The notes beneath the pieces are model-generated. The model was not told the origin of the DNA and did no database searches. It was given only the letters and a program-made list of their open reading frames with translations. The position numbers and the translations under genes are program-made. A DNA stretch of 64,000 bases, from NCBI GenBank assembly GCA_019449655.1, contig JAHQXD010000003.1, forward strand, positions 388,577-452,576, read 5' to 3'. Numbering within the stretch: position 1 is the stretch's first letter; each line of letters starts with the position of its first letter. This document shows positions 1-64,000 of this stretch, piece after piece. The DNA is from Ferrigenium straubiae (GTDB lineage: Bacteria; Pseudomonadota; Gammaproteobacteria; Burkholderiales; Gallionellaceae).

Positions 1-76
1 GCCTTCTTTTTGGTTACTTTTTCTTGGCGACGCAAGAAAAAGTGACTAGCTGCCGGGCTACCCCCGGCGGTTTTGG
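1..76. repeat. Dispersed structured repeat, partial copy 1
   Basis: Almost identical to the sequence at 36691-36766, so this is a dispersed repeat cut by the window edge. It forms two hairpins. The first has arms at 16-25 and 34-43 around the loop GGCGACGC, and the second pairs GCCGGG (52-57) with CCCGGC (63-68). The arms of the first stem differ between the two copies but remain complementary. No gene is supported in 1-159; the downstream neighbour of the regulator (often hemC in related genomes) lies outside the window. Confidence 0.8.
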
Positions 77-159
77 GTTTGATTGTCTGGATTCCGGCCT
101 GCGCCGGAATGACGGTTGCCCTTCGATGCCTCAGGGCGAACGGCTGATTCACGACAACC

Positions 160-960
160 TCAACTAAACTCCTTCACGATATGCTGCTGCCTCCGGCTGA
201 TCGCCAGCAACTCCTCCAGCCCTTTCAGCTTCACCATCCACCCGCTCCCCTCACCTTCCTCGCTGCCCTTCTCGAAGCCCGCTATCGCCTCCTTTGCCAC
301 CAGGCAGTTGCGGTGCACGCGCACGAAGCGCGTGGCGAATTCCTTCTCCAGCGCGGAGAGCGATTCTTCGAGCAGGTATTCGTGCTCGGCGGTGCGCACG
401 GTGACGTACTTCAGCTCGGCGCGCAGGAACAGCACCTGCTCGATGGGCACGAGGTGGATCTTGCCGCGCTCGTGGATGGATAGGAATTTGCGCGGCTCGG
501 GGAGCAGGTCGCGCAGCACCTCGGTCTGCACCGGCACGACTTCGCGCGCGCGGGTGAGCGATTCAAACAGCCGCTTCAGTCGGATCGGCTTGAGCAGATA
601 GTCGATGGCATGCACCTCGAAGGCCTTGATCGCGTAGGTGTCGTAAGCGGTGGTGAAGATGATGACGGGCGGCCACTTCGCCACGCCCCCTTCGGCTGTG
701 CCCAGGATAGGCCTGGGCATCTTCTGGATATGCTGCGCAAGCTCGATGCCGTCCATCTGCGGCATGCGGATGTCCAGCAGCACCACGTCGACGGGCACCT
801 CCATCAGCAGGTCCAGCGCCTCCTGGCCGTTGCCCGCCTCGCCCACCACCTCCAGCGCCAGCTGGTCGCTGCAATCGTGCAGCAGGTCGCGCAGGCGGCT
901 GCGCGCGGGCGGCTCGTCGTCCACGATGAGGATGCGCAGGGGCAGTTCGACGGTGCTCAT
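160..960 (-). CDS. LytTR-family response regulator (AlgR-like)
   Basis: 266-residue two-component regulator. An N-terminal receiver (about residues 8-130) has the acidic pair D14/D15 in IVDDE, phospho-acceptor D63 in LLDIRMP, the T/A switch in FTTAYD and K124 in LLKP. A LytTR DNA-binding domain follows (about 160-262, with FLSIHERGKIHLV and FVRVHRNCLV). It is the likely partner of the kinase gene just upstream, whose stop codon overlaps its ATG by 4 nt (ATGA). The start is chosen at [16 protein letters not shown]; the frame stays open further upstream but only inside the kinase gene. Residues 82-96 look like extra sequence between helix 3 and strand 4 of the receiver, encoded by a palindromic repeat (see findings). 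The AlgR-like assignment rests on domain order and the argH neighbourhood. Confidence 0.9.
   Translation of the reverse strand: MSTVELPLRILIVDDEPPARSRLRDLLHDCSDQLALEVVGEAGNGQEALDLLMEVPVDVVLLDIRMPQMDGIELAQHIQKMPRPILGTAEGGVAKWPPVIIFTTAYDTYAIKAFEVHAIDYLLKPIRLKRLFESLTRAREVVPVQTEVLRDLLPEPRKFLSIHERGKIHLVPIEQVLFLRAELKYVTVRTAEHEYLLEESLSALEKEFATRFVRVHRNCLVAKEAIAGFEKGSEEGEGSGWMVKLKGLEELLAISRRQQHIVKEFS
673..719. repeat. Palindromic repeat inserted in frame in the response regulator
   Basis: An inverted repeat (TGCCCAGG at 699-706, CCTGGGCA at 712-719) lies inside the receiver domain. The adjoining bases (cttcgg...aggatagg) resemble the cttcgacaggctcaggacagg family seen at 61036-61062 and 50511-50600. 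It adds about 13-15 residues between QKMP and PPVIIFTTAYD without breaking the frame. Confidence 0.65.
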
Positions 961-2000
961 AGGGTTTGCTCCTTCATGTACGGCAATGTGATTTCGACGC
1001 GGTAGAAGTCCGCGCCGTTCTCGACCTTGTAGCGCGCCTCGACGTCGAACAGCAGGGCGAGGCGCTCGCGGATGTTCTGCAGCGCCATCTTGTTGCCGGA
1101 ATGCGGCGCGGCCTCGCGCGCCGTGCAGGGATTCTCCACCCCGATCCGCAACTCGTCGCCGCTGCGGTACAGCGCGACGGTGATGCTGCCGCCCTGCGGC
1201 AACGGCTCGATGCCGTGGTACACGGCGTTTTCCAGCAGCGGCTGCAGCAGCAGCGGCGGAATCAGCGCATCGTCCGGCACGTCCCGGATTTGCCAATCCA
1301 CGCGCAGCCGTTCGCCCATGCGCAATTGCTCCAGGGCGATGTATCGCCTGCCCAGCTCGATCTCCTGGCGCAACGGCACGAAGTCCTGCGCCTCCGCCAT
1401 CGCCATGCGGAACAGGTCGGACATATCCTCCAGCGCGGCCTCGGCCTGTTTTGGCTGGGCGCGCACGATGCTGAGCACGGCGTTGATGGTGTTGAACAGG
1501 AAGTGCGGCCGGATGCGCGCACGCAACACCTGCAGGCGCGCCTCGTGCAGGGCGCGCGACAGCACCTGGCTGCGCCAGCGGAAATACACCAGCAGGATGC
1601 CGCACACCAGCACGCTGAGCAACAGGTAGCGCACCGCGTCAAACCAGCCGCCGTCGCGCTCCAGCGGGCGATACAGATCGCCGCCGAAATAATAGGTGGC
1701 CAGCGTCACCACCGCCGCGAGAGCGCTCACCGCCAGTGCGCCGCGCCAATAGGCAAGCCGGGCCAGCCACGGCTGCGCCGCCCACAGCAGCAACAGGCAG
1801 GAGAGCAGCACCGGCGTGAGCAGTGTGGCGATCTGCATCATGCGCGACATCACGTCCGCCCATCCATACGCCTGCAGCAGCGCCTGCAGCAGTGCCAGGC
1901 CGTTGCTGATCAGCAGGATGCGCAAGGTCACGCCGAGGTTGCGAAAGTTGGGCAACGCGTCGGGCAGGGTGTTTTGTTTTATACTGCGCGCCTTATTCAT
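957..2000 (-). CDS. LytS/AlgZ-type sensor histidine kinase
   Basis: 347-residue membrane kinase. Several hydrophobic segments (roughly residues 25-45, 55-75, 85-105 and 122-140) form the membrane part. The His_kinase domain follows with [12 protein letters not shown], phospho-acceptor H166, and an HATPase domain with the N-box [12 protein letters not shown] (about 250) and a shortened G region. The HFLFN signature is that of the LytS/YehU/AlgZ family, which partners LytTR regulators, as here. Its 3' end overlaps the regulator by 4 nt, so the two are translationally coupled. It is divergent from argH with about 43 bp between starts, and the argH -10 motif falls inside its first codons. The signal is unknown. 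Confidence 0.9.
1980..1992 (+). promoter_or_regulatory. Putative -10 element with GCGCGCC discriminator for argH
   Basis: TATACT is followed directly by GCGCGCC, about 52 bp before the argH ATG. The same arrangement precedes metK and the gene at 44918. No convincing -35 element was found. Confidence 0.45.
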
Positions 2001-2043
2001 GGCGGGAAATCTTACCGTTTTTCGGGGACAAGTGGGGGCGGCA

Positions 2044-3429
2044 ATGCAAGATAAAGATACCTGGTCGGGGCGATTCTCGGAGCCGGTGGCGGAACTGGTG
2101 AAGCGCTACACCGCATCGGTGGACTTCGACCACAAGCTGGCCATGTTCGACATCCAGGGTTCGCGCGCGCATGCGCAGATGCTGGCCGCCTGCGGCATCA
2201 TCGGCGCGCAGGACCTGGACGACATCCGGCGCGGCCTCGCGCAGATCGAGAACGAGATCATCGTCGGCGATTTCGCCTGGTCGCTCGACCTGGAAGACGT
2301 GCACCTCAACATCGAGAAGCGCCTCACGATGCTGGTCGGCGATGCCGGCAAGCGCCTGCACACCGGGCGCTCGCGCAACGACCAGGTAGCAACCGACGTG
2401 CGCCTCTACCTGCGCAGTGCGATCGACGACCTGCTGCACCTCATCAAGGCGCTGCAGACCGCACTGCTCGACCTCGCGCAGCACCACACGCATACGATCA
2501 TGCCCGGCTTCACCCACTTGCAGGTCGCGCAGCCGGTCAGCTTCGCGCATCACCTGATGGCGTATTTCGAGATGCTCAAACGCGATGCGGAACGCCTGCA
2601 GGATGCGCGCCGCCGCGTGAACCGCCTGCCGCTTGGCGCGGCGGCGCTGGCCGGCACCAGCTACCCGATCAAGCGCGAGATGGTGGCTGAATTGCTGGGC
2701 TTCGAAGGCGTCTGCGAAAATTCGCTGGATGCGGTTTCGGATCGCGACTTCGCGATCGAATTCACCGCCTGTGCCGCACTGATCATGACGCATTTGTCGC
2801 GTTTCTCCGAGGAACTGATCCTGTGGATGAGCCCGCGCTTCGGCTTCATCGACATCGCCGACCGCTTCTGTACCGGATCAAGCATCATGCCGCAGAAGAA
2901 AAACCCCGACGTGCCGGAACTGGTGCGCGGCAAGACCGGGCGCGTGAACGGCCACTTGGTCGCGCTGCTCACGCTGATGAAGGGCCAGCCGCTGGCCTAC
3001 AACAAGGACAACCAGGAAGACAAGGAGCCGCTGTTCGACACCGTGGAGACGCTGACGCAGACGCTGCGTATCTACGCCGACATGATAGGTGGCATCAAGG
3101 TCAAGCCGGAGGCCATGCGCAGCGCAGCCTTGCAGGGCTATGCCACCGCGACCGACTTGGCCGATTACCTGGTGAAGAAGGGGCTGCCGTTCCGCGATGC
3201 GCATGAGGCGGTGGCACTCGCGGTGCGCTACGCCGAACAGAAAGGCTGCGACCTCACCGACATCGGTCTTGCCGACTTGCAGCAATTCTCCGCACTCATC
3301 GATCAAGACGTGTACCAGGTGCTGTCGCTGGAAGGCTCGCTCGCCAGCCGCGACCACACCGGCGGCACCGCACCGAAACAGGTCGAAGCCGCCATCGCAC
3401 GAGCCCGCGCAAATCTCGCTAAATCCTAG
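2044..3429 (+). CDS. argH: Argininosuccinate lyase
   Basis: 461-residue enzyme of the fumarase/aspartase superfamily. It cleaves argininosuccinate to arginine and fumarate, the last step of arginine synthesis, in the cytoplasm as a homotetramer. Visible motifs are the N-terminal [20 protein letters not shown], the central [11 protein letters not shown] and the superfamily signature [12 protein letters not shown]. Length matches the family. The frame extends upstream to 1816, but homology starts at [11 protein letters not shown]; the ATG at 2044 follows a G-rich stretch (gtgggggcgg) as a weak ribosome site. It is transcribed divergently from the sensor kinase and followed by a hairpin region and no further plus-strand gene. 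Confidence 0.97.
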
Positions 3430-3473
3430 GCAAAAAAATGGGCGACCAGGGGTCGCCCAAATAGGAGGAGAGT

Positions 3474-3503
3474 ATGAAAAGTAGAGTTGTTACCAACATC
3501 TAA
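3474..3503 (+). CDS. Nine-codon mini-ORF (MKSRVVTNI) with strong ribosome site
   Basis: ATG at 3474 lies 4-5 nt after an AGGAGGAG ribosome-binding site, the best-looking one nearby, and the reading frame ends after nine residues. A downstream CTCCTCC could mask the ribosome site, which suggests a regulated leader or a small RNA rather than a functional peptide. I do not recognise it. That it is translated is inference from the ribosome site alone. Confidence 0.35.
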   Translation: MKSRVVTNI

Positions 3504-3678
3504 CCCAGACACTCGGAGCGGACTATATCCACTCCTCCCTCCAATTCATATATGTAAAAATACCTATATATTTCGGCCTAGTCATTTCGGATAGCCCATC
3601 GGCCTAGTTCTTTTGAAATGCTTGCTTTACCCTTTGCCGGGGATGTTTTGACCAAAACAGCTTGTACCCCTGCAAATT

Positions 3679-3710
3679 GAAGCGGCGCCCGAGGGCGCCG
3701 CTTCGTTATT
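3679..3710. terminator. Putative bidirectional terminator between argH and grxD
   Basis: Perfect 12-bp stem (arms 3679-3690 and 3693-3704) between the convergent argH and grxD genes, followed by a short T-rich tract on the plus strand. The weak T run lowers confidence. Confidence 0.6.
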
Positions 3711-3734
3711 CAGGGCTGGAGGATTGCCCGAAAA

Positions 3735-4052
3735 TCAGGCGTTTTCCAGCAACTGCTTGAGTTCACCGCTCTGGTACATCTCGGTCATGATGTCCGAGCC
3801 GCCGACGAATTCGCCCCCGATGTAAAGCTGCGGGATAGTCGGCCAGTTGGCGTAATCCTTAATCCCCTGACGGATTTCCTCGTCCCGCAGCACATCCACG
3901 GTGAACAGGTCTTTCACGTCCAGTGCCTTCAGGATGCGTATTGCGTTGCCGGAAAAACCGCATTGCGGAAACTGCGGGGTGCCCTTCATGTACAGCACCA
4001 CCGGGTGCGTGGTGACTTGCTCGTGGATGCGTTGCCGGACGTCTGTGCTCAT
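3735..4052 (-). CDS. grxD: Monothiol glutaredoxin, Grx4/GrxD type
   Basis: 105-residue CGFS glutaredoxin. This class carries and transfers [2Fe-2S] clusters with glutathione and BolA-type partners in the cytoplasm. The active site reads PQCGFSGNAIRIL (Cys near residue 32), with WPTIPQLYIGGEFVGGSDI following; these form the glutathione and cis-Pro region (TIPQ). Length is typical of single-domain GrxD. It stands alone on the minus strand, convergent with argH, between two terminator-like hairpins. The start follows from the conserved N-terminus. Confidence 0.96.
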   Translation of the reverse strand: MSTDVRQRIHEQVTTHPVVLYMKGTPQFPQCGFSGNAIRILKALDVKDLFTVDVLRDEEIRQGIKDYANWPTIPQLYIGGEFVGGSDIMTEMYQSGELKQLLENA

Positions 4053-4114
4053 GGTGTTTTTACCTGAATTAAATGGTCAGGAATTCTATTGGCGCGAAGA
4101 ATACCGCGTCAAGC

Positions 4115-4153
4115 ATAAAAAAACGGGCGTCCGAAGATGCCCGCCTGTTTTTC
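4115..4153 (-). terminator. Rho-independent terminator of the porin gene
   Basis: Read on the minus strand, a GGGCATC/GACGCCC-type stem (one wobble pair) is followed by a run of seven T, just after the porin stop codon. Confidence 0.8.
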
Positions 4154-4171
4154 CGGAACGGTCGAACCGGA

Positions 4172-5458
4172 TCAGAAGGAATGCCTCATGCCGAGGGAAA
4201 CCACGGAAGGGGAAGCTCCCACGCCGTTGATCGTCGCATTTCCGGTGGTGGCCGAGGTCTGCGAGAAACCATAGCTCGCGCCGGAGTCGTTGCTGATGCG
4301 CGAATAGTTCGCGTACAGCTTGGTGCGCTTGGTCAGGCCGTGGTCGTAGCCCAGGCTGAACTGGCTCGCGCCGGTGTTGGCGGTGTTGCCCACCTGGCCG
4401 GCCTTGCCGTAGGCAAGCTTGATGGCGTCCTTGCCGAACTTGTACTGGCCGGTGAGCCAGTAGGCGTTGTGGCCGAAGCAGTCGCTCCCGGCAGGATTGG
4501 CCGCACAGGGGGCAACCCCTCCCAGGTTGTCGCTGGTTTTCTCATAGACAAGCCCCAAGATAAAGGCATCCATCGTATAGCCCGCGCCCAGCTTCCAGGC
4601 CGATTCCTTGCCGCCGGCACGGACAGTGTCGAGCATGTGCTCCTCATAACCCAGCGAACCGAAGAAGGGCGCGGCGTCATATATACCCGCCACACTCACA
4701 ATGTTGGACTTGGCCTGCGCGGCGGTGGTGTTGCCTTCCGCCGTGTTGGCATAGGCGGCGATACCGCTGAACCCATTCACGGACGGGCTGGTGTAGGAAA
4801 TGGTGTCGGTCGGGCGGCCATCGAAAGCCGTATTGGCGGACTTGAGGGCGACCCCGCCCATCAGAGCGCGGTTGTCGGCGATACTGTCGGCGAACGGGTC
4901 CAGCCTGCGCGTGGCCAGCTTGTAGGGGGTGTCGTAACGCCCCAGCAGCACGGTGCCCGCGCTGTCGCTCTTCAGGCCGACGAAAGAGTTGCGGGTGGCG
5001 AAAGTGCCGCCGGCGTTATCAATGTTGATCTGCTGCTCGATCTGCCAGATCGCCGCGAGGCCGTCGTCCAGTGCTTCCGAGCCCTTGAAGCCGATGCGCG
5101 AGACGTTGCTCGACACGTTGCCCTTGCTGACGCCCGCCACGCCTGCGGCAGAGGCGCCGGTATTGATCCTGTCGTAGGAGAGGTCAATCTGGCCGTAGAA
5201 GGTCACGCCGGAAGAGGTGTTCAGGCTGGCAGGCGCGCTGGCCGTGGCGCTCTTGGCTGCGGCCGCTCCCGCGCTCGCGGTTGCCTGGGCCGGTGCCGTG
5301 TTCTTGCGCTCGATTTCGCGCTCCAGCGCGCGGATTTTCTGATCCAGTTCCTGCACCATGGTGCGCAGTTTTTCCAGCTCGGCCTTGTCGGTCTCGGCAA
5401 ATGCCACGGGGGCTGTGAGCGCCAGAGCGATCGCCAGCACAATACTTTTCTTCTGCAT
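4172..5458 (-). CDS. Outer-membrane porin with N-terminal coiled coil
   Basis: 428 residues. The signal peptide is MQKKSIVLAIALALTAPVAFA, and the mature protein begins with a charged heptad-like helix (about 23-52, ELEKLRTMVQELDQKIRALE), then an Ala-rich linker and a long beta-barrel region starting SGVTFYGQIDLSYD. It ends in an aromatic residue (SLGMRHSF), the usual outer-membrane insertion signal. Repeated barrel-like stretches (FKGSEALDDGL, FVGLKSDSAGTVLLGRYDTPY) match the trimeric Gram-negative porin family of betaproteobacteria. It is expected to let small solutes diffuse across the outer membrane. A clear ribosome site (gaggagtg) precedes the ATG and a terminator follows; it is monocistronic. 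Confidence 0.93.
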   Translation of the reverse strand: MQKKSIVLAIALALTAPVAFAETDKAELEKLRTMVQELDQKIRALEREIERKNTAPAQATASAGAAAAKSATASAPASLNTSSGVTFYGQIDLSYDRINTGASAAGVAGVSKGNVSSNVSRIGFKGSEALDDGLAAIWQIEQQINIDNAGGTFATRNSFVGLKSDSAGTVLLGRYDTPYKLATRRLDPFADSIADNRALMGGVALKSANTAFDGRPTDTISYTSPSVNGFSGIAAYANTAEGNTTAAQAKSNIVSVAGIYDAAPFFGSLGYEEHMLDTVRAGGKESAWKLGAGYTMDAFILGLVYEKTSDNLGGVAPCAANPAGSDCFGHNAYWLTGQYKFGKDAIKLAYGKAGQVGNTANTGASQFSLGYDHGLTKRTKLYANYSRISNDSGASYGFSQTSATTGNATINGVGASPSVVSLGMRHSF

Positions 5459-5692
5459 GTAACACTCCTCAGGTCTGTTTATATCGGCTGCCTAGTCCGC
5501 CGGCCGTTGGAAAAACCGCCGACGAAAACTCAGGTGCGGATTATCCGCATCACGAAAGGCGCCGCAAGGTGAATAGTGCAGATTTAACAAAAAATTCACA
5601 CAACGCACCGGGGGCGGCGATTTTCCGCCGCCGAGCCGTCGTCCGCGGCCGATATGCTATGCTCCGCGCGACTTTTCTTCCGACGATACGCG

Positions 5693-7621
5693 ATGAGGCG
5701 CTTCTTTTATTTTTGCCTGCTGATAGCCTCGCCCGCGCTGGCCGACCAGACTGCGGACTTCCTCGCCGCGCGCGATGCATTCCGCGCCGGAGATGCGGCA
5801 AAACTGGAACGTTCCGCACAACGACTGAAAAACACGCCGCTGGAGGTGTACGCCAGCTATTACCGGCTGCGCCTCGGCCTGGAAAAGGCCGACGCAGGCG
5901 CGGTGAAGGATTTCCTTTCCCGCCCGGAAGACACGCCGATGATCGACCGGTTGCGCGGCGAATGGCTCAAGGCACTCGGCAGGAAACAACAATGGGAACT
6001 GTTTGATGCGGAATATCCGCGCCTGCTCGGCGAGGATGCCGAACTGACCTGCTATGCCCTGCAATCGCGCCGCCGCAGCCAGGAGCAGGAGGCGTTGAGC
6101 GAAGCGCGCCGGTTGTGGTTCAACGGCAAGGGGCTGCCGGACAGTTGCGGCCCGCTGTTCGAGGCTGCGCTGGCCGCCGGCATCATCGGTGAACCGGATG
6201 TCTGGCAGCGGCTGCGCCTCGCGCTCGAAGCGGGCAACGTGTCGCTTGCCAAGCAGCTCACCGCGCGCCTGAGCGGCAACTATGCGGTGTCGTCCGCCGC
6301 ATTGGAAGTTGCGGCGACCGATGCGGAGCGTTACCTGGAAAGACCGGCGCTGGACAGGAAAAACGGCGATGGCCAGCGTGTTGTTGCCCTATTCGCCCTG
6401 CACCGCCTGGCCAAGCAGTCCCCCGACCTCGCCGTGGCGCGCTGGGAAAAAATCGCGTCTCATTTCCCCGACGCGGAGCGGCATTATTTTTACGGCTGGC
6501 TGGCCTACGAGGCGGCGCGCAAACTGGATAAGCGCGCGACACAATGGTTCAAGGCTGCGGCTGACACACCGCTCAACGAACAGCAGTCGGCCTGGCGCGT
6601 ACGCGCCGCCTTGCGCGCGCAGGACTGGCCCGAAGTGCTGGCGGCCATCGATGCGATGGGCGAGACGCAGCAGAGCGAGCCTGCCTGGCGTTACTGGAAA
6701 GCGCGCGCGCTGCAGGCCATGGGCAAGCCCGCCGAAGCCGAACGGCTGTTCATGGCGCTGGGCAACGAATACCATTTCTACGGACAACTGGCGGGAGAGG
6801 AGCTGATCGGTGCGCCGGTAGCGGCCAGGACGACGGCCTACAAGCCCCACAGACAGGATATCGCGGCGATGCAATCCCTGCCCGGCATCCAGCGCACGCT
6901 TGCCTTGTATCGCCTGGACATGCGCAGCGAGGCATTGAAGGAGTGGAACTGGGCGATACGCAACTTCAACGACCAGGAGCTGCTCACTGCCGCGGAGATC
7001 GCACGGCGCAACGAAATGTACGACCGCGCCATCGGCGCGGCGGACCGCACCGTCAATATGCATGATTTCAGCCTGCGCTACCTTGCGCCCTATCGCGAGG
7101 TGTTGCACGCGCATATCCAGGAGCATGGGCTGGAAGAGGCGTGGGTGTATGGCCTGATGCGCCAGGAAAGCCGCTTTGCAACAACGGCCAAGTCCGAAGT
7201 CGGCGCGGCCGGCCTGATGCAGATCATGCCGGCGACGGCGCGCTGGGTAGCGAAGAAGCTCGGCCTGAAAAGCTATCACCAGTCGCTGATCCACCAGATC
7301 GACACCAACCTGCGTCTCGGCACCTACTATATGAAGACCGTACTGTCATGGTTCGACGACAGCCCCGTGCTGGCCTCGGCGGCTTACAATGCCGGGCCGG
7401 GCAGAGCGCGCCTATGGCGCGGCGACCAGGCGCTGGAAGGCGCGATCTATGCCGAGAGCATCCCGTTCGACGAGACGCGCGACTATGTGAAAAAAGTGAT
7501 GAGCAACACCATGTATTACGCCAGACAATTCGATGCGCCGCAGCGCCCGCTCAAGCAGCGGCTCGGCATCGTCGCGGGCAAGACAGCGGACAACCAGCAG
7601 GCCATTCCCGATGAGAAGTAA
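5693..7621 (+). CDS. slt: Soluble lytic murein transglycosylase
   Basis: 642 residues. It cleaves the MurNAc-GlcNAc bond of peptidoglycan with formation of 1,6-anhydroMurNAc, in the periplasm. The signal peptide MRRFFYFCLLIASPALA fixes the start at 5693, although the frame is open from 5654. A long alpha-helical superhelical region (about 20-430) precedes the C-terminal SLT domain, with catalytic Glu in GLMRQESRFATTAKSEVGAAGLMQIMPATA and AYNAGPGRARLW near the end. Size and layout match Slt70. A possible -10 (TATGCT) lies at 5654-5665. The gene ends 7 nt before cca, so the two probably share a transcript. Confidence 0.95.
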   Translation: MRRFFYFCLLIASPALADQTADFLAARDAFRAGDAAKLERSAQRLKNTPLEVYASYYRLRLGLEKADAGAVKDFLSRPEDTPMIDRLRGEWLKALGRKQQWELFDAEYPRLLGEDAELTCYALQSRRRSQEQEALSEARRLWFNGKGLPDSCGPLFEAALAAGIIGEPDVWQRLRLALEAGNVSLAKQLTARLSGNYAVSSAALEVAATDAERYLERPALDRKNGDGQRVVALFALHRLAKQSPDLAVARWEKIASHFPDAERHYFYGWLAYEAARKLDKRATQWFKAAADTPLNEQQSAWRVRAALRAQDWPEVLAAIDAMGETQQSEPAWRYWKARALQAMGKPAEAERLFMALGNEYHFYGQLAGEELIGAPVAARTTAYKPHRQDIAAMQSLPGIQRTLALYRLDMRSEALKEWNWAIRNFNDQELLTAAEIARRNEMYDRAIGAADRTVNMHDFSLRYLAPYREVLHAHIQEHGLEEAWVYGLMRQESRFATTAKSEVGAAGLMQIMPATARWVAKKLGLKSYHQSLIHQIDTNLRLGTYYMKTVLSWFDDSPVLASAAYNAGPGRARLWRGDQALEGAIYAESIPFDETRDYVKKVMSNTMYYARQFDAPQRPLKQRLGIVAGKTADNQQAIPDEK

Positions 7622-7628
7622 GGCCCCG

Positions 7629-8867
7629 ATGAACAGCAAAGCCAGAATCTATTGCGTCGGCGGCGCGGTGCGCGACCGCTTGCTCGGCCTGCCGGTGCGG
7701 GACCATGACTGGGTGGTGGTCGGCAGCACGCCGGAAGAAATGGTGGCGCAAGGCTTCCAGCCGGTCGGCAAGGATTTCCCGGTGTTCCTGCATCCCGAGA
7801 CCCACGAGGAATATGCACTGGCGCGCACCGAACGCAAGACTGCGCGCGGCTACAAGGGCTTCGCTGTATACGCTGCACCGGACGTCACGCTGGAGCAGGA
7901 CCTGCTGCGCCGCGACTTCACCATCAACGCCATCGCCGAGGATGCCGACGGCAAGCTGATCGATCCGCACAACGGCGTCGCCGACCTGCGCGCCGGCATC
8001 CTGCGCCATGTCAGCGACGCGTTCGGTGAAGACCCGGTGCGCATCCTGCGCGCGGCGCGTTTCGCGGCGCGCTTCGGCTTCGCTATCGCACCGGAAACCC
8101 TGGGGCTGATGCGCCAGATGGTGGAGAACGGCGAGGTGGATGCGCTGGTTGCGGAGCGTGTCTGGCAGGAACTGGCGCGCGGCCTGATGGAAAAAACGCC
8201 GTCGCGCTTTTTCGAGACGCTGCGCAGTTGCGGCGCGCTGGCGAAAATCCTGCCCGAGGTGGACGCACTGTTCGGCGTGCCGCAGCCGGAAAACTATCAT
8301 CCAGAAATCGACAGCGGCATCCACACAATGCTGGTGGTGGACGATGCAGCGCGGTACGGTTACCCGCTGGAGGTGCGCTTCGCCGCGCTGACGCACGACC
8401 TAGGCAAGGCGACGACGCCGAAAGACATCCTGCCGCACCACATCGGGCACGAGCAGCGCGGCGCGGAACTGGTGAAGCAGCTCGCGCAGCGGCTGCGCGC
8501 GCCGAGCGAATGCCGCGACCTGGCCTTGCTCGCGGCGCGTTATCACGGCAACATCCATCGTGCCCGCGAGCTGCGTGCCGAAACCATCATCAAACTATTC
8601 CAGTCGGCGGACGCGTGGCGCAGGCCGGAACGTTTCGCGCAACTGCTGCAGGTCTGCGCTACGGACGCGCATGGCCGCACCGGCCACGAGCAGGACGGCT
8701 ATCCGCAGGCGGATTACCTGCTGCGCCTGCTGGCCGCCGCACGCGCGGTGGATGCTGGCGCAATCGCCAGCCAGTGCGCGGACGAGGCCACCATCCCGGA
8801 ACGCGTGCGCCTGGCGCGCATGGCAGCGATCGAACCAATGGTTCAACCGCGATCCGGCGCAGGCTAA
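7629..8867 (+). CDS. cca: CCA tRNA nucleotidyltransferase, multifunctional
   Basis: 412 residues. It adds or repairs the 3' CCA end of tRNAs. The N-terminal nucleotidyltransferase domain has CVGGAVRDRLLG and the catalytic acidic pair in VRDHDWVVVG, and uses RTERKTARGYKGF and LLRRDFTINAIA for nucleotide selection. A C-terminal HD domain (ALTHDLGKATTP) carries the phosphohydrolase activity of the gammaproteobacterial/betaproteobacterial-type enzyme. The start at 7629 (MNSKARIYCVGG) agrees with the family; codons upstream lie inside slt. A 7-bp stem (8882-8898) follows the stop but lacks a T run. Confidence 0.96.
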   Translation: MNSKARIYCVGGAVRDRLLGLPVRDHDWVVVGSTPEEMVAQGFQPVGKDFPVFLHPETHEEYALARTERKTARGYKGFAVYAAPDVTLEQDLLRRDFTINAIAEDADGKLIDPHNGVADLRAGILRHVSDAFGEDPVRILRAARFAARFGFAIAPETLGLMRQMVENGEVDALVAERVWQELARGLMEKTPSRFFETLRSCGALAKILPEVDALFGVPQPENYHPEIDSGIHTMLVVDDAARYGYPLEVRFAALTHDLGKATTPKDILPHHIGHEQRGAELVKQLAQRLRAPSECRDLALLAARYHGNIHRARELRAETIIKLFQSADAWRRPERFAQLLQVCATDAHGRTGHEQDGYPQADYLLRLLAAARAVDAGAIASQCADEATIPERVRLARMAAIEPMVQPRSGAG

Positions 8868-9066
8868 ATATCGTATCGCCCGGTGGCTGACAGCCACCCT
8901 GAAAACTGCTCTGCAGCCTGGCCCCAGCTTCCGGCTACACCCCTCTCCATGCAGGAATAGGGCAATTCACTTATTGCTTTTCCCGCCCATAGGTCTAGGA
9001 TTACATCACGGTGCAAGTCGTCGCACCACGCGCCGGTTCGAGCAACCTTCATGGGAGGGACAGGTC

Positions 9067-9468
9067 ATGAAAAAGATCGCCACCATCGCCCTGCTGTATG
9101 CCATCGCCGCCATGCCCGTCTATGCCGCCGAAGACTACCTTGTCCCGGAAGCGGATGCGCCGGATGTGCTCCGAAGTGCCACGCTCGGCAAAATCAGGGC
9201 AAGTGCCGACCGGCTGAGCACATTCAATCTGCTGGAGGTAAACAACAATTTTTCACTGTACGGCAAGCTATCCATTCCCCGCCTAACCACCGGTATCGAG
9301 ACCGGAATACAGCGCAATGCCGTTACCTACGGGCTGCACGGCCAGCTTGGAAGCATGGCTGGAATAGGCATCCCGAAAATGGGCCTCCGTTTCGGTTGGA
9401 ACCGCGATCTGGTCGGCCCGGATAGCGGTGGCAACATGTATTCGCTGACGGCGGAAATCAAGTTCTAG
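9067..9468 (+). CDS. Half-length outer-membrane beta-barrel protein (paralogue 1)
   Basis: 133 residues: signal peptide MKKIATIALLYAIAAMPVYA, then an unrelated-looking stretch of about 45 residues. From NNNFSLYGKLSIPRL it matches the second half of the next two genes (FSLYGKL, TYGLHGQLG, LRFGWNRD, MYSLTAEIKF) and ends in F like a barrel protein. The first half of the barrel (the GYQ-TRNFAFE region of its neighbours) is missing, so it may be degenerate or may work as a subunit. The ribosome site gggaggg precedes the ATG. Function is unknown. Confidence 0.75.
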   Translation: MKKIATIALLYAIAAMPVYAAEDYLVPEADAPDVLRSATLGKIRASADRLSTFNLLEVNNNFSLYGKLSIPRLTTGIETGIQRNAVTYGLHGQLGSMAGIGIPKMGLRFGWNRDLVGPDSGGNMYSLTAEIKF

Positions 9469-9641
9469 GCTCCCTGCCCGGCAACTGCCATCCTGCATAC
9501 GGGATTCCCTACCCCGGAATAAGCAATACACCCAATTTCCCCGGCCGCGATGGCTGCCTAAGATGTGCATCCCCTGGCAACAACCGCCGCCCCCTGAAAT
9601 CTGCCAGCCATTCCAAATCAACTCCCGTGGAAAGGAAAAAC

Positions 9642-10157
9642 ATGAAGAAGACTGTCGCCGTTGCCTTGCTGTCTGCCGCCGTTGCGCTGCCTGCCTATGC
9701 GGCCGATAGTGGCGCTTACGCCGGGATCAAGGTGGGCAGCAATCGTGTGGGATTCAACGCACTGAGCAAGTCCAGCGATACCGCCTACGGCGTGCTGCTT
9801 GGGTACCAGTACACCCGGAACTTCGCCTTTGAAGGCGAATACACCGATCTCGGGAAGTTCTCCACCACCGCGGGTGTTAACGGTAAGTCCGACGTCTGGG
9901 GGCTAAGCGCGATTGGCATAATGCCGCTGCAAAACAGATTCTCGGTGTACGGCAAGCTCGGCATCGCCCGCTCCAACACCACCACGTCGGCCGCCACCGG
10001 CGCACATCGTACTTCCGCCACTTACGGGCTGGGAGGGCAATACGATGCCACGCCGATGATCGGCCTCCGTCTCAGTTGGGAACGCTACGGGGTAAGAGTG
10101 ATCGGCCAGGACGCCAACGATGACCTCTACTCGCTGGTAGCAGCATTCAGGTTCTGA
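9642..10157 (+). CDS. Small outer-membrane beta-barrel protein (paralogue 2)
   Basis: 171 residues: signal peptide MKKTVAVALLSAAVALPAYA, then an OmpA/OmpW-like eight-strand barrel pattern (GAYAGIKVGSNRVGF, YGVLLGYQYTRNFAFEGEYTDLGKF, FSVYGKLGIARS, YGLGGQYDATPMIGLRLSWERYG) ending in FRF. The start at 9642 is set by the signal peptide and ribosome site (gtggaaagga); an upstream in-frame GTG at 9627 is less likely. It is followed by a clear terminator. A structural or adhesive role in the outer membrane is inference. Confidence 0.85.
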   Translation: MKKTVAVALLSAAVALPAYAADSGAYAGIKVGSNRVGFNALSKSSDTAYGVLLGYQYTRNFAFEGEYTDLGKFSTTAGVNGKSDVWGLSAIGIMPLQNRFSVYGKLGIARSNTTTSAATGAHRTSATYGLGGQYDATPMIGLRLSWERYGVRVIGQDANDDLYSLVAAFRF

Positions 10158-10177
10158 CAGATCAGAACCCAAAGAAA

Positions 10178-10203
10178 AGCCGGGGGTTCCCCGGTTTTTT
10201 GTT
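10178..10203 (+). terminator. Rho-independent terminator of the paralogue 2 gene
   Basis: A CCGGGG/CCCCGG stem followed by a run of six T, directly downstream of the stop codon. Confidence 0.9.
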
Positions 10204-10239
10204 TGCCAAATTACCGCAAAGAACTGTTGATAACTTTTC

Positions 10240-10263
10240 CAAAATAGGCCGTTCGGCATATTG
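10240..10263. repeat. Short repeat also present in the 54-kb island
   Basis: The string AAAATAGGCCGTTCGGCATA plus three more bases (TTG) occurs here and again at about 54062-54085. It lies in the intergenic region before the third barrel gene. Part of it is palindromic (GCCGTTCGGC). Confidence 0.7.
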
Positions 10264-10367
10264 CCCAATCATCAACGACATGGATAGGATGCCTCCCGAC
10301 TGCAAAATCATGCCGATGATGCAGTTATCCGGGGTTATTTATTAATACAAACAGGAAAAATCAGAAA

Positions 10368-10940
10368 ATGAAAAAAATTGCTTCTGCTCTGTTGTTATCC
10401 ACCGTTGTTGCAGCACCTGTATTCGCGGCCGATAGCGGGTTCTATGCCGGTGTAACGGCGGGTCAAGCTCGTGCCAGCAGCTACGCCAGTAACGTCACTT
10501 TGACCAAATCTACCGATACCGTTGCCGGCATTCTTGCGGGTTATCAATTCACCAGGAACTGGGGCGCTGAAGCGTTCTACACCGGCGCAGGCAAATTTAC
10601 AGGCGTCAATACAGTAGGTGTAACCGGTTCCGGTAATGCAGACACTTGGGGCCTGGTCGTCGTAGGCACCCTGCCACTGTCCGATGCCTTCTCTCTATAT
10701 GGCAAGCTGGGCTATGCGAGCACCAAAACCAGCGCATCGTCGAGCAACGGCATTATGAAAGGCGCAACGCGTAGTGCTGAAACCTACGGCTTAGGCGCTA
10801 CGTATAACATTAACAAATCTGTAGGCATCCGCTTCGGCTGGGATCGTTACGCTGCCGCCGTCGCTAACGGCACTGCAATTGGCTCCAAGGATAATTTTGA
10901 TTCCGACGTGTACTCCGTGGGCGCCGTGTTCAAGTTCTGA
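10368..10940 (+). CDS. Small outer-membrane beta-barrel protein (paralogue 3)
   Basis: 190 residues: signal peptide MKKIASALLLSTVVAAPVFA, then an OmpA-like barrel with GFYAGVTAGQARASSY, GILAGYQFTRNWGAEAFYTGAGKF, FSLYGKLGYAS, TYGLGATYNINKSVGIRFGWDRY and the terminal VGAVFKF. It is clearly homologous to the gene at 9642. Codon choice is less GC-rich than in its neighbours, as seen in abundant outer-membrane proteins or recent arrivals. It has its own long upstream region and terminator. The specific ligand or role is not known. Confidence 0.87.
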   Translation: MKKIASALLLSTVVAAPVFAADSGFYAGVTAGQARASSYASNVTLTKSTDTVAGILAGYQFTRNWGAEAFYTGAGKFTGVNTVGVTGSGNADTWGLVVVGTLPLSDAFSLYGKLGYASTKTSASSSNGIMKGATRSAETYGLGATYNINKSVGIRFGWDRYAAAVANGTAIGSKDNFDSDVYSVGAVFKF

Positions 10941-10956
10941 TCGAAGTTGTTGTCAC

Positions 10957-10990
10957 AAAAAAAGCCGGGGAGTCCCGGCTTTTTTGTTTT
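10957..10990. terminator. Bidirectional terminator between the barrel gene and ubiD
   Basis: A GCCGGG/CCCGGC stem is flanked by seven A on the left and seven T on the right, so it can end transcription from both the barrel gene and the convergent ubiD. Confidence 0.9.
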
Positions 10991-11000
10991 TGTTGCGAAG

Positions 11001-12464
11001 CTACAGCCCCAGCCCGCTCCACATCGCATCCACCTTCGCCTTGACCTCGGCGCTCATCACGATGGGCGTGCCCCATTCGCGCTGAGTCTCGCCCGGCCAC
11101 TTGTTGGTGGCGTCCAGCCCCATCTTGCCGCCCATGCCCGACACCGGGCTGGCAAAGTCGAGGTAGTCGATCGGGGTGTTTTCCACCAGCAGCGTATCGC
11201 GCGCCGGATCGACGCGCGTGGTGATCGCCCAGATCACCTCCTTCCAGTCGCGGATGGCGATGTCGTCGTCCACCACGACGATGAACTTGGTGTACATGAA
11301 CTGGCGCAGAAAACTCCAGATGCCAAACATCACGCGCTTGGCGTGCCCCGGATATTGTTTCTTGATGCTAACGATCGCCATGCGGTAGCTGCATCCTTCC
11401 GGCGGCAGATAGAAATCCATGATCTCCGGAAACTGCTTCTGCAGCAGCGGCACGAACACCTCGTTGAGCGCGACGCCCAGCATCGCGGGCTCGTCAGGCG
11501 GCTTGCCGGTGTAGGTGGAGTGGTAGATCGCATTGCGGCGCATGGTGATGCGCTGGATAGTGAACACCGGGAAACGATCCTGCTCGTTGTAGTAGCCGGT
11601 GTGGTCGCCATAGGGGCCTTCCAGCGCGGTCTCGCCGGGATGGATCGCGCCTTCCAGCACGATCTCGGCGGAAGCAGGTACTTGCAGATCAGAGCCAACA
11701 CATTTCACCAGTTCGGTCTTGCTGCCGCGCAACAGCCCAGCAAACTGGTACTCGGACAGCGTGTCCGGCACCGGCGTGACCGCGCCGAGGATGGTCGCCG
11801 GGTCAGCGCCGATCACCACCGCGACGGGAAACGGCTGCCCCGGATTTTTTTCGCAGTGGTCGCGGAAATCCAGCGCGCCGCCGCGATGCGCCAGCCAGCG
11901 CATGATGGTCTTGTTCGGGGCTATCACCTGCTGGCGGTAGATGCCAAGATTCTGGCGCGGCTTGTTCGGGCCGCGCGTGACCACCAGCCCCCAGGTGATG
12001 AGCGGCGCGACATCCCCTGGCCAGCAATGCTGGATCGGCAGCCTGGAGAGATCGACATCCGGGCCTTCCCATACGATCTCCTGGCACGGCCCAGAGGACA
12101 CCTCCTTGGGCGACATGGTCAGCACCTGCTTGAGCACCGGCAATTTTTCCCACGCGTCCTTCAGCCCCTTGGGCGGCTCCGGCTCTTTCAGGTAGGCGAG
12201 CAGCTTGCCGACTTCGCGCAGCGCCTGCGTGCTCTCCGCGCCCATGCCCATTGCCACGCGGCGCGGCGTACCGAACAGGTTGGCCAGGACGGGCATGTTG
12301 TGCCCGGCCGGATGCTCGAACAGGATCGCCGGCCCTTGCGCGCGCAGCACGCGGTCGCAAATCTCGGTCATCTCCAGGTGCGGCGAAACCGGCGCAGCAA
12401 CGCGCTTGAGTTCGCCGAGCTTTTCCAGTTGCGCGATGAAGTCGCGCAGATCGTGGTATTTCAT
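11001..12464 (-). CDS. ubiD: UbiD-family 3-octaprenyl-4-hydroxybenzoate decarboxylase
   Basis: 487 residues. UbiD uses prenylated FMN made by UbiX to decarboxylate 3-polyprenyl-4-hydroxybenzoate in ubiquinone synthesis. N-terminal [22 protein letters not shown] is typical, as are [25 protein letters not shown] in the substrate/cofactor region, and the C-terminal [16 protein letters not shown]. Length agrees with the E. coli enzyme (about 497). The start codon overlaps by 1 nt the stop of the acyltransferase gene upstream, so translation is probably coupled. Confidence 0.96.
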
Positions 12465-13336
12465 CAGTAGAACCTCTCTTCACCTTCGGGTCTGGTTTTA
12501 AAACGCTTGTGCAGCCAGAAATACTGCTCCGGCATTTCGCGCACGCGCTGTTCGATGAATTCATTCATGCGCCGTGTATCGGCGACCACATCACCGGTCG
12601 GGTAATTTTCCCAGGCCGGATAGAAGCGTACCTCATAACCCTCGCCGCCGGGCAGCAGCTTGCTGATGCAGGGCACCACCCGCGCGCCGGTCATTTCGGC
12701 GAGGCGCGGCACGGTGGTCAGCGTCGCGGCCTTCACTCCGAAGAACGGCACGAACACGCCGTCCTTGGTCGCGAGATCCTGATCCGGCAGGTAGTAGAAC
12801 GGGCGCCGCTCGCGCATCGCCTTGATGACCGGGCGCAGACCCTGCTGGCGCACGTATAGTTTCTGCTCACCGAAACGCGAACGCCCGTGCAGCAGCATCT
12901 TGTGGAACAGCGGATTCTTCTGACTGGAATACACGCTGACCAGGTCGACATGCTGGATCATCCACGAGCCGCCGACATCCAGCGCAACGAAGTGCGGCGC
13001 GAGCACGATCACCTGCCCACGCGCCTGCGCCGCCTCGTAATGTTCCAGCCCCTCGACGCGGATGTAGCCCTGGATGCGGGACGCGGGGCTCCACCACAGG
13101 ATGCTGCGTTCCAGAAAGCTGCGCGCGAAAGCCTGGAAATTTTTTCTGGCCAGCACCCTGCGCTCGGCCTCGGACAACTCGGGGAAGCACAGCCGCAGGT
13201 TGGTCGCCGCCACGAAACGCCGCTCAGCGGCGAACCAGTACAGCAGCGTGCCCAGCGCATTGCCCAATCCCGCGAGCAGCGGCAGCGGCAGGAAGTGCAG
13301 CAGCCACATCAGGAAAATGCCTATTCTGGTTATCAT
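12464..13336 (-). CDS. Lipid A acyltransferase, HtrB/LpxL family (copy 1)
   Basis: 290 residues. It transfers a secondary acyl chain from acyl-ACP to the lipid A precursor at the inner membrane. A single N-terminal hydrophobic anchor (about 6-38) precedes the acyltransferase domain. The HX4D catalytic motif is seen as H115-FVAL-D120, with [20 protein letters not shown] further on, typical of LpxL-like enzymes. It is followed directly by ubiD. A second HtrB-type gene lies just upstream, separated by 137 bp that contain an ACCACGAAG-type repeat. Which acyl position each enzyme serves cannot be told from sequence. Confidence 0.92.
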
Positions 13337-13348
13337 CTTTCAAACAGC

Positions 13349-13384
13349 CATTGAACCACGAAGGTCACAAAGGGCGCGAAGAAA
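13349..13384. repeat. ACCACGAAGG-type dispersed repeat, copy A
   Basis: AACCACGAAGGTCACAAAGG followed by gcgcgaagaaaa. Related strings occur at 38983-39016, 41054-41084 and inverted at 41208-41240. It lies between the two acyltransferase genes; the gap 13337-13473 shows no gene. Confidence 0.7.
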
Positions 13385-13473
13385 AACAATGCGCCTCATA
13401 GAGAATCCCTTTCCGGCAAGTTTCCAATTTTCACGCAATGAAAAATCTTCGTGGTGAAATGCTTTTTCTGTGT

Positions 13474-14355
13474 TCATGCCTGTTGTGAAGTTGTCGCGGG
13501 CGCATCCACGCCGCGCGGGATTTTATAGCGGTTGTAGCTCCACAGGTATTGCGCCGGGCAGGCGCGGATCACGCGCTCCAGCGCCGCATTGATCTGCCGC
13601 GGCACGGGTACGGCGAAATCCAGTTGCAGCGGCTCGACGTGGATCACATAGCCCTGCCCGTGCGGCAACCGTTCCGAGTAGGCGATCAGCACCGTCGCGC
13701 CGCTGCTTTCCGCGAGGCGGGCAGCCAGCGTCATGGTGTAGGCGGGGCGGCCGAAGAAATCCGCCCATTCGCCCTCGCCCCGGCTGGGCACCTGGTCGGG
13801 CAGCAGCCCGATCGCCTCGCCGCGCCTGAGCGCCTTGTACAGCAGGCGCACGCCGCTCACGTCGGCCTTCGCCAGCTTCGCCTGGCCGCGCTCGCGGCCA
13901 CCGCGCATCACGCCTTCCAGAAAACCGAGCTTGGGCGGGCGGTACAGCACGGTGATCGGCACGCGCCGCGCGGCATACAGCGCGGAAATTTCGAAGCAGC
14001 CCAAGTGCGGCGTCAGGAAGATGATGCCGCGGCCTTGTTCCTGCGCCGCAACGATGTGCTCCAGCCCGATGCATTCGCGCACTGCGCCGACTACTTCGTC
14101 ATACGGCCGCCCCCAGACCCACGCCAGTTCCGTGATGCCCCTGCCCGCCCCGGTGATGGCGTCGGACAACACCTTCCGGTATTCGGCCTCATCGGCAGTT
14201 ATCCCGGCCTGGCGCAAATTGCCCCTCGTACGCGCGGCATATTGTGCGGAGACCGCATAGGTCAACCGCCCGAGCAGTGCGCCGAGGCCGTGTAACGCGT
14301 TCAGCGGCAGCAAGGCAAGCAGGCGAAAGAAGGATTTGAAGAGGAAAGCGGTCAT
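13474..14355 (-). CDS. Lipid A acyltransferase, HtrB/LpxL family (copy 2)
   Basis: 293-residue paralogue of the gene downstream. The N-terminal hydrophobic anchor ([21 protein letters not shown]) is followed by the acyltransferase domain with H117-LGCF-E122, an HX4E form of the catalytic dyad that is common in this family. [20 protein letters not shown] and [11 protein letters not shown] further support the call. It is probably an inner-membrane secondary acyltransferase of lipid A. It is divergent from metK with 82 bp between starts. Having two acyltransferases fits hexa-acylated lipid A. Confidence 0.92.
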
Positions 14356-14390
14356 GGGGGTGGCATGCTACCAAGTTTGGTCAGAATTGG

Positions 14391-14403
14391 TACAATGCGC
14401 GCC
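14391..14403 (+). promoter_or_regulatory. Putative metK -10 element with GCGCGCC discriminator
   Basis: TACAAT immediately followed by GCGCGCC, 35-47 bp before the metK ATG. It is the same motif as before argH and the gene at 44918. No recognisable -35 or riboswitch structure was seen. Confidence 0.55.
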
Positions 14404-14437
14404 TTTTGTTCATTTTAGAGAGATAGAGCGGGGAGCC

Positions 14438-15601
14438 ATGAGCGAATACTTGTTTACGTCCGAATCCGTTTCCGAAGGCCATCCAGACAAGGTGGCAGAC
14501 CAGATTTCCGATGCCATCGTCGATGCCATTTTAGCGCAGGACAAGCATTCGCGCATTGCCGCCGAAACGCTGTGCAACACCGGCCTCGTCGTGCTGGCCG
14601 GCGAGATCACCACCGCCGCCAATGTCGATTACATCCACGTGGCGCGTGAAACTCTCAAACGCATCGGCTATGACAACACCGAATACGGCATCGACTACAA
14701 GGGCTGCGCGGTGCTGGTGGCCTACGACAAGCAAAGCCCCGATATTGCACAGGGCGTGAACAGGGCTTATGACGATGAACTGGGGCAAGGTGCGGGCGAT
14801 CAGGGCTTGATGTTCGGCTACGCCTGCCGCGAAACCGACACGCTGATGCCATTGCCGATCTACTTGTCGCACCGCATTGTCGAGCGCCAATCGCAATTGC
14901 GCCGCGACGGCCGCCTGAACTGGCTGCGCCCGGATGCCAAATCGCAAGTAACCATCAAATATGTCAATGGCAAGCCCGACTCGATCGACACTGTGGTGCT
15001 GTCCACCCAGCACGCGCCGGAAATGACGCTGGAGCAAATCCGCGAGGCGGCCATTGAGGAGATCATCAAACCGATCCTGCCCAGGGAACTGGTCAAGGGC
15101 GACATCAAATATCTGGTCAACCCGACCGGACGTTTCGTCGTCGGCGGCCCGCAGGGCGATTGCGGCCTGACCGGGCGCAAGATCATCGTGGACACTTACG
15201 GCGGCGCGGCGCCGCACGGCGGCGGCGCATTCTCCGGCAAAGATCCGTCCAAGGTGGACCGTTCCGCTGCCTACGCCGGGCGCTACGTAGCCAAGAACAT
15301 CGTCGCGGCAGGTTTGGCAGACAAATGTCTGATCCAGATTTCCTACGCGATCGGTGTGGCACAACCCACCAGCGTGATGGTCACCACTTACGGTACCGGC
15401 AAAGTATCGGATGAAAAAATCGCCGAACTGGTCAAGAAACATTTCGACCTGCGCCCGAAAGGCATCGTGCAAATGCTCGACCTGCTGCGCCCGATCTACC
15501 AGAAGACCGCGGCTTACGGCCACTTCGGACGCGAGGAGCCGGAATTCAAGTGGGAAGCAACCGACAAGGCTGCTGCACTGCGGGCTGACGCAGGCCTGTA
15601 A
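14438..15601 (+). CDS. metK: S-adenosylmethionine synthetase
   Basis: 387 residues. It makes S-adenosylmethionine from methionine and ATP in the cytoplasm as a tetramer. Signatures seen: N-terminal [20 protein letters not shown], the ATP-binding [12 protein letters not shown], and [20 protein letters not shown] near the C-terminal third. Length is normal. The start is [10 protein letters not shown] at 14438, after a short purine-rich leader (gagcggggagcc); the frame is open 34 codons further upstream but without homology. It has its own -10 element and terminator, so it is monocistronic. Confidence 0.98.
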
Positions 15602-15623
15602 TTCAGCACAGCACAAATGTAAA

Positions 15624-15655
15624 GCAAACGGCGCCTCGGGCGCCGTTTGTTTTGG
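15624..15655 (+). terminator. metK rho-independent terminator
   Basis: A ten-base AAACGGCGCC / GGCGCCGTTT stem with TCG loop, followed by a T-rich tract. Confidence 0.88.
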
Positions 15656-15670
15656 TTGGTACGCGTTCCC

Positions 15671-17308
15671 CTAAGGTTTTATCTGCTTCAACTTCAAAGG
15701 CACTCCCGGCTTCTTATTTTCCTGCGGCGCAGATGCCGCCGCTGCGGCTTCCGCCGCCTCCCGCTGCAGATCCTCTATCGCCACGGCTCGCACCTCCATT
15801 CCGGGAGGATTTTTCGATGTCGTTTTTTCCCTGGCGGATTTAGGTGCTGCACCCGCCCTGCTTTCGGCAGCAGGCTGCTCCTTGGCTTGCGCTGTCCCCT
15901 CCGCCTTGGCTTTCACTGCCTTTTCCGCCTTGACGCGTTCCGCTTCGGCCTTGGCTTCCTGCTCGGCTTTCAGCTTGGCCGCGGCGTCAGCCTGTTTCTT
16001 CGCTTCTGCCACTGCCTTCTTCTCGGCCTTGATGCGCTCGGCCTCGGCCTTGGCCGCTTCCCGCTTGGCTCGGGCGGCATTGCGTGCGATCTGCGCCTTT
16101 TCTCTCTCGTGCGCCTCCTGTGCGGCGCTGAGCCGACGAGCCTTGGTTTCCTGGGCGGCTTTCAGCTTGGCCGCCTTGGCCTCGGCGTCAGCCTGCGCCT
16201 TCGCTTCTTTCTCCGCCTTGATCCGGGCGGCTTCGGCCTGCTTCGCTTCGACCCGCGCCGCTTCCTCGCGTACGGCCTGCTCCTTCTTCACCCGCTCCGC
16301 CTCGTCCCTGGCTTCCTGCTCCGCCTTGGCCGCCTGCTGTGCGGCTATTTGCCTCGCGACCAGTGCACGCTGTTCGACGGGGTCGATCCTCGCGACATTG
16401 CCCGCCCCGATGCCGAGTTTCACCGCCTCTTCGGTGAGCTCGCCGATGGAGAACTGCGGCTGGACCTCGGTCAAGGTGAGCGTATCCGCCGCACGGTCCG
16501 TGGCGCCCAGCACCGCACCCTTTAGCCCGACGACCGGTGCCGCATCCCTGACGTAAACAACGAACTGATCGCCGGCTTTCAGCCGCGCGTCGCTCCCCGC
16601 ATCGAGATAGGCCTTCTTCCCTTCGACCCGGATGATGTTCGCGGAGAAGGGCATTTTCTCCAATGTCGCGCGGATATCCTTGACGGCAAGATCGAGCAGC
16701 CGGTTTGTCGCCTGCCCGAATTCAGTTTCAAAAAAGATGCTGCTGCCGAAGGGCTTGTCGTTGCCCACCCTCACCTCGCCCTGTGCCTGTTCACCCAGGC
16801 GGCGCAGCATGAGGCGGTTACCCGTGAGCCCGTCATAAACGGCAAGTTCGACTTCGATGTGCCGCTTCGCGCCTCCGCCGATCGGTGTGCCGAGGTAGCC
16901 TTTTTCCTGCTTCGTTCCCGCATTCACCACCACGCCGGAAACCAGGAATTGCGCACCGCTCTCTGCGGCAGCCCCGATGATGACCTCGCGCTGCGCGTCT
17001 CCCGCCTCGGCCGGAATCGAACAGCCGCTGTAAGCAGCCAGGAACTCCCCGCTTGCCTCCAGCCGGCTGGCAAGCGCCAGGGGAAGGCCGTCGTAGATAT
17101 TGTTGATGTCGTCGACATGCAGGGTGTTGGCGACGTCGAACTGGGCGAACGCAATTTTCCTTTTCGCGGCGCGCGCCGCACCCTCCTGTGCGCCCTCGGT
17201 TCCTTCCGTCTGGGCGGCAACGGGCGCCGCGCAGAGGGCAACCATCATGCAGAACAGCGTCACCAGCGAGGCGGCGCAGCGAGAACCTTGGCGAATGTTG
17301 AATGGCAT
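15671..17308 (-). CDS. FlgT-like exported protein with long TolA-like coiled coil
   Basis: 545 residues. An N-terminal hydrophobic segment (about 10-33) acts as signal or anchor. Residues about 50-215 resemble the CsgG/TolB-like middle domain of flagellar assembly protein FlgT (VANTLHVDDINNIYDGLPLAL, FLVSGVVVNAG). Residues about 222-300 resemble the FlgT C-terminal beta domain (KKAYLDAGSDARLKAGDQF, LTLTEVQPQFSIGEL). From about 310 to 500 runs a highly charged Ala/Lys/Glu/Arg helix like that of TolA, then a Pro/Ala-rich tail. FlgT proteins are normally shorter and lack such a tail. It ends the division cluster, 11 bp after the small membrane protein, so it is probably co-transcribed with lpxC. 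A role in an envelope-spanning assembly is inference. Confidence 0.65.
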   Translation of the reverse strand: MPFNIRQGSRCAASLVTLFCMMVALCAAPVAAQTEGTEGAQEGAARAAKRKIAFAQFDVANTLHVDDINNIYDGLPLALASRLEASGEFLAAYSGCSIPAEAGDAQREVIIGAAAESGAQFLVSGVVVNAGTKQEKGYLGTPIGGGAKRHIEVELAVYDGLTGNRLMLRRLGEQAQGEVRVGNDKPFGSSIFFETEFGQATNRLLDLAVKDIRATLEKMPFSANIIRVEGKKAYLDAGSDARLKAGDQFVVYVRDAAPVVGLKGAVLGATDRAADTLTLTEVQPQFSIGELTEEAVKLGIGAGNVARIDPVEQRALVARQIAAQQAAKAEQEARDEAERVKKEQAVREEAARVEAKQAEAARIKAEKEAKAQADAEAKAAKLKAAQETKARRLSAAQEAHEREKAQIARNAARAKREAAKAEAERIKAEKKAVAEAKKQADAAAKLKAEQEAKAEAERVKAEKAVKAKAEGTAQAKEQPAAESRAGAAPKSAREKTTSKNPPGMEVRAVAIEDLQREAAEAAAAASAPQENKKPGVPLKLKQIKP

Positions 17309-17319
17309 GAACTACCCTC

Positions 17320-17520
17320 TTAAAGCAATATGCGCCAACCGGTCAACACGTAGCGTTCCAGCACGAACAGCACAGCGAAGAGCAACAGTAGTACGACGGC
17401 GAAGCGCAACACTTGCCAGGCAAATTTCAGGTAGCGGCGGTCGCGCGTGAAGACATACATCCCGCCGCTCAGGATCACCAGCAGCGCGACCACTATAAAG
17501 AACAGGCGCAGGATCAGCAC
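17320..17520 (-). CDS. Small two-helix membrane protein
   Basis: 66 residues, starting at a GTG codon. Two hydrophobic helices are visible (about 1-22 LILRLFFIVVALLVILSGGM and about 38-60 LRFAVVLLLLFAVLFVLERY), joined by the basic loop TRDRRYLKFAWQ. It lies 23 bp downstream of lpxC and 11 bp before the FlgT-like gene, same strand. Small proteins of this shape are often found beside betaproteobacterial lpxC (recollection, not checked). Function is not known. Confidence 0.7.
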   Translation of the reverse strand: MLILRLFFIVVALLVILSGGMYVFTRDRRYLKFAWQVLRFAVVLLLLFAVLFVLERYVLTGWRILL

Positions 17521-17543
17521 ATGTCCACCATGGTCGCGTCAGC

Positions 17544-18455
17544 TCAGGCGGCCTGCAGTTGCAGCCGCAGGAAGGCCGGCGCGTCTTCCACGCTGTCGAA
17601 GGTGACGAACTCCCAGGCCTGCTCGTCGGCGAGCAGGGCGCGCAGCAGGGCGTTGTTCAGCGCATGGCCGGATTTGTAGCCGGAGAACGCGCCGATCAGC
17701 GGATGCCCCAGCAGGTAGAGGTCGCCGATCGCGTCGAGCACCTTGTGCTTGACGAACTCGTCGTCGAAGCGCAATCCATCGGCGTTCAGCACGCGGTATT
17801 CGTCCATCACGATGGCATTGTCGAGGCTGCCGCCCAGCGCAAGGCCCTGCGCGCGCATGTTCTCGACGTCCTGCATGAAGCCGAAGGTGCGCGCGCGGCT
17901 GATGTCGCGCACGTAGGATTCTTCGCCGAGGTCAACCACCACATGCTGCTTGGCGTCGGCGAACACCGGGTGGGCGAAGTTGATGGTGAAGGTCAGTTTG
18001 TAGCCGTTGTAGGGCTCGAAGCGCACCCACTTGTCGCCGTGCTTCACCTCGACGGTCTTCTTAACGCGGATGAATTTCTTGGCGGCGGATTGTTCGGCGA
18101 TGCCCGCCGACTGCAGCAGGAAGATGAAGGTGCCGGCGCTGCCGTCCATGATCGGCACTTCCGCGCTGTCGAGATCGACATAGGCGTTATCCACCCCCAG
18201 CCCGGCCAGCGCCGACATCAGGTGCTCGACGGTCGCGACGCGCACGCCGTTCTGCTCCATGCAGGTGGACAGGCGCGTGTCATGCACCAGCTCGGCGCGC
18301 GCCTGGATTTCCTCGACCGGCCTGGCGTCCACGCGGCGGAATACGATGCCGGTGTTGACCGGGGCGGGGCGCAGCCCCAGCGTGACTTTTTCGCCGCTGT
18401 GCAAGCCGACTCCCGTCACGCTGACGGAGCTCTTCAAGGTGCGTTGCTTAACCAT
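17544..18455 (-). CDS. lpxC: UDP-3-O-acyl-N-acetylglucosamine deacetylase
   Basis: 303 residues. This zinc enzyme catalyses the committed step of lipid A synthesis. Conserved stretches: [70 protein letters not shown], and [20 protein letters not shown], which supplies the zinc and catalytic His/Asp residues. The start is placed at MVKQRTL by comparison with E. coli MIKQRTL; the frame opens eight codons earlier. It is the classic last gene of the dcw cluster after ftsZ. FtsH-dependent turnover signals were not assessed. Confidence 0.97.
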
Positions 18456-18553
18456 TGGTGCCTTAGACACAAAAATCATGTGTGAATTTTATCACGGCAA
18501 TACCCGGCACAAGGAGCGGCATCACCCCCTGAGTCCGGAATCCTGAATCCTCC

Positions 18554-19729
18554 TCAGTCCGCCTGCTTGCGCAGGAAGGACGGGATATCCAGCGTATCCA
18601 TGCCGGATTTCTCCATCGCATCGATGGTTTCCCTGCGGCCGCGGCGCATTACGGCAGGCGTATCCAACTCGGTGTAATTCACGCCGCTGCTGGCAATCGG
18701 CTCGTCGTGCGTGCCGGTGCGCTGGTAGGTTTCTTCGCTGCGGTAAACCACTTCCGGCTTGGGCTGCTTGCGCATCATCTGCGCGCCGAGGCCGGTTGCC
18801 ACGACGGTCACGCGCAGGTCTTCGCCCATGTTCTCGTCGAACACCGAGCCGACGATCACGGTCGCTTCTTCGGCGGCAAACTGCACGCACTCCATCACGT
18901 CTTCCAGTTCCTTGAGCTTCAGGTTGCTGGACGAGGTAATGTTCACCAGCACGCCGCGCGCGCCGGACATGTCCACATCTTCCAGCAGCGGGCTGGCGAT
19001 CGCGCGTTCGGCGGCGGTGCGTGCGCGGTCCGGACCGGAGGCGATCGCGGAACCCATCATCGCCATGCCGTTTTCCGACATCACGGTGCGCACGTCGGCG
19101 AAGTCGACGTTGATCAGCCCCGGCACGTTGATCACTTCGGCGATGCCCGCCACCGCGCCCTGCAGCACGCCGTTGGCGGCCTTGAAGGCCTCCGGCACGG
19201 TGACGTCGCTGCCCAGCACTTCCATCAGCTTGGAGTTCGGCACGATGATCAGCGAATCGACATGCTCGTGCAGCGCCTCGATGCCGGCCTTGGCGAAGCG
19301 CATGCGGTTGCCTTCATAGGTGAACGGCTTGGTAACCACCGCCACGGTGAGGATATCCAGCTCGCGCGCGATCTGCGCGACGATCGGCGCGGCGCCGGTG
19401 CCGGTGCCGCCGCCCATGCCGGCGGTGATGAACACCATGTTCGCGCCGCTGATCATCTCCTTGATGCGTTCGCGGTCTTCCTCGGCCGCTGCCTGCCCGA
19501 TCGACGGCTTGGCGCCTGCGCCCAAGCCCTTGGTGATGTTCGCACCGATCTGCAGCTGGGTGCGCGCCTTGCTGCGCTTGAGCGCCTGCGCATCGGTGTT
19601 GATGGCGATGAACTCGACGCCCTGCACGCCCTGTTCGATCATGTGGTCCACGGCATTGCCGCCGCAGCCGCCCACCCCGATCACCTTGATCACTGCATCC
19701 TGTGTTTCCGCTTCCATTAGTTCGAACAT
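18554..19729 (-). CDS. ftsZ: Cell division GTPase, tubulin homologue
   Basis: 391 residues. It polymerises into the cytoplasmic Z ring that organises the divisome. Seen: VIGVGGCGGNAVDHM at the N-terminus, tubulin signature GMGGGTGTGAAPIVAQ, the T7-loop region GLINVDFADVRTVMS, and after a variable linker the C-terminal peptide DTLDIPSFLRKQAD that binds FtsA/ZipA. Length is normal. It lies 68 bp after ftsA on the minus strand. Near-identical agreement with family motifs makes this certain. Confidence 0.99.
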   Translation of the reverse strand: MFELMEAETQDAVIKVIGVGGCGGNAVDHMIEQGVQGVEFIAINTDAQALKRSKARTQLQIGANITKGLGAGAKPSIGQAAAEEDRERIKEMISGANMVFITAGMGGGTGTGAAPIVAQIARELDILTVAVVTKPFTYEGNRMRFAKAGIEALHEHVDSLIIVPNSKLMEVLGSDVTVPEAFKAANGVLQGAVAGIAEVINVPGLINVDFADVRTVMSENGMAMMGSAIASGPDRARTAAERAIASPLLEDVDMSGARGVLVNITSSSNLKLKELEDVMECVQFAAEEATVIVGSVFDENMGEDLRVTVVATGLGAQMMRKQPKPEVVYRSEETYQRTGTHDEPIASSGVNYTELDTPAVMRRGRRETIDAMEKSGMDTLDIPSFLRKQAD

Positions 19730-19797
19730 CGTCGCCTCCTTATAAAAATAACTTCAAATATACTTCCGGGCCCTGAGCCGCTAACCCCTGAAAACCG

Positions 19798-21033
19798 CTA
19801 GAAATTCCCCTGAAACCACGATTTCATCTTTCCCAATACATCCCCCAATGAACCTGATTGCTTGCGCGTCTCTTCGTCACGCTGGTAGTGCTCCAGGCCA
19901 TACAGCAGCAGCCCCACGCCGGTCGCCATGCGCGGCGTCTTCACCACATCGGACAGCCCGCCGACATACTTCGGAATTCCGAGACGCACCGGCAGGTGGA
20001 AAATTTCCTCGCCCAGCTCGACCATGCCCTGCATGGCGCTGCTGCCGCCGGTGATCACGATGCCGGATGAGAGCAGGTCCTCGAAGCCGCTGCGGCGCAG
20101 TTCCTGCTGCACCAGCAGGTAGAGCTCCTCGACGCGCGGCTCGATCACCTCGGCGAGCGTCTGGCGCGACAGCGAGCGCGGCCCGCGCTCACCCACACCC
20201 GGCACCTCGATCGCACCGTTGTCGGCGAGCTGGCGCAAGGCGCAGCCGTGCTTGATCTTGATATCCTCGGCATCCTGGGTCGGCGTACGCAACGCCATCG
20301 CGATGTCGTTGGTGATCTGGTCGCCCGCGATCGGGATCACCGCGGTGTGGCGGATCGCGCCGCCGGTGAACACCGCGATGTCGGTGGTGCCGCCGCCGAT
20401 GTCGACGAGGCACACGCCCAGCTCCTTTTCGTCCTCTTCCAGCACCGCCTTGCTCGACGCCAGCGGCTGCAGGATCAGCTCGTTGACCTCCAGCCCGCAA
20501 CGGTGGATACACTTCATGATGTTCTGCACCGCCGCGACCGCACCGCTGACGATATGCACCTCGACGTCGAGGCGCATGCCGCTCATGCCGAGCGGCTTCT
20601 TGATGCCGCTCTGTCCGTCGATGCTGAACTCCTGTTCGAGGATATGCAGGATCTGCTGGTCGCCCGGCAGGCTGATCGAGCTCGCGGTCTCGACCACCCG
20701 CTCGACGTCGGCGGGCGCGACCTCCTTCTCCTTGATCTTCACCATGCCGCGCGAGTTGATTCCGCGGATGTGGCTGCCCGCGATGCCGGTGTGCACCTCA
20801 TGGATCTTGCAGTCCGCCATCAGCTCGGCCTCTTCCAGCGCGCGCTGAATCGAACCCACCGTGGCTTCGATGTTGACCACCATGCCTTTCTTCATGCCAT
20901 CCGATTCGTGCATACCCATGCCGATCACCTCCAGCATGCCGTCCGGCTTAACCTCGCCGACGATGGCCACGATCTTGGATGTACCGATATCCAGCCCGAC
21001 CACCAGGTTCTTGGTTTCCTTGTTTCTGCTCAT
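19798..21033 (-). CDS. ftsA: Cell division protein FtsA, actin-like
   Basis: 411 residues. An actin-fold ATPase that anchors FtsZ filaments to the membrane. Motifs: VVGLDIGTSKIVAIVGEV (phosphate 1), the SHS2/1C domain region, VCLVDIGGGTTDIAVFTGGAI (phosphate 2), GIVITGGSSAMQGMVEL (adenosine), and a C-terminal amphipathic tail GKMKSWFQGNF for membrane binding. It sits between ftsQ (23 bp) and ftsZ, in the order universal for this cluster. Confidence 0.98.
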   Translation of the reverse strand: MSRNKETKNLVVGLDIGTSKIVAIVGEVKPDGMLEVIGMGMHESDGMKKGMVVNIEATVGSIQRALEEAELMADCKIHEVHTGIAGSHIRGINSRGMVKIKEKEVAPADVERVVETASSISLPGDQQILHILEQEFSIDGQSGIKKPLGMSGMRLDVEVHIVSGAVAAVQNIMKCIHRCGLEVNELILQPLASSKAVLEEDEKELGVCLVDIGGGTTDIAVFTGGAIRHTAVIPIAGDQITNDIAMALRTPTQDAEDIKIKHGCALRQLADNGAIEVPGVGERGPRSLSRQTLAEVIEPRVEELYLLVQQELRRSGFEDLLSSGIVITGGSSAMQGMVELGEEIFHLPVRLGIPKYVGGLSDVVKTPRMATGVGLLLYGLEHYQRDEETRKQSGSLGDVLGKMKSWFQGNF

Positions 21034-21056
21034 CGTTTATACCTCGCTGCCTATCC

Positions 21057-21755
21057 TCAACTCCTGACCATACCGCCCACCGCAAACCCGTTGCGATAGC
21101 GCATGTCCACATACCGCATCGTCTGCCCCGCCAGGCTGTACGGATATACCGTCACAAACCGTGCCAGGCGCTGCTGCATCTCTTCGCGACCCAGTTCCAG
21201 CACCAGGCCATTGGAGAGGCGCAACTGCCAGGCATGGCGCGGCGTCAGCGCCAGTTGCGTCACCTGCAGGTTCAGCGCGGCAAGCTGCGCATTGAACTGC
21301 GTGTAATGCTGCGCCACCTCCACTGACGCTCCCTCCGGCCCGATGAAGCCCGGCAGCGCCTGCTCGCTCGCCGCGCCGAACACCTCGCCGTGGGTGTTCA
21401 CCAGCGCTGCGCCGTTCCAGCGCGCCAGCGCCTGGTGCTCTTCCAGCTGCACCGCCAGCCGGTCGGGAAATTTGCGGCGGATGGTGACGCTGCGCACCCA
21501 TGTCAGTTTTTCCAGCGACTGCCTCAGGTGCTCGATGTCCACGGTGAAAAAATTGCCGCGCACCTCGCTGCGTGCCACCGCCAGCACTTCCTGCACATCC
21601 ACGCGCTGCGGCGCCGCATCCAGGCGCACGCTCTTCAGCGGTGACAATCCCGGCAGGTGCACGACGTAATAGGCCGCGCCATACAACACTGCCAGCGCGC
21701 TGAAAACCAGCAGCGCGTTGGCAATGTTCCTCAGCAGGACGGCGTTATCCCACAT
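21057..21755 (-). CDS. ftsQ: Cell division protein FtsQ
   Basis: 232 residues, bitopic inner-membrane protein. A short cytoplasmic N-terminus precedes one membrane helix (about 13-33, [19 protein letters not shown]), a POTRA domain ([21 protein letters not shown] to [23 protein letters not shown]) and the FtsQ beta domain. It links early and late divisome proteins through FtsB/FtsL. Its ATG overlaps the end of ddlB by 11 nt, implying coupling. Low sequence conservation is normal; identity rests on layout and position. Confidence 0.95.
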
Positions 21756-22686
21756 GCGCTCCCTCCAGTACGCGAATCACCAGTTGCTCGAAGCCGATGC
21801 CGGCCTGGCGCGCTGCCATCGGCACCAGGCTGTGGTCGGTCATCCCCGGTGAGGTGTTCACTTCCAGCAGATAGGGCTGGCCCGCCTCGTCCATCAGGAA
21901 ATCCACGCGTCCCCAGCCTTGTCCGCCGATCAGCGTGAAGGCCTGCTGTGCCAGACGCTGCATCTCGGCCTCCTTGTCCGCGGACAGCCCGCACGGACAC
22001 AGGTAACGGGTGTCGTCGCGGAAATATTTCGCCTCGTAGTCGTAGAACTCACTGGCCGGCTCGATCTTGATCACCGGCAGCACCTCATCGCCGAGGATCG
22101 CCACGGTGTATTCGCCGCCGCCGATGAAGCTCTCCGCGATCACCAGGGAGTCGTGCTTCGCAGCTGCCTGATAGGCGCCGCGCAATTCGCCGACGGCCTT
22201 CACCTTGCTGATGCCGACGCTGGAGCCTTCGTTGGCCGGTTTGACGAACAGAGGCAGGCCGAGCTGCTGCACCACGGCATTCCAGTCGCTGTGCGCATCG
22301 AGCAGCATGTATTTCGGCACCGGCAGGTTGGCCGCCAGCCACACCAGCTTGGTGCGCCACTTGTCCATGCCCAGCGCGGAAGCGAGCACGCCGCTGCCGG
22401 TGTAGGGAATGCCCAGCAGTTCCAGCGCGCCCTGCACCGTGCCGTCCTCACCGAAGCGCCCGTGCAGTGCGATGAAGGCGCGCTCGTAGCTCTCGTCGCG
22501 CAAGGCCTGCAAATCCTGCACCGCCGGGTCGAAGGCATGTGCATCCACGCCGTTGCGCCTGAGCGCCGCGAGCACCGCCGCGCCGCTCTTCAGCGACACC
22601 TCACGCTCGGCGGACTTGCCGCCGAACAGCACCGCCACTTTTCCGAAGGATTTAGGATCGAGGGTCGAGGATTGATTCTTGTTCAT
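21745..22686 (-). CDS. ddlB: D-alanine--D-alanine ligase B
   Basis: 313 residues, ATP-grasp enzyme that makes the D-Ala-D-Ala dipeptide for peptidoglycan. Motifs: [61 protein letters not shown], and [27 protein letters not shown] with the metal-binding acidic residues. Its start overlaps the end of murB by 4 nt (ATGA). Confidence 0.98.
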
Positions 22687-23596
22687 TTCGTTTCACCAAT
22701 AATTCTTACTTCCGGATGCAGCTCGATGCCGGTCTGTTGCCGCACCGTTTCGCGCACCTCGCCGATCAGGTTCTCGATGTCCGCCGCAGTCGCGCCGCCG
22801 GCGTTCACGATGAAGTTCGCGTGCTTCTCCGACACCTCTGCGCCACCGATACGTTTGCCCTTCAGCCCGCACTGCTCGATCAGACGCGCTGCGTGATCGC
22901 CCGGCGGATTGCGGAACACCGACCCCGCATTCGGCAAATTCAGTGGCTGGCTCGCGTTGCGCTTTTCCATCAGCGCCCTGATCTCCCCGCGCGCGGCGCC
23001 GGCGTCTCCCTTCTCGAACTGCAGCCGCGTCGCGACGAAATATTCCTCGCCAGTCTCGCGCAGCGTCACATGGCGATAGCCGATTTTGTATTCCTGCGGC
23101 GCGCGCTCGATAAGCTCCCCGCTGCGGGTCAGCACCTGCACATGCAGCACCTTCTGCCAGGTCTCGCTGCCGTAGCAGCCCGCGTTCATCGCAAGCATGC
23201 CGCCCAGCGTGCCGGGGATGCCCGCGAAGAATTCCGCGCCGCCTAGCTGGTTCGATGCGGCGAAGCGCGCGAGCTTCGCGCCCGCCACGCCGGCCTGTGC
23301 ATAGACGATGTCCGCGCCCTCCAGCCGCAGTTCGTTCAGCGCACCGTGCAGCAGCAGCACCGTGCCGCGCAGGCCGCCGTCGCGCACCAGCAGGTTGCTG
23401 CCGAGGCCCACGGCGAGCAGCGATTCGTCCGCCGGCAGGCCACGCAGGAAGACCTGCAGGTCGGCGAGGTCGGCCGGGCGGTAGACGCGCTCGGCGCGGC
23501 CTCCCGCGCGCCAGGTGACATGGCGGCTCATGTCTTCGTCGCGGAGCAGTTCCCCGCGCAGGCCCTGGATGGTGAAATGTGCCGGTTCGCTCATGT

Positions 23597-23600
<4 letters not shown>
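22683..23600 (-). CDS. murB: UDP-N-acetylenolpyruvoylglucosamine reductase
   Basis: 305 residues, FAD enzyme that reduces enolpyruvyl-UDP-GlcNAc to UDP-MurNAc. Seen: [55 protein letters not shown], and [28 protein letters not shown] with the catalytic Ser. It has the shorter type II-like length. Two start codons are possible (MNMSEP); the first overlaps murC by 4 nt. Confidence 0.98.
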
Positions 23601-24997
<1,397 letters not shown>

Positions 24998-25006
24998 TTT
25001 TCTCCG

Positions 25007-26071
25007 TTATCCAGCCAGTTCCGCACACACTCTCGCCACGGCCAGCGCAGCCTCCGCCTTGGCTACGCTGCGCGCCTGCTGCGCCATCACCGCCAGTTTT
25101 TCGCGCGTCAATTCCTGCAATAGTTGCGCCAGTTTCTCCGCACTCAGCTCCGCCTGCGGCAGCAGGATCGCCGCGTCGCGGTCGGAGAGGAAGCGCGCGT
25201 TATGCGTCTGGTGGTTGTCCACCGCGAACGGGAACGGCACCAGGATGCTCGCGACCCCCGCCGCCGCGAGCTCTGCGACGGTCAATGCGCCCGCGCGGCA
25301 GATCACGAGGTCGGCATCTGCATAGCTACCGGCCATGTCGTCGAGGAACGATCGAATGTCGGCCTCGACTCCGGCCTCACGGTACAGCTGTTGCACGCTC
25401 TCGAAATGTTGCTTGCCGGTCTGATGGATCACATGTGGACGCACGTCTTGCGGCAGCAATGCGAGCGCCCGCGGCATGGCCTCGTTGAGCGCCTTCGCCC
25501 CGAGGCTGCCGCCCACCACCAGCACGTTGAGCCTGCCGCTGCGCGCCGCATAGCGCGCCTGCGGCGCGGGCAAACCGGCGATGCTGCTGCGCACCGGGTT
25601 GCCGCACCAGACCGCTTTCGGCAGCACGTCGGGGAAACCGCTCAGCGTCTTCTGCGCGATGCGCGCCAGCACCTTGTTGCTCAGCCCGGCGATGGAATTC
25701 TGTTCATGGATCACCAGCGGGCGGCGCAGCAGGGCCGCCATCACCCCGCCCGGGAAGGTGATGTAACCGCCCATACCCAGCACCACGTCGGGACGGTGGC
25801 GGAAAATCGCCGCCGCGCTCTGCCCCAGCGCGACGAGCAGATTGAACGGCAGCATCAGCTTGCGCAGCAGCCCTTTGCCGCGCAGGCCGGAGAAACGCAC
25901 CCAGGCCATCTCGTAGCCGTGCTTCGGCACCAGTTCGGCCTCCATGCTGCCCGGCGCACCCAGCCAGGTCACCTGCCAGCCCTGCGAGCGCAGGATGGCG
26001 GCGACCGCCAGCCCCGGCATGATGTGCCCGCCGGTGCCGCCTGCCATGATGAGAATCGAGCGCTTGCTCAT
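25007..26071 (-). CDS. murG: UDP-GlcNAc:lipid I N-acetylglucosaminyltransferase
   Basis: 354 residues, GT-B fold enzyme on the cytoplasmic face of the inner membrane that converts lipid I to lipid II. Seen: ILIMAGGTGGHIMPGLAVA, RPDVVLGMGGYITFPGG, VIHEQNSIAGLSNK, VVGGSLGAKALNEAMP, and VICRAGALTVAELAAAGVASILVPFPFAVDNHQ. Its ATG overlaps the stop codon of the second, distal copy of the ftsW tail (26068-26100), which suggests that the ancestral ftsW ended here. Confidence 0.98.
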   Translation of the reverse strand: MSKRSILIMAGGTGGHIMPGLAVAAILRSQGWQVTWLGAPGSMEAELVPKHGYEMAWVRFSGLRGKGLLRKLMLPFNLLVALGQSAAAIFRHRPDVVLGMGGYITFPGGVMAALLRRPLVIHEQNSIAGLSNKVLARIAQKTLSGFPDVLPKAVWCGNPVRSSIAGLPAPQARYAARSGRLNVLVVGGSLGAKALNEAMPRALALLPQDVRPHVIHQTGKQHFESVQQLYREAGVEADIRSFLDDMAGSYADADLVICRAGALTVAELAAAGVASILVPFPFAVDNHQTHNARFLSDRDAAILLPQAELSAEKLAQLLQELTREKLAVMAQQARSVAKAEAALAVARVCAELAG

Positions 26072-26183
26072 ACTGGCAGTCCTCTAGCGACGCGCCTATT
26101 TTGGTTCCGGCCGCCCCGCTGGGGTTTAACTTGCTTGCACAAATTAGCCTTCACCGAAACAGAAGGGTTGTGAACTATCGCGC
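26068..26183 (-). repeat. 116-bp duplication/insertion at the ftsW-murG junction
   Basis: Between the present ftsW stop and murG lies a non-coding stretch ending in a second copy of the last ten ftsW codons plus stop (26068-26100). Both copies encode [10 protein letters not shown], but nine of ten codons differ, always synonymously. A 14-bp perfect inverted repeat (26157-26170 and 26204-26217) joins the ftsW tail to the inserted DNA, and a CCCC-GCT-GGGG hairpin sits at 26114-26124. No ORF is seen. It looks like a minute mobile element or island scar. Confidence 0.75.
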
Positions 26184-27392
26184 TCATACCGGAAGCCCCC
26201 GTGCAACCCTTCTGTTTTCGTAATCGACGCGCAACAGCACCGCCGCGGCGACGCAGTTCACCACGAGGCCGCTGCCGCCGAAGCTCAGGAAGGGAAGGGT
26301 CAGGCCCTTGGTCGGCAGCACGCCCATGTTCACGCCGATGTTGATCATCGCCTGCACGCCGAGCCACACACCGATGCCCTGCGCGACCAGCGCGGAGAAA
26401 TTGCGTTCGAGGAAGGCGGCATGGCGGCCGATCTGGAAGGCGCGCACCACCAGCAGCGCGAACAGCGCAATGACCGCCGTGATTCCCGCCAGCCCCAGCT
26501 CCTCGGCGATCACCGCCATCAGGAAGTCGGTGTGCGCCTCCGGCAGATAGAAGAGCTTCTCCACGCTGCCGCCGAGCCCCACGCCGAACCACTCGCCACG
26601 CCCAAAGGCGATCAGCGCATGGCTGAGCTGGTAGCCCTTGCCGTAGGGATCGGACCACGGGTCCATGAAGCCGATGACGCGCTGCATGCGGTAGGGCGAG
26701 GAGAGGATCAGCGCGGCAAACGCGAGCGGCAGGGTCACGACCAGCCCGGCGAACACCTTGAGGCTGAAGCCGCCGAGCCACAGCGTGCCCAGTGCGATCG
26801 CGCAGATCACCACGAACGCGCCCATATCGGGTTCGAGCAGCAGCAGGCTGCCAATCAGCGCCATCACGGCGAACATCGGCACGAAGGCCTTGACGAAGGT
26901 GCCCTTCACCTTCGCCTTGCGCACGGTGTAGCTCGCGGCGTACAGCACGGCAAACAGCTTCATCAGTTCCGAAGGCTGCAGGTTGACGACGAACAGCGAC
27001 AGCCAGCGGCGGCTGCCGTTGACTTCGCGCCCGATGCCTGGGATCAGCACCAGCACCAGCAGCGCCGCGCCGAACAGGAACAGCCAGGGCGCATAGTTCT
27101 GCCAGAGCTGCACCGGCACCTGGAACGCGATCAGCCCCGCGATCAGCCCCGCGGCGATGAACACGCCGTGCCGCAGCAGATAATAGGCCGGCTGGTAGCC
27201 GGTGAATTTGCCGGCCTCGGCGGTCGCGATCGAGGCGGAATACACCATCACCAGCCCGAGCGCGAGCAGCGCGATGAGCACCCAGACCAGCAGTTCGTCG
27301 TACTGCGCCTGCGGCGGACGGGTGCGAGTCTTGACCGCGTAGGGGCGGCGCGAGGCAGCCTGCATCTCTTTGGCCGATGTCAGCGCGACCAT
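26184..27392 (-). CDS. ftsW: Lipid II polymerase / cell division protein FtsW
   Basis: 402 residues, SEDS-family membrane protein with about ten hydrophobic segments. Together with FtsI it polymerises septal peptidoglycan. Motifs: [74 protein letters not shown], and [14 protein letters not shown]. Its start overlaps murD by 13 nt. The last ten codons (26187-26216) duplicate, with recoding, a sequence 116 bp downstream, so the present C-terminus appears to have been supplied by inserted DNA. Confidence 0.98.
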
Positions 27393-28771
27393 GCGGCCTC
27401 CTTGATCAGCTCATGCACCGCTTCGACGAATATCTCGGCGCGGTGCGCATAGTTGCGGAACATGTCGAAGCTCGCGCAGGCCGGCGAGAGCAGCACCGCG
27501 TCGCCCGATTGCGCGAGCCGCGCGGCCTGCCGCACCGCCTCATTCATGTTTGCGGCTTGCTGCAGCGGCACGCCGCAGCCTTCCAGCGCCGCCGCGATCA
27601 GCGGCGCATCGCGCCCGATCAGCACCACCGCGCGCGCATGCCGCATCACCGCCGGCCGGAGCGGCGCGAAGTTCTGGCCCTTGCCCTCGCCGCCCGCGAT
27701 CAATACAACCTTCCTTCCCAAGCCTTCCAGCGCGGCGACCGTCGCGCCGACGTTGGTGCCCTTGGAGTCGTCGTAATAGAACACGCCGTCGATCTCGGCC
27801 ACGCGCTCCACGCGGTGCGGCAGCCCGCGGAAACCGCGCAGCGCATCGAGCAGCGCCGGCATCGGCAAGCCGATCGCGCAGCACAGCGCGAGCGCGGCCA
27901 GAGCGTTGGCAACGTTGTGCAGCCCGGCGACCTGCAACTCGTCCGCCCTGAGCAACTGCTCATCACCCTGCATCAGCCAGATTTCGCCCTGCATTTTCTC
28001 AATGCCAAAGTCGTCTGCATTGGAGGGGGCATCCAGTCCGAAGGTCACGACCTCGCGGCCCGGCAGCGCCATACCCATGCTGCGCGGATCGTCGCGGTTC
28101 AGCACCTGCACGCCATGCCCGTAAAAAATGCGCGCCTTGGCCGCGGCGTATGCGTCGATGCCGGCATAGCGATCGAGGTGGTCTTCGCTGATGTTGAGCA
28201 CCGTCGCCGTATCGACGTTCAGCGTCGCGGTCGTCTCGAGCTGGAAGCTCGACAGCTCCAGCACCCATATCTCCGGCTGGTTCGCGCCGCGCGCCATGAC
28301 CACGTCCAGAACCGCCGGCGAAATGTTGCCCGCCGCGACCGCGTCCTTGCCCGCCGCCCTGCACAGGTGCTCCACCATGCTGGTCACGGTGGTCTTGCCG
28401 TTCGACCCTGTGATCGCGATCACCTTGGTCGTGAGCCGCAAGTCGTAATCCATGATCTGCTGCGCCAGAAGCTCGATGTCGCCTTCGACGGGAATTCCGC
28501 GCGCGCTGGCGCGCTGCACGAAAGGATCAGCCAGCGGCACGCCGGGGCTGATGGCGATCAGGTCGATACCGTCGAACAGGGTGTCGTCGAATGCGCCGCA
28601 GCGGACTTCCGCCTGCGGGCAGTCGCGCTGCAATACGTCCAGCCCCGGCGGGTGGGCGCGGCTGTCGGCGACGCGCACATGCGCGCCCTGCGCGTTCAGC
28701 CAGCGCGCGAGCGAAAGCCCGGTCTCACCGAGACCGAGCACCAGCACCAGTTTGTCTTTCAGTTGTGTCAT
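27380..28771 (-). CDS. murD: UDP-N-acetylmuramoyl-L-alanine--D-glutamate ligase
   Basis: 463 residues, adds D-Glu to UDP-MurNAc-L-Ala. Motifs: [45 protein letters not shown] (P-loop), [38 protein letters not shown] and [12 protein letters not shown]. It overlaps mraY by 4 nt and ftsW by 13 nt. All domains are intact. Confidence 0.98.
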
Positions 28772-29853
28772 CTCAGCTTCAGCGTCGCCAGACCGATCAG
28801 CACCAGCAGCATCGTGATGATCCAGAACCTCACCACGACCTGCGTCTCCTTCCAGCCCTTCAATTCATAGTGGTGATGCAGCGGCGCCATGCGGAACACG
28901 CGCTTGCCGGTGAGCTTGAACGAGGCGACCTGGATCATCACCGAGACCGCCTCGACCACGAACACGCCACCCATGATGAACAGCACCAGTTCCTGGCGCA
29001 CGATCACCGCCACGACGCCAAGCGCCGCGCCGAGCGCCAGTGCGCCGACGTCGCCCATGAACACTTCGGCGGGATAGGCGTTGAACCACAGGAAGGCCAG
29101 CCCCGCGCCGGCAATCGCGCTGCAGAATACCGCCAGCTCACCCGCGCCCGGGATGTAGGGAATGCCGAGATATTTGGAGAACACCGCATTGCCCGCCACA
29201 TAGGCGAAGATCGCGAGCGCGCCGCTCACCAGCACGGTGGGCATGATGGCCAGGCCGTCCAGCCCGTCGGTGAGGTTTACCGCGTTGCTGGTGCCGACGA
29301 TGACGAGATAGGTCAGCACGATGAAGGCGAACGCCGAGAGCGGGAACACCAGCAGTTTCAGGAACGGCACGATGAGCTCGGTATGCGCGGGCAGGCTCGC
29401 GGTATTCCACAGATAGGCGCCGACCACCAGCGCGATGATGGACTGCCAGAACATCTTGGCTTTCGCCGACAGCCCCTTGGGGTTGCGATGGACAACTTTC
29501 CGGTAATCGTCCACCCAGCCGATCACGCCGAAACCCAGTGTGGTGAGCAGCACCACCCACACATAGTGGTTGTGCAGGTCGCCCCACAGCAGGGTGGTGA
29601 TCGCGATCGAGGTGAGGATCAGCGCGCCGCCCATAGTCGGCGTGCCGGCCTTGACCAGGTGCGTCTGCGGCCCGTCGCTGCGCACCGACTGGCCGATCTT
29701 GTAGACGGTCAGCTTGCGTATCATCGCCGGCCCGACCATGAACGAGATGACCAGCGCGGTCATCGCCGCCAGCACGGCGCGCAGCGTGATGTAGTTGAAC
29801 ACGCTGAAGAACCTGATGTCCTGGGCGAGCCATTGTGCGAGTGTGAGCAGCAT
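28768..29853 (-). CDS. mraY: Phospho-N-acetylmuramoyl-pentapeptide transferase
   Basis: 361 residues, about ten membrane helices. It transfers phospho-MurNAc-pentapeptide to undecaprenyl phosphate, giving lipid I. Signatures: [33 protein letters not shown] with the catalytic Asp residues, [31 protein letters not shown] and the C-terminal [15 protein letters not shown]. The stop overlaps murD, and murF ends directly upstream. Confidence 0.98.
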
Positions 29854-31317
29854 CTACCGTATCTCCTCATTGCCTGAAGGCAGGGGCGATGCACAGCTCC
29901 CCTTTTCCCTCTTTCCTTCTCCCTGCCCCTTCGAGCCTTCCGCCTTCGCCTCGCCGGTGCAGAATTGCACCACGCGCTCCATCTTCATGAAGCGCGACCC
30001 TTTCACCAGCACGGTGACATCCTCGTCCAACTCGTCTTCCAGCGCCTTGTGCAAATCCTCGATGCGCTCGAAATGCTCCGCGCCGCAACCGAAGGCGCGC
30101 ACCGCGTGGACGCTCAACTCGCCCAGCGCAAGGAATTTCTCGATCCCGGCGCTGCGCGCCTCGGTGCCGACCCCGGCATGCAGCATGGCGGCGTCCCCGC
30201 CCAGCTCGCCCATGTCGCCCATCACGAACACGCGTTTGCCCCTGGCCTCTGCGAGCACGCCGATCGCAGCGCGCATCGAGGCGGGGTTGGCGTTGTAGGT
30301 GTCGTCGATCAGGGTGGCGCCGTGCCGCGCGTTCTTGCGCTGCAGGCGTCCGGTCACGCCGCCGAACTTTTCCAGTCCCGCGGCGATGACCTCCAGCGGC
30401 ACGTTGAGCGCGATCGCGGCGGCGGTTGCGGCAAGCGCGTTGCGCGCGTTGTGCGCGCCGGGCACCTGCAAATCGGCGCTGAAGTCTCCCGATGGAGTGT
30501 GAGCATCCAGGTGCAAGCCCGTGCCGCGCGACTGCCATTGCCCGCCCACGTCGGCCTGCTTCTCGATGCCGAACTCGAGCAGTTGATGCGAGCCGGCGAG
30601 CGTGCGCCACAGCGGTGCATGCTCGTCGTCGGCATTGATCACCGCGGTGCCGCGCGGCTTGAGCCCGGCAAGGATTTCACCCTTGGCCTGCGCCACCGCC
30701 TCCACCGTACCCAGCCCCGCGAGATGCGCGCCGCTGGCATTGGTGATCAGCGCGATATCGGGTGAGGCGATATGCGTCAGGTAATCGATCTCGCCGGGAT
30801 GGTTCATGCCCATCTCGATCACGGCATAGCGGTGCTGCGCGGTCAGTTGCAGCAGGGTCAGCGGCATGCCGATGTCGTTGTTGAGATTGCCCCGGGTGGC
30901 GAGCACCGCGTTGTCGCTGCCCGCCGCTTCGCGCAAAACGCTTGCGAGCATTTCCTTCACCGTAGTCTTGCCGTTGCTGCCGGTGACCGCCGCCAGCGGA
31001 ATTTCGAACTGCCTGCGCCAGTGCGCGGCCAATTGGCCCAGCGCGAGGCGGGTATCCTCCACGATCAGGATTCGGGATTCAGGATTCAGGAGCGGGGGGT
31101 GCGCTTCGTAACTGTCGGCGTTGACCATCACCGCAACGGCGCCGGACTGCAGGGCGGTCGCGGCAAACTCGTAGCCGTCGAAGTGCTCGCCGCGCAACGC
31201 AATGAACAAATCACCCGGCTGCATCTTGCGCGAGTCGCTGGACACGGCAAAAAAGCGCGCATCCTCCCCGATCATGCGCGCACCGAGCGCCTGTGAGGCC
31301 TGCGAGAGCAGCATCAT
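29854..31317 (-). CDS. murF: UDP-MurNAc-tripeptide--D-Ala-D-Ala ligase
   Basis: About 487 residues, adds D-Ala-D-Ala to complete the pentapeptide. Motifs: [65 protein letters not shown] and TYNANPASMRAAI. The chosen ATG at 31317 overlaps the murE stop (ATGA) and follows GGAGGG; an ATG at 31332 and another at 31314 are alternatives. The C-terminal tail (EGSKGQGEGKREKGSCASPLPSG...) is unusually long and low-complexity compared with the family and may come from repeat-like DNA. Confidence 0.97.
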   Translation of the reverse strand: MMLLSQASQALGARMIGEDARFFAVSSDSRKMQPGDLFIALRGEHFDGYEFAATALQSGAVAVMVNADSYEAHPPLLNPESRILIVEDTRLALGQLAAHWRRQFEIPLAAVTGSNGKTTVKEMLASVLREAAGSDNAVLATRGNLNNDIGMPLTLLQLTAQHRYAVIEMGMNHPGEIDYLTHIASPDIALITNASGAHLAGLGTVEAVAQAKGEILAGLKPRGTAVINADDEHAPLWRTLAGSHQLLEFGIEKQADVGGQWQSRGTGLHLDAHTPSGDFSADLQVPGAHNARNALAATAAAIALNVPLEVIAAGLEKFGGVTGRLQRKNARHGATLIDDTYNANPASMRAAIGVLAEARGKRVFVMGDMGELGGDAAMLHAGVGTEARSAGIEKFLALGELSVHAVRAFGCGAEHFERIEDLHKALEDELDEDVTVLVKGSRFMKMERVVQFCTGEAKAEGSKGQGEGKREKGSCASPLPSGNEEIR

Positions 31318-32822
31318 GGTATCGCCCTCCATCTTTCCAGCGCGTCCGCGGCGACCGCCACATCGCTGAACGGATGCTTCACGCCGGCAATTTCCTGGTA
31401 GTCCTCATGCCCCTTGCCCGCGATCAGCACGGTGTCGCGTTGCCGCGCCATTCCGACGGCACGTGCTATGGCCGCGGCGCGCTCGACGACGGCCTCGTGC
31501 TTGCCCATGTCCATGCCGCCGAGGATTTCGTCGATGATGCGCTGCGGATCCTCGCTGCGCGGGTTGTCGCTGGTGACGATGCAATGGTCGGCAAACTTCT
31601 CGGCGACCCGCCCCATCATGGCGCGCTTGCCGCGGTCGCGGTCGCCGCCGCAGCCGAACACGCAGATCAGCTTTCCGCCCGAGGACGCGCCTACCTCGCG
31701 CAGCGTCAGCAGCACCTTTTCCAGCGCATCCGGCGTGTGTGCGTAGTCCACGATGACCGTCGGCTGCCCTCCACCACCGACCCGCTGCATGCGCCCGGCC
31801 ACCGCCTGCACCCTGCCCAAGGACTGCACTGCCTGGTCCAGTTCGATGCCGCTCGCCAGCAGCACCGCAAGCACCCCGAGCAGATTCGCCGCGTTGAAGC
31901 GGCCGACCAGCCTGCTGTTTATTTGCGCCCCGCCCCAGCTAGTATGCACATCGAGCCGCAGGCCCTGTCCGCTCATCTCGGCAAGGTTGCCGTACACCAT
32001 GCGCAGTCCATGGCGCTCGGCCAGTTGCAGGGCGGCATCGCTCATGCCGTAGCCGATCACCTCCGCGCTGCCGTCGCGCAATTGCTCGGCCAGTTCCGCG
32101 CCGAAGGCATCGTCGAGATTCAGCACCGCATATTTCAGTTGTTCCCAGTCGAATAGCTTGTGCTTGCTCGCCGCGTAGCTTTCCATGTCGCCGTGATAAT
32201 CGAGATGGTCGCGGCTCAGATTAGTCAGCAGCGCCACGTCGAAACGTGCGCCGTTCACCCGCCCCTGCGCCAGCGCGTGCGAGGACACCTCCATCGCCAC
32301 GGCCTGCGCATCGGCGCGCAAATAATCCGCGAGCAGGCCATGCACGCGGATCGCATCCGGCGTGGTGTTGGCACTGGGTTGCAAACTTTCGACGAAGCCG
32401 TTGCCGAGCGTGCCGATCAGCGCGCATTTCTTCCCGACATCGTTCAGCGCATGCGCGATCCAGTGGCTGGTGGAGGTCTTGCCGTTGGTGCCGGTCACCC
32501 CGACCAGCCACAGCTTTTCGGAAGGCGCGCCATACACCGCGTCCGCGAGCCATCCCGCCTTGTGCCGCAGGTCGCTCACCGCGAGGTTGGGAATCTGCCA
32601 GGCGTCGTTCCAGGCGAAATGCTGCGCCTCCCCCCCGGATAAAAGCTTTTCATAAATTACCGCATTCGCGCCCTGTGCGATCGCCTGCGCGATGAACTGC
32701 CGGCCATCCGCCTTCTCGCCCGGATATGCGACGAAGGTATCGCCCGGCCGCACCGCGCGGCTGTCGGTCACGAGGCGCGTGATTTTTACGTTCAGCTCTC
32801 TTAACCGATCAAAGGGAAACAT
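31314..32822 (-). CDS. murE: UDP-MurNAc-L-Ala-D-Glu--meso-diaminopimelate ligase
   Basis: 502 residues. It adds the third residue of the stem peptide. Motifs: LVTDSRAVRPGDTFVAYPG, GVTGTNGKTSTSHWI (P-loop), MEVSSHALAQGRVNG, TNLSRDHLDYHGDME, and DNPRSEDP, the motif associated with meso-DAP specificity. The frame continues upstream into ftsI, but the N-terminus MFPFDRLRELNVKITRLVTDSR and a 1-nt overlap of its ATG with the ftsI stop fix the start. Confidence 0.98.
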   Translation of the reverse strand: MFPFDRLRELNVKITRLVTDSRAVRPGDTFVAYPGEKADGRQFIAQAIAQGANAVIYEKLLSGGEAQHFAWNDAWQIPNLAVSDLRHKAGWLADAVYGAPSEKLWLVGVTGTNGKTSTSHWIAHALNDVGKKCALIGTLGNGFVESLQPSANTTPDAIRVHGLLADYLRADAQAVAMEVSSHALAQGRVNGARFDVALLTNLSRDHLDYHGDMESYAASKHKLFDWEQLKYAVLNLDDAFGAELAEQLRDGSAEVIGYGMSDAALQLAERHGLRMVYGNLAEMSGQGLRLDVHTSWGGAQINSRLVGRFNAANLLGVLAVLLASGIELDQAVQSLGRVQAVAGRMQRVGGGGQPTVIVDYAHTPDALEKVLLTLREVGASSGGKLICVFGCGGDRDRGKRAMMGRVAEKFADHCIVTSDNPRSEDPQRIIDEILGGMDMGKHEAVVERAAAIARAVGMARQRDTVLIAGKGHEDYQEIAGVKHPFSDVAVAADALERWRAIP

Positions 32823-34552
32823 CAGACTTCCTCCCTGACGACGTCCGCCGGCGGCGCGATCACGTTGTCGAGCGGCGCATCGTTCGGCACGTTGAGCGCA
32901 TGCAGCGCAGCGCCCGTCACCTTGCTGAACACCGGCGCGGCAACCAGCCCGCCGTAATACTGGCCGTTGTCCGGCTCGTCGATCATCACCGCCACGACGA
33001 GGCGTGGGTTCGAGGCCGGCGCGAAGCCGACGAAGGAGGCGACATAGCGGTCGATGTAGCGACCGCCTTCCAGCTTGTGCGCGGTGCCGGTCTTGCCCGC
33101 GACGCGGTAGCCGACCACCTGCGCCAGCGGCGCCGTGCCGCCGGGCTGCACCACCAGCTCCAGCATGCCGCGCAGCGTGCGCGCGGTGGCGTCGGAAAAC
33201 ACTTTTTTCCCGGTTGCGGGCGCATCCAGTTTGAGCAGCGATATGGGCTTGAGTTCGCCGTCGCTGGCGAACACGGTATAGGCGCGCGCGAGTTGCAGCA
33301 GGTTCACCGACATGCCGTGCCCATAGGACATGGTGGCCTGCTCGATGGGGCGCCAGGTTTTCGCGTCGCGCAACCTGCCCGATGCCTCGCCGGGGAAATT
33401 GCTGCCGGTCTGCGCGCCAAAGCCGCTGTCCGATAGGCTCTGCCACAGCGTCGCGGACTCCATCGACAGGGCGATCTTCGCCGAGCCGATGTTGCTCGAC
33501 TTCTGGATGATCTGCGCCACGGTCAGCATCGATTCCGGATGCGTGTCGTGTATCTTCTTGTTGCCCACGGTCAGCACGCCGCGCTCGGTGCTGATGACCG
33601 TTTCCGGTTTCACCTTGCCCTGTTCGATCGCGGTCGCGACGGTGAACGGCTTCATCGTCGAGCCCGGCTCGAACAGGTCGGCGATGGCGCGGTTGCGCAT
33701 CGCCTGGCTGCCGACCTTGCTGCGGTTGTTGGGGTTGTAGGCGGGATAGTTGGCGAGCGCGAGCACCTCGCCGCTCTTCGCATCGAGCACCACCACCGCG
33801 CCGGCCCTGGCCTTGTGCTGTTTCACCGCATCGGCCAGCTCGCGGTAGGCGAGGTGCTGCACCTTGCTGTCCAGGCTCAGCGCGATGTCGCTGCCCGGCT
33901 TGGGCGCGCGCAGGCTGCCCGCGTCCTCGACGATATGCCCGCGCCTGTCCTTGATGACGCGCTGGCTGCCGGACTTGCCGGCCAGCCGCTCCTGCAGCGC
34001 CAGTTCCAGCCCTTCCTGCCCGTTATCGTCCAGCCCGGTGAAGCCCAGCGTCTGCGCGGCCTCTTCCCCCGCGGGGTAGTAGCGGCGGTATTCGCGCTGC
34101 AATGAAATACCGGGAAGATTGAGGCTCACCACCTTGCCGGCCTGATCGGGAGGCAGGTGGCGCTTGAGATAGACGAAATCGCGCGAGGTGTCGGACAGAC
34201 GGTTTTTCACTTCTTCGACGTTCATGCCGAGCGCCTGCGCGAGCTGTTTGATCTGCCGGCCGTCGGCTTCGACATCCGCCGGGCTGGCCCAGGCCGATTC
34301 CACCGGCGTGCTCACGGCCAGCGGCTCGCCGTTGCGGTCGGTAATCATGCCGCGATGCGCGACGACTTCGATCACGCGGCTGTAGCGGGCGTTGCCTTTC
34401 TCCTGCAGGAAGTCGTCGTGCATGACCTGCAGGTACACCCCGCGGCCGAACAGCCCGGCCAATCCGGCGAGCAGCACCACGAATAACGCGGTGGCGCGCC
34501 ATCCGGGCAGTTCTGCCGTGATGTCTTGATGTGCGCTGGCCGCATAATTCAT
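32822..34552 (-). CDS. ftsI: Septal peptidoglycan transpeptidase (PBP3)
   Basis: 576 residues. A short cytoplasmic part and one membrane helix (about 20-40) precede the dimerisation domain with RGMITDRNGEPLAVSTPVESAWA and the transpeptidase domain. The catalytic Ser is in EPGSTMKPFTVA (SxxK), followed by KSSNIGSAK (SxN) and VAGKTGTAHKLEGG (KTG). It cross-links septal peptidoglycan with FtsW. Its start overlaps ftsL by 4 nt. Confidence 0.98.
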   Translation of the reverse strand: MNYAASAHQDITAELPGWRATALFVVLLAGLAGLFGRGVYLQVMHDDFLQEKGNARYSRVIEVVAHRGMITDRNGEPLAVSTPVESAWASPADVEADGRQIKQLAQALGMNVEEVKNRLSDTSRDFVYLKRHLPPDQAGKVVSLNLPGISLQREYRRYYPAGEEAAQTLGFTGLDDNGQEGLELALQERLAGKSGSQRVIKDRRGHIVEDAGSLRAPKPGSDIALSLDSKVQHLAYRELADAVKQHKARAGAVVVLDAKSGEVLALANYPAYNPNNRSKVGSQAMRNRAIADLFEPGSTMKPFTVATAIEQGKVKPETVISTERGVLTVGNKKIHDTHPESMLTVAQIIQKSSNIGSAKIALSMESATLWQSLSDSGFGAQTGSNFPGEASGRLRDAKTWRPIEQATMSYGHGMSVNLLQLARAYTVFASDGELKPISLLKLDAPATGKKVFSDATARTLRGMLELVVQPGGTAPLAQVVGYRVAGKTGTAHKLEGGRYIDRYVASFVGFAPASNPRLVVAVMIDEPDNGQYYGGLVAAPVFSKVTGAALHALNVPNDAPLDNVIAPPADVVREEV

Positions 34553-34863
34553 GGTTGTTGGTTTGCTCTGCCGTCAGGCTCTACCCGTATAAATTGAACT
34601 TGCCCGTTTGCGGGCAACTGCATCTGCAGCTGTCGCGCCGCGATCTTCTCCACCCGCGCCGGCGTGGCCCAGGTGCTCTGCTCCAGTTGCAACTGTCCCC
34701 ACTCAACGTCCATCTGCTGCGCAAGCTCCTTCTGCTTCTGCAGCTCGACATACAGCTTGCGCGCGCGGTGCTGCGAAGTGACCACGCTCAGCGCGCAGAC
34801 CACCACCGCCGCGAGCAGCAGCGCATTCAGTGCGCCCCCCTGCATCACATCGCTACGCCACAT
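34549..34863 (-). CDS. ftsL: Cell division protein FtsL
   Basis: 104 residues, bitopic protein: short N-terminus, one membrane helix (about 11-29, [19 protein letters not shown]), then a leucine-zipper-like periplasmic coiled coil (about 32-65) and [13 protein letters not shown]. It forms the FtsQLB complex that activates FtsWI. It overlaps rsmH by 11 nt; a second ATG at codon 7 (MQGGALN) is possible. Identified by size, topology and position. Confidence 0.95.
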
Positions 34864-35788
34864 CGCTGCGCTCCGCCACGCGCATCACCGCGCTGCGCGA
34901 GCGCGGGTTGGCCTTCACTTCCGCCTCAGCCGCGCGCACGGCCTTGCCGACCAGACGCATCCGCCCCTGCGGCACTTCGCTCGCGCGGATCGGCACATCG
35001 CGCGGCAGCTTGTCGCCCTCCGCCATGTCGCGCATGAAGCGCTTCACGATGCGATCCTCCAGCGAATGGAAACTGATCACCGCGAGCCGCCCCCCGGCCT
35101 TGAGGTGCGTCACACATTCCGGGAGCACCCTCTCAAGCTCTTCGAGTTCCCCGTTGAGATAAATCCGTATAGCCTGAAAGGTGCGCGTTGCCGGGTTCTG
35201 CCCGGCTTCGCGGGTACGTACCGCTTTGCCAACCAGCTCGACGAGCTGCCGCGTGGTGTGGATGGGCTGGACTGCGCGCGCCGCAACAACCGCCCTTGCA
35301 ATCTGCTTAGCAAACCGTTCTTCGCCGTAATCACGTATCACCTCCGTCAGCAAACCTTCATCCGCCGTCGCCAGCCACTCGGCCGCGGTCATCCCGCTGC
35401 TGGTGTCCATGCGCATGTCCAGCGGCGCATCGAAGCGGAAACTGAAACCGCGCTCCGCCTCGTCCAGTTGCGGCGACGACACCCCGAGATCCAGCAGTAT
35501 GCCGTCCACCTTCGCCACACCCTCTTCGCGCAGCACTTCCGCGAGCTGCGCGAAACCGCGATGCACCATCCGGAAGCGCGCATCGCGCCATGCCTTGCCA
35601 ACCGCCACCGCCGCCGGATCCTTGTCCAGCGCGATCAGCCTGCCTTCACTGCCCAACCGTTCGAGTATCCGCGCGCTATGCCCGCCGCGCCCGAACGTTC
35701 CGTCCACATAGATGCCGTCCGGCCTGATCGCGAGTGCCTCGACAGCTTCATTCAGTAATACTGTGGTGTGGGCTAAGCCCTCACTCAC
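34853..35788 (-). CDS. rsmH: 16S rRNA m4C1402 methyltransferase
   Basis: 311 residues (formerly mraW), SAM-dependent N4-methylation of C1402 in 16S rRNA. Seen: [32 protein letters not shown] (SAM site), [49 protein letters not shown] and [17 protein letters not shown]. Its start overlaps mraZ by 4 nt. Complete. Confidence 0.98.
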
Positions 35789-36231
35789 AACGAGAAGCCC
35801 TCCAGCTCAGGCGGCAGCTCGCCTTCCATGAACGACAGCGCGGCTTCCTGCTGCGCCTGCCACTTCGCCTCGTCCCACAATTCGAATTTGTTGCCCTGGC
35901 CGACCAGCATCACGCGCTTGTCGAGCGCCGCGTAGCCGCGCAGGGTCGGAGAGATCAGCACGCGCCCCGCGCCGTCCATCTCCACCTCCTCGGCATAACC
36001 GATCAGGCGGCGCTGCAGCGCGCGGATTTTCGGGTTGAGCGCGGAGAGCTTGAGCAGCTTGTCGCGGATCGGTTGCCAGTCGGGCTGCGGATAAACCAGC
36101 AGGCAGCCGTCGGCATCGGCAGTCAGCACCAGCTTGCCCGCGCAATGCGCAAGCAGCATATCGCGATGCCGCGCCGGAATCGCGAGCCTGCCCTTGCTGT
36201 CCAGATTAAGTTGCGCCGCTCCCTGAAACAT
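35785..36231 (-). CDS. mraZ: Transcriptional regulator MraZ
   Basis: 148 residues made of two AbrB/SpoVT-like halves ([23 protein letters not shown] and [19 protein letters not shown]). In E. coli MraZ represses its own dcw operon by binding direct repeats upstream of its gene. Here four such boxes lie 9-43 bp before the ATG, so autoregulation is very likely. First gene of the dcw cluster. Confidence 0.97.
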
Positions 36232-36239
36232 CCCTTAGC

Positions 36240-36274
36240 TCCACTTTTACCCACTTTTTACCACTTAGGCCCAC
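36240..36274 (-). promoter_or_regulatory. MraZ operator: four boxes at 10-bp spacing
   Basis: On the minus strand GTGGG, GTGGT, GTGGG and GTGGA occur exactly 10 bp apart. This is the pattern known to bind the MraZ ring. The boxes lie between the -10 element and the mraZ ATG and overlap the transcription start region, consistent with repression. Confidence 0.9.
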
Positions 36275-36301
36275 TATATTTAAAAAAATCCAGCGAGTCA
36301 A
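36272..36301 (-). promoter_or_regulatory. Sigma70-type promoter of the dcw cluster
   Basis: On the minus strand TTGACT (36301-36296) and TATAGT (36277-36272) are separated by 18 bp. The -10 touches the outermost MraZ box. Confidence 0.75.
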
Positions 36302-36487
36302 GCCGAAAAACAGGTTTTTTCTTTATGGGACAAGGAGTTAGCGAGGGAAGTTAATGCAAAACAAATACCCTTAAAAAGCAAGGTATTGCGCAAATAAGCT
36401 AAAGTTGTTTGTGATGAAAAGGTAGGGGGATTGGGTATTCGGGAGGGGCAGGACTACATCAACAAGATCGCGTCCCACGCGACCACT

Positions 36488-36522
36488 CAATGGTTGGCGG
36501 GCAGTTTGCCCGCCAACCATTG
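36488..36522. repeat. Perfect 15-bp inverted repeat
   Basis: CAATGGTTGGCGGGC (36488-36502) and its exact reverse complement (36508-36522) enclose AGTTT. There is no T run on the minus strand, where the upstream nuclease gene ends, so a terminator role is doubtful; a repeat element or binding site is possible. Confidence 0.75.
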
Positions 36523-36690
36523 ACCGCTTTGTTTTCCATCCCCTGAGCGCCGCCGAGTAGCGCAAGCCGGTCAGGGGTAGTCCGACGAATATGTTTGAGC
36601 ACGTGGCCGCGCAGCGGATCGTGCGAGTTTATGAGGAGGCCTGACCGGCTGAGCAACGGAGGGAACCGCGCAGCGGCGGCAAACCGGGGT

Positions 36691-36766
36691 CGCCTTTTCT
36701 TGGGTTACTTTCTTTTGGCGACGCAAAAGAAAGTGACTAGCTGCCGGGCTACCCCCGGCGGTTTTG
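36691..36766. repeat. Dispersed structured repeat, copy 2
   Basis: Second copy of the sequence at 1-76. Stem arms 36707-36716 and 36725-36734 differ in sequence from copy 1 yet are fully complementary, around the same loop GGCGACGC. A GCCGGG/CCCGGC hairpin follows, as in copy 1. Confidence 0.85.
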
Positions 36767-36831
36767 ATTGGTGGGTATCGCTACGCTCAACCCATCCTAT
36801 ACTTATTGATGCCTTAAATATTTTATGCAAG

Positions 36832-37431
36832 TCATATCGTTTCGATGCTGGCATATCGATGCTTGAATTCAGAGGGGCTCACTTGGTATTCCCGGAACAA
36901 TGCTAGGGCTCGTGGCGATTTGACAGTAAGTGGATTTGTCGTAAGTTGGATCGCACCGGATCGCCCTGGCTTTATTCCACCCGCAATATTGATGGCCGCC
37001 TCATATGAAAGATCAAATATTACATAAGGAGAAGTCGGGTCCGCATAGAATGCCGAAAATCTCGGATCAGCATCACCGATAAGGAGTAGACGGTGGTACT
37101 GTTTTCTACCAAGCTCGCCGAATATTTTTGTCCACACCCACCTCCGTATCGGGCGACCTGCAATCGTACTCAAGAGTGATGAGTATTTAACTTCAAAGCA
37201 AAGCTCACTTTCTGATAATTCGAGATCATGCCCAGCACCTCGCTTGGAACGACGGGCAGAAACAAGTCTTGCAATCAAAGATTCCCCTCTTAATCCCTTT
37301 GCAATCGTAGGGTGGCCACGAAGGAACTCTAATTCATCCCGAAGGCGCGCATTCTCTTCTTCAAGCTCTCGTATGAGAGCAAACGCTCCTCGTACATTTC
37401 GTGGCCCTTGGGTAGATGAATGACGCGCCAT
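36832..37431 (-). CDS. Putative PD-(D/E)XK nuclease with N-terminal coiled coil
   Basis: 199 residues from the ATG at 37431 (the frame is open to 37479, inside aroC). An N-terminal helix RELEEENARLRDELEFLRG looks like a coiled coil. Then GLRGESLIARLV and GHDLELSESELCFEVKYSSL give the spacing E50...D69...E80-V-K82, the pattern of the PD-(D/E)XK nuclease fold. It lies 8 nt downstream of aroC on the same strand but is visibly less GC-rich, which suggests later acquisition. Substrate and role are unknown; the nuclease call rests on the motif only. Confidence 0.6.
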   Translation of the reverse strand: MARHSSTQGPRNVRGAFALIRELEEENARLRDELEFLRGHPTIAKGLRGESLIARLVSARRSKRGAGHDLELSESELCFEVKYSSLLSTIAGRPIRRWVWTKIFGELGRKQYHRLLLIGDADPRFSAFYADPTSPYVIFDLSYEAAINIAGGIKPGRSGAIQLTTNPLTVKSPRALALFREYQVSPSEFKHRYASIETI

Positions 37432-37439
37432 AAGAAAAT

Positions 37440-38528
37440 TTATCGAATCTTCGGCATCCCGCAAACCACATCCCCACACTGCCCCCGCTGCCTCAACGCA
37501 TGATCCATCAACACCAACGCCACCATCGCCTCCGCAATCGGCGTCGCCCGCAGCCCCACGCAGGGATCATGCCGCCCTTCGGTGGAAACCTTCACGGCCT
37601 TGCCGCCTTTATCGATGGAGCCGCGCTCGATGCGGATGCTCGAAGTCGGCTTCACCGCATAGTGCGCGACGATGTCCTGCCCGGTGGAGATGCCACCGAG
37701 AATGCCACCCGCATTGTTCGACAGGAATCCATTCGGTGTGAGTTCGTCGCCGTGCTCGCTGCCCTTCTGCGCCACGCAGGCGAAGCCCGCGCCGATCTCG
37801 ACGCCCTTGACCGCGTTGATGCCCATGAGCGCGTAGGCGATCTCGGCATCGAGCCGGTCGAACACCGGCTCGCCGAGCCCGACCGGGACATTGTGCGCAA
37901 CGACCGCGAGCTTCGCGCCGATGGAGTCGCCGGACTTGCGCAGCGCGTCCATGTAGTCTTCGAGCGACTGCACGGCTTCGGCGTTGGGCGCGAAGAACGG
38001 GTTGTGGTCCACGTCGTCCCAACTCCTGAACGGAACGGCGATCTCGCCGAGCTGAGCGAGGTAGCCGCGCACGGTGACGCCGTATTTTTCCTTGAGCCAT
38101 TTCTTCGCGATCGCGCCCGCCGCGACGCGCCCCGCGGTTTCGCGCGCCGAGGCGCGCCCGCCGCCGCGGTAGTCACGGATGCCGTATTTTTGCCAGTAGG
38201 TGTAGTCGGCGTGGCCGGGGCGGAAGGTCTCGGCGATGCTGCCGTAGTCCTTGCTGCGCTGGTCCTCGTTGCGGATCAGCAGCGCGATCGGCGTGCCGGT
38301 GGTCCTGCCCTCGAACACGCCGGAGAGGATTTCCACGGTGTCGGATTCGCGGCGCTGCGTGACATGGCGCGAGGTGCCGGGCTTGCGCCGGTCGAGGTCG
38401 GGCTGGATGTCTGCTTCGCTCAGGGCCATGCCCGGCGGGCAGCCATCGACGATGCAGCCGATCGCCGCGCCGTGCGATTCGCCGAACGAAGTCACCGTGA
38501 ACAAGGTGCCGAAGGTGTTTCCAGACAT
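37440..38528 (-). CDS. aroC: Chorismate synthase
   Basis: 362 residues, uses reduced FMN to convert EPSP to chorismate, the end of the shikimate pathway. Signatures: [58 protein letters not shown], and the C-terminal [26 protein letters not shown]. The start is at MSGNTFG (38528); nine upstream codons in the open frame lack homology. Complete. Confidence 0.98.
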
Positions 38529-38626
38529 AACCAGCCTCATCGAAAGGATGCGCAAATAAGGCGCTCAGTTTAACATAGCGTCCCGCGCGGACACGCCACC
38601 CACTAACCATTACCGAAACCACGACC

Positions 38627-38977
38627 ATGCAGAAATTGACAGCGGAACAAATCGAACTCGGCCTCACGAATGCGGATGTCGCCGTACGCAAGGAATTCGC
38701 CGAGCGCAAGGATTACACGCCGAGCGCGGCGCAGATCGAGCGCGGCCTCACCGACGAGAGCCCCGAAGTCCGGGCGCGCTTCGCCGACCGCAAAGACTAT
38801 ATCCCGACGCCCGAGCAGATCGAGCGCGGTCTGACCGACCCGGCGGACAGCGTGCGCTACACCTTCGCCGAGCGTGAGGACTACACGCCGACTCCCGTAC
38901 AGATGGAGCGCGGCATGAAGGACCCGCACCGCTTCGTCAGGATGCTGTTCGCGCAGCGCATGGATGGTATGCATTAA
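38627..38977 (+). CDS. Small protein of four 27/28-residue tandem repeats
   Basis: 116 residues made almost entirely of four repeats of the type AEQIERGLTD-x4-VR-x2-FA-x-RKDYTP, beginning MQKLTAEQIELGLTN, then SAAQIERGLTDESPEVR, PEQIERGLTDPADSVR and PVQMERGMKDPHRFVR. The pattern of two short helices per unit resembles HEAT-like/variant leucine-rich repeats. There is no signal peptide or membrane segment, so it should be cytoplasmic. It stands alone between aroC (divergent) and the reductase gene. Function is unknown; protein binding is inferred from the repeat form. Confidence 0.75.
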   Translation: MQKLTAEQIELGLTNADVAVRKEFAERKDYTPSAAQIERGLTDESPEVRARFADRKDYIPTPEQIERGLTDPADSVRYTFAEREDYTPTPVQMERGMKDPHRFVRMLFAQRMDGMH

Positions 38978-38982
38978 AACTT

Positions 38983-39016
38983 CAACCACGAAGAGCACGA
39001 AGAACGCGAAGAAAAG
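38983..39016. repeat. ACCACGAAG-type dispersed repeat, copy B
   Basis: CAACCACGAAGAGCACGAAG followed by aacgcgaagaaaa. It lies directly upstream of the reductase start and probably does not belong to that gene. Confidence 0.7.
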
Positions 39017-39038
39017 CATCAAGCCATATTTCAAAAAT

Positions 39039-40046
39039 ATGCCCACGATGAAAGCCATCCTGATGACCGCCGCCGGCAATGCCGATGTGCTGCAACTGCG
39101 CGAGATCGCCAAACCCGAACTTCCCTCGCCGCACCACCTGCGCGTGAAGCTCGCCGCCGCCGGGGTGAATCCCATCGACACCAAGCTGCGCGCCAATCCC
39201 GTCTATTATCCCGACAAGCTGCCCGCAATCCTTGGCTGCGACGGTGCGGGCATCGTCGAGGAAGTGGGCAGCGCGGTGACGCGCTTCAAGATCGGAGATG
39301 CGGTGTATTTCTGCAACGGCGGGCTGGGCGACGAGCCGGGCTGCTATGCCGAATACACCACGCTGCACGAGGAATACTGCGCGACGAAGCCCGCCAACCT
39401 ATCACTTGAGGACAGCGCCGCGCTGCCGCTGGTGCTCATCACTGCATGGGAGTCGCTCGTCGAGCGCGCCAATCTCAAGGCCGGGCAAACCGTGCTGATC
39501 CACGCCGCCGCCGGAGGCGTGGGGCATGTTGCCGTACAGCTTGCGCACCACCTCGGCGCGAACATCGCCGCGACGGTCGGCGACGAAAAAAAAGCCGGGC
39601 TCGCGCACGGCCTCGGCGCGGAAAAAATCATCGAGTACCGCGAGCAGGACTTCGTGCAGGAGACGCTGGACTGGACAAATGGCCGGGGCACGGATGTGGT
39701 ATTCGACACGGTGGGCGGCGAGACTTTCCTGCGCTCGCTCGATGCCGTACGCATCGGCGGCAAACTGGTCACCCTGCTCTCCACCCCGCTGTCACTCGCC
39801 GATGCGCAGAAAGCAAGGCTGCGCAACCTGTCGCTGTGCTACGACCTGATGCTCACCCCGCAGGTGATGAACCTGCACGAGGAACGCGTGCGCCAGCGCA
39901 AAATCCTCGAGGAGGCGGCGAAGCTCGTCGAGGCAGGCAGGCTCGGCGTGCTGGTGTCGCACAGGCTGCCGCTGGAGCAAGCGGCGACGGCGCATCGCAT
40001 GATCGAGGCGGGCGGCATGACCGGCAAGATCGTGCTGACGATGTAA
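39039..40046 (+). CDS. Zinc-independent quinone oxidoreductase (MDR superfamily)
   Basis: About 335 residues. A GroES-like N-domain (VKLAAAGVNPIDTKLRAN, ILGCDGAGIVEEVGSAVTRFKIGDAVYF) is followed by an NADP-binding Rossmann domain (VLIHAAAGGVGHVAVQLAHHLGA). It lacks the structural-zinc cysteine cluster, as in the QOR/zeta-crystallin branch. Expected to reduce quinones or enones with NADPH. ATGs at 39039 and 39048 (MKAILMTAAG) are both possible; the longer frame from 38964 runs through repeat DNA and is unlikely. Specific substrate unknown. Confidence 0.87.
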   Translation: MPTMKAILMTAAGNADVLQLREIAKPELPSPHHLRVKLAAAGVNPIDTKLRANPVYYPDKLPAILGCDGAGIVEEVGSAVTRFKIGDAVYFCNGGLGDEPGCYAEYTTLHEEYCATKPANLSLEDSAALPLVLITAWESLVERANLKAGQTVLIHAAAGGVGHVAVQLAHHLGANIAATVGDEKKAGLAHGLGAEKIIEYREQDFVQETLDWTNGRGTDVVFDTVGGETFLRSLDAVRIGGKLVTLLSTPLSLADAQKARLRNLSLCYDLMLTPQVMNLHEERVRQRKILEEAAKLVEAGRLGVLVSHRLPLEQAATAHRMIEAGGMTGKIVLTM

Positions 40047-40142
40047 TGGCAAAAAACACCCTCTCCTCCGCCCCCTCTCCCGTACCCGCAAGGGGCATCC
40101 CCACTAGGGTCCCGCTGCTACGCAGCGACCGTGGCGAGACAA

Positions 40143-40196
40143 GCAGGAGAGGGGAATTATTCCCTCTCCCAATTTTGGGAGAGGGTTAGGGAGAGG
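40143..40196. repeat. CCCTCTCCC palindromic repeat upstream of tatD
   Basis: Contains CCCTCTCCCAA/TTGGGAGAGGG (about 40163-40186), followed by GTTAGGGAGAGGGC. It runs up to the tatD ATG and its final GGGAGAGGG may double as a ribosome-binding site. A relative lies inside tatD itself. Confidence 0.75.
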
Positions 40197-40199
40197 GCG

Positions 40200-41045
40200 A
40201 TGCAATTCATTGACACACATTGCCACCTCGACGCGGCCGAATTCAACAACACGCAGGCCGCGCTGGTGGAAGCCGCGCAGGCTGTGGAAGTGGCGCGCAT
40301 GGTCATTCCTGCGGTTGCGCGCAGCAACTTCGAGGCGGTGCACGGCCTGTGCGAGCGCTTTCCCGCCTGCGCGCCCGCCTACGGCATCCACCCGATGTAC
40401 GTAGATGAGGCGCAGCCGCAAGACCTCAACGCGTTGCGCGACTATCTGGCGCAACCCGGTACCGTCGCGGTCGGCGAGATCGGTCTGGATTTCTTCATCG
40501 AGCCGCACGACCGCGTGCGGCAGGAATACTTCTTCGCCGAGCAATTGAAACTGGCGCGCGAGTTCGATTTGCCGGTGCTGCTGCATATCCGCCGTGCGCA
40601 GGATGTGATCCTGAAGCACCTGCGCCAAGCCAGGGTGCGCGGCGGTATTGTCCATGCCTTCAGCGGCAGCCGCCAGCAGGCGGATGAGTTCATCAGGCTC
40701 GGCTTCAGGCTCGGCTTCGGCGGCGCGATGACCCATGTACGCGCCACGCGCCTGCGCGAACTCGCTGCAACCCTGCCGCCGCAGAGCATCGTGCTGGAGA
40801 CCGACGCGCCGGACATCCCGCCCGCCTTCCTGCATAGCCCTCTCCTCAATCCTCTCCCGCAAGCGGGAGAGGAGGCGGACGAATTGCTGCGCAAAGCCAA
40901 AATCACCGAGCCGAACAAGCCGGAGTACCTGCCGCGCATCGCCGAAACGCTCGCGGAGCTGCGCGGCCTGCCGCTGGAGGAGATCGCGCGCATCACCACG
41001 GAGAACGCGCTGACAGTTCTCCCCAGACTCGGATCGCTTGAATAA
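40200..41045 (+). CDS. TatD-family metal-dependent hydrolase (YjjV-like)
   Basis: 281 residues, TIM-barrel DNase/hydrolase family. Metal ligands are visible in FIDTHCHLDAAEF (HxH), VGEIGLDFF (Glu), PVLLHIRRA (His), GIVHAFSG (His) and LETDAPDIPPAF (Asp). TatD-type proteins are 3'-5' exonucleases; the YjjV branch is less well defined. Residues about 212-228 (HSPLLNPLPQAGEEADELL), just after the last metal-ligand loop, are encoded by a palindromic repeat that inserted in frame. The start is at MQFIDTHCH, right after a GGGAGAGGG repeat. Confidence 0.92.
   Translation: MQFIDTHCHLDAAEFNNTQAALVEAAQAVEVARMVIPAVARSNFEAVHGLCERFPACAPAYGIHPMYVDEAQPQDLNALRDYLAQPGTVAVGEIGLDFFIEPHDRVRQEYFFAEQLKLAREFDLPVLLHIRRAQDVILKHLRQARVRGGIVHAFSGSRQQADEFIRLGFRLGFGGAMTHVRATRLRELAATLPPQSIVLETDAPDIPPAFLHSPLLNPLPQAGEEADELLRKAKITEPNKPEYLPRIAETLAELRGLPLEEIARITTENALTVLPRLGSLE
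40836..40877. repeat. Palindromic repeat inserted in frame in tatD
   Basis: CCTCTCCCGC (40851-40860), AA, GCGGGAGAGG (40863-40872): a perfect 10-bp hairpin of the same family as the sequence before tatD. It encodes part of an extra loop without disrupting the frame. Confidence 0.8.
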
Positions 41046-41256
41046 AAATGCACTCCACCACGAAGCACACGAAGGCCACGAAGAATTTTCATCCCGGAAA
41101 ACGCAGGTGGGAAATTATTAACCCTTCGACACGCCCGCTACGCGTGCTGCTCAGGGCGAACGGACTGCTCACCAAGCCGGCGAGCCCACAAAAAGCCCTG
41201 CGTTCTTCTTCGTGGTCTTCGTGTCCTTCGTGGTTCATATTAGAATTTAAATAAAC
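41046..41256. repeat. Intergenic cluster of three dispersed repeats
   Basis: 211 bp holding an ACCACGAAG-type repeat (41054-41084), a CTTCGACA...CTCAGGGCGAACGG-type repeat (about 41117-41162), and an inverted ACCACGAAG-type repeat (41208-41240). No gene is seen. The two inverted copies could fold into one long hairpin. Confidence 0.75.
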
Positions 41257-42027
41257 ATGCCGCTCTCCCATCTCGACAACGACCATGAGCGCCGCTTCGG
41301 CGGCGTTGATCGCCTCTACGGCGAGGGCACCCGCATGGCGCTGCACCGCAGCCGCGTGGCGGTGGTGGGCGTCGGCGGCGTCGGTTCCTGGGCGGTCGAG
41401 GCGCTCGCGCGCAGCGGCGTCGGGAACATCACGCTGATCGACTTCGACCATGTCGCCGCCTCCAACATGAACCGGCAGATCCAGGCGCTGGAGAGCACGC
41501 TCGGCGCGGCGAAGGTGACGGTCCTCGAAGCGCGCATCCGCGATATCAATCCCGCCTGCAAGGTGAATGCCGTCGATGATTTCCTCACCGAGGGAAATCT
41601 CCGCGAGTTGATTCCAGAAGGCGCGTTCGACGCCGTAATCGACGCCTGCGACCAGGTGAAGGTGAAGGCCGCGCTGATCGCCCACGCGCGCTTCAAGAAG
41701 ATTCCGCTGGTCGTGTGCGGCGCGGCAGGCGGGAAGAGCAATCCCCTCAATTTGCGTCAGGCCGACCTGGGGCTGGTCACCCACGACGCGCTGCTTTCGC
41801 GCATCCGCAACCTGCTGCGCAAGGAATTCAAAATTCTGCCGCGCAAAAACGGCAAGTTCGGCGTGGCCTGCGTGTACCTGGAGGAGCCGTCCCGGAAGAG
41901 CGGGATCTGCACCGCGGGCAACCTGAGCTGCGCGGGCTACGGCTCGGCAGTGACGGTCACCGCGCCGATGGGGTTCGCCGCAGCGGCCTGGTGCATCGAG
42001 CGGCTCGTGACACAATCTGGCGATTGA
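41257..42027 (+). CDS. tcdA: tRNA threonylcarbamoyladenosine dehydratase
   Basis: 256 residues, E1-like ThiF superfamily. It cyclises t6A to ct6A on tRNA using ATP, with CsdA/CsdE-type sulfur partners in E. coli. Seen: RVAVVGVGGVGSWAVEALARSG (Rossmann), LIDFDHVAASNMNRQI, DACDQVKVKAALI, and KNGKFGVACVYLEEPSRK with GTVTAP-like ending VTVTAPMGFAAAAW. Length matches E. coli TcdA (268). It is downstream of a repeat-filled gap and convergent with pldA. Confidence 0.94.
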   Translation: MPLSHLDNDHERRFGGVDRLYGEGTRMALHRSRVAVVGVGGVGSWAVEALARSGVGNITLIDFDHVAASNMNRQIQALESTLGAAKVTVLEARIRDINPACKVNAVDDFLTEGNLRELIPEGAFDAVIDACDQVKVKAALIAHARFKKIPLVVCGAAGGKSNPLNLRQADLGLVTHDALLSRIRNLLRKEFKILPRKNGKFGVACVYLEEPSRKSGICTAGNLSCAGYGSAVTVTAPMGFAAAAWCIERLVTQSGD

Positions 42028-42064
42028 TTCGAGGCTATTCGCCCATCAAGCATCGGCGGCCTGA

Positions 42065-43150
42065 CTACCACTCGCGGAACGAAAAGCCAACACCCATCGT
42101 CGTCTGGCGATGGTTGTAGTCGATGAGGCTCTCGCCGAAGCCTGAAGTCAGCTGGGTATGCAGCCGCGCGGAGTTCCCCAGCGGCACCGGCATCGACCAA
42201 TCGAGTTGCATGAAGCCGCGGTTACTTCCGAAGCGGAGATTGTTGCGCAGCAGCAGGGCCACGGCCTGCGACTTGTCTGCGGGCTCCCAGCGCGCCACCA
42301 GGTCGGCGCGGCCGACGTAATCGGTGATGTCCGGGTTCTCGTCCTTGAGGGCATTCTCCGGGATACGCCACCAGCCGCGCGCCATCACCGAAGTGTTGCC
42401 CCATTCCCAGCCGCCCTGCAGGTAGAGGCGGTTCCAGCTGCGCGACTCCGGCAAATGCTGCCCGTTCGACTGGTGCGACAGCCCGAGGTTGACGAGCTTC
42501 AGTCCCGAATCCTTGCCCGTGCCCAGGGTCGCGATGAGTTCCGGCTCGTAATTGGTCTCGCGGAACAGCGAGGAATTGCGCGTGTTGAACATCTGCCAGT
42601 TGGACTGCTGCGTGTAGGCGCCCCACAGGCGCAGCGTCTTCAGCCCCAGGAAATTGATGTCTCGCTGGCTGCCGATGTCCGCCTTGAAGCTCAACTGGAA
42701 TTTGGTCTCCAGCGCATCGAAATCGAAGGGTGCAGGCGTGCTGTGGCCCGGAGCGGGCGAGGTAGGCTGCCTGTTGATCTTGCCGGTCGTGCGCACCAGC
42801 AGGTAGCTTTGCCGATGTGGTGTCAGGCGGCCTAATTTGCTCTCATCGCGATTGGTTCTGTCATCCAGGTTCCAGGCCTTGGTCAGGTAGGAGCGTTCCG
42901 GGGGCGGGGGCGATGCAGGTGTGGCAACGGCTGGCGGCGGCGCTCCCTCTTCGTCTTCAAGCAACGGCAGTTCCGCCATGGAAGCGGCGGCCTGCGCATT
43001 GTCGTAGCACTTCAGGCGCTCGGCGTTGCTGCCCGCATATTGCTTCGCGCACAGCGCAAAGGCCTCCTCGCCGGCCTGTACCGCCGGCGCAAGCAGCAGG
43101 CACAGCAGCAGGAAGCCGCCCCGGCGGGCGGAATGGTTCGTTTTTTTCAT
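42065..43150 (-). CDS. pldA: Outer-membrane phospholipase A1
   Basis: 361 residues: signal peptide up to about 26 (LLLCLLLAPAVQAG), a variable Pro-rich stretch, then a 12-strand barrel. The active-site strand LVNLGLSHQSNGQHLPESRSWNRLYL carries the OMPLA His, Ser and Asn residues (HxS plus SWNR). It ends in VGFSFREW. It degrades phospholipids that reach the outer leaflet and is calcium-dependent on dimerisation in the family. The N-terminal extension (about 25-100, with a Cys pair) is longer than in E. coli PldA. Confidence 0.93.
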   Translation of the reverse strand: MKKTNHSARRGGFLLLCLLLAPAVQAGEEAFALCAKQYAGSNAERLKCYDNAQAAASMAELPLLEDEEGAPPPAVATPASPPPPERSYLTKAWNLDDRTNRDESKLGRLTPHRQSYLLVRTTGKINRQPTSPAPGHSTPAPFDFDALETKFQLSFKADIGSQRDINFLGLKTLRLWGAYTQQSNWQMFNTRNSSLFRETNYEPELIATLGTGKDSGLKLVNLGLSHQSNGQHLPESRSWNRLYLQGGWEWGNTSVMARGWWRIPENALKDENPDITDYVGRADLVARWEPADKSQAVALLLRNNLRFGSNRGFMQLDWSMPVPLGNSARLHTQLTSGFGESLIDYNHRQTTMGVGFSFREW

Positions 43151-43206
43151 AATGAAACCGAGCTAAAGTTATTCGTATGGTGGCCGCGAACGGCAGGCAG
43201 CACCGC

Positions 43207-44157
43207 CTATCTCAGCCAGCCCTTGCGGTGGAACACCCAGAACGGCAATGCGACGGATACCGCCATCAGCGACAGGGCGAATAGATAGCCGTTCGGCCAG
43301 TTTAGTTCCGGCATGGACTTGAAATTCATGCCGTAGATGGAGGCGATCAGGGTGGGCGGCAGCAGCGCCACCGAGACCACCGAGAACAGGCGCACGATCT
43401 TGTTCTGGTTGATGTTGATGAAGCCGACCGTGGCGTTCATCAGGAAGTTGATCTTGTCGAACAGGAAGGCGGTATGCCCGTCCAGCGAATCGATGTCCTG
43501 CATGATCTGGCGCGCCCCATCCATCATGTCCGGAGAGAGCAGCTTGCTGCGCATCAGGAACGAGACCGCACGGCGCGTATCCATGAGGTTGCGGCGGATG
43601 CGCCCGTTGAGGTGCTCCGCATGCGCGATGCTGGCCAGCACCGCGCTGGCCTGTTTGTCGCTGAGCGTCTTGTAGAGCACCGCGTCGCTGATTTCGCCGA
43701 GATCGGCATAGGCCTCCTCCAGCGCGTCGGCGGAGAACTCCACGTCGGAGCCGTACAGGTCGACCAGCACGTCGAGGCTGCCCGCGACCAGGTCGGTCTG
43801 CCCGCGCGAACGCAGGCGGAAATGCTGGAAGACCGGCGGGTCTTCGTCATGCACGCTGAACAGCACGTTGTTCGACAGCACGAAAGCTACGATGACGCTA
43901 CGCGACTCGCTTTCCTTGCCGAGCAGGAAGTCCGAGCGCACATGCAGTTCTCCGTCCTCCTCGTAGAAGCGCGCGCTCGCCTCGATGTCGCGCAAATGCT
44001 CGGCTTGCGGCAGGATGATCGAAAAGGTCCTGGTCACCCATTCGCGCTCTTCTTCGCCGGGTGCAATGGCATCCACCCAGACCGGCTTGCGCGCGGCGAT
44101 CTCATCCGGCCGGATGCCGACCAGCTTTCCGTTTTCCAGCGTGAAAATATTGAGCAT
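43207..44157 (-). CDS. corA: CorA magnesium/cobalt transporter
   Basis: 316 residues. A large cytoplasmic funnel domain is followed by a long stalk helix and two C-terminal membrane helices, with the CorA signature YGMNFKSMPELNWPNGY between them and a basic end (FHRKGWLR). It takes up Mg2+ (also Co2+ or Ni2+) as a pentamer in the inner membrane. Size matches the E. coli protein. It stands 57 bp upstream of pldA on the same strand, probably independently. Confidence 0.95.
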   Translation of the reverse strand: MLNIFTLENGKLVGIRPDEIAARKPVWVDAIAPGEEEREWVTRTFSIILPQAEHLRDIEASARFYEEDGELHVRSDFLLGKESESRSVIVAFVLSNNVLFSVHDEDPPVFQHFRLRSRGQTDLVAGSLDVLVDLYGSDVEFSADALEEAYADLGEISDAVLYKTLSDKQASAVLASIAHAEHLNGRIRRNLMDTRRAVSFLMRSKLLSPDMMDGARQIMQDIDSLDGHTAFLFDKINFLMNATVGFININQNKIVRLFSVVSVALLPPTLIASIYGMNFKSMPELNWPNGYLFALSLMAVSVALPFWVFHRKGWLR

Positions 44158-44194
44158 GCGGTTGCTTCCGGTTACTGAATTTCAATGGGGGCGA

Positions 44195-44749
44195 TTATCC
44201 ACTACAAGGACTCAAAGGAAAACGCGCCAGCACCCGGTAATCCGTCAGCCCGCCCCGCTGCACGGATTGTACCAGTGCGAAATCCGCTATCCTCCAGCAT
44301 GCCGGCTGCATCACGGGCAGCGGCATATCGCTCCAGTGCGCGTTGCGCAGCAGCGTGACATGCGGTTTATATTCGCGCTGGTCGAACTTGAAGCGATGCG
44401 CGTCCAGGCGCCGCCCCAGCGCATCGGCCAGTTGTAGCAGTTGCTGCGGCACATGGTGCGGCGCGGCGTACACGATATGGTTGTGCCCCCAGTAGCGCGC
44501 CGCATCGAAACACAGCTCGAACCCCTCGCCGCCTGCCTCCTGCGCCGCGAGCTGCAGCACTTCCAGCCCATACAGTTCGACATCGCCGATGAACGCCAGC
44601 GTGTTGTGCAGCGTCTCGCCGCGCATCGCGCGCCCGCCGCACAGGCGCTTCAGCGGCGCCTGCCAGGCCGCAAGCTGCGCGGACTCGGCGGCGGTCGGCC
44701 AGAAGGCGAAAAAAACGCGCGCAACAGGGTTGTCGGGTGGGTGGTTCAT
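44195..44749 (-). CDS. thpR: RNA 2',3'-cyclic phosphodiesterase
   Basis: 184 residues of the 2H phosphoesterase family (LigT/ThpR). The two HxTx motifs are HNTLAF (about 48-53) and HVTLLR (about 129-134), in the usual two-lobed layout starting RVFFAFWPTAAESAQLAAW. Bacterial members hydrolyse 2',3'-cyclic phosphate ends of RNA. It stands alone, 37 bp from corA on the same strand and divergent from the large oxidoreductase gene. Confidence 0.93.
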   Translation of the reverse strand: MNHPPDNPVARVFFAFWPTAAESAQLAAWQAPLKRLCGGRAMRGETLHNTLAFIGDVELYGLEVLQLAAQEAGGEGFELCFDAARYWGHNHIVYAAPHHVPQQLLQLADALGRRLDAHRFKFDQREYKPHVTLLRNAHWSDMPLPVMQPACWRIADFALVQSVQRGGLTDYRVLARFPLSPCSG

Positions 44750-44884
44750 ATGGCGGGCATTCTATAGCAGCCGGGCGTGCCGCCGATGGAACTTTCCCCA
44801 ATAGCGATCCTCTTCCCTTTCATGTTTTGCGCATCCTGTTTTGTCCGCATGCTCATCAGGGTCGAGCGGCGAGCCGCATTCGGG

Positions 44885-44897
44885 TAAAATGCGCGCC
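44885..44897 (+). promoter_or_regulatory. Putative -10 with GCGCGCC discriminator for the gene at 44918
   Basis: TAAAAT directly followed by GCGCGCC, 21 bp before the ATG. It has the same form as the argH and metK elements. The -35 is not evident. Confidence 0.5.
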
Positions 44898-44917
44898 TTG
44901 TCGAATCAGGGCAGACC

Positions 44918-47900
44918 ATGACTGCACGCTTGAGAGAAATACCCTACAACTACACCTCGCTTTCCGACCGCGAGATCGTCCTGCGGCTGCTCGGCGCCGA
45001 GGCGTGGGACATCATCAACACGCTGCGCGAAGAACGCCGCACCGGGCGCTCGGCGCAGATGCTGTACGAGGTGCTGGGCGACATCTGGGTGCTGACGCGC
45101 AATCCGTACCTGCAGGACGACCTGCTCTCCAACCGCAAGCGCCGCAACGCGCTGACCGGCGCGCTGCGCCACCGCCTGAACGCCATCGAGGCGCGCCGCC
45201 GCGAGTCCGAGGGCGACGCCGGCCAGGACGACCGCAACCGGAAGGTGAGGCGCCTGCTCGAACTCGCCGCGGCGGCAGTCGACCAGTTCGCCGCCGAATT
45301 CGAGCAGACCCTACAGCTGCGCAAGCGCGCGCTGCGGGTGCTGACACGCATCACGCGCCGCGACAACATCCAGTTCGACGGCCTGGCGCGCGTCTCGCAT
45401 GTGACCGACGCGACCGACTGGCGTGTGGAATATCCGTTCGTGGTGCTGCACCCCGACACCGAGGAAGAGGTCGCGCCGCTGGTACGCGCCTGCATCGAGC
45501 TCAAGCTGACCATCATCCCGCGCGGCGGCGGCACCGGCTACACCGGCGGTGCGGTGCCGCTGGACAGGTTCTCCGCGGTGATCAACACCGAGAAGCTGGA
45601 CGCGTACTCCGCCGTGGAACATCTGGTGCTGCCCGGTGTGGACAAACCCTACGCCACGATCCGCTGCGGCGCGGGCGTGGTAACGCGGCGCGTGATGGAG
45701 GCGGCGGAAGCCAACAAGCTGGTGTTCGCGGTCGACCCGACCTCGGCGGACGCGTCGTGCATCGGCGGCAACGTGTCGATGAACGCGGGCGGAAAGAAGG
45801 CCGTGCTGTGGGGCACCGCGCTGGACAACCTCGCCTCGTGGCGCATGGTCACGCCGGACGGCCTGTGGATGCTGGTCGAGCGCATCAACCACAACCTCGG
45901 CAAGATCCACGACACGGAAACTGCGACCTTCCGCATCAGCCGCTTCGAGATCGACGGCAAGACGCCGCACGGCGCGCCGGAGATGCTCAACATCCCCGGC
46001 AGCGCGTTCCGCAAGGCCGGCCTCGGCAAGGACGTCACCGACAAGTTCCTCTCCGGCCTGCCCGGCATCCAGAAGGAGGGCTGCGACGGCATCATCACCT
46101 CGGCGCGCTTCATCCTGCACCGCGCCCACGAGCATACCCGCACCGTGTGCCTGGAATTCTTCGGCCAGGTGCGCGAGGCGGTGCCCGCGATCGTCGAAAT
46201 CAAGAACTACATGGACGCGCACCCCACGGCGCTGCTCGCGGGGCTGGAACACCTCGACGAGCGCTACCTCAAGGCGGTGGGCTACGCCACCAAGGCCAGG
46301 CGCGGCACCCGCCCGAAGATGGTGCTGATCGCCGACGTGGTCAGCGACGATGCGGACTCGGCGGCTTCCGCCGCATCGGAGATCGTGCGCTTCGCCAACC
46401 TGCGCAGCGGCGAAGGTTTCGTCGCGGTCTCCGCCGAGGCGCGCAAGAAATTCTGGCTGGACCGCGCGCGCACCGCCGCGATCGCCAAGCACACCAACGC
46501 CTTCAAGGTCAACGAGGACGTGGTGATCCCGCTGCCGCGCATGGGCGACTACTGCGACGGCATCGAGCGCATCAACATCGAGCTGTCGCTGAAGAACAAG
46601 CTCAAGCTGCTCGATGCGCTGGACGAATTCTTCGCGGGCGAACTTCCGCTGCGCTACCAGGACGACGCGCAACTCGGCGGCGCCGAACTGCTCGGCAACC
46701 GCCCGCAGGCGGCAAAGCAGGTGCTCGCCGAAGTGCGCACGCGCTGGCAATGGCTGCTCGACAACCTCGATGCGCCGCTCGGGGAAGGCATGTACGCGCC
46801 CGAGGACCGGCAGGATGCGGCCACCGTGTTCGACGCGGTGCAGCGCCACCTGATGCGCGCCTCGTGGAAGCGCGAGGTGCGCGAGCCGCTGCGCCACATT
46901 TTCAGCGGTGCCACCTACCAGCCCATCCTCGACCAGTGCGGCAACATCCACGGCAACGTGCTGAAGAGCCGCGTGTTCGTCGCACTGCACATGCACGCCG
47001 GCGACGGCAACGTGCACACCAACATCCCGGTGAATTCGGACGACTACGAGATGCTGCAGCAGGCCTATGCTGCGGTGGACCGCATCATGCGCCTCGCGAA
47101 GGACCTCGGCGGGGTGATCTCCGGCGAGCACGGCATCGGCATCACCAAGTTCGACTACCTCGATCCTCAGGACATCGCCGCCTTCGCCGACTACAAGCAG
47201 CGCATCGACCCGGAGGGACGCTTCAACCGCGGCAAGCTGCTCAAGGGCAGCAACCTGGAGCGCGCCTACACACCGAGCTTCAACCTGATGGAGCTGGAAA
47301 GCCTGATCCTGGAAAAGAGCGAACTCGGCGAGATCGCCGACTCGTTCAAGGACTGCCTGCGCTGCGGCAAGTGCAAACCGGTGTGCAGCACCCATGTGCC
47401 GCGCGCCAACCTGCTATATTCGCCGCGCAACAAGATCCTCGCGACCTCGCTGCTGATCGAGGCGTTCCTGTACGAGGAACAGACGCGGCGCGGCGTCTCC
47501 ATCCAGCACTTCGCCGAATTCGGCGACGTCGCCGACCACTGCACGATCTGCCACAAGTGCAAGAATCCCTGCCCGGTGGACATCGATTTCGGCGACGTGT
47601 CGGTCGCGATGCGCAACTTCCTGCGCAAGCAGGGCAAGAAGAAATTCAACCCGGTGACTGCCGGCTCGATGATGTTCCTCACCGCCACCGACCCGCTCAC
47701 GATCAAGCTGCTGCGCAAGACGATGATCGAGCTGGGCTACAAGGCGCAGCGCGCCGGCCACAAGATCGCCAAACATCTGGGCCTGCTGGGCGGCCAGCTC
47801 AAACACCCGCCGGCCACCGTGGGCGGTGCACCGCTGCTTTTCCCGTCCGGCCACGCGAAGGTGATCCACTTCGTCAACAAGCCGATGCCGGGCAACCTGC

Positions 47901-48775
47901 CCAAGAAGACCTCGCGCGCGCTGCTCGACATCGAGGACCCCAGCATCGTGCCGGTCATCCGCAACCCGCACAAGCTGAGCGAGGATTCCGAGGCAGTGTT
48001 CTACTTCCCCGGCTGCGGCTCGGAGCGGCTGTTCGGCCAGGTCGGGCTCGCGACGCAGGCGATGCTCTACGAGCTCGGCGCGATCACCGTGCTGCCGCCC
48101 GGCTACCTGTGCTGCGGCTACCCGCAGAACGCCGCAGGCAGGGCCGACCAAGCCAATCAGATCAGCACCGACAACCGCGTGCTGTTCCATCGCGTGGCGA
48201 ATACGCTGAATTACCTCGACATCAAGACGGTGATCGTGTCGTGCGGCACCTGCATGGACCAGTTGCTGAAATACCAGTTCGAGAAAATCTTTCCCGGCTG
48301 CCGCCTGCTCGACATCCACGAGTATTTGCTCGAGAAAGGCATGAAGCTGGAGTCCCCCACCGGCGCACGGTACATGTACCACGATCCCTGCCACTCGCCG
48401 ATGAAGACCTACCAGCCGCTCAAGGTGGCCAGCGAGTTGATGGGGACCGACGTGAAGCTCAACGACCGCTGTTGCGGCGAGGCCGGCAGCTTCGGCGTAT
48501 CGGTGCCGCAGATCGCGACCCAGGTGCGCTTCCGCAAGGAAGAGGAAATGCGCAAGGGCGCCGCCGCGCTGCGCGCCGACGGTTTTGCCGGCGAGGTGAA
48601 AATCCTCACCTCCTGTCCGGCCTGCCATCAGGGGCTGTCGCGCTACGACAACGACAGCGGCACCACGTCGGAATACATCATCATCGAAATGGCGCGCCAC
48701 CTGCTCGGCCCGGACTGGCTGGAGAGTTACGTCGACAAGGCCAATCACGGAGGCATCGAACGCGTGCTGCTGTGA
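44918..48775 (+). CDS. Large FAD-linked oxidase / Fe-S / heterodisulfide reductase-like fusion
   Basis: 1285 residues in one chain. The N-terminal domain of about 100 residues ([19 protein letters not shown]) is of the DUF3683 type. An FAD-binding oxidase domain follows ([34 protein letters not shown]), then its C-terminal domain with [14 protein letters not shown]. Two [4Fe-4S] motifs come next ([11 protein letters not shown] and [14 protein letters not shown]), then two CCG modules ([13 protein letters not shown] ... CCGYPQN, and YHDPCHSP ... CCGEAGSFG ... SCPACHQG). The layout equals a fused GlcD-GlcF or D-lactate dehydrogenase feeding electrons to the respiratory chain. The substrate, probably a 2-hydroxy acid, is not determined. 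Confidence 0.9.
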
Positions 48776-48852
48776 GCTGCCCATTCCGGGGAACGCCGCT
48801 TGACGGCAGGACGCGCCTCATGGAAAGTATCGGCCTATAACCAAGAATAACC

Positions 48853-50478
48853 ATGCTGACACTCCCGCTCGAACCGACCGACGACCGCGCCAATCCGCTT
48901 TTCAAGGATGCGGCCGGCTGCGCCAAATGGCTCGGGCAACTGCAGCTGACAAACCTGCAACTGGCGCACAGCCTGCTGTTCAGCCAGATCAACGAGCTCA
49001 ACCGCTATCCGATGCGCGGCCAGGAACGGCTCAACACGCTGGAGCTGCTGCGCGAGACCGTCGGCTACGTGCAGGGCGACTACGCCAAGAAACTCATCGC
49101 CAAACCGCTGCCGCTGAACGAAAGCGAACTGATGGTGTTCATCGCCATCGTGCAGCTCTGGCAGGCCATGGTGCTGGGCTACCAGCGCTGCCTGCAGGAC
49201 TATATCGCCGGCGACAAGCAGCTCGCGAAGCACGGCGCCTTGCTGTGCCAGCGCTGTCTGATGTACAGCGGCCTGGAGATTTTCGAGCACCTGCGCACCG
49301 GCTACGAATTCGATCCCAAGCTGTGGAACCAGCTGCACGAGCTGTATGCCTTCGCCGAGGAACAGAATTTTCAGGCCGGCGAAGTCGGCGATCCGCTGAA
49401 CGAAAAATACCCGCGCAGCAGCTGCCGCAACGTCTACGTGAAGACCCTGCTGGCCTGCTACGCGCGCCCCGCGGAGCTGACCCGCTCGCAGCTGCAGTTG
49501 CTGGATAACTGGCTCACACAATGGAGCGGTACGGTGACGGTGGAACGCAGCTATGCCGCCAGCAAGGGGGACGCCCAGCCGCTCGCGATAGACCTGGCCA
49601 GCACGCGCGGCCTGCAGCCGCTTACACAGGTCACCCACAGCGAATCGATGCGCTACCTGCCGATGGTGCCGCTCTCCAAACTGCTGCGCGTGAAGACCAT
49701 CCTGCTGCAGCAGGGCCAGACCCCACGGCAGGTCAACCTGTGCGAACACTGCAGCGCAAGCGACTGCATCGAGTTCCTCACCTTCCTGCACCAGTGCTGG
49801 TGCGAGAACCACAGTGTGCGCCAGGGCGAGCGACTCCCGGCCGTGCAGCGCGCCCAGCTCTGCTACAAGCCGGAAGGCATCTACGCGCACCTGTCCGGCA
49901 AGCCGTTCCGGCAGCCCGGGCGCGAGAGCACGCTGGGCAGCGTGGCACGCCACCAGATCGAGGCCTTCGGGCGGGTGCTGCAGGACGCGCACAACAAGGA
50001 GCTGCTGGAAATGGGCTTCCCGCTGGAGACCTGGCAGTTCGAGAACGAAAGCATCTCGGGAGCGCGCCTGACGCGCGAGGACACCTTCGGCGGGCGGTTA
50101 AGCTACAACCAGCTCATTGCCGTACGCCCCGGCGATGCGGAAACCTTCCTGCTGGGCGCCACGGCGTGGACGAACGTCACGCGCGCCGGGCAGTTGCAGA
50201 TCGGCGTGCGCTACCTGCCCGGCACCCCCGAGGCGGTCAGCATGCGCGCCACCGGCATCAACATGACCGTGCCGGAAAAATACGTCCCGGCCTTTTTGCT
50301 GCCCCCCGTTGCGGGGCTCGGCACCCCCCCCAGCCTGGTCGTCCCGCGCGACTGGTACCAGCCGGACCGCGTGGTGGAAGTCCTGCATCTGAACGGCGAG
50401 AAGGAGCACCTCAAGATGGGCATCAGCGTGGAACGCGGCATCGATTACGAGCGCGTGAGTTTCACGATAGCCTACTGA
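48853..50478 (+). CDS. Cytoplasmic protein with possible C-terminal PilZ-like domain
   Basis: 541 residues, no signal peptide or membrane segment. The first 230 residues look all-helical (LQLTNLQLAHSLLFSQINELNRYPM). A Cys-rich patch CEHCSASDC...CWCEN lies near 295-320. Around 400-410 FENESISGARLTRE fits the (D/N)xSxxG half of the PilZ c-di-GMP-binding motif, with beta-rich sequence after it, but I cannot place the RxxxR half. It follows the large oxidoreductase by 77 bp, same strand. A c-di-GMP receptor role is tentative; otherwise it is a conserved protein of unknown function. Confidence 0.55.
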   Translation: MLTLPLEPTDDRANPLFKDAAGCAKWLGQLQLTNLQLAHSLLFSQINELNRYPMRGQERLNTLELLRETVGYVQGDYAKKLIAKPLPLNESELMVFIAIVQLWQAMVLGYQRCLQDYIAGDKQLAKHGALLCQRCLMYSGLEIFEHLRTGYEFDPKLWNQLHELYAFAEEQNFQAGEVGDPLNEKYPRSSCRNVYVKTLLACYARPAELTRSQLQLLDNWLTQWSGTVTVERSYAASKGDAQPLAIDLASTRGLQPLTQVTHSESMRYLPMVPLSKLLRVKTILLQQGQTPRQVNLCEHCSASDCIEFLTFLHQCWCENHSVRQGERLPAVQRAQLCYKPEGIYAHLSGKPFRQPGRESTLGSVARHQIEAFGRVLQDAHNKELLEMGFPLETWQFENESISGARLTREDTFGGRLSYNQLIAVRPGDAETFLLGATAWTNVTRAGQLQIGVRYLPGTPEAVSMRATGINMTVPEKYVPAFLLPPVAGLGTPPSLVVPRDWYQPDRVVEVLHLNGEKEHLKMGISVERGIDYERVSFTIAY

Positions 50479-50510
50479 TCCGCACAAGGCACAAATAGAG
50501 TTTCCTGCTC

Positions 50511-50600
50511 CGTTCGGCCTGAGCCTGTCGAAGGCCGTAAAGCCGTTCATGTTTCGATAGGGCTTTCCTGAGCGAAGTCGAAGGGCTCAACGCGAACAGC
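50511..50600. repeat. CTTCGACAGGCTCAGG-family repeats, two inverted units
   Basis: Contains CGGCCTGAGCCTGTCGAAGG and, further on, TTTCGATAGGGCTTTCCTGAGCGAAGTCGAAGG-type sequence. It fills the gap between two convergent genes and may help stop transcription. The same family occurs inside ftsY and the response regulator. Confidence 0.7.
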
Positions 50601-50615
50601 TTCTACTTTATTCGC

Positions 50616-51692
50616 TCAGCCCATCACCGGATAATCGATGTAGCCCTTGGCCCCGGGTGTATAGAACGTACCGGGATCGGGGGCATTCAGCGCAGTGCCG
50701 TTTTTCCACCGCTCGACCAGGTCAGGATTAGCGAGGAACGGGCGTCCCACGGCAACCAGGTCGCACTTGCCCGCCGCGAGGTCGCTCTCGGCCCGTTCGG
50801 CGTCGTAGCCGCCGGAAAGGATCAGCGCGCCCTTGAACGCGCTGCGGAACGCCGCCTTCATCGAATCGGGCACCGGCGGCGCACCCATGGAAGAATGATC
50901 GACCAGGTGGATGTAGACCAGCCCGCGCGCATTGAGCTGCTGCGCCAGCCAGGCGTACTCCGCCTCCATCGCGTCGTACAGCGGCATGTCGTTGAACACG
51001 CCGAACGGCGACAGGCGGATGCCGACCCTGTCCTTGCCGATGGCGACGATCGCCGCCTCGACGGCCTCGAGCACGAAGCGCGCGCGGTTCTCGATCGGGC
51101 CGCCGTAGCGGTCCGTGCGCAAATTAGAGTTCGGGCGGATGAACTGCTCGAGCAGGTAGCCGTTCGCCGCATGCAGCTCGACGCCGTCGCATCCCGCCGC
51201 CACGGCGTTCTTCGCGGCCTGCGCGAATTCCCCGATCGCGTCCCTGATGTCCGCCGCGCTCATCTCCTGCGGCATGGCGTTCGGCTTCATCCCCTCCGCA
51301 TCGGTGTACATCTCCCCGGCGGCCGCGATGGCCGAAGGCGCGAGTACGCGTGCGCCGGGAGGCAGGTTGAGCTCATGGCTGACGCGCCCGGTGTGCATGA
51401 GCTGCACGAACAGCTTTGCGCCCTGCGCGTGCACCGCATCGGCAACGCGCCGCCACCCTTCGACCTGCGCCGCGGAAAAGATGCCGGGAATGCGCGCGTA
51501 GCCCAGCCCGTTTGGGGAGGGCGACGTGCCCTCGGTGACGATCAGGCCGGCGCTCGCGCGCTGCGCGTAATACTCCGCCATGAGTTCGTTCGGCACATTG
51601 CCGATGGCGCGGCTGCGCGTCATCGGCGACATGACCAGACGATTTTCAAGCGTGAACTGGCCTAAAGTGGTTTTCGAAAATAGCAGCGACAT
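50616..51692 (-). CDS. Old yellow enzyme family NADH:flavin oxidoreductase (NemA-like)
   Basis: 358 residues, FMN TIM barrel. Seen: N-terminal LLFSKTTLGQFTLENRLVMSPMTRSRA, AGLIVTEGTSPSPNGLGYARIPGIF, the His/Asn substrate pair in GCDGVELHAANGYLLEQFIRPNSN, RYGGPIENRARFVLEAVEA, and GRPFLANPDLVERWKNG. It probably reduces activated alkenes such as N-ethylmaleimide or nitrate esters in detoxification. Ribosome site aggaggagc precedes the ATG. It is convergent with the gene at 48853. Confidence 0.94.
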   Translation of the reverse strand: MSLLFSKTTLGQFTLENRLVMSPMTRSRAIGNVPNELMAEYYAQRASAGLIVTEGTSPSPNGLGYARIPGIFSAAQVEGWRRVADAVHAQGAKLFVQLMHTGRVSHELNLPPGARVLAPSAIAAAGEMYTDAEGMKPNAMPQEMSAADIRDAIGEFAQAAKNAVAAGCDGVELHAANGYLLEQFIRPNSNLRTDRYGGPIENRARFVLEAVEAAIVAIGKDRVGIRLSPFGVFNDMPLYDAMEAEYAWLAQQLNARGLVYIHLVDHSSMGAPPVPDSMKAAFRSAFKGALILSGGYDAERAESDLAAGKCDLVAVGRPFLANPDLVERWKNGTALNAPDPGTFYTPGAKGYIDYPVMG

Positions 51693-51777
51693 GGTTGCTC
51701 CTCCTGAAAAATGATGAAGCTATCAGCTTAGCGAACAATACATCTACAAACCGGATGAAGTCCGGATAGTCGAAAAA

Positions 51778-52149
51778 TCATTGATGTTCGGATCCCAGCC
51801 ATTGCATGGCCGCTTCACGATTAGAGAATATCTTTATGTTCCATTCTGCCTTTCGTGGAGTGGCAATCAACGACTCGGTAGAGCGTTCGGTGATTCGATT
51901 GTAAGCAACGACCGCCATGGCCTTGATTTGTCCGATCGTGGCCAAATTCATTTGCGCAACAAAATCGTAAGAATAGGAATTGATCTTGTTGATTAAAAGA
52001 TTAAATGGCGCCTGCAGGTGCGCGATGAGAAATTCGTGGTATTCATTAACCATCGCTTCGTCCATCTCGACGCCATCGTCGATGATCACTTCGGCAATGC
52101 TGCTGGAAAGCAAAATAATCTTTCCGAATCTGAGTTCATGTAATTCCAT
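51778..52149 (-). CDS. Small unknown protein, possibly STAS/SpoIIAA-like
   Basis: 123 residues: an acidic N-terminal half (ELHELRFGKIILLSSSIAEVIIDDGVEMDEAMVNEYHEF), a central LLINKINSYSYDFVAQ and a C-terminal alpha/beta part with RKAEWNIKIFSNREAAMQWL. This alternating pattern resembles STAS/SpoIIAA-like single-domain proteins but no catalytic or phosphorylation site is certain. No signal or membrane segment. It is noticeably AT-richer than the genes around it, hinting at acquisition. It is 147 bp from ftsX and probably independent. Confidence 0.6.
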   Translation of the reverse strand: MELHELRFGKIILLSSSIAEVIIDDGVEMDEAMVNEYHEFLIAHLQAPFNLLINKINSYSYDFVAQMNLATIGQIKAMAVVAYNRITERSTESLIATPRKAEWNIKIFSNREAAMQWLGSEHQ

Positions 52150-52295
52150 GGCAATAATCCATCAACCAGCGTTTTAGTCTCAAATTGCAAGTATTTGAAT
52201 AAGTATAAGCCAAACTGCCACACAGTAATTGTGCATATCGTTCATCAATATCCGCTTCGAAGACGACGGCCATTCGACCATGCCCTGGCATTCTC

Positions 52296-53204
52296 TCAGC
52301 GCGGTTCGATCTGCGACAGGTGCCGCGCCACCGACAGCCACGCCCCGAGCCATCCGAGGTAGACCGAGAACAGCAGCAGCGACAGGCTGTCGCCGGGGGA
52401 CAGCGGACGAAGCGTGAGCGAGCTGCCGTAGAGTTGCGACAGCGCGCCGAGCTGCGCGTTGAGCAGCAGCAGGCTGAGGGTGACGATGAGCCAGGCCATG
52501 ATGCCGCCGAGCAGGCCCTGCGCCGCGCCGAAATAGAGAAAGGGGCGGCGGATGAAGCCGTCGGTCGCGCCGATCAGCCGGGCGACCTCGATCTCGTCGC
52601 GCTGCGTGAGGATCTGCAGGCGGATGGTATTGAAGGTGACGGCGACCAGCGCGAGGCTGAGCAGGCTGGCGAGGATCAGCACCCCCATGCGTCCGAATTT
52701 GAGCAGAGCTTCGAGCTTGTAGGCCCAGGCCGAATCGAGCTGCGCCTCGGCGATTTTCGGCAGCTTCGCGAGTTCGCCGCGCAACGCATCGAGCGATTGC
52801 GCATCGCCCGGTTTGGGATGGACGACGAAGGCATCCGGCAGGGGGTTCTGCTGCAGCCCGCCGATCAGGTCGGCGAGGCCGGTACTCTGCTTGAGCTGCT
52901 CCAGCGCCTGCGCGCGCGGGACGAATTCGACGCCCGCGACGGCTGAGTGCTGTACCAGCTGTTTGTGCAGCCGGTCGATGTCTTCGGCCTTCGCATTCAT
53001 CTCCAGGAACAGGCTGATCTGCGGCGTGCCGGAGAACTGTGCGACCAGCCCCTGCGCATTCTGCAGCAGCGCATACAGGCCGGCAGGCAGGCTGAGCGCG
53101 ATGCCGATGACCAGGATGTTGAGGAACCCGGCCAGCGGGGATGCGAACATGCGGCGCAGTACGGCGCGCAGTACGCCGAGGCGCTGGGCGAAGGCGCGCG
53201 TCAT
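52296..53204 (-). CDS. ftsX: Cell division protein FtsX
   Basis: 302 residues, inner-membrane partner of FtsE. One N-terminal helix (about 23-45), a periplasmic domain (about 50-165, with PQISLFLEMNAKAEDIDRLHKQL) and three further membrane helices near 170-195, 220-245 and 270-292 make the FtsX/MacB-like fold. FtsEX regulates periplasmic peptidoglycan hydrolases during division. Its start overlaps ftsE by 4 nt. Confidence 0.97.
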   Translation of the reverse strand: MTRAFAQRLGVLRAVLRRMFASPLAGFLNILVIGIALSLPAGLYALLQNAQGLVAQFSGTPQISLFLEMNAKAEDIDRLHKQLVQHSAVAGVEFVPRAQALEQLKQSTGLADLIGGLQQNPLPDAFVVHPKPGDAQSLDALRGELAKLPKIAEAQLDSAWAYKLEALLKFGRMGVLILASLLSLALVAVTFNTIRLQILTQRDEIEVARLIGATDGFIRRPFLYFGAAQGLLGGIMAWLIVTLSLLLLNAQLGALSQLYGSSLTLRPLSPGDSLSLLLFSVYLGWLGAWLSVARHLSQIEPR

Positions 53205-53851
53205 TGCAGCACGCCCTCTTTCAGCGCGAGGCGGCGCACGCCGCTGTCCCGCAGCACGCTCTCGTCATGGGTGGAGATGAGCAGGGTCGCGCCGACCTGG
53301 TGGAAGGAACTGAAGATCGCCATGATCTCGCGCGCGTAATCCGCATCGAGGTTGCCGGTCGGCTCGTCGGCCAGCAGGATGGCCGGGCGGTTGACGATGG
53401 CGCGCGCGATGCACAGGCGCTGCTGCTCGCCGCCGGAGAGCGCGATGGGATTGGCCTTCTCGCGCCTGAGCAGGCCGACCTTGTCCAGCGCGGCGCGCAC
53501 CCGCTTGGCGCTCTCGCGGTGGTCGAAGCCGCAGATTTGCAGCGGCAGCAGCACGTTGTCGAACACGCTGCGGTCGAACAACAGCTTGTGATCCTGGAAC
53601 ACGATGCCGAGGTTGCGGCGCAGGTAAGGCAAGGCGCCGCCCTTGAGCGCGCCGACGTTCTGGTTGTTCACCAGCACGCTGCCGGAATTGGGCCGCTCAA
53701 TCGCCGCGATCAGCTTGAGCAGCGTGCTCTTGCCCGCGCCGGAATGCCCGGTGAGGAACACCATCTCGCCCTCGGCGATGTCGAACGAGACGCCCTTCAG
53801 CGCCTCGTAGCCGCCGGGATAACGCTTGTGGACCTGGTTGAAGGAGATCAT
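53201..53851 (-). CDS. ftsE: Cell division ATP-binding protein FtsE
   Basis: 216 residues, ABC ATPase. Walker [14 protein letters not shown], signature [15 protein letters not shown], Walker [13 protein letters not shown], and N-terminal [25 protein letters not shown]. Works with FtsX. Normally ftsY lies just upstream; here about 6.3 kb of foreign-looking DNA separates them. Its ATG overlaps the stop of a 29-codon ORF (ATGA), so it may be translationally coupled to that leader. Confidence 0.97.
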
Positions 53852-53937
53852 TTACGGGTAACACCGTAACCGCGCTGCGCTTCGTCAGGCTGCGGCATGG
53901 TCTTGAGCGGATTATCGAGGGGAAGATTGTTTTTCAT
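53848..53937 (-). CDS. 29-residue ORF overlapping the ftsE start
   Basis: Starts at 53937 (MKNNLPLDNPLKTMPQPDE...) and ends in a TGA that overlaps the ftsE ATG by 4 nt. The overlap type and ftsE proximity suggest a leader that couples translation. I do not recognise it. It could be a remnant of a gene cut by the island insertion. Whether it is translated is not shown. Confidence 0.4.
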   Translation of the reverse strand: MKNNLPLDNPLKTMPQPDEAQRGYGVTRK

Positions 53938-54061
53938 GATCGTCGCTTTTGCTGATGCTAGCCGCTCGCTGCGGAGAAAGCAATTTTGCGTGCCGGCGGT
54001 GGAACATTGGGTGGACTGAAGGCCTTTACCGGGGAAACTGCTGCCCACCGCGCCACCATTG

Positions 54062-54085
54062 AAAATAGGCCGTTCGGCATATTGT
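54062..54085. repeat. Second copy of the 10240 repeat
   Basis: Same string as at 10240-10263, AAAATAGGCCGTTCGGCATA plus TTG. It marks the left part of the island and precedes the 82-bp direct repeat. Confidence 0.7.
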
Positions 54086-54120
54086 TTTTTGATGGGAATG
54101 CTGAAACACTGCGCCGCATT

Positions 54121-54202
54121 ATTCGAATGCTGTGGGGAAAGCATGGTCTATCCCCCAAATACTTGTGTTGGGAAATTATTGTGATGCTGCCCCATTTAAT
54201 TG
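54121..54202. repeat. 82-bp direct repeat, left copy
   Basis: About 90% identical by eye to 55071-55152, starting ATTCGA..TGCTGTG and ending TTTAATTG, and including GCATGGTCTATCCCC and TACTTGTGTTGGGAA. With its partner it brackets the ORF6N remnant and the toxin-antitoxin genes. Confidence 0.85.
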
Positions 54203-54204
54203 CT

Positions 54205-54360
54205 ATGTTCCAGCTTTCGGCTGAAGAATTCACAGCTTTGAGGTTCCAATTTGGCACCTCAAACTTGAAATCACAATTTGTGACTTCAAACGAAACACCC
54301 TCCGAACGCGGCGGACGCCGTTATGCCCCTTACGCCTTCACCGAACAGGGCGTCGCCATG
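54205..54360 (+). pseudogene. ORF6N-domain protein remnant
   Basis: The frame reads MFQLSAEEFTALRFQFGTSN ... SERGGRRYAPYAFTEQGVAM, a core piece of the ORF6N domain found in phage antirepressor-like and DNA-binding proteins. Both the beginning and end of the domain are missing, and the upstream part is replaced by the 82-bp repeat. The following residues (TPVTLCLLKQYG) no longer match. It is therefore a decayed fragment, probably of prophage or mobile-element origin. Confidence 0.75.
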
Positions 54361-54430
54361 ACGCCAGTCACTTTATGCCTCCTCAAGCAATACGGGTTGA
54401 CGCACCGTATCCCAAAGAATACACTGCCTC

Positions 54431-54721
54431 ATGAAGTCCATCCTGACCACGGAGGTCTTCGATACCTGGTTCGCAAACCTGAAAGACAAGCAGGCATCGC
54501 GCCGCATCCAGGTACGCATCGACCGGGCCGAGGATGGCAACTTCGGCGATTGCAAACCCGTGGGCGAAGGCGTCTCGGAAATGCGCATCCACCATGGGCC
54601 GGGCTATCGCGTGTACTTCATGCAACGGGGGATGGAAATCGTCATCCTGTTGGCGGGCGGAGACAAATCCACCCAGACAAAAAACATCAAGACCGCGCTG
54701 GAAATCGCGCGTCAAATTTAG
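54431..54721 (+). CDS. HigB/RelE-like toxin of a type II addiction module
   Basis: 96 residues. Pattern TTEVFDTWFANLKDKQASRRIQVRIDRAEDGNFGD, SEMRIHHGPGYRVYFMQRG and VILLAGGDKSTQTKNIKTALEIAR matches the Gp49-like/HigB family of addiction-module killer proteins, which act as ribosome-dependent mRNA interferases. It is followed after 9 nt by its antitoxin, with a typical toxin-first order for this family. The module is flanked by 82-bp direct repeats. Confidence 0.9.
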   Translation: MKSILTTEVFDTWFANLKDKQASRRIQVRIDRAEDGNFGDCKPVGEGVSEMRIHHGPGYRVYFMQRGMEIVILLAGGDKSTQTKNIKTALEIARQI

Positions 54722-54730
54722 GAGGCCATC

Positions 54731-55024
54731 ATGACAAAAACCAAACTGAAAAAATGGGACAGCGCCGAACACCTGAAAACCGATGAGGACATGGTGCTCT
54801 ATCTCGAAGCCTGTCTCGAAGAAGCAGGCGATGATGCCGCCTTCATCGCCAAGGCGCTCGGCAACATCGCCCGCGCCAAGGGCATGACCCAACTGGCAAA
54901 GGAAACCGGGCTGGGGCGTGAAAGCTTGTATAAGGCGCTATCGGGAGAGGGCAACCCAAGTTTTGCAACTATCCTGAAAGTGACGAATGCGCTGGGGATC
55001 AAATTGCATGCACAAAGCGCTTAG
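54731..55024 (+). CDS. HigA-like HTH antitoxin
   Basis: 97 residues. An N-terminal part contacts the toxin (KTDEDMVLYLEACLEEAGDDAAFIAKALGNIARAKG), then an HTH (MTQLAKETGLGRESLYKALSGEGNPSFATILKVTNALG) of the XRE/COG3636 type. It neutralises the toxin and probably represses the pair. The ribosome site taggagg lies just before the ATG. Confidence 0.92.
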   Translation: MTKTKLKKWDSAEHLKTDEDMVLYLEACLEEAGDDAAFIAKALGNIARAKGMTQLAKETGLGRESLYKALSGEGNPSFATILKVTNALGIKLHAQSA

Positions 55025-55070
55025 GCGGCATGATTGAGAGCAATGGCGATGCTGACCCCCTATCACTTTG

Positions 55071-55152
55071 ATTCGATGCTGTGTGGAAAGCATGGTCTAT
55101 CCCCTAAATACTTGTGTTGGGAATTTAATGTGATGCTGACCCCGTTTAATTG
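55071..55152. repeat. 82-bp direct repeat, right copy
   Basis: Partner of 54121-54202. The nearby sequence repeats shorter motifs (GCGATGCTGACCCCC at about 55046, GTGATGCTGACCCCG at about 55130, GCGACCCTAGCCCC at about 55174). The gap 55025-55228 holds no gene. Confidence 0.85.
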
Positions 55153-55228
55153 ATTGGCAGTTTGAGAAACTATTGCGACCCTAGCCCCTTTAATTCCTGA
55201 TCATCATAACTAGAATTTCTACGTCTCC

Positions 55229-56068
55229 ATGAAACTAAAGCCATTCATTCGTTGGGCCGGGAGCAAAAGACAACTTGCCCCCCTATTGTCCTCATGCTGG
55301 CCAGGCAACGATTATCGTTATATCGAGCCATTTATGGGCTCTGCGTGCGTGTTCTTCTCAATTTCACCAACACGTGCATTACTATCAGACATTAACGCTG
55401 AACTTGTTGGCATGTTTGAAGCGGTTCGTCAAACACCAGAGGCTGTATATGCCTCACTATTGAGCATCCCTGTTGGTGCCGAGAGTTATTACATCATTAG
55501 AAAGATTGATCCGAACTCACTCGCCTCAACGGATCGCGCCGCACGCTTCATTTTTTTAAATCGTTATTGTTTTAATGGCCTTTACCGCACAAATCTAAAA
55601 GGAGAGTTCAACGTCCCTTATGCGAGCTCAAAGACAGGGGGGCTTCCCACTTGGGATGCTTTTGTTTTGGCTGCGAACATGTTAAAGAACGTTGATATTA
55701 AGTGCGGGGATTTTGCCTCTATACTGGCAAACGAAGTGAAGGCCGATGACTTTATTTATCTGGATCCACCCTATGCCGTCCAGAATGAAAGGATTTTCAG
55801 CCAATATGGCCCGCAAACATTTGGCCTTAACGATCTCGAACGCCTGCGAGATACTCTGATACAAATTGATTCTATTGGCGCCAAATTCCTGTTGTCTTAT
55901 GCAAACAGTCAAGAGGCCAAGCTTTACTTCCGCGATTGGCACAACACTACTGTTGAAGTACAAAGAAACATTGCTGGCTTCGCAAAACATAGGCGAAGAG
56001 CATCTGAAGTCCTAGTCTCAAATTTCGACTGTGAATCTCTTGCCAACTTCAGAAATGACCAACCTTAA
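55229..56068 (+). CDS. D12-class N6-adenine DNA methyltransferase
   Basis: 279 residues. SAM and catalytic motifs of the Dam/D12 family: FIRWAGSKRQL (residues 6-16), YIEPFMGSACVFF (31-43), FLNRYCFNGLYRTNLKGEFNVPY (109-131) and catalytic DPPY at 179-182. No fused restriction domain. It is the first gene of a tight four-gene operon. It may methylate a site to protect host DNA from the co-encoded factors, or may act as an orphan enzyme. The recognition site is unknown. Codon use is much less GC-rich than in flanking core genes. Confidence 0.92.
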   Translation: MKLKPFIRWAGSKRQLAPLLSSCWPGNDYRYIEPFMGSACVFFSISPTRALLSDINAELVGMFEAVRQTPEAVYASLLSIPVGAESYYIIRKIDPNSLASTDRAARFIFLNRYCFNGLYRTNLKGEFNVPYASSKTGGLPTWDAFVLAANMLKNVDIKCGDFASILANEVKADDFIYLDPPYAVQNERIFSQYGPQTFGLNDLERLRDTLIQIDSIGAKFLLSYANSQEAKLYFRDWHNTTVEVQRNIAGFAKHRRRASEVLVSNFDCESLANFRNDQP

Positions 56069-57290
56069 AATCGCGATCATTAGTGATCTTCATATTGGGC
56101 ACGGCGTAAGATCTAAAGATCTCAGCCCCCATGCCGACACAAATGGAATTGACGAGAAATATCTTCTGAAATTCCTTGAATTTGTTAAGTCAAAAAACAT
56201 ACAAGCAAACTACTTAGTAATTCCTGGAGACATTACAGGGAAAGCTCATCCAGATGAATTTAAGCTCGCATCAAAAGTAATATTGCAGATTGGTACGGCT
56301 CTCGGCGTGCCTGAAGAAAAGATTTTATTTGTGCCCGGCAATCATGATAAAAATTGGGATGCAAAACCAGCTGGGGAAAACGACACAACAGGTTTTTATG
56401 CCAAGCAAATGTATGCGCCACTTCAGCACGAAGATTGGTTTTTTGAGCACACGATGCGTCGCTCGCCACACCACATGTTGTCTGACAATTGTTTGGGGGT
56501 TTGGACTTTTGAGGATTTGATTCTAGTTGGTTACAACTCTTCAAATCACGATGATCGAAACACAAAGGTACATCATGGCCTAATCACAGAATCTTCATTG
56601 CAATGGCTTGACGCACAACTTCAAACAATGGACTTGGCAAAACAAAAATTAAAAGTTTTTCTAGTTCACCACCATCCAATTCAATACAGCGATCACATTC
56701 CAGATACACCCGACTTTAGTGTAATGACAAATGCGGAAAATCTGCTTAACCTTTTAACAAAGTTCAAGTTCGATTTGCTGCTGCATGGCCATAAACATAT
56801 GCCTCACTTCAAAACACAAATTACAAACTCTAGTTTTCCGCTCGTAATTTTAGGCGCTGGTAGCTTTTCATATCAGCTTGAGTTGACCTACAACCAACAT
56901 GCAAGCAATCAATTCCATTTATTGGAAATCGAGGGGCGAGACGATGAAGAAGAGTGCATCTTCGGTCTCTTGCGCAACTGGGCATACTTAAGTGGACACG
57001 GCTGGAAGGCAAGTCAAAAACATGACGGAATTTTGCACCAACTTGGGTTCGGCACATACGCGTCGCCAACAATACTAAAGAAGAACTTAGTCCAAAAAAT
57101 CCAAACACTCTTCCAAAAAACTGATTATGTGCGTTGGCTTGATCTCGTGACACAGGAAAGCAAATTGGGTTACATACACCCTGATTGCGTCATGCTTTTA
57201 TTAAAAGAAATTAGCGCCGAAATTGGCGTCGAATGTCATGGCGAAATTCCCGATAACGCAATTTTGCTTCTACCACGGAAGGCAAACTAA
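56055..57290 (+). CDS. Calcineurin-like metallophosphoesterase
   Basis: 411 residues from the ATG at 56055 (an ATG at 56031 is possible). All metal motifs are present: SDLHIGHG (D11, H13), GDITG (D59), GNHDKNW (97-101), VHHHP (H205 region) and HGHKHMP (245-248). The N-terminal 290 residues form the phosphoesterase. The C-terminal 120 (after NQFHLLEIEGRDDEEE) are unassigned. It could be a nuclease (Mre11/SbcD-like) or a nucleotide phosphodiesterase. It overlaps the methyltransferase by 14 nt, and the ATPase starts 1 nt after its stop. Confidence 0.88.
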   Translation: MTNLKIAIISDLHIGHGVRSKDLSPHADTNGIDEKYLLKFLEFVKSKNIQANYLVIPGDITGKAHPDEFKLASKVILQIGTALGVPEEKILFVPGNHDKNWDAKPAGENDTTGFYAKQMYAPLQHEDWFFEHTMRRSPHHMLSDNCLGVWTFEDLILVGYNSSNHDDRNTKVHHGLITESSLQWLDAQLQTMDLAKQKLKVFLVHHHPIQYSDHIPDTPDFSVMTNAENLLNLLTKFKFDLLLHGHKHMPHFKTQITNSSFPLVILGAGSFSYQLELTYNQHASNQFHLLEIEGRDDEEECIFGLLRNWAYLSGHGWKASQKHDGILHQLGFGTYASPTILKKNLVQKIQTLFQKTDYVRWLDLVTQESKLGYIHPDCVMLLLKEISAEIGVECHGEIPDNAILLLPRKAN

Positions 57291-57291
57291 C

Positions 57292-59052
57292 ATGGAAGAT
57301 ATACTAAAACGAAACCTCTTTGAAGTTGAGAATGCTAGAAACTTGTCTTCTATTGAGGTTGTAAACACGTTTGTCCCAACCAAATCTTTTTGGCGATTAC
57401 TGTCCCCCAAAAACCATATCGTTCTTGGTGCGCGCGGATCGGGCAAGACTGAACTTGTGAGGATGCTAGCGCACGACCACCTTTCTCAGTTTGATGATAA
57501 GCGCGCAAAGGAAATCATTCAGCGAAAAGAGTTCATTGGCATCTACGTCCCAACAAGATTGGAATGGGTTGGCGGATTGAAGAACAAACAATGGCAAACT
57601 GAAGCAGAGGCCGAGAAATTTTTCCAATGGCGACTAAATATATCCACTTGCGCCGCATTATTAGTGACGCTAAAAAGTTGCCTTGACACCTATATCAAAA
57701 ACCATGGTGACCGTGCGCGCACAGAGCGCGATTTGGCAAGAGCACTTTATAAAACATGGACTGACAACCCAGAGGGTTCATGCGAAACGATTTTTGCATT
57801 ACATGAATTACTGGAAGACATTGAACACGGCAAACAGGCTCAGATCACACGCGCGCGCATAACGGGGATTGCGACCAGTAATGAATTAATGATCGGTGCA
57901 TATTTCGAATCTGAGCTTTTTTCCCCCCTAAGAAGGGCAATAACGCTTGCATCACGAGCTCTCGATTTTCCAGAAAACTCCGTATGGATGCTATGTCTCG
58001 ACGAGGCTGAATTTCTTGAACCTCATCACCATAGAATCCTCAACTCACACCTACGAGCACATCCCGGGAACTTGGTCTTCAAGATCACAACCATGCCCTA
58101 CTACCATCACACACTTGAAACAAACATGAACGCTTGTCTAAACGTTGGACACGATTTCGAATACATCTACATTGACAAGGACCCGATAGAATTTCTGCCG
58201 AGTGAGGACAGCGGTGAGTATTTCGCAAAAATGCTCTTTAACAAGCGCGCAGAACAATCGGCGGGAGATTACAAGTGGGAAGATTTTGAAGCATTACTAG
58301 GCGCCTCCGTACTGCTTGATTCTAGAATCAGTGACTGGTCTGCGGATTCAAAAATGATGGCCCTAATGAAAAAACATGCCAACTCGGCTACACAAGCGAG
58401 AGCAGGTCGTCTGGCCGGCACACCCGATTTCAAAGATCAAATTTCAAGAAAAATTCACGGTGCACTCCTGCTTCGAGAGGCGGTTGCACAAAAGCGTGGC
58501 CGCGCAGAGCTGGATGTTTACTCTGGCATTAGAATGGCAATAAGGTGCAGTGATGCAAACCCAAGAAGACTAATTCGCATTATTAACCTTTTCATTTCTG
58601 AGCGAGGAAAGAGCGAAACGCTTAACCAGATTAAGCCACAACGTCAAACAATGTTGTTGACTGCCTTTTCAAACAGCACACTGAGTCGAGTACAAAGTGA
58701 GCCACAAAACGGCCCAGATTTGTATAAGTTCTTATCTGCTGCCGGTAATTATATGCGACGGGATTTACATGACAACCTGCTTGGTACTGACCAAGTTTCA
58801 TCCATAGCGATCGATGTCCCAATCACCGACAATGAGTGGACCGTGATCAAAAATGCCGTAGGTCTTGGGCTTCTCTACCCAAATATTAATGCCAATAGTG
58901 GCGATCAAATGCCTGAGCGAATTGGTGTCTTTCGTCTAGCCTACGTACTTGCTCCTAACTTTAAAATTCTGCCGCGAAAAGGCAAACCAGTGTCGATCAA
59001 ACGCATTAATCAGCAGGCTGACATACTAGTGCTACAGAATACCAAATCATGA
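57292..59052 (+). CDS. P-loop ATPase, ORC/CDC6-like
   Basis: 586 residues. An N-terminal segment (NARNLSSIEVVNTFVPTKSFWRLLSPKNHIV) leads to Walker A GARGSGKT (46-53). Walker B is MLCLDEAE (233-240). The rest has an AAA+/STAND-like helical C-terminal half with RRLIRIINLFISERGKS, a sensor-2-like part. It resembles ATPases annotated as ORC-CDC6 family, several of which occur in bacterial defence loci (from memory). The start at 57292 is chosen because the frame upstream lies inside the phosphoesterase gene. Likely a switch that senses or loads on DNA; inference. Confidence 0.85.
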   Translation: MEDILKRNLFEVENARNLSSIEVVNTFVPTKSFWRLLSPKNHIVLGARGSGKTELVRMLAHDHLSQFDDKRAKEIIQRKEFIGIYVPTRLEWVGGLKNKQWQTEAEAEKFFQWRLNISTCAALLVTLKSCLDTYIKNHGDRARTERDLARALYKTWTDNPEGSCETIFALHELLEDIEHGKQAQITRARITGIATSNELMIGAYFESELFSPLRRAITLASRALDFPENSVWMLCLDEAEFLEPHHHRILNSHLRAHPGNLVFKITTMPYYHHTLETNMNACLNVGHDFEYIYIDKDPIEFLPSEDSGEYFAKMLFNKRAEQSAGDYKWEDFEALLGASVLLDSRISDWSADSKMMALMKKHANSATQARAGRLAGTPDFKDQISRKIHGALLLREAVAQKRGRAELDVYSGIRMAIRCSDANPRRLIRIINLFISERGKSETLNQIKPQRQTMLLTAFSNSTLSRVQSEPQNGPDLYKFLSAAGNYMRRDLHDNLLGTDQVSSIAIDVPITDNEWTVIKNAVGLGLLYPNINANSGDQMPERIGVFRLAYVLAPNFKILPRKGKPVSIKRINQQADILVLQNTKS

Positions 59053-59981
59053 AGCTTACCTCCATAAACGACATCACATTTGAATCTGCCAAAGCCAACA
59101 CATATGACTTGGCAATCTTTGCTTGTGGATATGAGTCACGCTGCCAATTTATTTCCTCTCAACTCAATCATTCCAATATCAATAGGCAGCTAATATTTGG
59201 TTTTGAATTTGTTGGCGATGCCATGTTGCGAGCTGAAAGCGACAAGCACTTCCAACAAAAGTGGGGGATAGCCCCAACAATTCTGCCCTCCCCAAATGAA
59301 TTGGAGGTGTATAGGTTATTAAATCAGGAAATTCGCGATTCTAAGGCGAAGATCTCTCGTGTCCTTGTAGACTATTCTTCAATGAGCCGCTCGTGGTATG
59401 CCGCCATCCTCAATTGGTTCAGGTTCAGTGAATTGCAGTCTGAAGTTGTCGTCGACTTCGTCTATTCAGCCGGGGAGTATTCTGGTGACTTTGCTCCCAT
59501 TTCTGTCGAAAGCATTTTGCCTTTGCCAGGTTGTGAGGGGTCGTCAGGGACTGTTACTAAATCTATAGCAGTCATGGGCCTTGGTTTTGAAAATCTCGCC
59601 CCCCTCTGCGTTTTAGATAAATTGCAACCAGATGAAATATTCGCATATTTTGCATCCCCATCCCTAAATGAAAGCTATCCCACCATTGCGCGCAGCAAGA
59701 ATAAGGAATTGATTGATGTAGCAAGGGAGACGCTTGAACTTCCGCTAACAAGTATCGAGCTGACTGTTGCAAAATTGGCTGAAGTTATTTCGCCGTACTT
59801 AAAAACCGCGGATATAACTTTTGTTCCAATGGGACCTAAACCACATGTATTAGCAACAATTTTATTGGCCATCAGATTCAACCAAGTCACCTGCTTGCAT
59901 GTGCATGGTAAATGTCAAAATATCGCGGACATTGTTGCTAGCGGTGATGTGATCGCAACAAGCCTGCAATTTAGACATTAA
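59049..59981 (+). CDS. Unrecognised protein, possibly Rossmann-like, fourth gene of the operon
   Basis: 310 residues, ATGA overlap with the ATPase gene. The alternating strand/helix pattern with YDLAIFACGYESRCQF (19-34), RQLIFGFEF (46-54), KISRVLVDYSSMSRSWYAAIL (101-121), VVVDFVYSAGEYSG and KSIAVMGLGFENLAP suggests one or two Rossmann-like domains, reminiscent of ligand-sensing folds such as CARF. No signal, membrane helix or known catalytic motif. It is the least known member and may sense a signal, act as an effector, or confer specificity. I cannot assign a family. Confidence 0.7.
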   Translation: MKLTSINDITFESAKANTYDLAIFACGYESRCQFISSQLNHSNINRQLIFGFEFVGDAMLRAESDKHFQQKWGIAPTILPSPNELEVYRLLNQEIRDSKAKISRVLVDYSSMSRSWYAAILNWFRFSELQSEVVVDFVYSAGEYSGDFAPISVESILPLPGCEGSSGTVTKSIAVMGLGFENLAPLCVLDKLQPDEIFAYFASPSLNESYPTIARSKNKELIDVARETLELPLTSIELTVAKLAEVISPYLKTADITFVPMGPKPHVLATILLAIRFNQVTCLHVHGKCQNIADIVASGDVIATSLQFRH

Positions 59982-60130
59982 AACGACAAGGTGCTCAGGC
60001 TCGAATTGTTTTCAAGACAATCAGGGACAGGCCACGGTTTCCTGAAGCCTTCATCACTTACTCGAACCTGTCGGAGCTAGTCGGGCGGCTGGTGGCTTGA
60101 CCGCCTGTTTCGGCAGACTTCGTCTTCCCG
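59982..60130. other. Right junction of the island
   Basis: 149 bp between the last island gene and the end of ftsY. It contains CAGGGACAGGCCACGGTTT, a string of the kind often seen near REP-associated transposases (recollection, not checked). No gene or integrase is visible. Confidence 0.5.
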
Positions 60131-61117
60131 TTACTGCTCGTCCAGCCCCAGCAGCGCCTCGACAAAATCCTCCACAACGAACGGCCTGAGGTCGTCCAGC
60201 CCCTCGCCCACGCCGATGAAGCGCACCGGGATCGGGTGCGCCCTCGCAATCGCGGCGATCACGCCGCCCTTGGCGGTGCCGTCGAGCTTGGTCAGGATCA
60301 GGCCGGTCACGCCGAGCGCCTCGTCGAAGGCCTTGACCTGCGAGAGCGCGTTCTGGCCGGTGTTGGCGTCGAGCACCAGCAGCACCTCGTGCGGGGCCTC
60401 GGGCAGTGCCTTGGCAATCACGCGCTTGACCTTCTTGATCTCTTCCATCAGGTGCGCCTGCGTGGTGAGGCGTCCGGCGGTGTCGGCCAGCACCACGTCG
60501 ATCTTGCGCGCCTGCGCGGATTGCACCGCGTCGTAGATCACCGCGGCGGCGTCGCCGCTCTGCTGCGCGATGACCGTCACGTTGTTGCGCTCGCCCCAGG
60601 TCATCAACTGTTCGCGCGCCGCGGCGCGGAAGGTGTCGCCAGCCGCGAGCAGCACCGACAGCCCCTGGCCCTGCAGGTATTTTGCGAGCTTGCCGATCGA
60701 GGTGGTCTTGCCCGCGCCGTTCACGCCGCACATCATGATGACGAAAGGTTTATGGGTTTCAGCCTGCAGCGGTTGCGCGAGCGGCCTGAGCAGCTTGAGC
60801 AGGCAGTGCGCGAGCGCCTCCCTGAGCTCGGCCGCCTCGCTCAGGCGATGCTCCTTGACGTAATAGCGCAGATCGGCGAGCAGCGCATTGGTCGCGTCCA
60901 TGCCGACGTCGGCGGTGATGAGGATGGTCTCCAGTTCCTCGTAGAGGTCGTCGTCGATCTTGCCGCCGCGGCCGAACAGGCCGGTCAACTGGTTGCCGGT
61001 GCGCGCCAGCCCGGATTTCAGGCGCGCGATCCAGCCCTGTCCTGAGCCTGTCGAAGTGGCGTTGGCGGGTTTTTCTTCGGGGGCACCGGACGGATTTTTT
61101 TTCAGGAAGCTGAACAT
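60131..61117 (-). CDS. ftsY: Signal recognition particle receptor FtsY
   Basis: 328 residues. A short N-terminal part (1-45) precedes the N domain and the G domain with MCGVNGAGKTTSIGKLAKYL, DTFRAAAREQL, VLADTAGRLTT and TKLDGTAKGG. It receives SRP-ribosome complexes at the inner membrane. The acidic A domain is nearly absent. Residues about 21-28 (TSTGSGQG) are encoded by a copy of the cttcgacaggctcaggacagg repeat. The start is at MFSFLKKNPSG; the frame continues upstream without homology. Downstream, where ftsE is expected, lies the island. Confidence 0.97.
   Translation of the reverse strand: MFSFLKKNPSGAPEEKPANATSTGSGQGWIARLKSGLARTGNQLTGLFGRGGKIDDDLYEELETILITADVGMDATNALLADLRYYVKEHRLSEAAELREALAHCLLKLLRPLAQPLQAETHKPFVIMMCGVNGAGKTTSIGKLAKYLQGQGLSVLLAAGDTFRAAAREQLMTWGERNNVTVIAQQSGDAAAVIYDAVQSAQARKIDVVLADTAGRLTTQAHLMEEIKKVKRVIAKALPEAPHEVLLVLDANTGQNALSQVKAFDEALGVTGLILTKLDGTAKGGVIAAIARAHPIPVRFIGVGEGLDDLRPFVVEDFVEALLGLDEQ
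61036..61062. repeat. CTTCGACAGGCTCAGGACAGG repeat within ftsY
   Basis: Plus-strand CCTGTCCTGAGCCTGTCGAAG is read on the minus strand as codons for TSTGSGQ in the flexible N-terminus. Same family as 50511-50600 and 673-719. Confidence 0.8.
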
Positions 61118-61129
61118 TGGGAACGCATT

Positions 61130-61164
61130 TTGGACACGGGGAAATAGGGCATAATACGCGCGCA
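61130..61164 (+). promoter_or_regulatory. Putative promoter of the M16 peptidase operon
   Basis: TTGGAC (61130-61135), 16 bp, TAATAC (61152-61157), followed by GCGCGCA. It lies in the 81-bp divergent gap with ftsY, 42 bp before the peptidase ATG. Confidence 0.5.
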
Positions 61165-61198
61165 TTTTATGCCGATTACATGTTTTAGGGCTAGGCAC

Positions 61199-62563
61199 AT
61201 GAGAGCTTATCTGTTTTGCATCGCACTGCTGCTGGGAGGCATGCAGCCTGCCGCACAGGCGGAGGTATTCGAACGCACGCTGGCGAACGGGCTGAAAGTC
61301 ATCGTCAAGGAAGACCACCGTGCGCCCGTGGTGGTGCAGCAAATCTGGTACAAGGCAGGCAGCATGGACGAGCGCACCGGCGTGACCGGCATCGCGCATG
61401 TGCTGGAGCACCTGATGTTCAAGGGCACCCATGCCGTGCCGGCGGGCGAATTCTCCAGGCGCATCTCGGCGGCTGGAGGGCGCGAGAACGCCTTCACGAG
61501 CTACGACTACACCGCCTACTTCCAGCAGTTGCACAAGTCGAAGCTGCCCCTGGCGATGCAGCTGGAGGCCGACCGGATGCGCAACCTCAACCTCACCGCC
61601 GATGAGTTCGCCAGGGAGATCAAGGTGGTCATGGAAGAGCGCCGCCTGCGCACCGACGACGAGGCGCATGCGCTGCTGCAGGAAAAGATGATGGCGACGA
61701 TCTACCAGCAGCATCCCTACCGGCATCCGATCATCGGCTGGATGAGCGACCTCGAATCGCTCACGGTGGGCGACGCCAAGGCGTGGTACGACCGCTGGTA
61801 CGCACCGAGCAACGCCACGCTGGTCATCGGCGGCGACGTCAAGGCCGAGGAGGTGTTTGCGCTGGCGCAGAAGCACTACGGCGCGATCCCGAAGCGCGCC
61901 ATGCCGCCGCGGCGCAACTTCATCGAACCCAAACAGGTCGGCATCAAGCGCATGGTGGTGAAGGCTCCCGCCGAGCTGCCGCAGCTGGTGATGAGCTACC
62001 ACGCGCCCACGCTGCAGGACCCCGCCCAGGACTGGAAGCCCTACGCCTTGCAGATTCTGGCCGGTGTGCTGGACGGCAACGAATCGGCGCGCCTCAACAA
62101 GCATCTGGTGCGCGAGCAGCAGATCGCCAGTGCGGCGGGTGCGGGCTACGACGCCACCTCGCGCGGCCCGAGCCTGTTCACCCTCGAAGTCACGCCCAGC
62201 GAGGGCCGGATGGTGGATGACGTCGAGGCCGCGTTGCGCCGGGAGATCGTGCTGCTGCTCAAGGACGGCGTGAGTGAGGAGGAGTTACAGCGCGTCAAGG
62301 CGCAGGTGGTGGCGAGCGAGGTGTACAAGCGCGACTCGCTGTTCTACCAGGCGATGCAGATCGGCCAGATGGAGAGCATCGGGCTGGGCCACCGCGCGAT
62401 CCCGGTGATGCTGGAGAAACTCCAGGCGGTGACGGCCGAACAGGTGCGCCAAGCCGCCGAGGAAATCCTGCAGGACGACAGCCTGACCGTCGCGGTGCTC
62501 GACCCGCAGCCGCTCTCCGGCAAACCGAAACGCCAGCCTCAGGGAGCGAACCATGCGCATTAA
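61199..62563 (+). CDS. M16 zinc peptidase (pitrilysin family), active subunit
   Basis: 454 residues. Signal peptide MRAYLFCIALLLGGMQPAAQA places it in the periplasm and sets the start at 61199. The inverted zinc motif HXXEH is seen as HVLEHLMFKGT, with the distal Glu in EIKVVMEERRLRTDDE. Two M16 domains are present. It overlaps the next gene by 11 nt; such pairs form a heterodimer in which one chain carries the zinc site and the other the R/Y substrate motif. Substrate unknown. Confidence 0.93.
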   Translation: MRAYLFCIALLLGGMQPAAQAEVFERTLANGLKVIVKEDHRAPVVVQQIWYKAGSMDERTGVTGIAHVLEHLMFKGTHAVPAGEFSRRISAAGGRENAFTSYDYTAYFQQLHKSKLPLAMQLEADRMRNLNLTADEFAREIKVVMEERRLRTDDEAHALLQEKMMATIYQQHPYRHPIIGWMSDLESLTVGDAKAWYDRWYAPSNATLVIGGDVKAEEVFALAQKHYGAIPKRAMPPRRNFIEPKQVGIKRMVVKAPAELPQLVMSYHAPTLQDPAQDWKPYALQILAGVLDGNESARLNKHLVREQQIASAAGAGYDATSRGPSLFTLEVTPSEGRMVDDVEAALRREIVLLLKDGVSEEELQRVKAQVVASEVYKRDSLFYQAMQIGQMESIGLGHRAIPVMLEKLQAVTAEQVRQAAEEILQDDSLTVAVLDPQPLSGKPKRQPQGANHAH

Positions 62564-63887
62564 ATCCCTTCTTGTTGCGGCGCTGTGCTGCGTTGCGGCC
62601 ACTGCGTTCGCCACCCCCAGCATCCAGCACTGGCAGAGCGCCAGCGGCGCGAAGGTGCTGTTCGTCGAGAACCACGACATCCCGATCCTGGACGTCGCGG
62701 TGAGCCTGCCGGCGGGCAGCAGCTTCGATGCCGCGGACAAGGCCGGCGTCGCGGGCCTGACCCATCACCTGCTCGACCTGGGCGCGGAAGGGCTGAGCGA
62801 GGACGACATCGCGCGCGGCATGGCGGACCTCGGCGCGCAATTCGGCGGGAGCTTCGACCAGGATCGCGCGAGTCTCTCGCTGCGCACCCTGAGCAACGCG
62901 GCGCAGCGCGACAAGGCTCTGGACATCATGGCGCGCGTGCTGCAGCGTCCGCTGTTCCCCGAGGCGATCCTGCTGCGCGAGAAGGCGCGGCTGATCGCCG
63001 CCCTGAAAGAGGCCGAGACCAAGCCGGAGAGCATCGCCGACAAGGCCTTCAACAAGGCGGTATTCGGCGCGCACCCCTACGCCCTGCCGGTTTCCGGCGA
63101 CGTCGCCGGCGTGGAGAAGATCACCGTGCAGGACCTGCGCGACTTTTACGCCGCGCATTACCGTACCGGCGGTGCGGTAGTGGCCATCATGGGCGACATC
63201 TCGCGCGCGCAGGCCGAGGCGATTGCGCAACAACTGACGGCGCAACTGCCGGCGGGTGCTGCGCCCGCCGCATTGCCCGAGGTCGCGATGCGGATTCCCG
63301 CCAGCGAGCAGCGCATCGCCCACCCCGCCAGCCAGAGCCACATCCTGGTCGGCGCGCCGGGCATGGCGCGCAACGATCCGGACTATTTCCCGCTCTATGT
63401 CGGCAACCACATCCTCGGCGGCGGCGGCTTCGTGTCGCGCCTGATGGACGAGGTGCGCGAGAAGCGCGGCCTGGCCTACAGCGTCTACAGCTACTTCATG
63501 CCGCTGAAACAGCCGGGCGCATTCCAGCTCGGCCTGCAGACCAAGAAGGAACAGGCCGATGGGGCGCTGCAGCTGGTGCGCAACACGCTCGCCGAATTCA
63601 TCGCCAAGGGGCCGACGGAAAAGGAACTGCTGGCCGCCAAGCAGAACATCATCGGCGGCTTCCCGCTGCGCATCGACAGCAACCGCAAGATCCTCGATTA
63701 CCTTAGCATCATCGGCTTCTACAACCTGCCGCTGACCTATCTGGACGATTTCACGCGCAGGGTCGAACAGGTCACGGTCGCGCAGGTCCGCGATGCGTTC
63801 AGGCGCCACATCGACCCACAGGCGATGGCGACGGTGATCGTGGGCGCGCCCCCGGCGTCCGCAGATAAAAACGGGGCCACAAAATAA
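62553..63887 (+). CDS. M16 peptidase-like protein lacking the zinc motif
   Basis: 444 residues, signal peptide MRIKSLLVAALCCVAATAFA. The position of HXXEH reads HHLLDLGAEG, so zinc binding is lost. The C-terminal R/Y pair is kept in REKRGLAYSVYSYF, which binds substrate in the partner arrangement. It probably pairs with the upstream active subunit in the periplasm. The stop TAA overlaps the presumed AUA start of rsmD (ATAA). Confidence 0.92.
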   Translation: MRIKSLLVAALCCVAATAFATPSIQHWQSASGAKVLFVENHDIPILDVAVSLPAGSSFDAADKAGVAGLTHHLLDLGAEGLSEDDIARGMADLGAQFGGSFDQDRASLSLRTLSNAAQRDKALDIMARVLQRPLFPEAILLREKARLIAALKEAETKPESIADKAFNKAVFGAHPYALPVSGDVAGVEKITVQDLRDFYAAHYRTGGAVVAIMGDISRAQAEAIAQQLTAQLPAGAAPAALPEVAMRIPASEQRIAHPASQSHILVGAPGMARNDPDYFPLYVGNHILGGGGFVSRLMDEVREKRGLAYSVYSYFMPLKQPGAFQLGLQTKKEQADGALQLVRNTLAEFIAKGPTEKELLAAKQNIIGGFPLRIDSNRKILDYLSIIGFYNLPLTYLDDFTRRVEQVTVAQVRDAFRRHIDPQAMATVIVGAPPASADKNGATK

Positions 63888-64000
63888 AAAAAGCAGCAAG
63901 CAACAAGGTTCGCATCATCGGCGGCGAGCTGCGCAGCCGCACCATCGGCTTTCCCGATGCCGAAGGTCTGCGCCCCACGCCGGATCGCGTGCGCGAGACG
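63884..64000 (+). CDS. rsmD: 16S rRNA m2G966 methyltransferase RsmD, 5' part
   Basis: The frame reads NKVRIIGGELRSRTIGFPD and then EGLRPTPDRVRET, the conserved start of RsmD, cut by the window end. The in-frame stop at 63866-63868 bounds the N-terminus. Between it and the conserved region there is no ATG, GTG or TTG. The best candidate is ATA at 63884, placed as ATAA over the stop of the peptidase gene where ATGA would be expected. Either a rare start or a sequence error is possible. Confidence 0.8.
   Translation, partial: MKKAASNKVRIIGGELRSRTIGFPDAEGLRPTPDRVRET

Follow-up and report, generated by a model that had tools for sequence, protein, structure and literature searches.

The four adjoining genes described here belong to a recurring cassette in which an ORC/CDC6-like ATPase and a CARF protein are the constant core, and an effector and a DNA methylase are the exchangeable modules. 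We lean towards the view that it is a horizontally moved, modular defence cassette, a methylation-guarded, CARF-gated and STAND-like immune switch with interchangeable effectors. Its role in defence, its ligand and the sequence of steps are our inference. The features are listed in Table 1, where positions refer to the window, the whole stretch of 64,000 nucleotides that was analysed.

Table 1. Features of the cassette and its surroundings (ftsY start computed from the 328-aa length)
Feature	Position	Strand	Remark
ftsE, left border of insertion	53201..53851	-	FtsE homologue
Direct repeat, copy 1	54127..54193	+	67 nt; repeat comparison
Toxin of toxin-antitoxin pair	54431..54721	+	Gp49, PF05973; E 1e-7
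Antitoxin	54731..55024	+	HI1420-type, PF21716; E 4.4e-30
Direct repeat, copy 2	55076..55142	+	67 nt; 93% alike to copy 1
D12 methylase gene (Dam family)	55229-56068	+	first of four
Calcineurin-like phosphoesterase gene	56055-57290	+	second of four
ORC/CDC6-like P-loop ATPase gene	57292-59052	+	third of four
Tandem CARF protein gene (CARF6 group)	59049-59981	+	fourth of four; presumed nucleotide sensor
ftsY, right border of insertion	60131..61117	-	FtsY homologue, 328 aa from own start

The coordinates bear out the tight same-strand arrangement given in the earlier note, with a 14-nt overlap, a 1-nt gap and an ATGA overlap in gene order. The cassette is also AT-richer than its flanks, as had been claimed. 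GC per kilobase is 0.41-0.46 at 55-60 kb and 0.60-0.68 on both sides (51-54 and 60-64 kb), with the toxin-antitoxin kilobase at 0.535. GC is also low in two more kilobases of the window (10-11 kb, 0.52; 36-37 kb, 0.54). Promoter and terminator scans found no more than in shuffled sequence, so the four genes are a putative single transcription unit.

The proposal that an island splits a core locus at this site agrees with comparison across the family. The ftsE comparison matched 40 genomes including the host, and the ftsE locus was examined in 29 relatives. The genes ftsY and ftsE adjoin in 27 of these, with a gap or overlap of at most about 140 nt (in the other two no ftsY was seen within 1.5 kb), and in the host they are 6,279 bp apart. 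The toxin-antitoxin module and repeats said to adjoin the cassette were also found. The Gp49/HI1420-type pair (54431-55024) lies upstream of it and is flanked by the two direct repeats. A search of the host genome for the 25-nt core of copy 1, with up to two mismatches allowed, gave two sites, both at this locus.

The enzyme identities proposed earlier were upheld by profile searches. The adenine methylase matches PF02086 (Pfam, E 5.8e-45) and scores 206.9 bits against TIGR00571 (cut-off 114.85), which places it in the Dam family. Its nearest solved relative is the DpnII methylase (2dpm, E 9.7e-45), and kinship with this enzyme and with E. coli-type Dam suggests GATC specificity. The phosphoesterase matches PF00149 (Pfam, E 1.2e-13, residues 4-250 of 411), has about 160 further C-terminal residues beyond the metallophosphoesterase domain, and keeps its motif residues in all 12 alignment rows. 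Its predicted structure is too poor for structure search (pLDDT 62). The ATPase lies far above the curated cut-off of the ORC-CDC6-like family PF24389 (Pfam, E 2.6e-100; 337 bits vs 27) and its P-loop is intact, with the Walker A Lys and Walker B Asp present in 23 of 24 rows and the remaining row gapped there. Its profile gave 365 matches in the PDB, and the 60 listed are short stretches round the P-loop.

The last protein, previously described as a possible Rossmann protein that senses or directs, can now be named a tandem CARF protein. It matches twelve CARF6 models of PADLOC, among them PDLC01912 (E 7e-68), and CARF6 models are also matched by all eight relatives scanned. The fold is a tandem CARF-type Rossmann fold; Foldseek E-values are modest (best 2.3e-4) and the top row is an unrelated transporter. 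The CARF profile has no match among PDB sequences. Residues R31 and K264 are invariant in 25 of 25 rows, and from the fold and these residues the protein is predicted to bind a nucleotide, the putative ligand.

The gene set is more than a chance neighbourhood because the order Dam-phosphoesterase-ATPase-CARF of the window is repeated in five more loci from distant taxa (L006, L037, L038, L041 and L055), and a further locus (L056), the sixth outside the host with the set, has Dam moved downstream. The four genes do occur together in unrelated genomes: besides one genome of the host's order, Pseudomonas, Cupriavidus, Methylobacterium and Sinorhizobium carry them in this arrangement. In 19 of 23 non-host loci found via the ATPase, the CARF gene lies next to the ATPase gene or the two are fused (9/13, 6/6 and 4/4 in three sets, the last with 4 examined of 5), and the other four are short P-loop matches. 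No CARF gene was seen in 4 of the 13 non-host genomes above the PF24389 cut-off, nor in G664, which falls below it.

The ATPase-found loci, six found via P0004 or the phosphoesterase, and the window give 25 distinct loci after merging of near-identical copies. Dropped before this count were L003 and L004, which coincide with L055 and L056; L045, a near-identical copy of L044 from another genome; the S. meliloti SM11 plasmid; and five loci that match PF24389 weakly and have no CARF (L051-L054 and L057). Among the last, L053 (G353) may be a diverged relative because an N6_Mtase gene lies upstream and the downstream gene is cut by the contig end. ATPase and CARF genes share a strand at a spacing of -104 to +6 nt in 26 of 26 rows (three of them duplicates); the spacing is 263 nt in L102, and in L049 kinase, ATPase and CARF form one chain. 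The mirror-tree correlation of ATPase and CARF is 0.87 over 22 loci, a value that reflects shared ancestry in part and was reached by none of 2000 shuffles.

The modules around this core vary. The methylases beside it are of Dam, N6-type, N6/N4-type or C5 kinds, and one is directly adjacent in 14 of the 22 loci with visible flanks. In the other eight no adjacent methylase was recognised (neighbours scanned with Pfam except in L039, L044 and L103), so the methylase is not obligatory. That the core is accompanied by DNA methylases of several interchangeable kinds speaks for the suggestion of the earlier note that this enzyme marks self; the marking itself we infer. The effector slot of the 25 loci holds a phosphoesterase (10), PRTase-CE (6), HD-CE (3), a fused kinase (3) or a fused ParA-like domain (1), and is cut off in two. 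Matches to the phosphoesterase were found in 20 plasmid records. Seven of these loci were examined: L037, L038, L041 and L103 carry ATPase and CARF, and L104-L106 have related phosphoesterases without either.

The frequent methylase neighbour would also fit a variant of restriction-modification, in which the phosphoesterase is an Mre11/SbcD-type DNA nuclease loaded by the ORC-like ATPase on unmethylated DNA and the CARF protein has no more than a scaffolding or allosteric role. SbcD/Mre11 chains do match the phosphoesterase profile (6e-5), and the protein matches the PADLOC 'Endonuclease' effector model (6.3e-8 over 67 residues). We consider this unlikely, since the nearest solved relatives, Lmo2642 (2xmo, 3e-21) and then Rv0805 (4e-12), match far better than SbcD, and since the slot also takes a PRTase, HD protein or kinase, none a known restriction nuclease. 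No REase family is among the Pfam and PADLOC matches, although the phosphoesterase could itself be a nuclease. Lmo2642 and Rv0805, which we take to have cyclic-nucleotide phosphodiesterase activity, favour another reading, namely that the phosphoesterase is an off-switch that degrades the CARF ligand and that the real effectors are the ATPase or host functions. CARF proteins elsewhere come paired with ring nucleases, which would act in this manner. A kinase or PRTase in the same slot is hardly a ring nuclease, and we regard the off-switch as quite improbable.

None of the four genes was recognised as coding for an enzyme that makes a CARF ligand, and neither Cas10 nor a CD-NTase, as expected of type III CRISPR or CBASS signalling, is among the Pfam matches of the four proteins. 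SMODS is above cut-off in one of 18 carrier genomes, which is not the host. The Cas10 palm is above cut-off in six of the 18 including the host (28.6 bits vs 27, positions 57-131 only), with strong, near full-length matches in G744 and G347 alone. The palm profile also matches E. coli, one of the controls, and the partial matches are therefore probably GGDEF proteins.

The neighbours of homologues are often defence genes (8 of 20 large neighbours vs 0 of 10 control genes; neighbours hand-picked, control small and from one genome). Relatives occur in plasmid or mobile settings, including 6 of the 25 loci on plasmids, all six from a plasmid-only collection. A phage origin was considered and rejected: tblastn found no relative of the ATPase in phage records, and pattern scans of viral contigs, which reach near relatives only, confirmed none of the ATPase, CARF protein or phosphoesterase. 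The plasmid loci and the adjoining toxin-antitoxin pair could instead point to a module without a role in defence that serves the replication, copy number or maintenance of mobile elements, in keeping with the part that ORC/CDC6 and Dam each play in replication control. Such a module is very unlikely given the chromosomal setting of the host copy between ftsE and ftsY, the swapping of effector enzymes and methylase classes, the defence genes nearby and the lack of matches in phage records and, as far as near relatives go, in viral contigs.

For a defence cassette the following sequence of events is proposed. The Dam-family enzyme would mark host DNA. The ORC/CDC6-like ATPase, to judge from its family, would be the switch that assembles on or surveys unmarked DNA, such as replicating phage DNA. 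The tandem CARF protein, to judge from its fold and conserved residues, would bind a nucleotide ligand, and it would gate the ATPase. The activated ATPase would then free the effector encoded beside it. In the host this is a dimetal phosphoesterase, which may hydrolyse phosphodiester bonds in nucleic acid or in nucleotides and so would stop phage growth or the cell. More tentatively, CARF sensing may have a large second life outside CRISPR, in which the tandem CARF protein and the ATPase form a split STAND-like receptor for a nucleotide that comes from neither Cas10 nor a SMODS CD-NTase, with self spared by varied methylation (N6A, N6A/N4C-type or C5) and with five or more effectors that can replace one another. 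Enzymes of the system itself could set the ligand free from DNA that lacks methylation.

The claim of a candidate new system holds in part. For the four proteins PADLOC 2.0 returns methylase models, CARF6 models and otherwise weak models only. The parts already exist as curated families (PF24389-24391 in Pfam, CARF6 in PADLOC). The ATPase is a clear member of PF24389 (ORC-CDC6-like), and PF24390 (PRTase-CE) or PF24391 (HD-CE) fills the effector slot in relatives; the host slot differs in holding a calcineurin-like phosphoesterase, with Dam in front and CARF behind. The consecutive accessions suggest that the three families, presumably predicted conflict systems, were described together. The fourth protein shares sequence class and tandem fold with the CARF6 group (PDLC01910-01925), but no Cas10 or type III genes were recognised in the cassette, and its sensor stands as a protein of its own next to the ORC-like ATPase. 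The phosphoesterase resembles the domain of the anti-phage DS9_1 (NCBIfam NF053862; 4.4e-31, residues 6-254) and is not a member, since it scores 108 bits against a cut-off of 420. In Avs receptors a single chain carries effector, STAND ATPase and repeat sensor. The cassette has the same order of parts and exchangeable effectors, all in one chain in L049, but it is mostly split over separate genes, as in the host, and senses with CARF rather than a repeat domain; the likeness to Avs/STAND is one of working only. The fusion of kinase, AAA and CARF exists as a PADLOC model and is seemingly an architecture given in Makarova 2014 (PMC4012209). BREX, as outlined in PMC12839542, combines a DNA methylase with a phosphatase partner and with AAA+ ATPases of STAND/ORC-Cdc6 type, and the cassette is alike in these three respects. 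PglZ, BrxC and PglX are absent from the PADLOC matches of the four proteins, and the cassette is not assigned to BREX. No description of the four-gene set was found among the literature matches listed, nor in the portions available of PMC4012209, PMC8565338, PMC8649781, PMC8195603, PMC9503650, PMC7824862, PMC9704534, PMC7159879 and PMC12839542, which is no claim of absence from print.

If the defence reading is right, the cassette joins methylation-based self-marking, ORC/STAND ATPase switches and CARF sensing without CRISPR, which are usually seen apart. The exchange of effectors round the ATPase-CARF core would offer a clean experimental platform in which a single sensor-switch has many outputs. 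It also raises the question of what signal the CARF protein receives in a cassette without Cas10 and CD-NTase.

In a phylum sample of 398 genomes, 14 have a match over the cut-off to PF24389, the ORC/CDC6-like ATPase family of the operon; in a class sample of 369, 7 have one reaching E 1e-10. Relatives of P0004, the tandem CARF protein encoded by the fourth gene, are found in 3 of 300 genomes of an order sample (host counted throughout). A CARF gene adjoins or is fused to the ATPase in 19 of the 23 non-host loci found through the ATPase: 9 of 13 in the phylum sample, 6 of 6 in the class sample and all four loci fetched from five plasmid records. The four genomes with no CARF gene beside the ATPase (G607, G512, G353 and G635) have PF24389 matches confined to the surroundings of the P-loop, and the locus of G664, whose match lies below the cut-off, has no CARF gene either. 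Six further loci were found through P0004 (L005, L006, L039, L055 and L056, in which CARF is present by construction) or the phosphoesterase (L103). With the window counted and the near-identical L044 and L045 merged, there are 25 distinct loci. Measured on longest open frames, the ATPase and CARF genes are spaced by -104 to +6 nt in 26 of 26 rows, three duplicates among them; the distance is 263 nt in L102, whose contig spans 3.6 kb. Across 22 loci, the ATPase distances show a correlation of 0.87 with those of CARF, a value reached by none of 2,000 shuffles and to which shared ancestry contributes. Locus L053 has a weak PF24389 match, with an N6 methylase gene on its upstream side and a truncated gene on its downstream side; no CARF was recognised there, and it may be a diverged relative.

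Coordinates of features in the window and in related loci
Locus	Position	Strand	Feature
Window	53201-53851	-	ftsE
Window	53986-54430		Open frame left of toxin
Window	54127-54193		Direct repeat, 67 nt, 93% identical to other copy
Window	54431-55024	+	Toxin-antitoxin pair, Gp49 / HI1420-type
Window	55076-55142		Direct repeat, other copy
Window	55229-56068	+	Dam
Window	56055-57290	+	Phosphoesterase
Window	57292-59052	+	ATPase
Window	59049-59981	+	CARF (P0004)
Window	60131-61117	-	ftsY
L042	8330-9214		PRTase effector
L047	12032-13975		HAD-hydrolase-type protein
L048	13083-14993		HAD-hydrolase-type protein
L050	11829-13751		HAD-hydrolase-type protein
L053	1-3874		Weak PF24389 locus
L098	7079-9919		ParA/MinD-like P-loop domain N-terminal to ORC-like ATPase
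L105	4398-6880		Phosphoesterase, then HAD hydrolase

The earlier note described a four-gene operon, AT-richer than its flanks, in an island that splits a core locus. The positions and junctions are borne out, and GC per kb is 0.41-0.46 at 55-60 kb versus 0.60-0.68 at 51-54 and 60-64 kb. The operon lies within a 6,279-bp insertion separating ftsE from ftsY. FtsE is matched in 40 family genomes (host counted), and among the 30 loci fetched (host and 29 relatives) the two genes are adjacent in 27 of the 29 relatives; the other two show no ftsY within 1.5 kb. The ATPase and the fourth gene each have a single match in the host genome. Direct repeats stand on both sides of the toxin-antitoxin pair. 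Allowing two mismatches, no further copy of their 25-nt core was found in the host; the pair may thus be a separate inserted unit. The open frame left of the toxin presumably resembles a truncated phage-type ORF6N/KilA-like DNA-binding protein.

Recurrence in unrelated genomes, which the earlier note proposed as a check, was found. The order Dam-phosphoesterase-ATPase-CARF is shared by Pseudomonas capsici (L006), plasmids of Cupriavidus (L037), Methylobacterium (L038) and Sinorhizobium (L041), and a genome from the host's own order (L055). In L056 Dam follows CARF.

The gene or domain adjoining the ATPase-CARF core varies among the 25 loci. It is a phosphoesterase in 10 (window, L006, L037, L038, L039, L041, L044, L055, L056, L103), PRTase-CE in 6 (L040, L042, L047, L048, L050, L097), HD-CE in 3 (L043, L046, L099), a protein kinase forming one chain with the ATPase in 3 (L049, L100, L101) and a ParA-like domain fused to the ATPase in L098; contig ends remove the slot in L005 and L102. 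L049 is one chain of 1,239 residues in the order kinase-ATPase-CARF; its Pkinase match (24.6 bits) is below the Pfam cut-off and the PADLOC CARF_STK_AAA model scores 1471 bits. The L098 domain would be an unusual effector or a partitioning part. The L042 effector also fits PADLOC PRTase_III-A models (best 5.9e-20), and this similarity points to a possible connection with accessory genes of type III-A CRISPR. In the ATPase tree, which has several long branches and an uncertain deep branching order, the window groups with L006 (100/100) within a seven-row phosphoesterase clade (98/96), and a separate phosphoesterase clade (L056, L044, L039; 100/99) lies among PRTase, ParA-like, HD and kinase types. 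Related phosphoesterases also occur on Klebsiella and E. coli plasmids and on an Enterobacter plasmid (L105), whose locus has Hachiman HamA and restriction endonuclease genes alongside and neither an ATPase nor a CARF gene.

The methylase varies as well. Flanks are visible in 22 loci (L005, L099 and L102 excluded), and 14 of these have a DNA methylase as immediate neighbour: Dam in 7, N6_N4 type in 3, N6_Mtase-like in 3 (in L097 a weak match, MTS 26.6 bits) and C5 in 1. No adjacent methylase was recognised in 8, including L039, L044 and L103, whose neighbours lay outside the Pfam scan. L046 has a C5 methylase ~6 kb off and L103 an annotated SAM-dependent methyltransferase ~4 kb off. Three PRTase-CE-ATPase-CARF loci with no recognised methylase (L047, L048, L050) encode a HAD-type protein of ~640 residues, possibly a different accessory module.

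Twenty large neighbouring proteins, hand-picked from 13 loci, were compared with PADLOC at 1e-15. Eight, from six loci, matched, and none of 10 large genes elsewhere in the window did. The matches are a partial MzaA and a reverse transcriptase (L006), a type III restriction enzyme and HEC-01 (L101), DpdF (L097), mad3 (L042), a C5 methylase (L046) and a type IV restriction enzyme (L103). Annotation adds an anti-phage dGTPase and a restriction endonuclease (L039), transposases (L037; IS701-like in L041), an integrase (L041), a recombinase (L038) and a resolvase (L099).

None of the four operon genes was recognised as encoding a nucleotide cyclase. A SMODS CD-NTase exceeds the cut-off in 1 of 18 carrier genomes, which is not the host. 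The Cas10 palm model does so in 6 of 18, host included, and in 5 of 14 controls; strong, nearly full-length matches are limited to G744 and G347. The partial matches would be GGDEF proteins, because the best host match is short (28.6 bits, positions 57-131 only) and an E. coli control is also positive. From these scans, no tie of the system to type III CRISPR or CBASS is apparent.

The Pfam accessions of the ATPase, PRTase-CE and HD-CE families (PF24389, PF24390, PF24391) are consecutive and CARF6 is present in PADLOC; the kind has therefore been noticed before. The literature matches listed, seen as excerpts and not covering the likeliest source works, hold no description of the four-gene set or the methylase exchange. 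Excerpts of related work assign STAND NTPases to the CDC6/Orc clade (PMC8195603), and name calcineurin-superfamily phosphoesterases, predicted to act as nucleotidyl phosphodiesterases, as the commonest variable effector in one class of NTP-dependent conflict systems (PMC7159879).

We infer methyl-guarding, any ligand, the substrate and the order of events. The ATPase-CARF pair would act as the switch, with the variable gene providing the output, because the two are paired, the kinase fusion keeps the gene order and the effectors are exchanged. Because different methylases are exchanged, what counts would be that the cell's own DNA bears some mark, as in restriction-modification.
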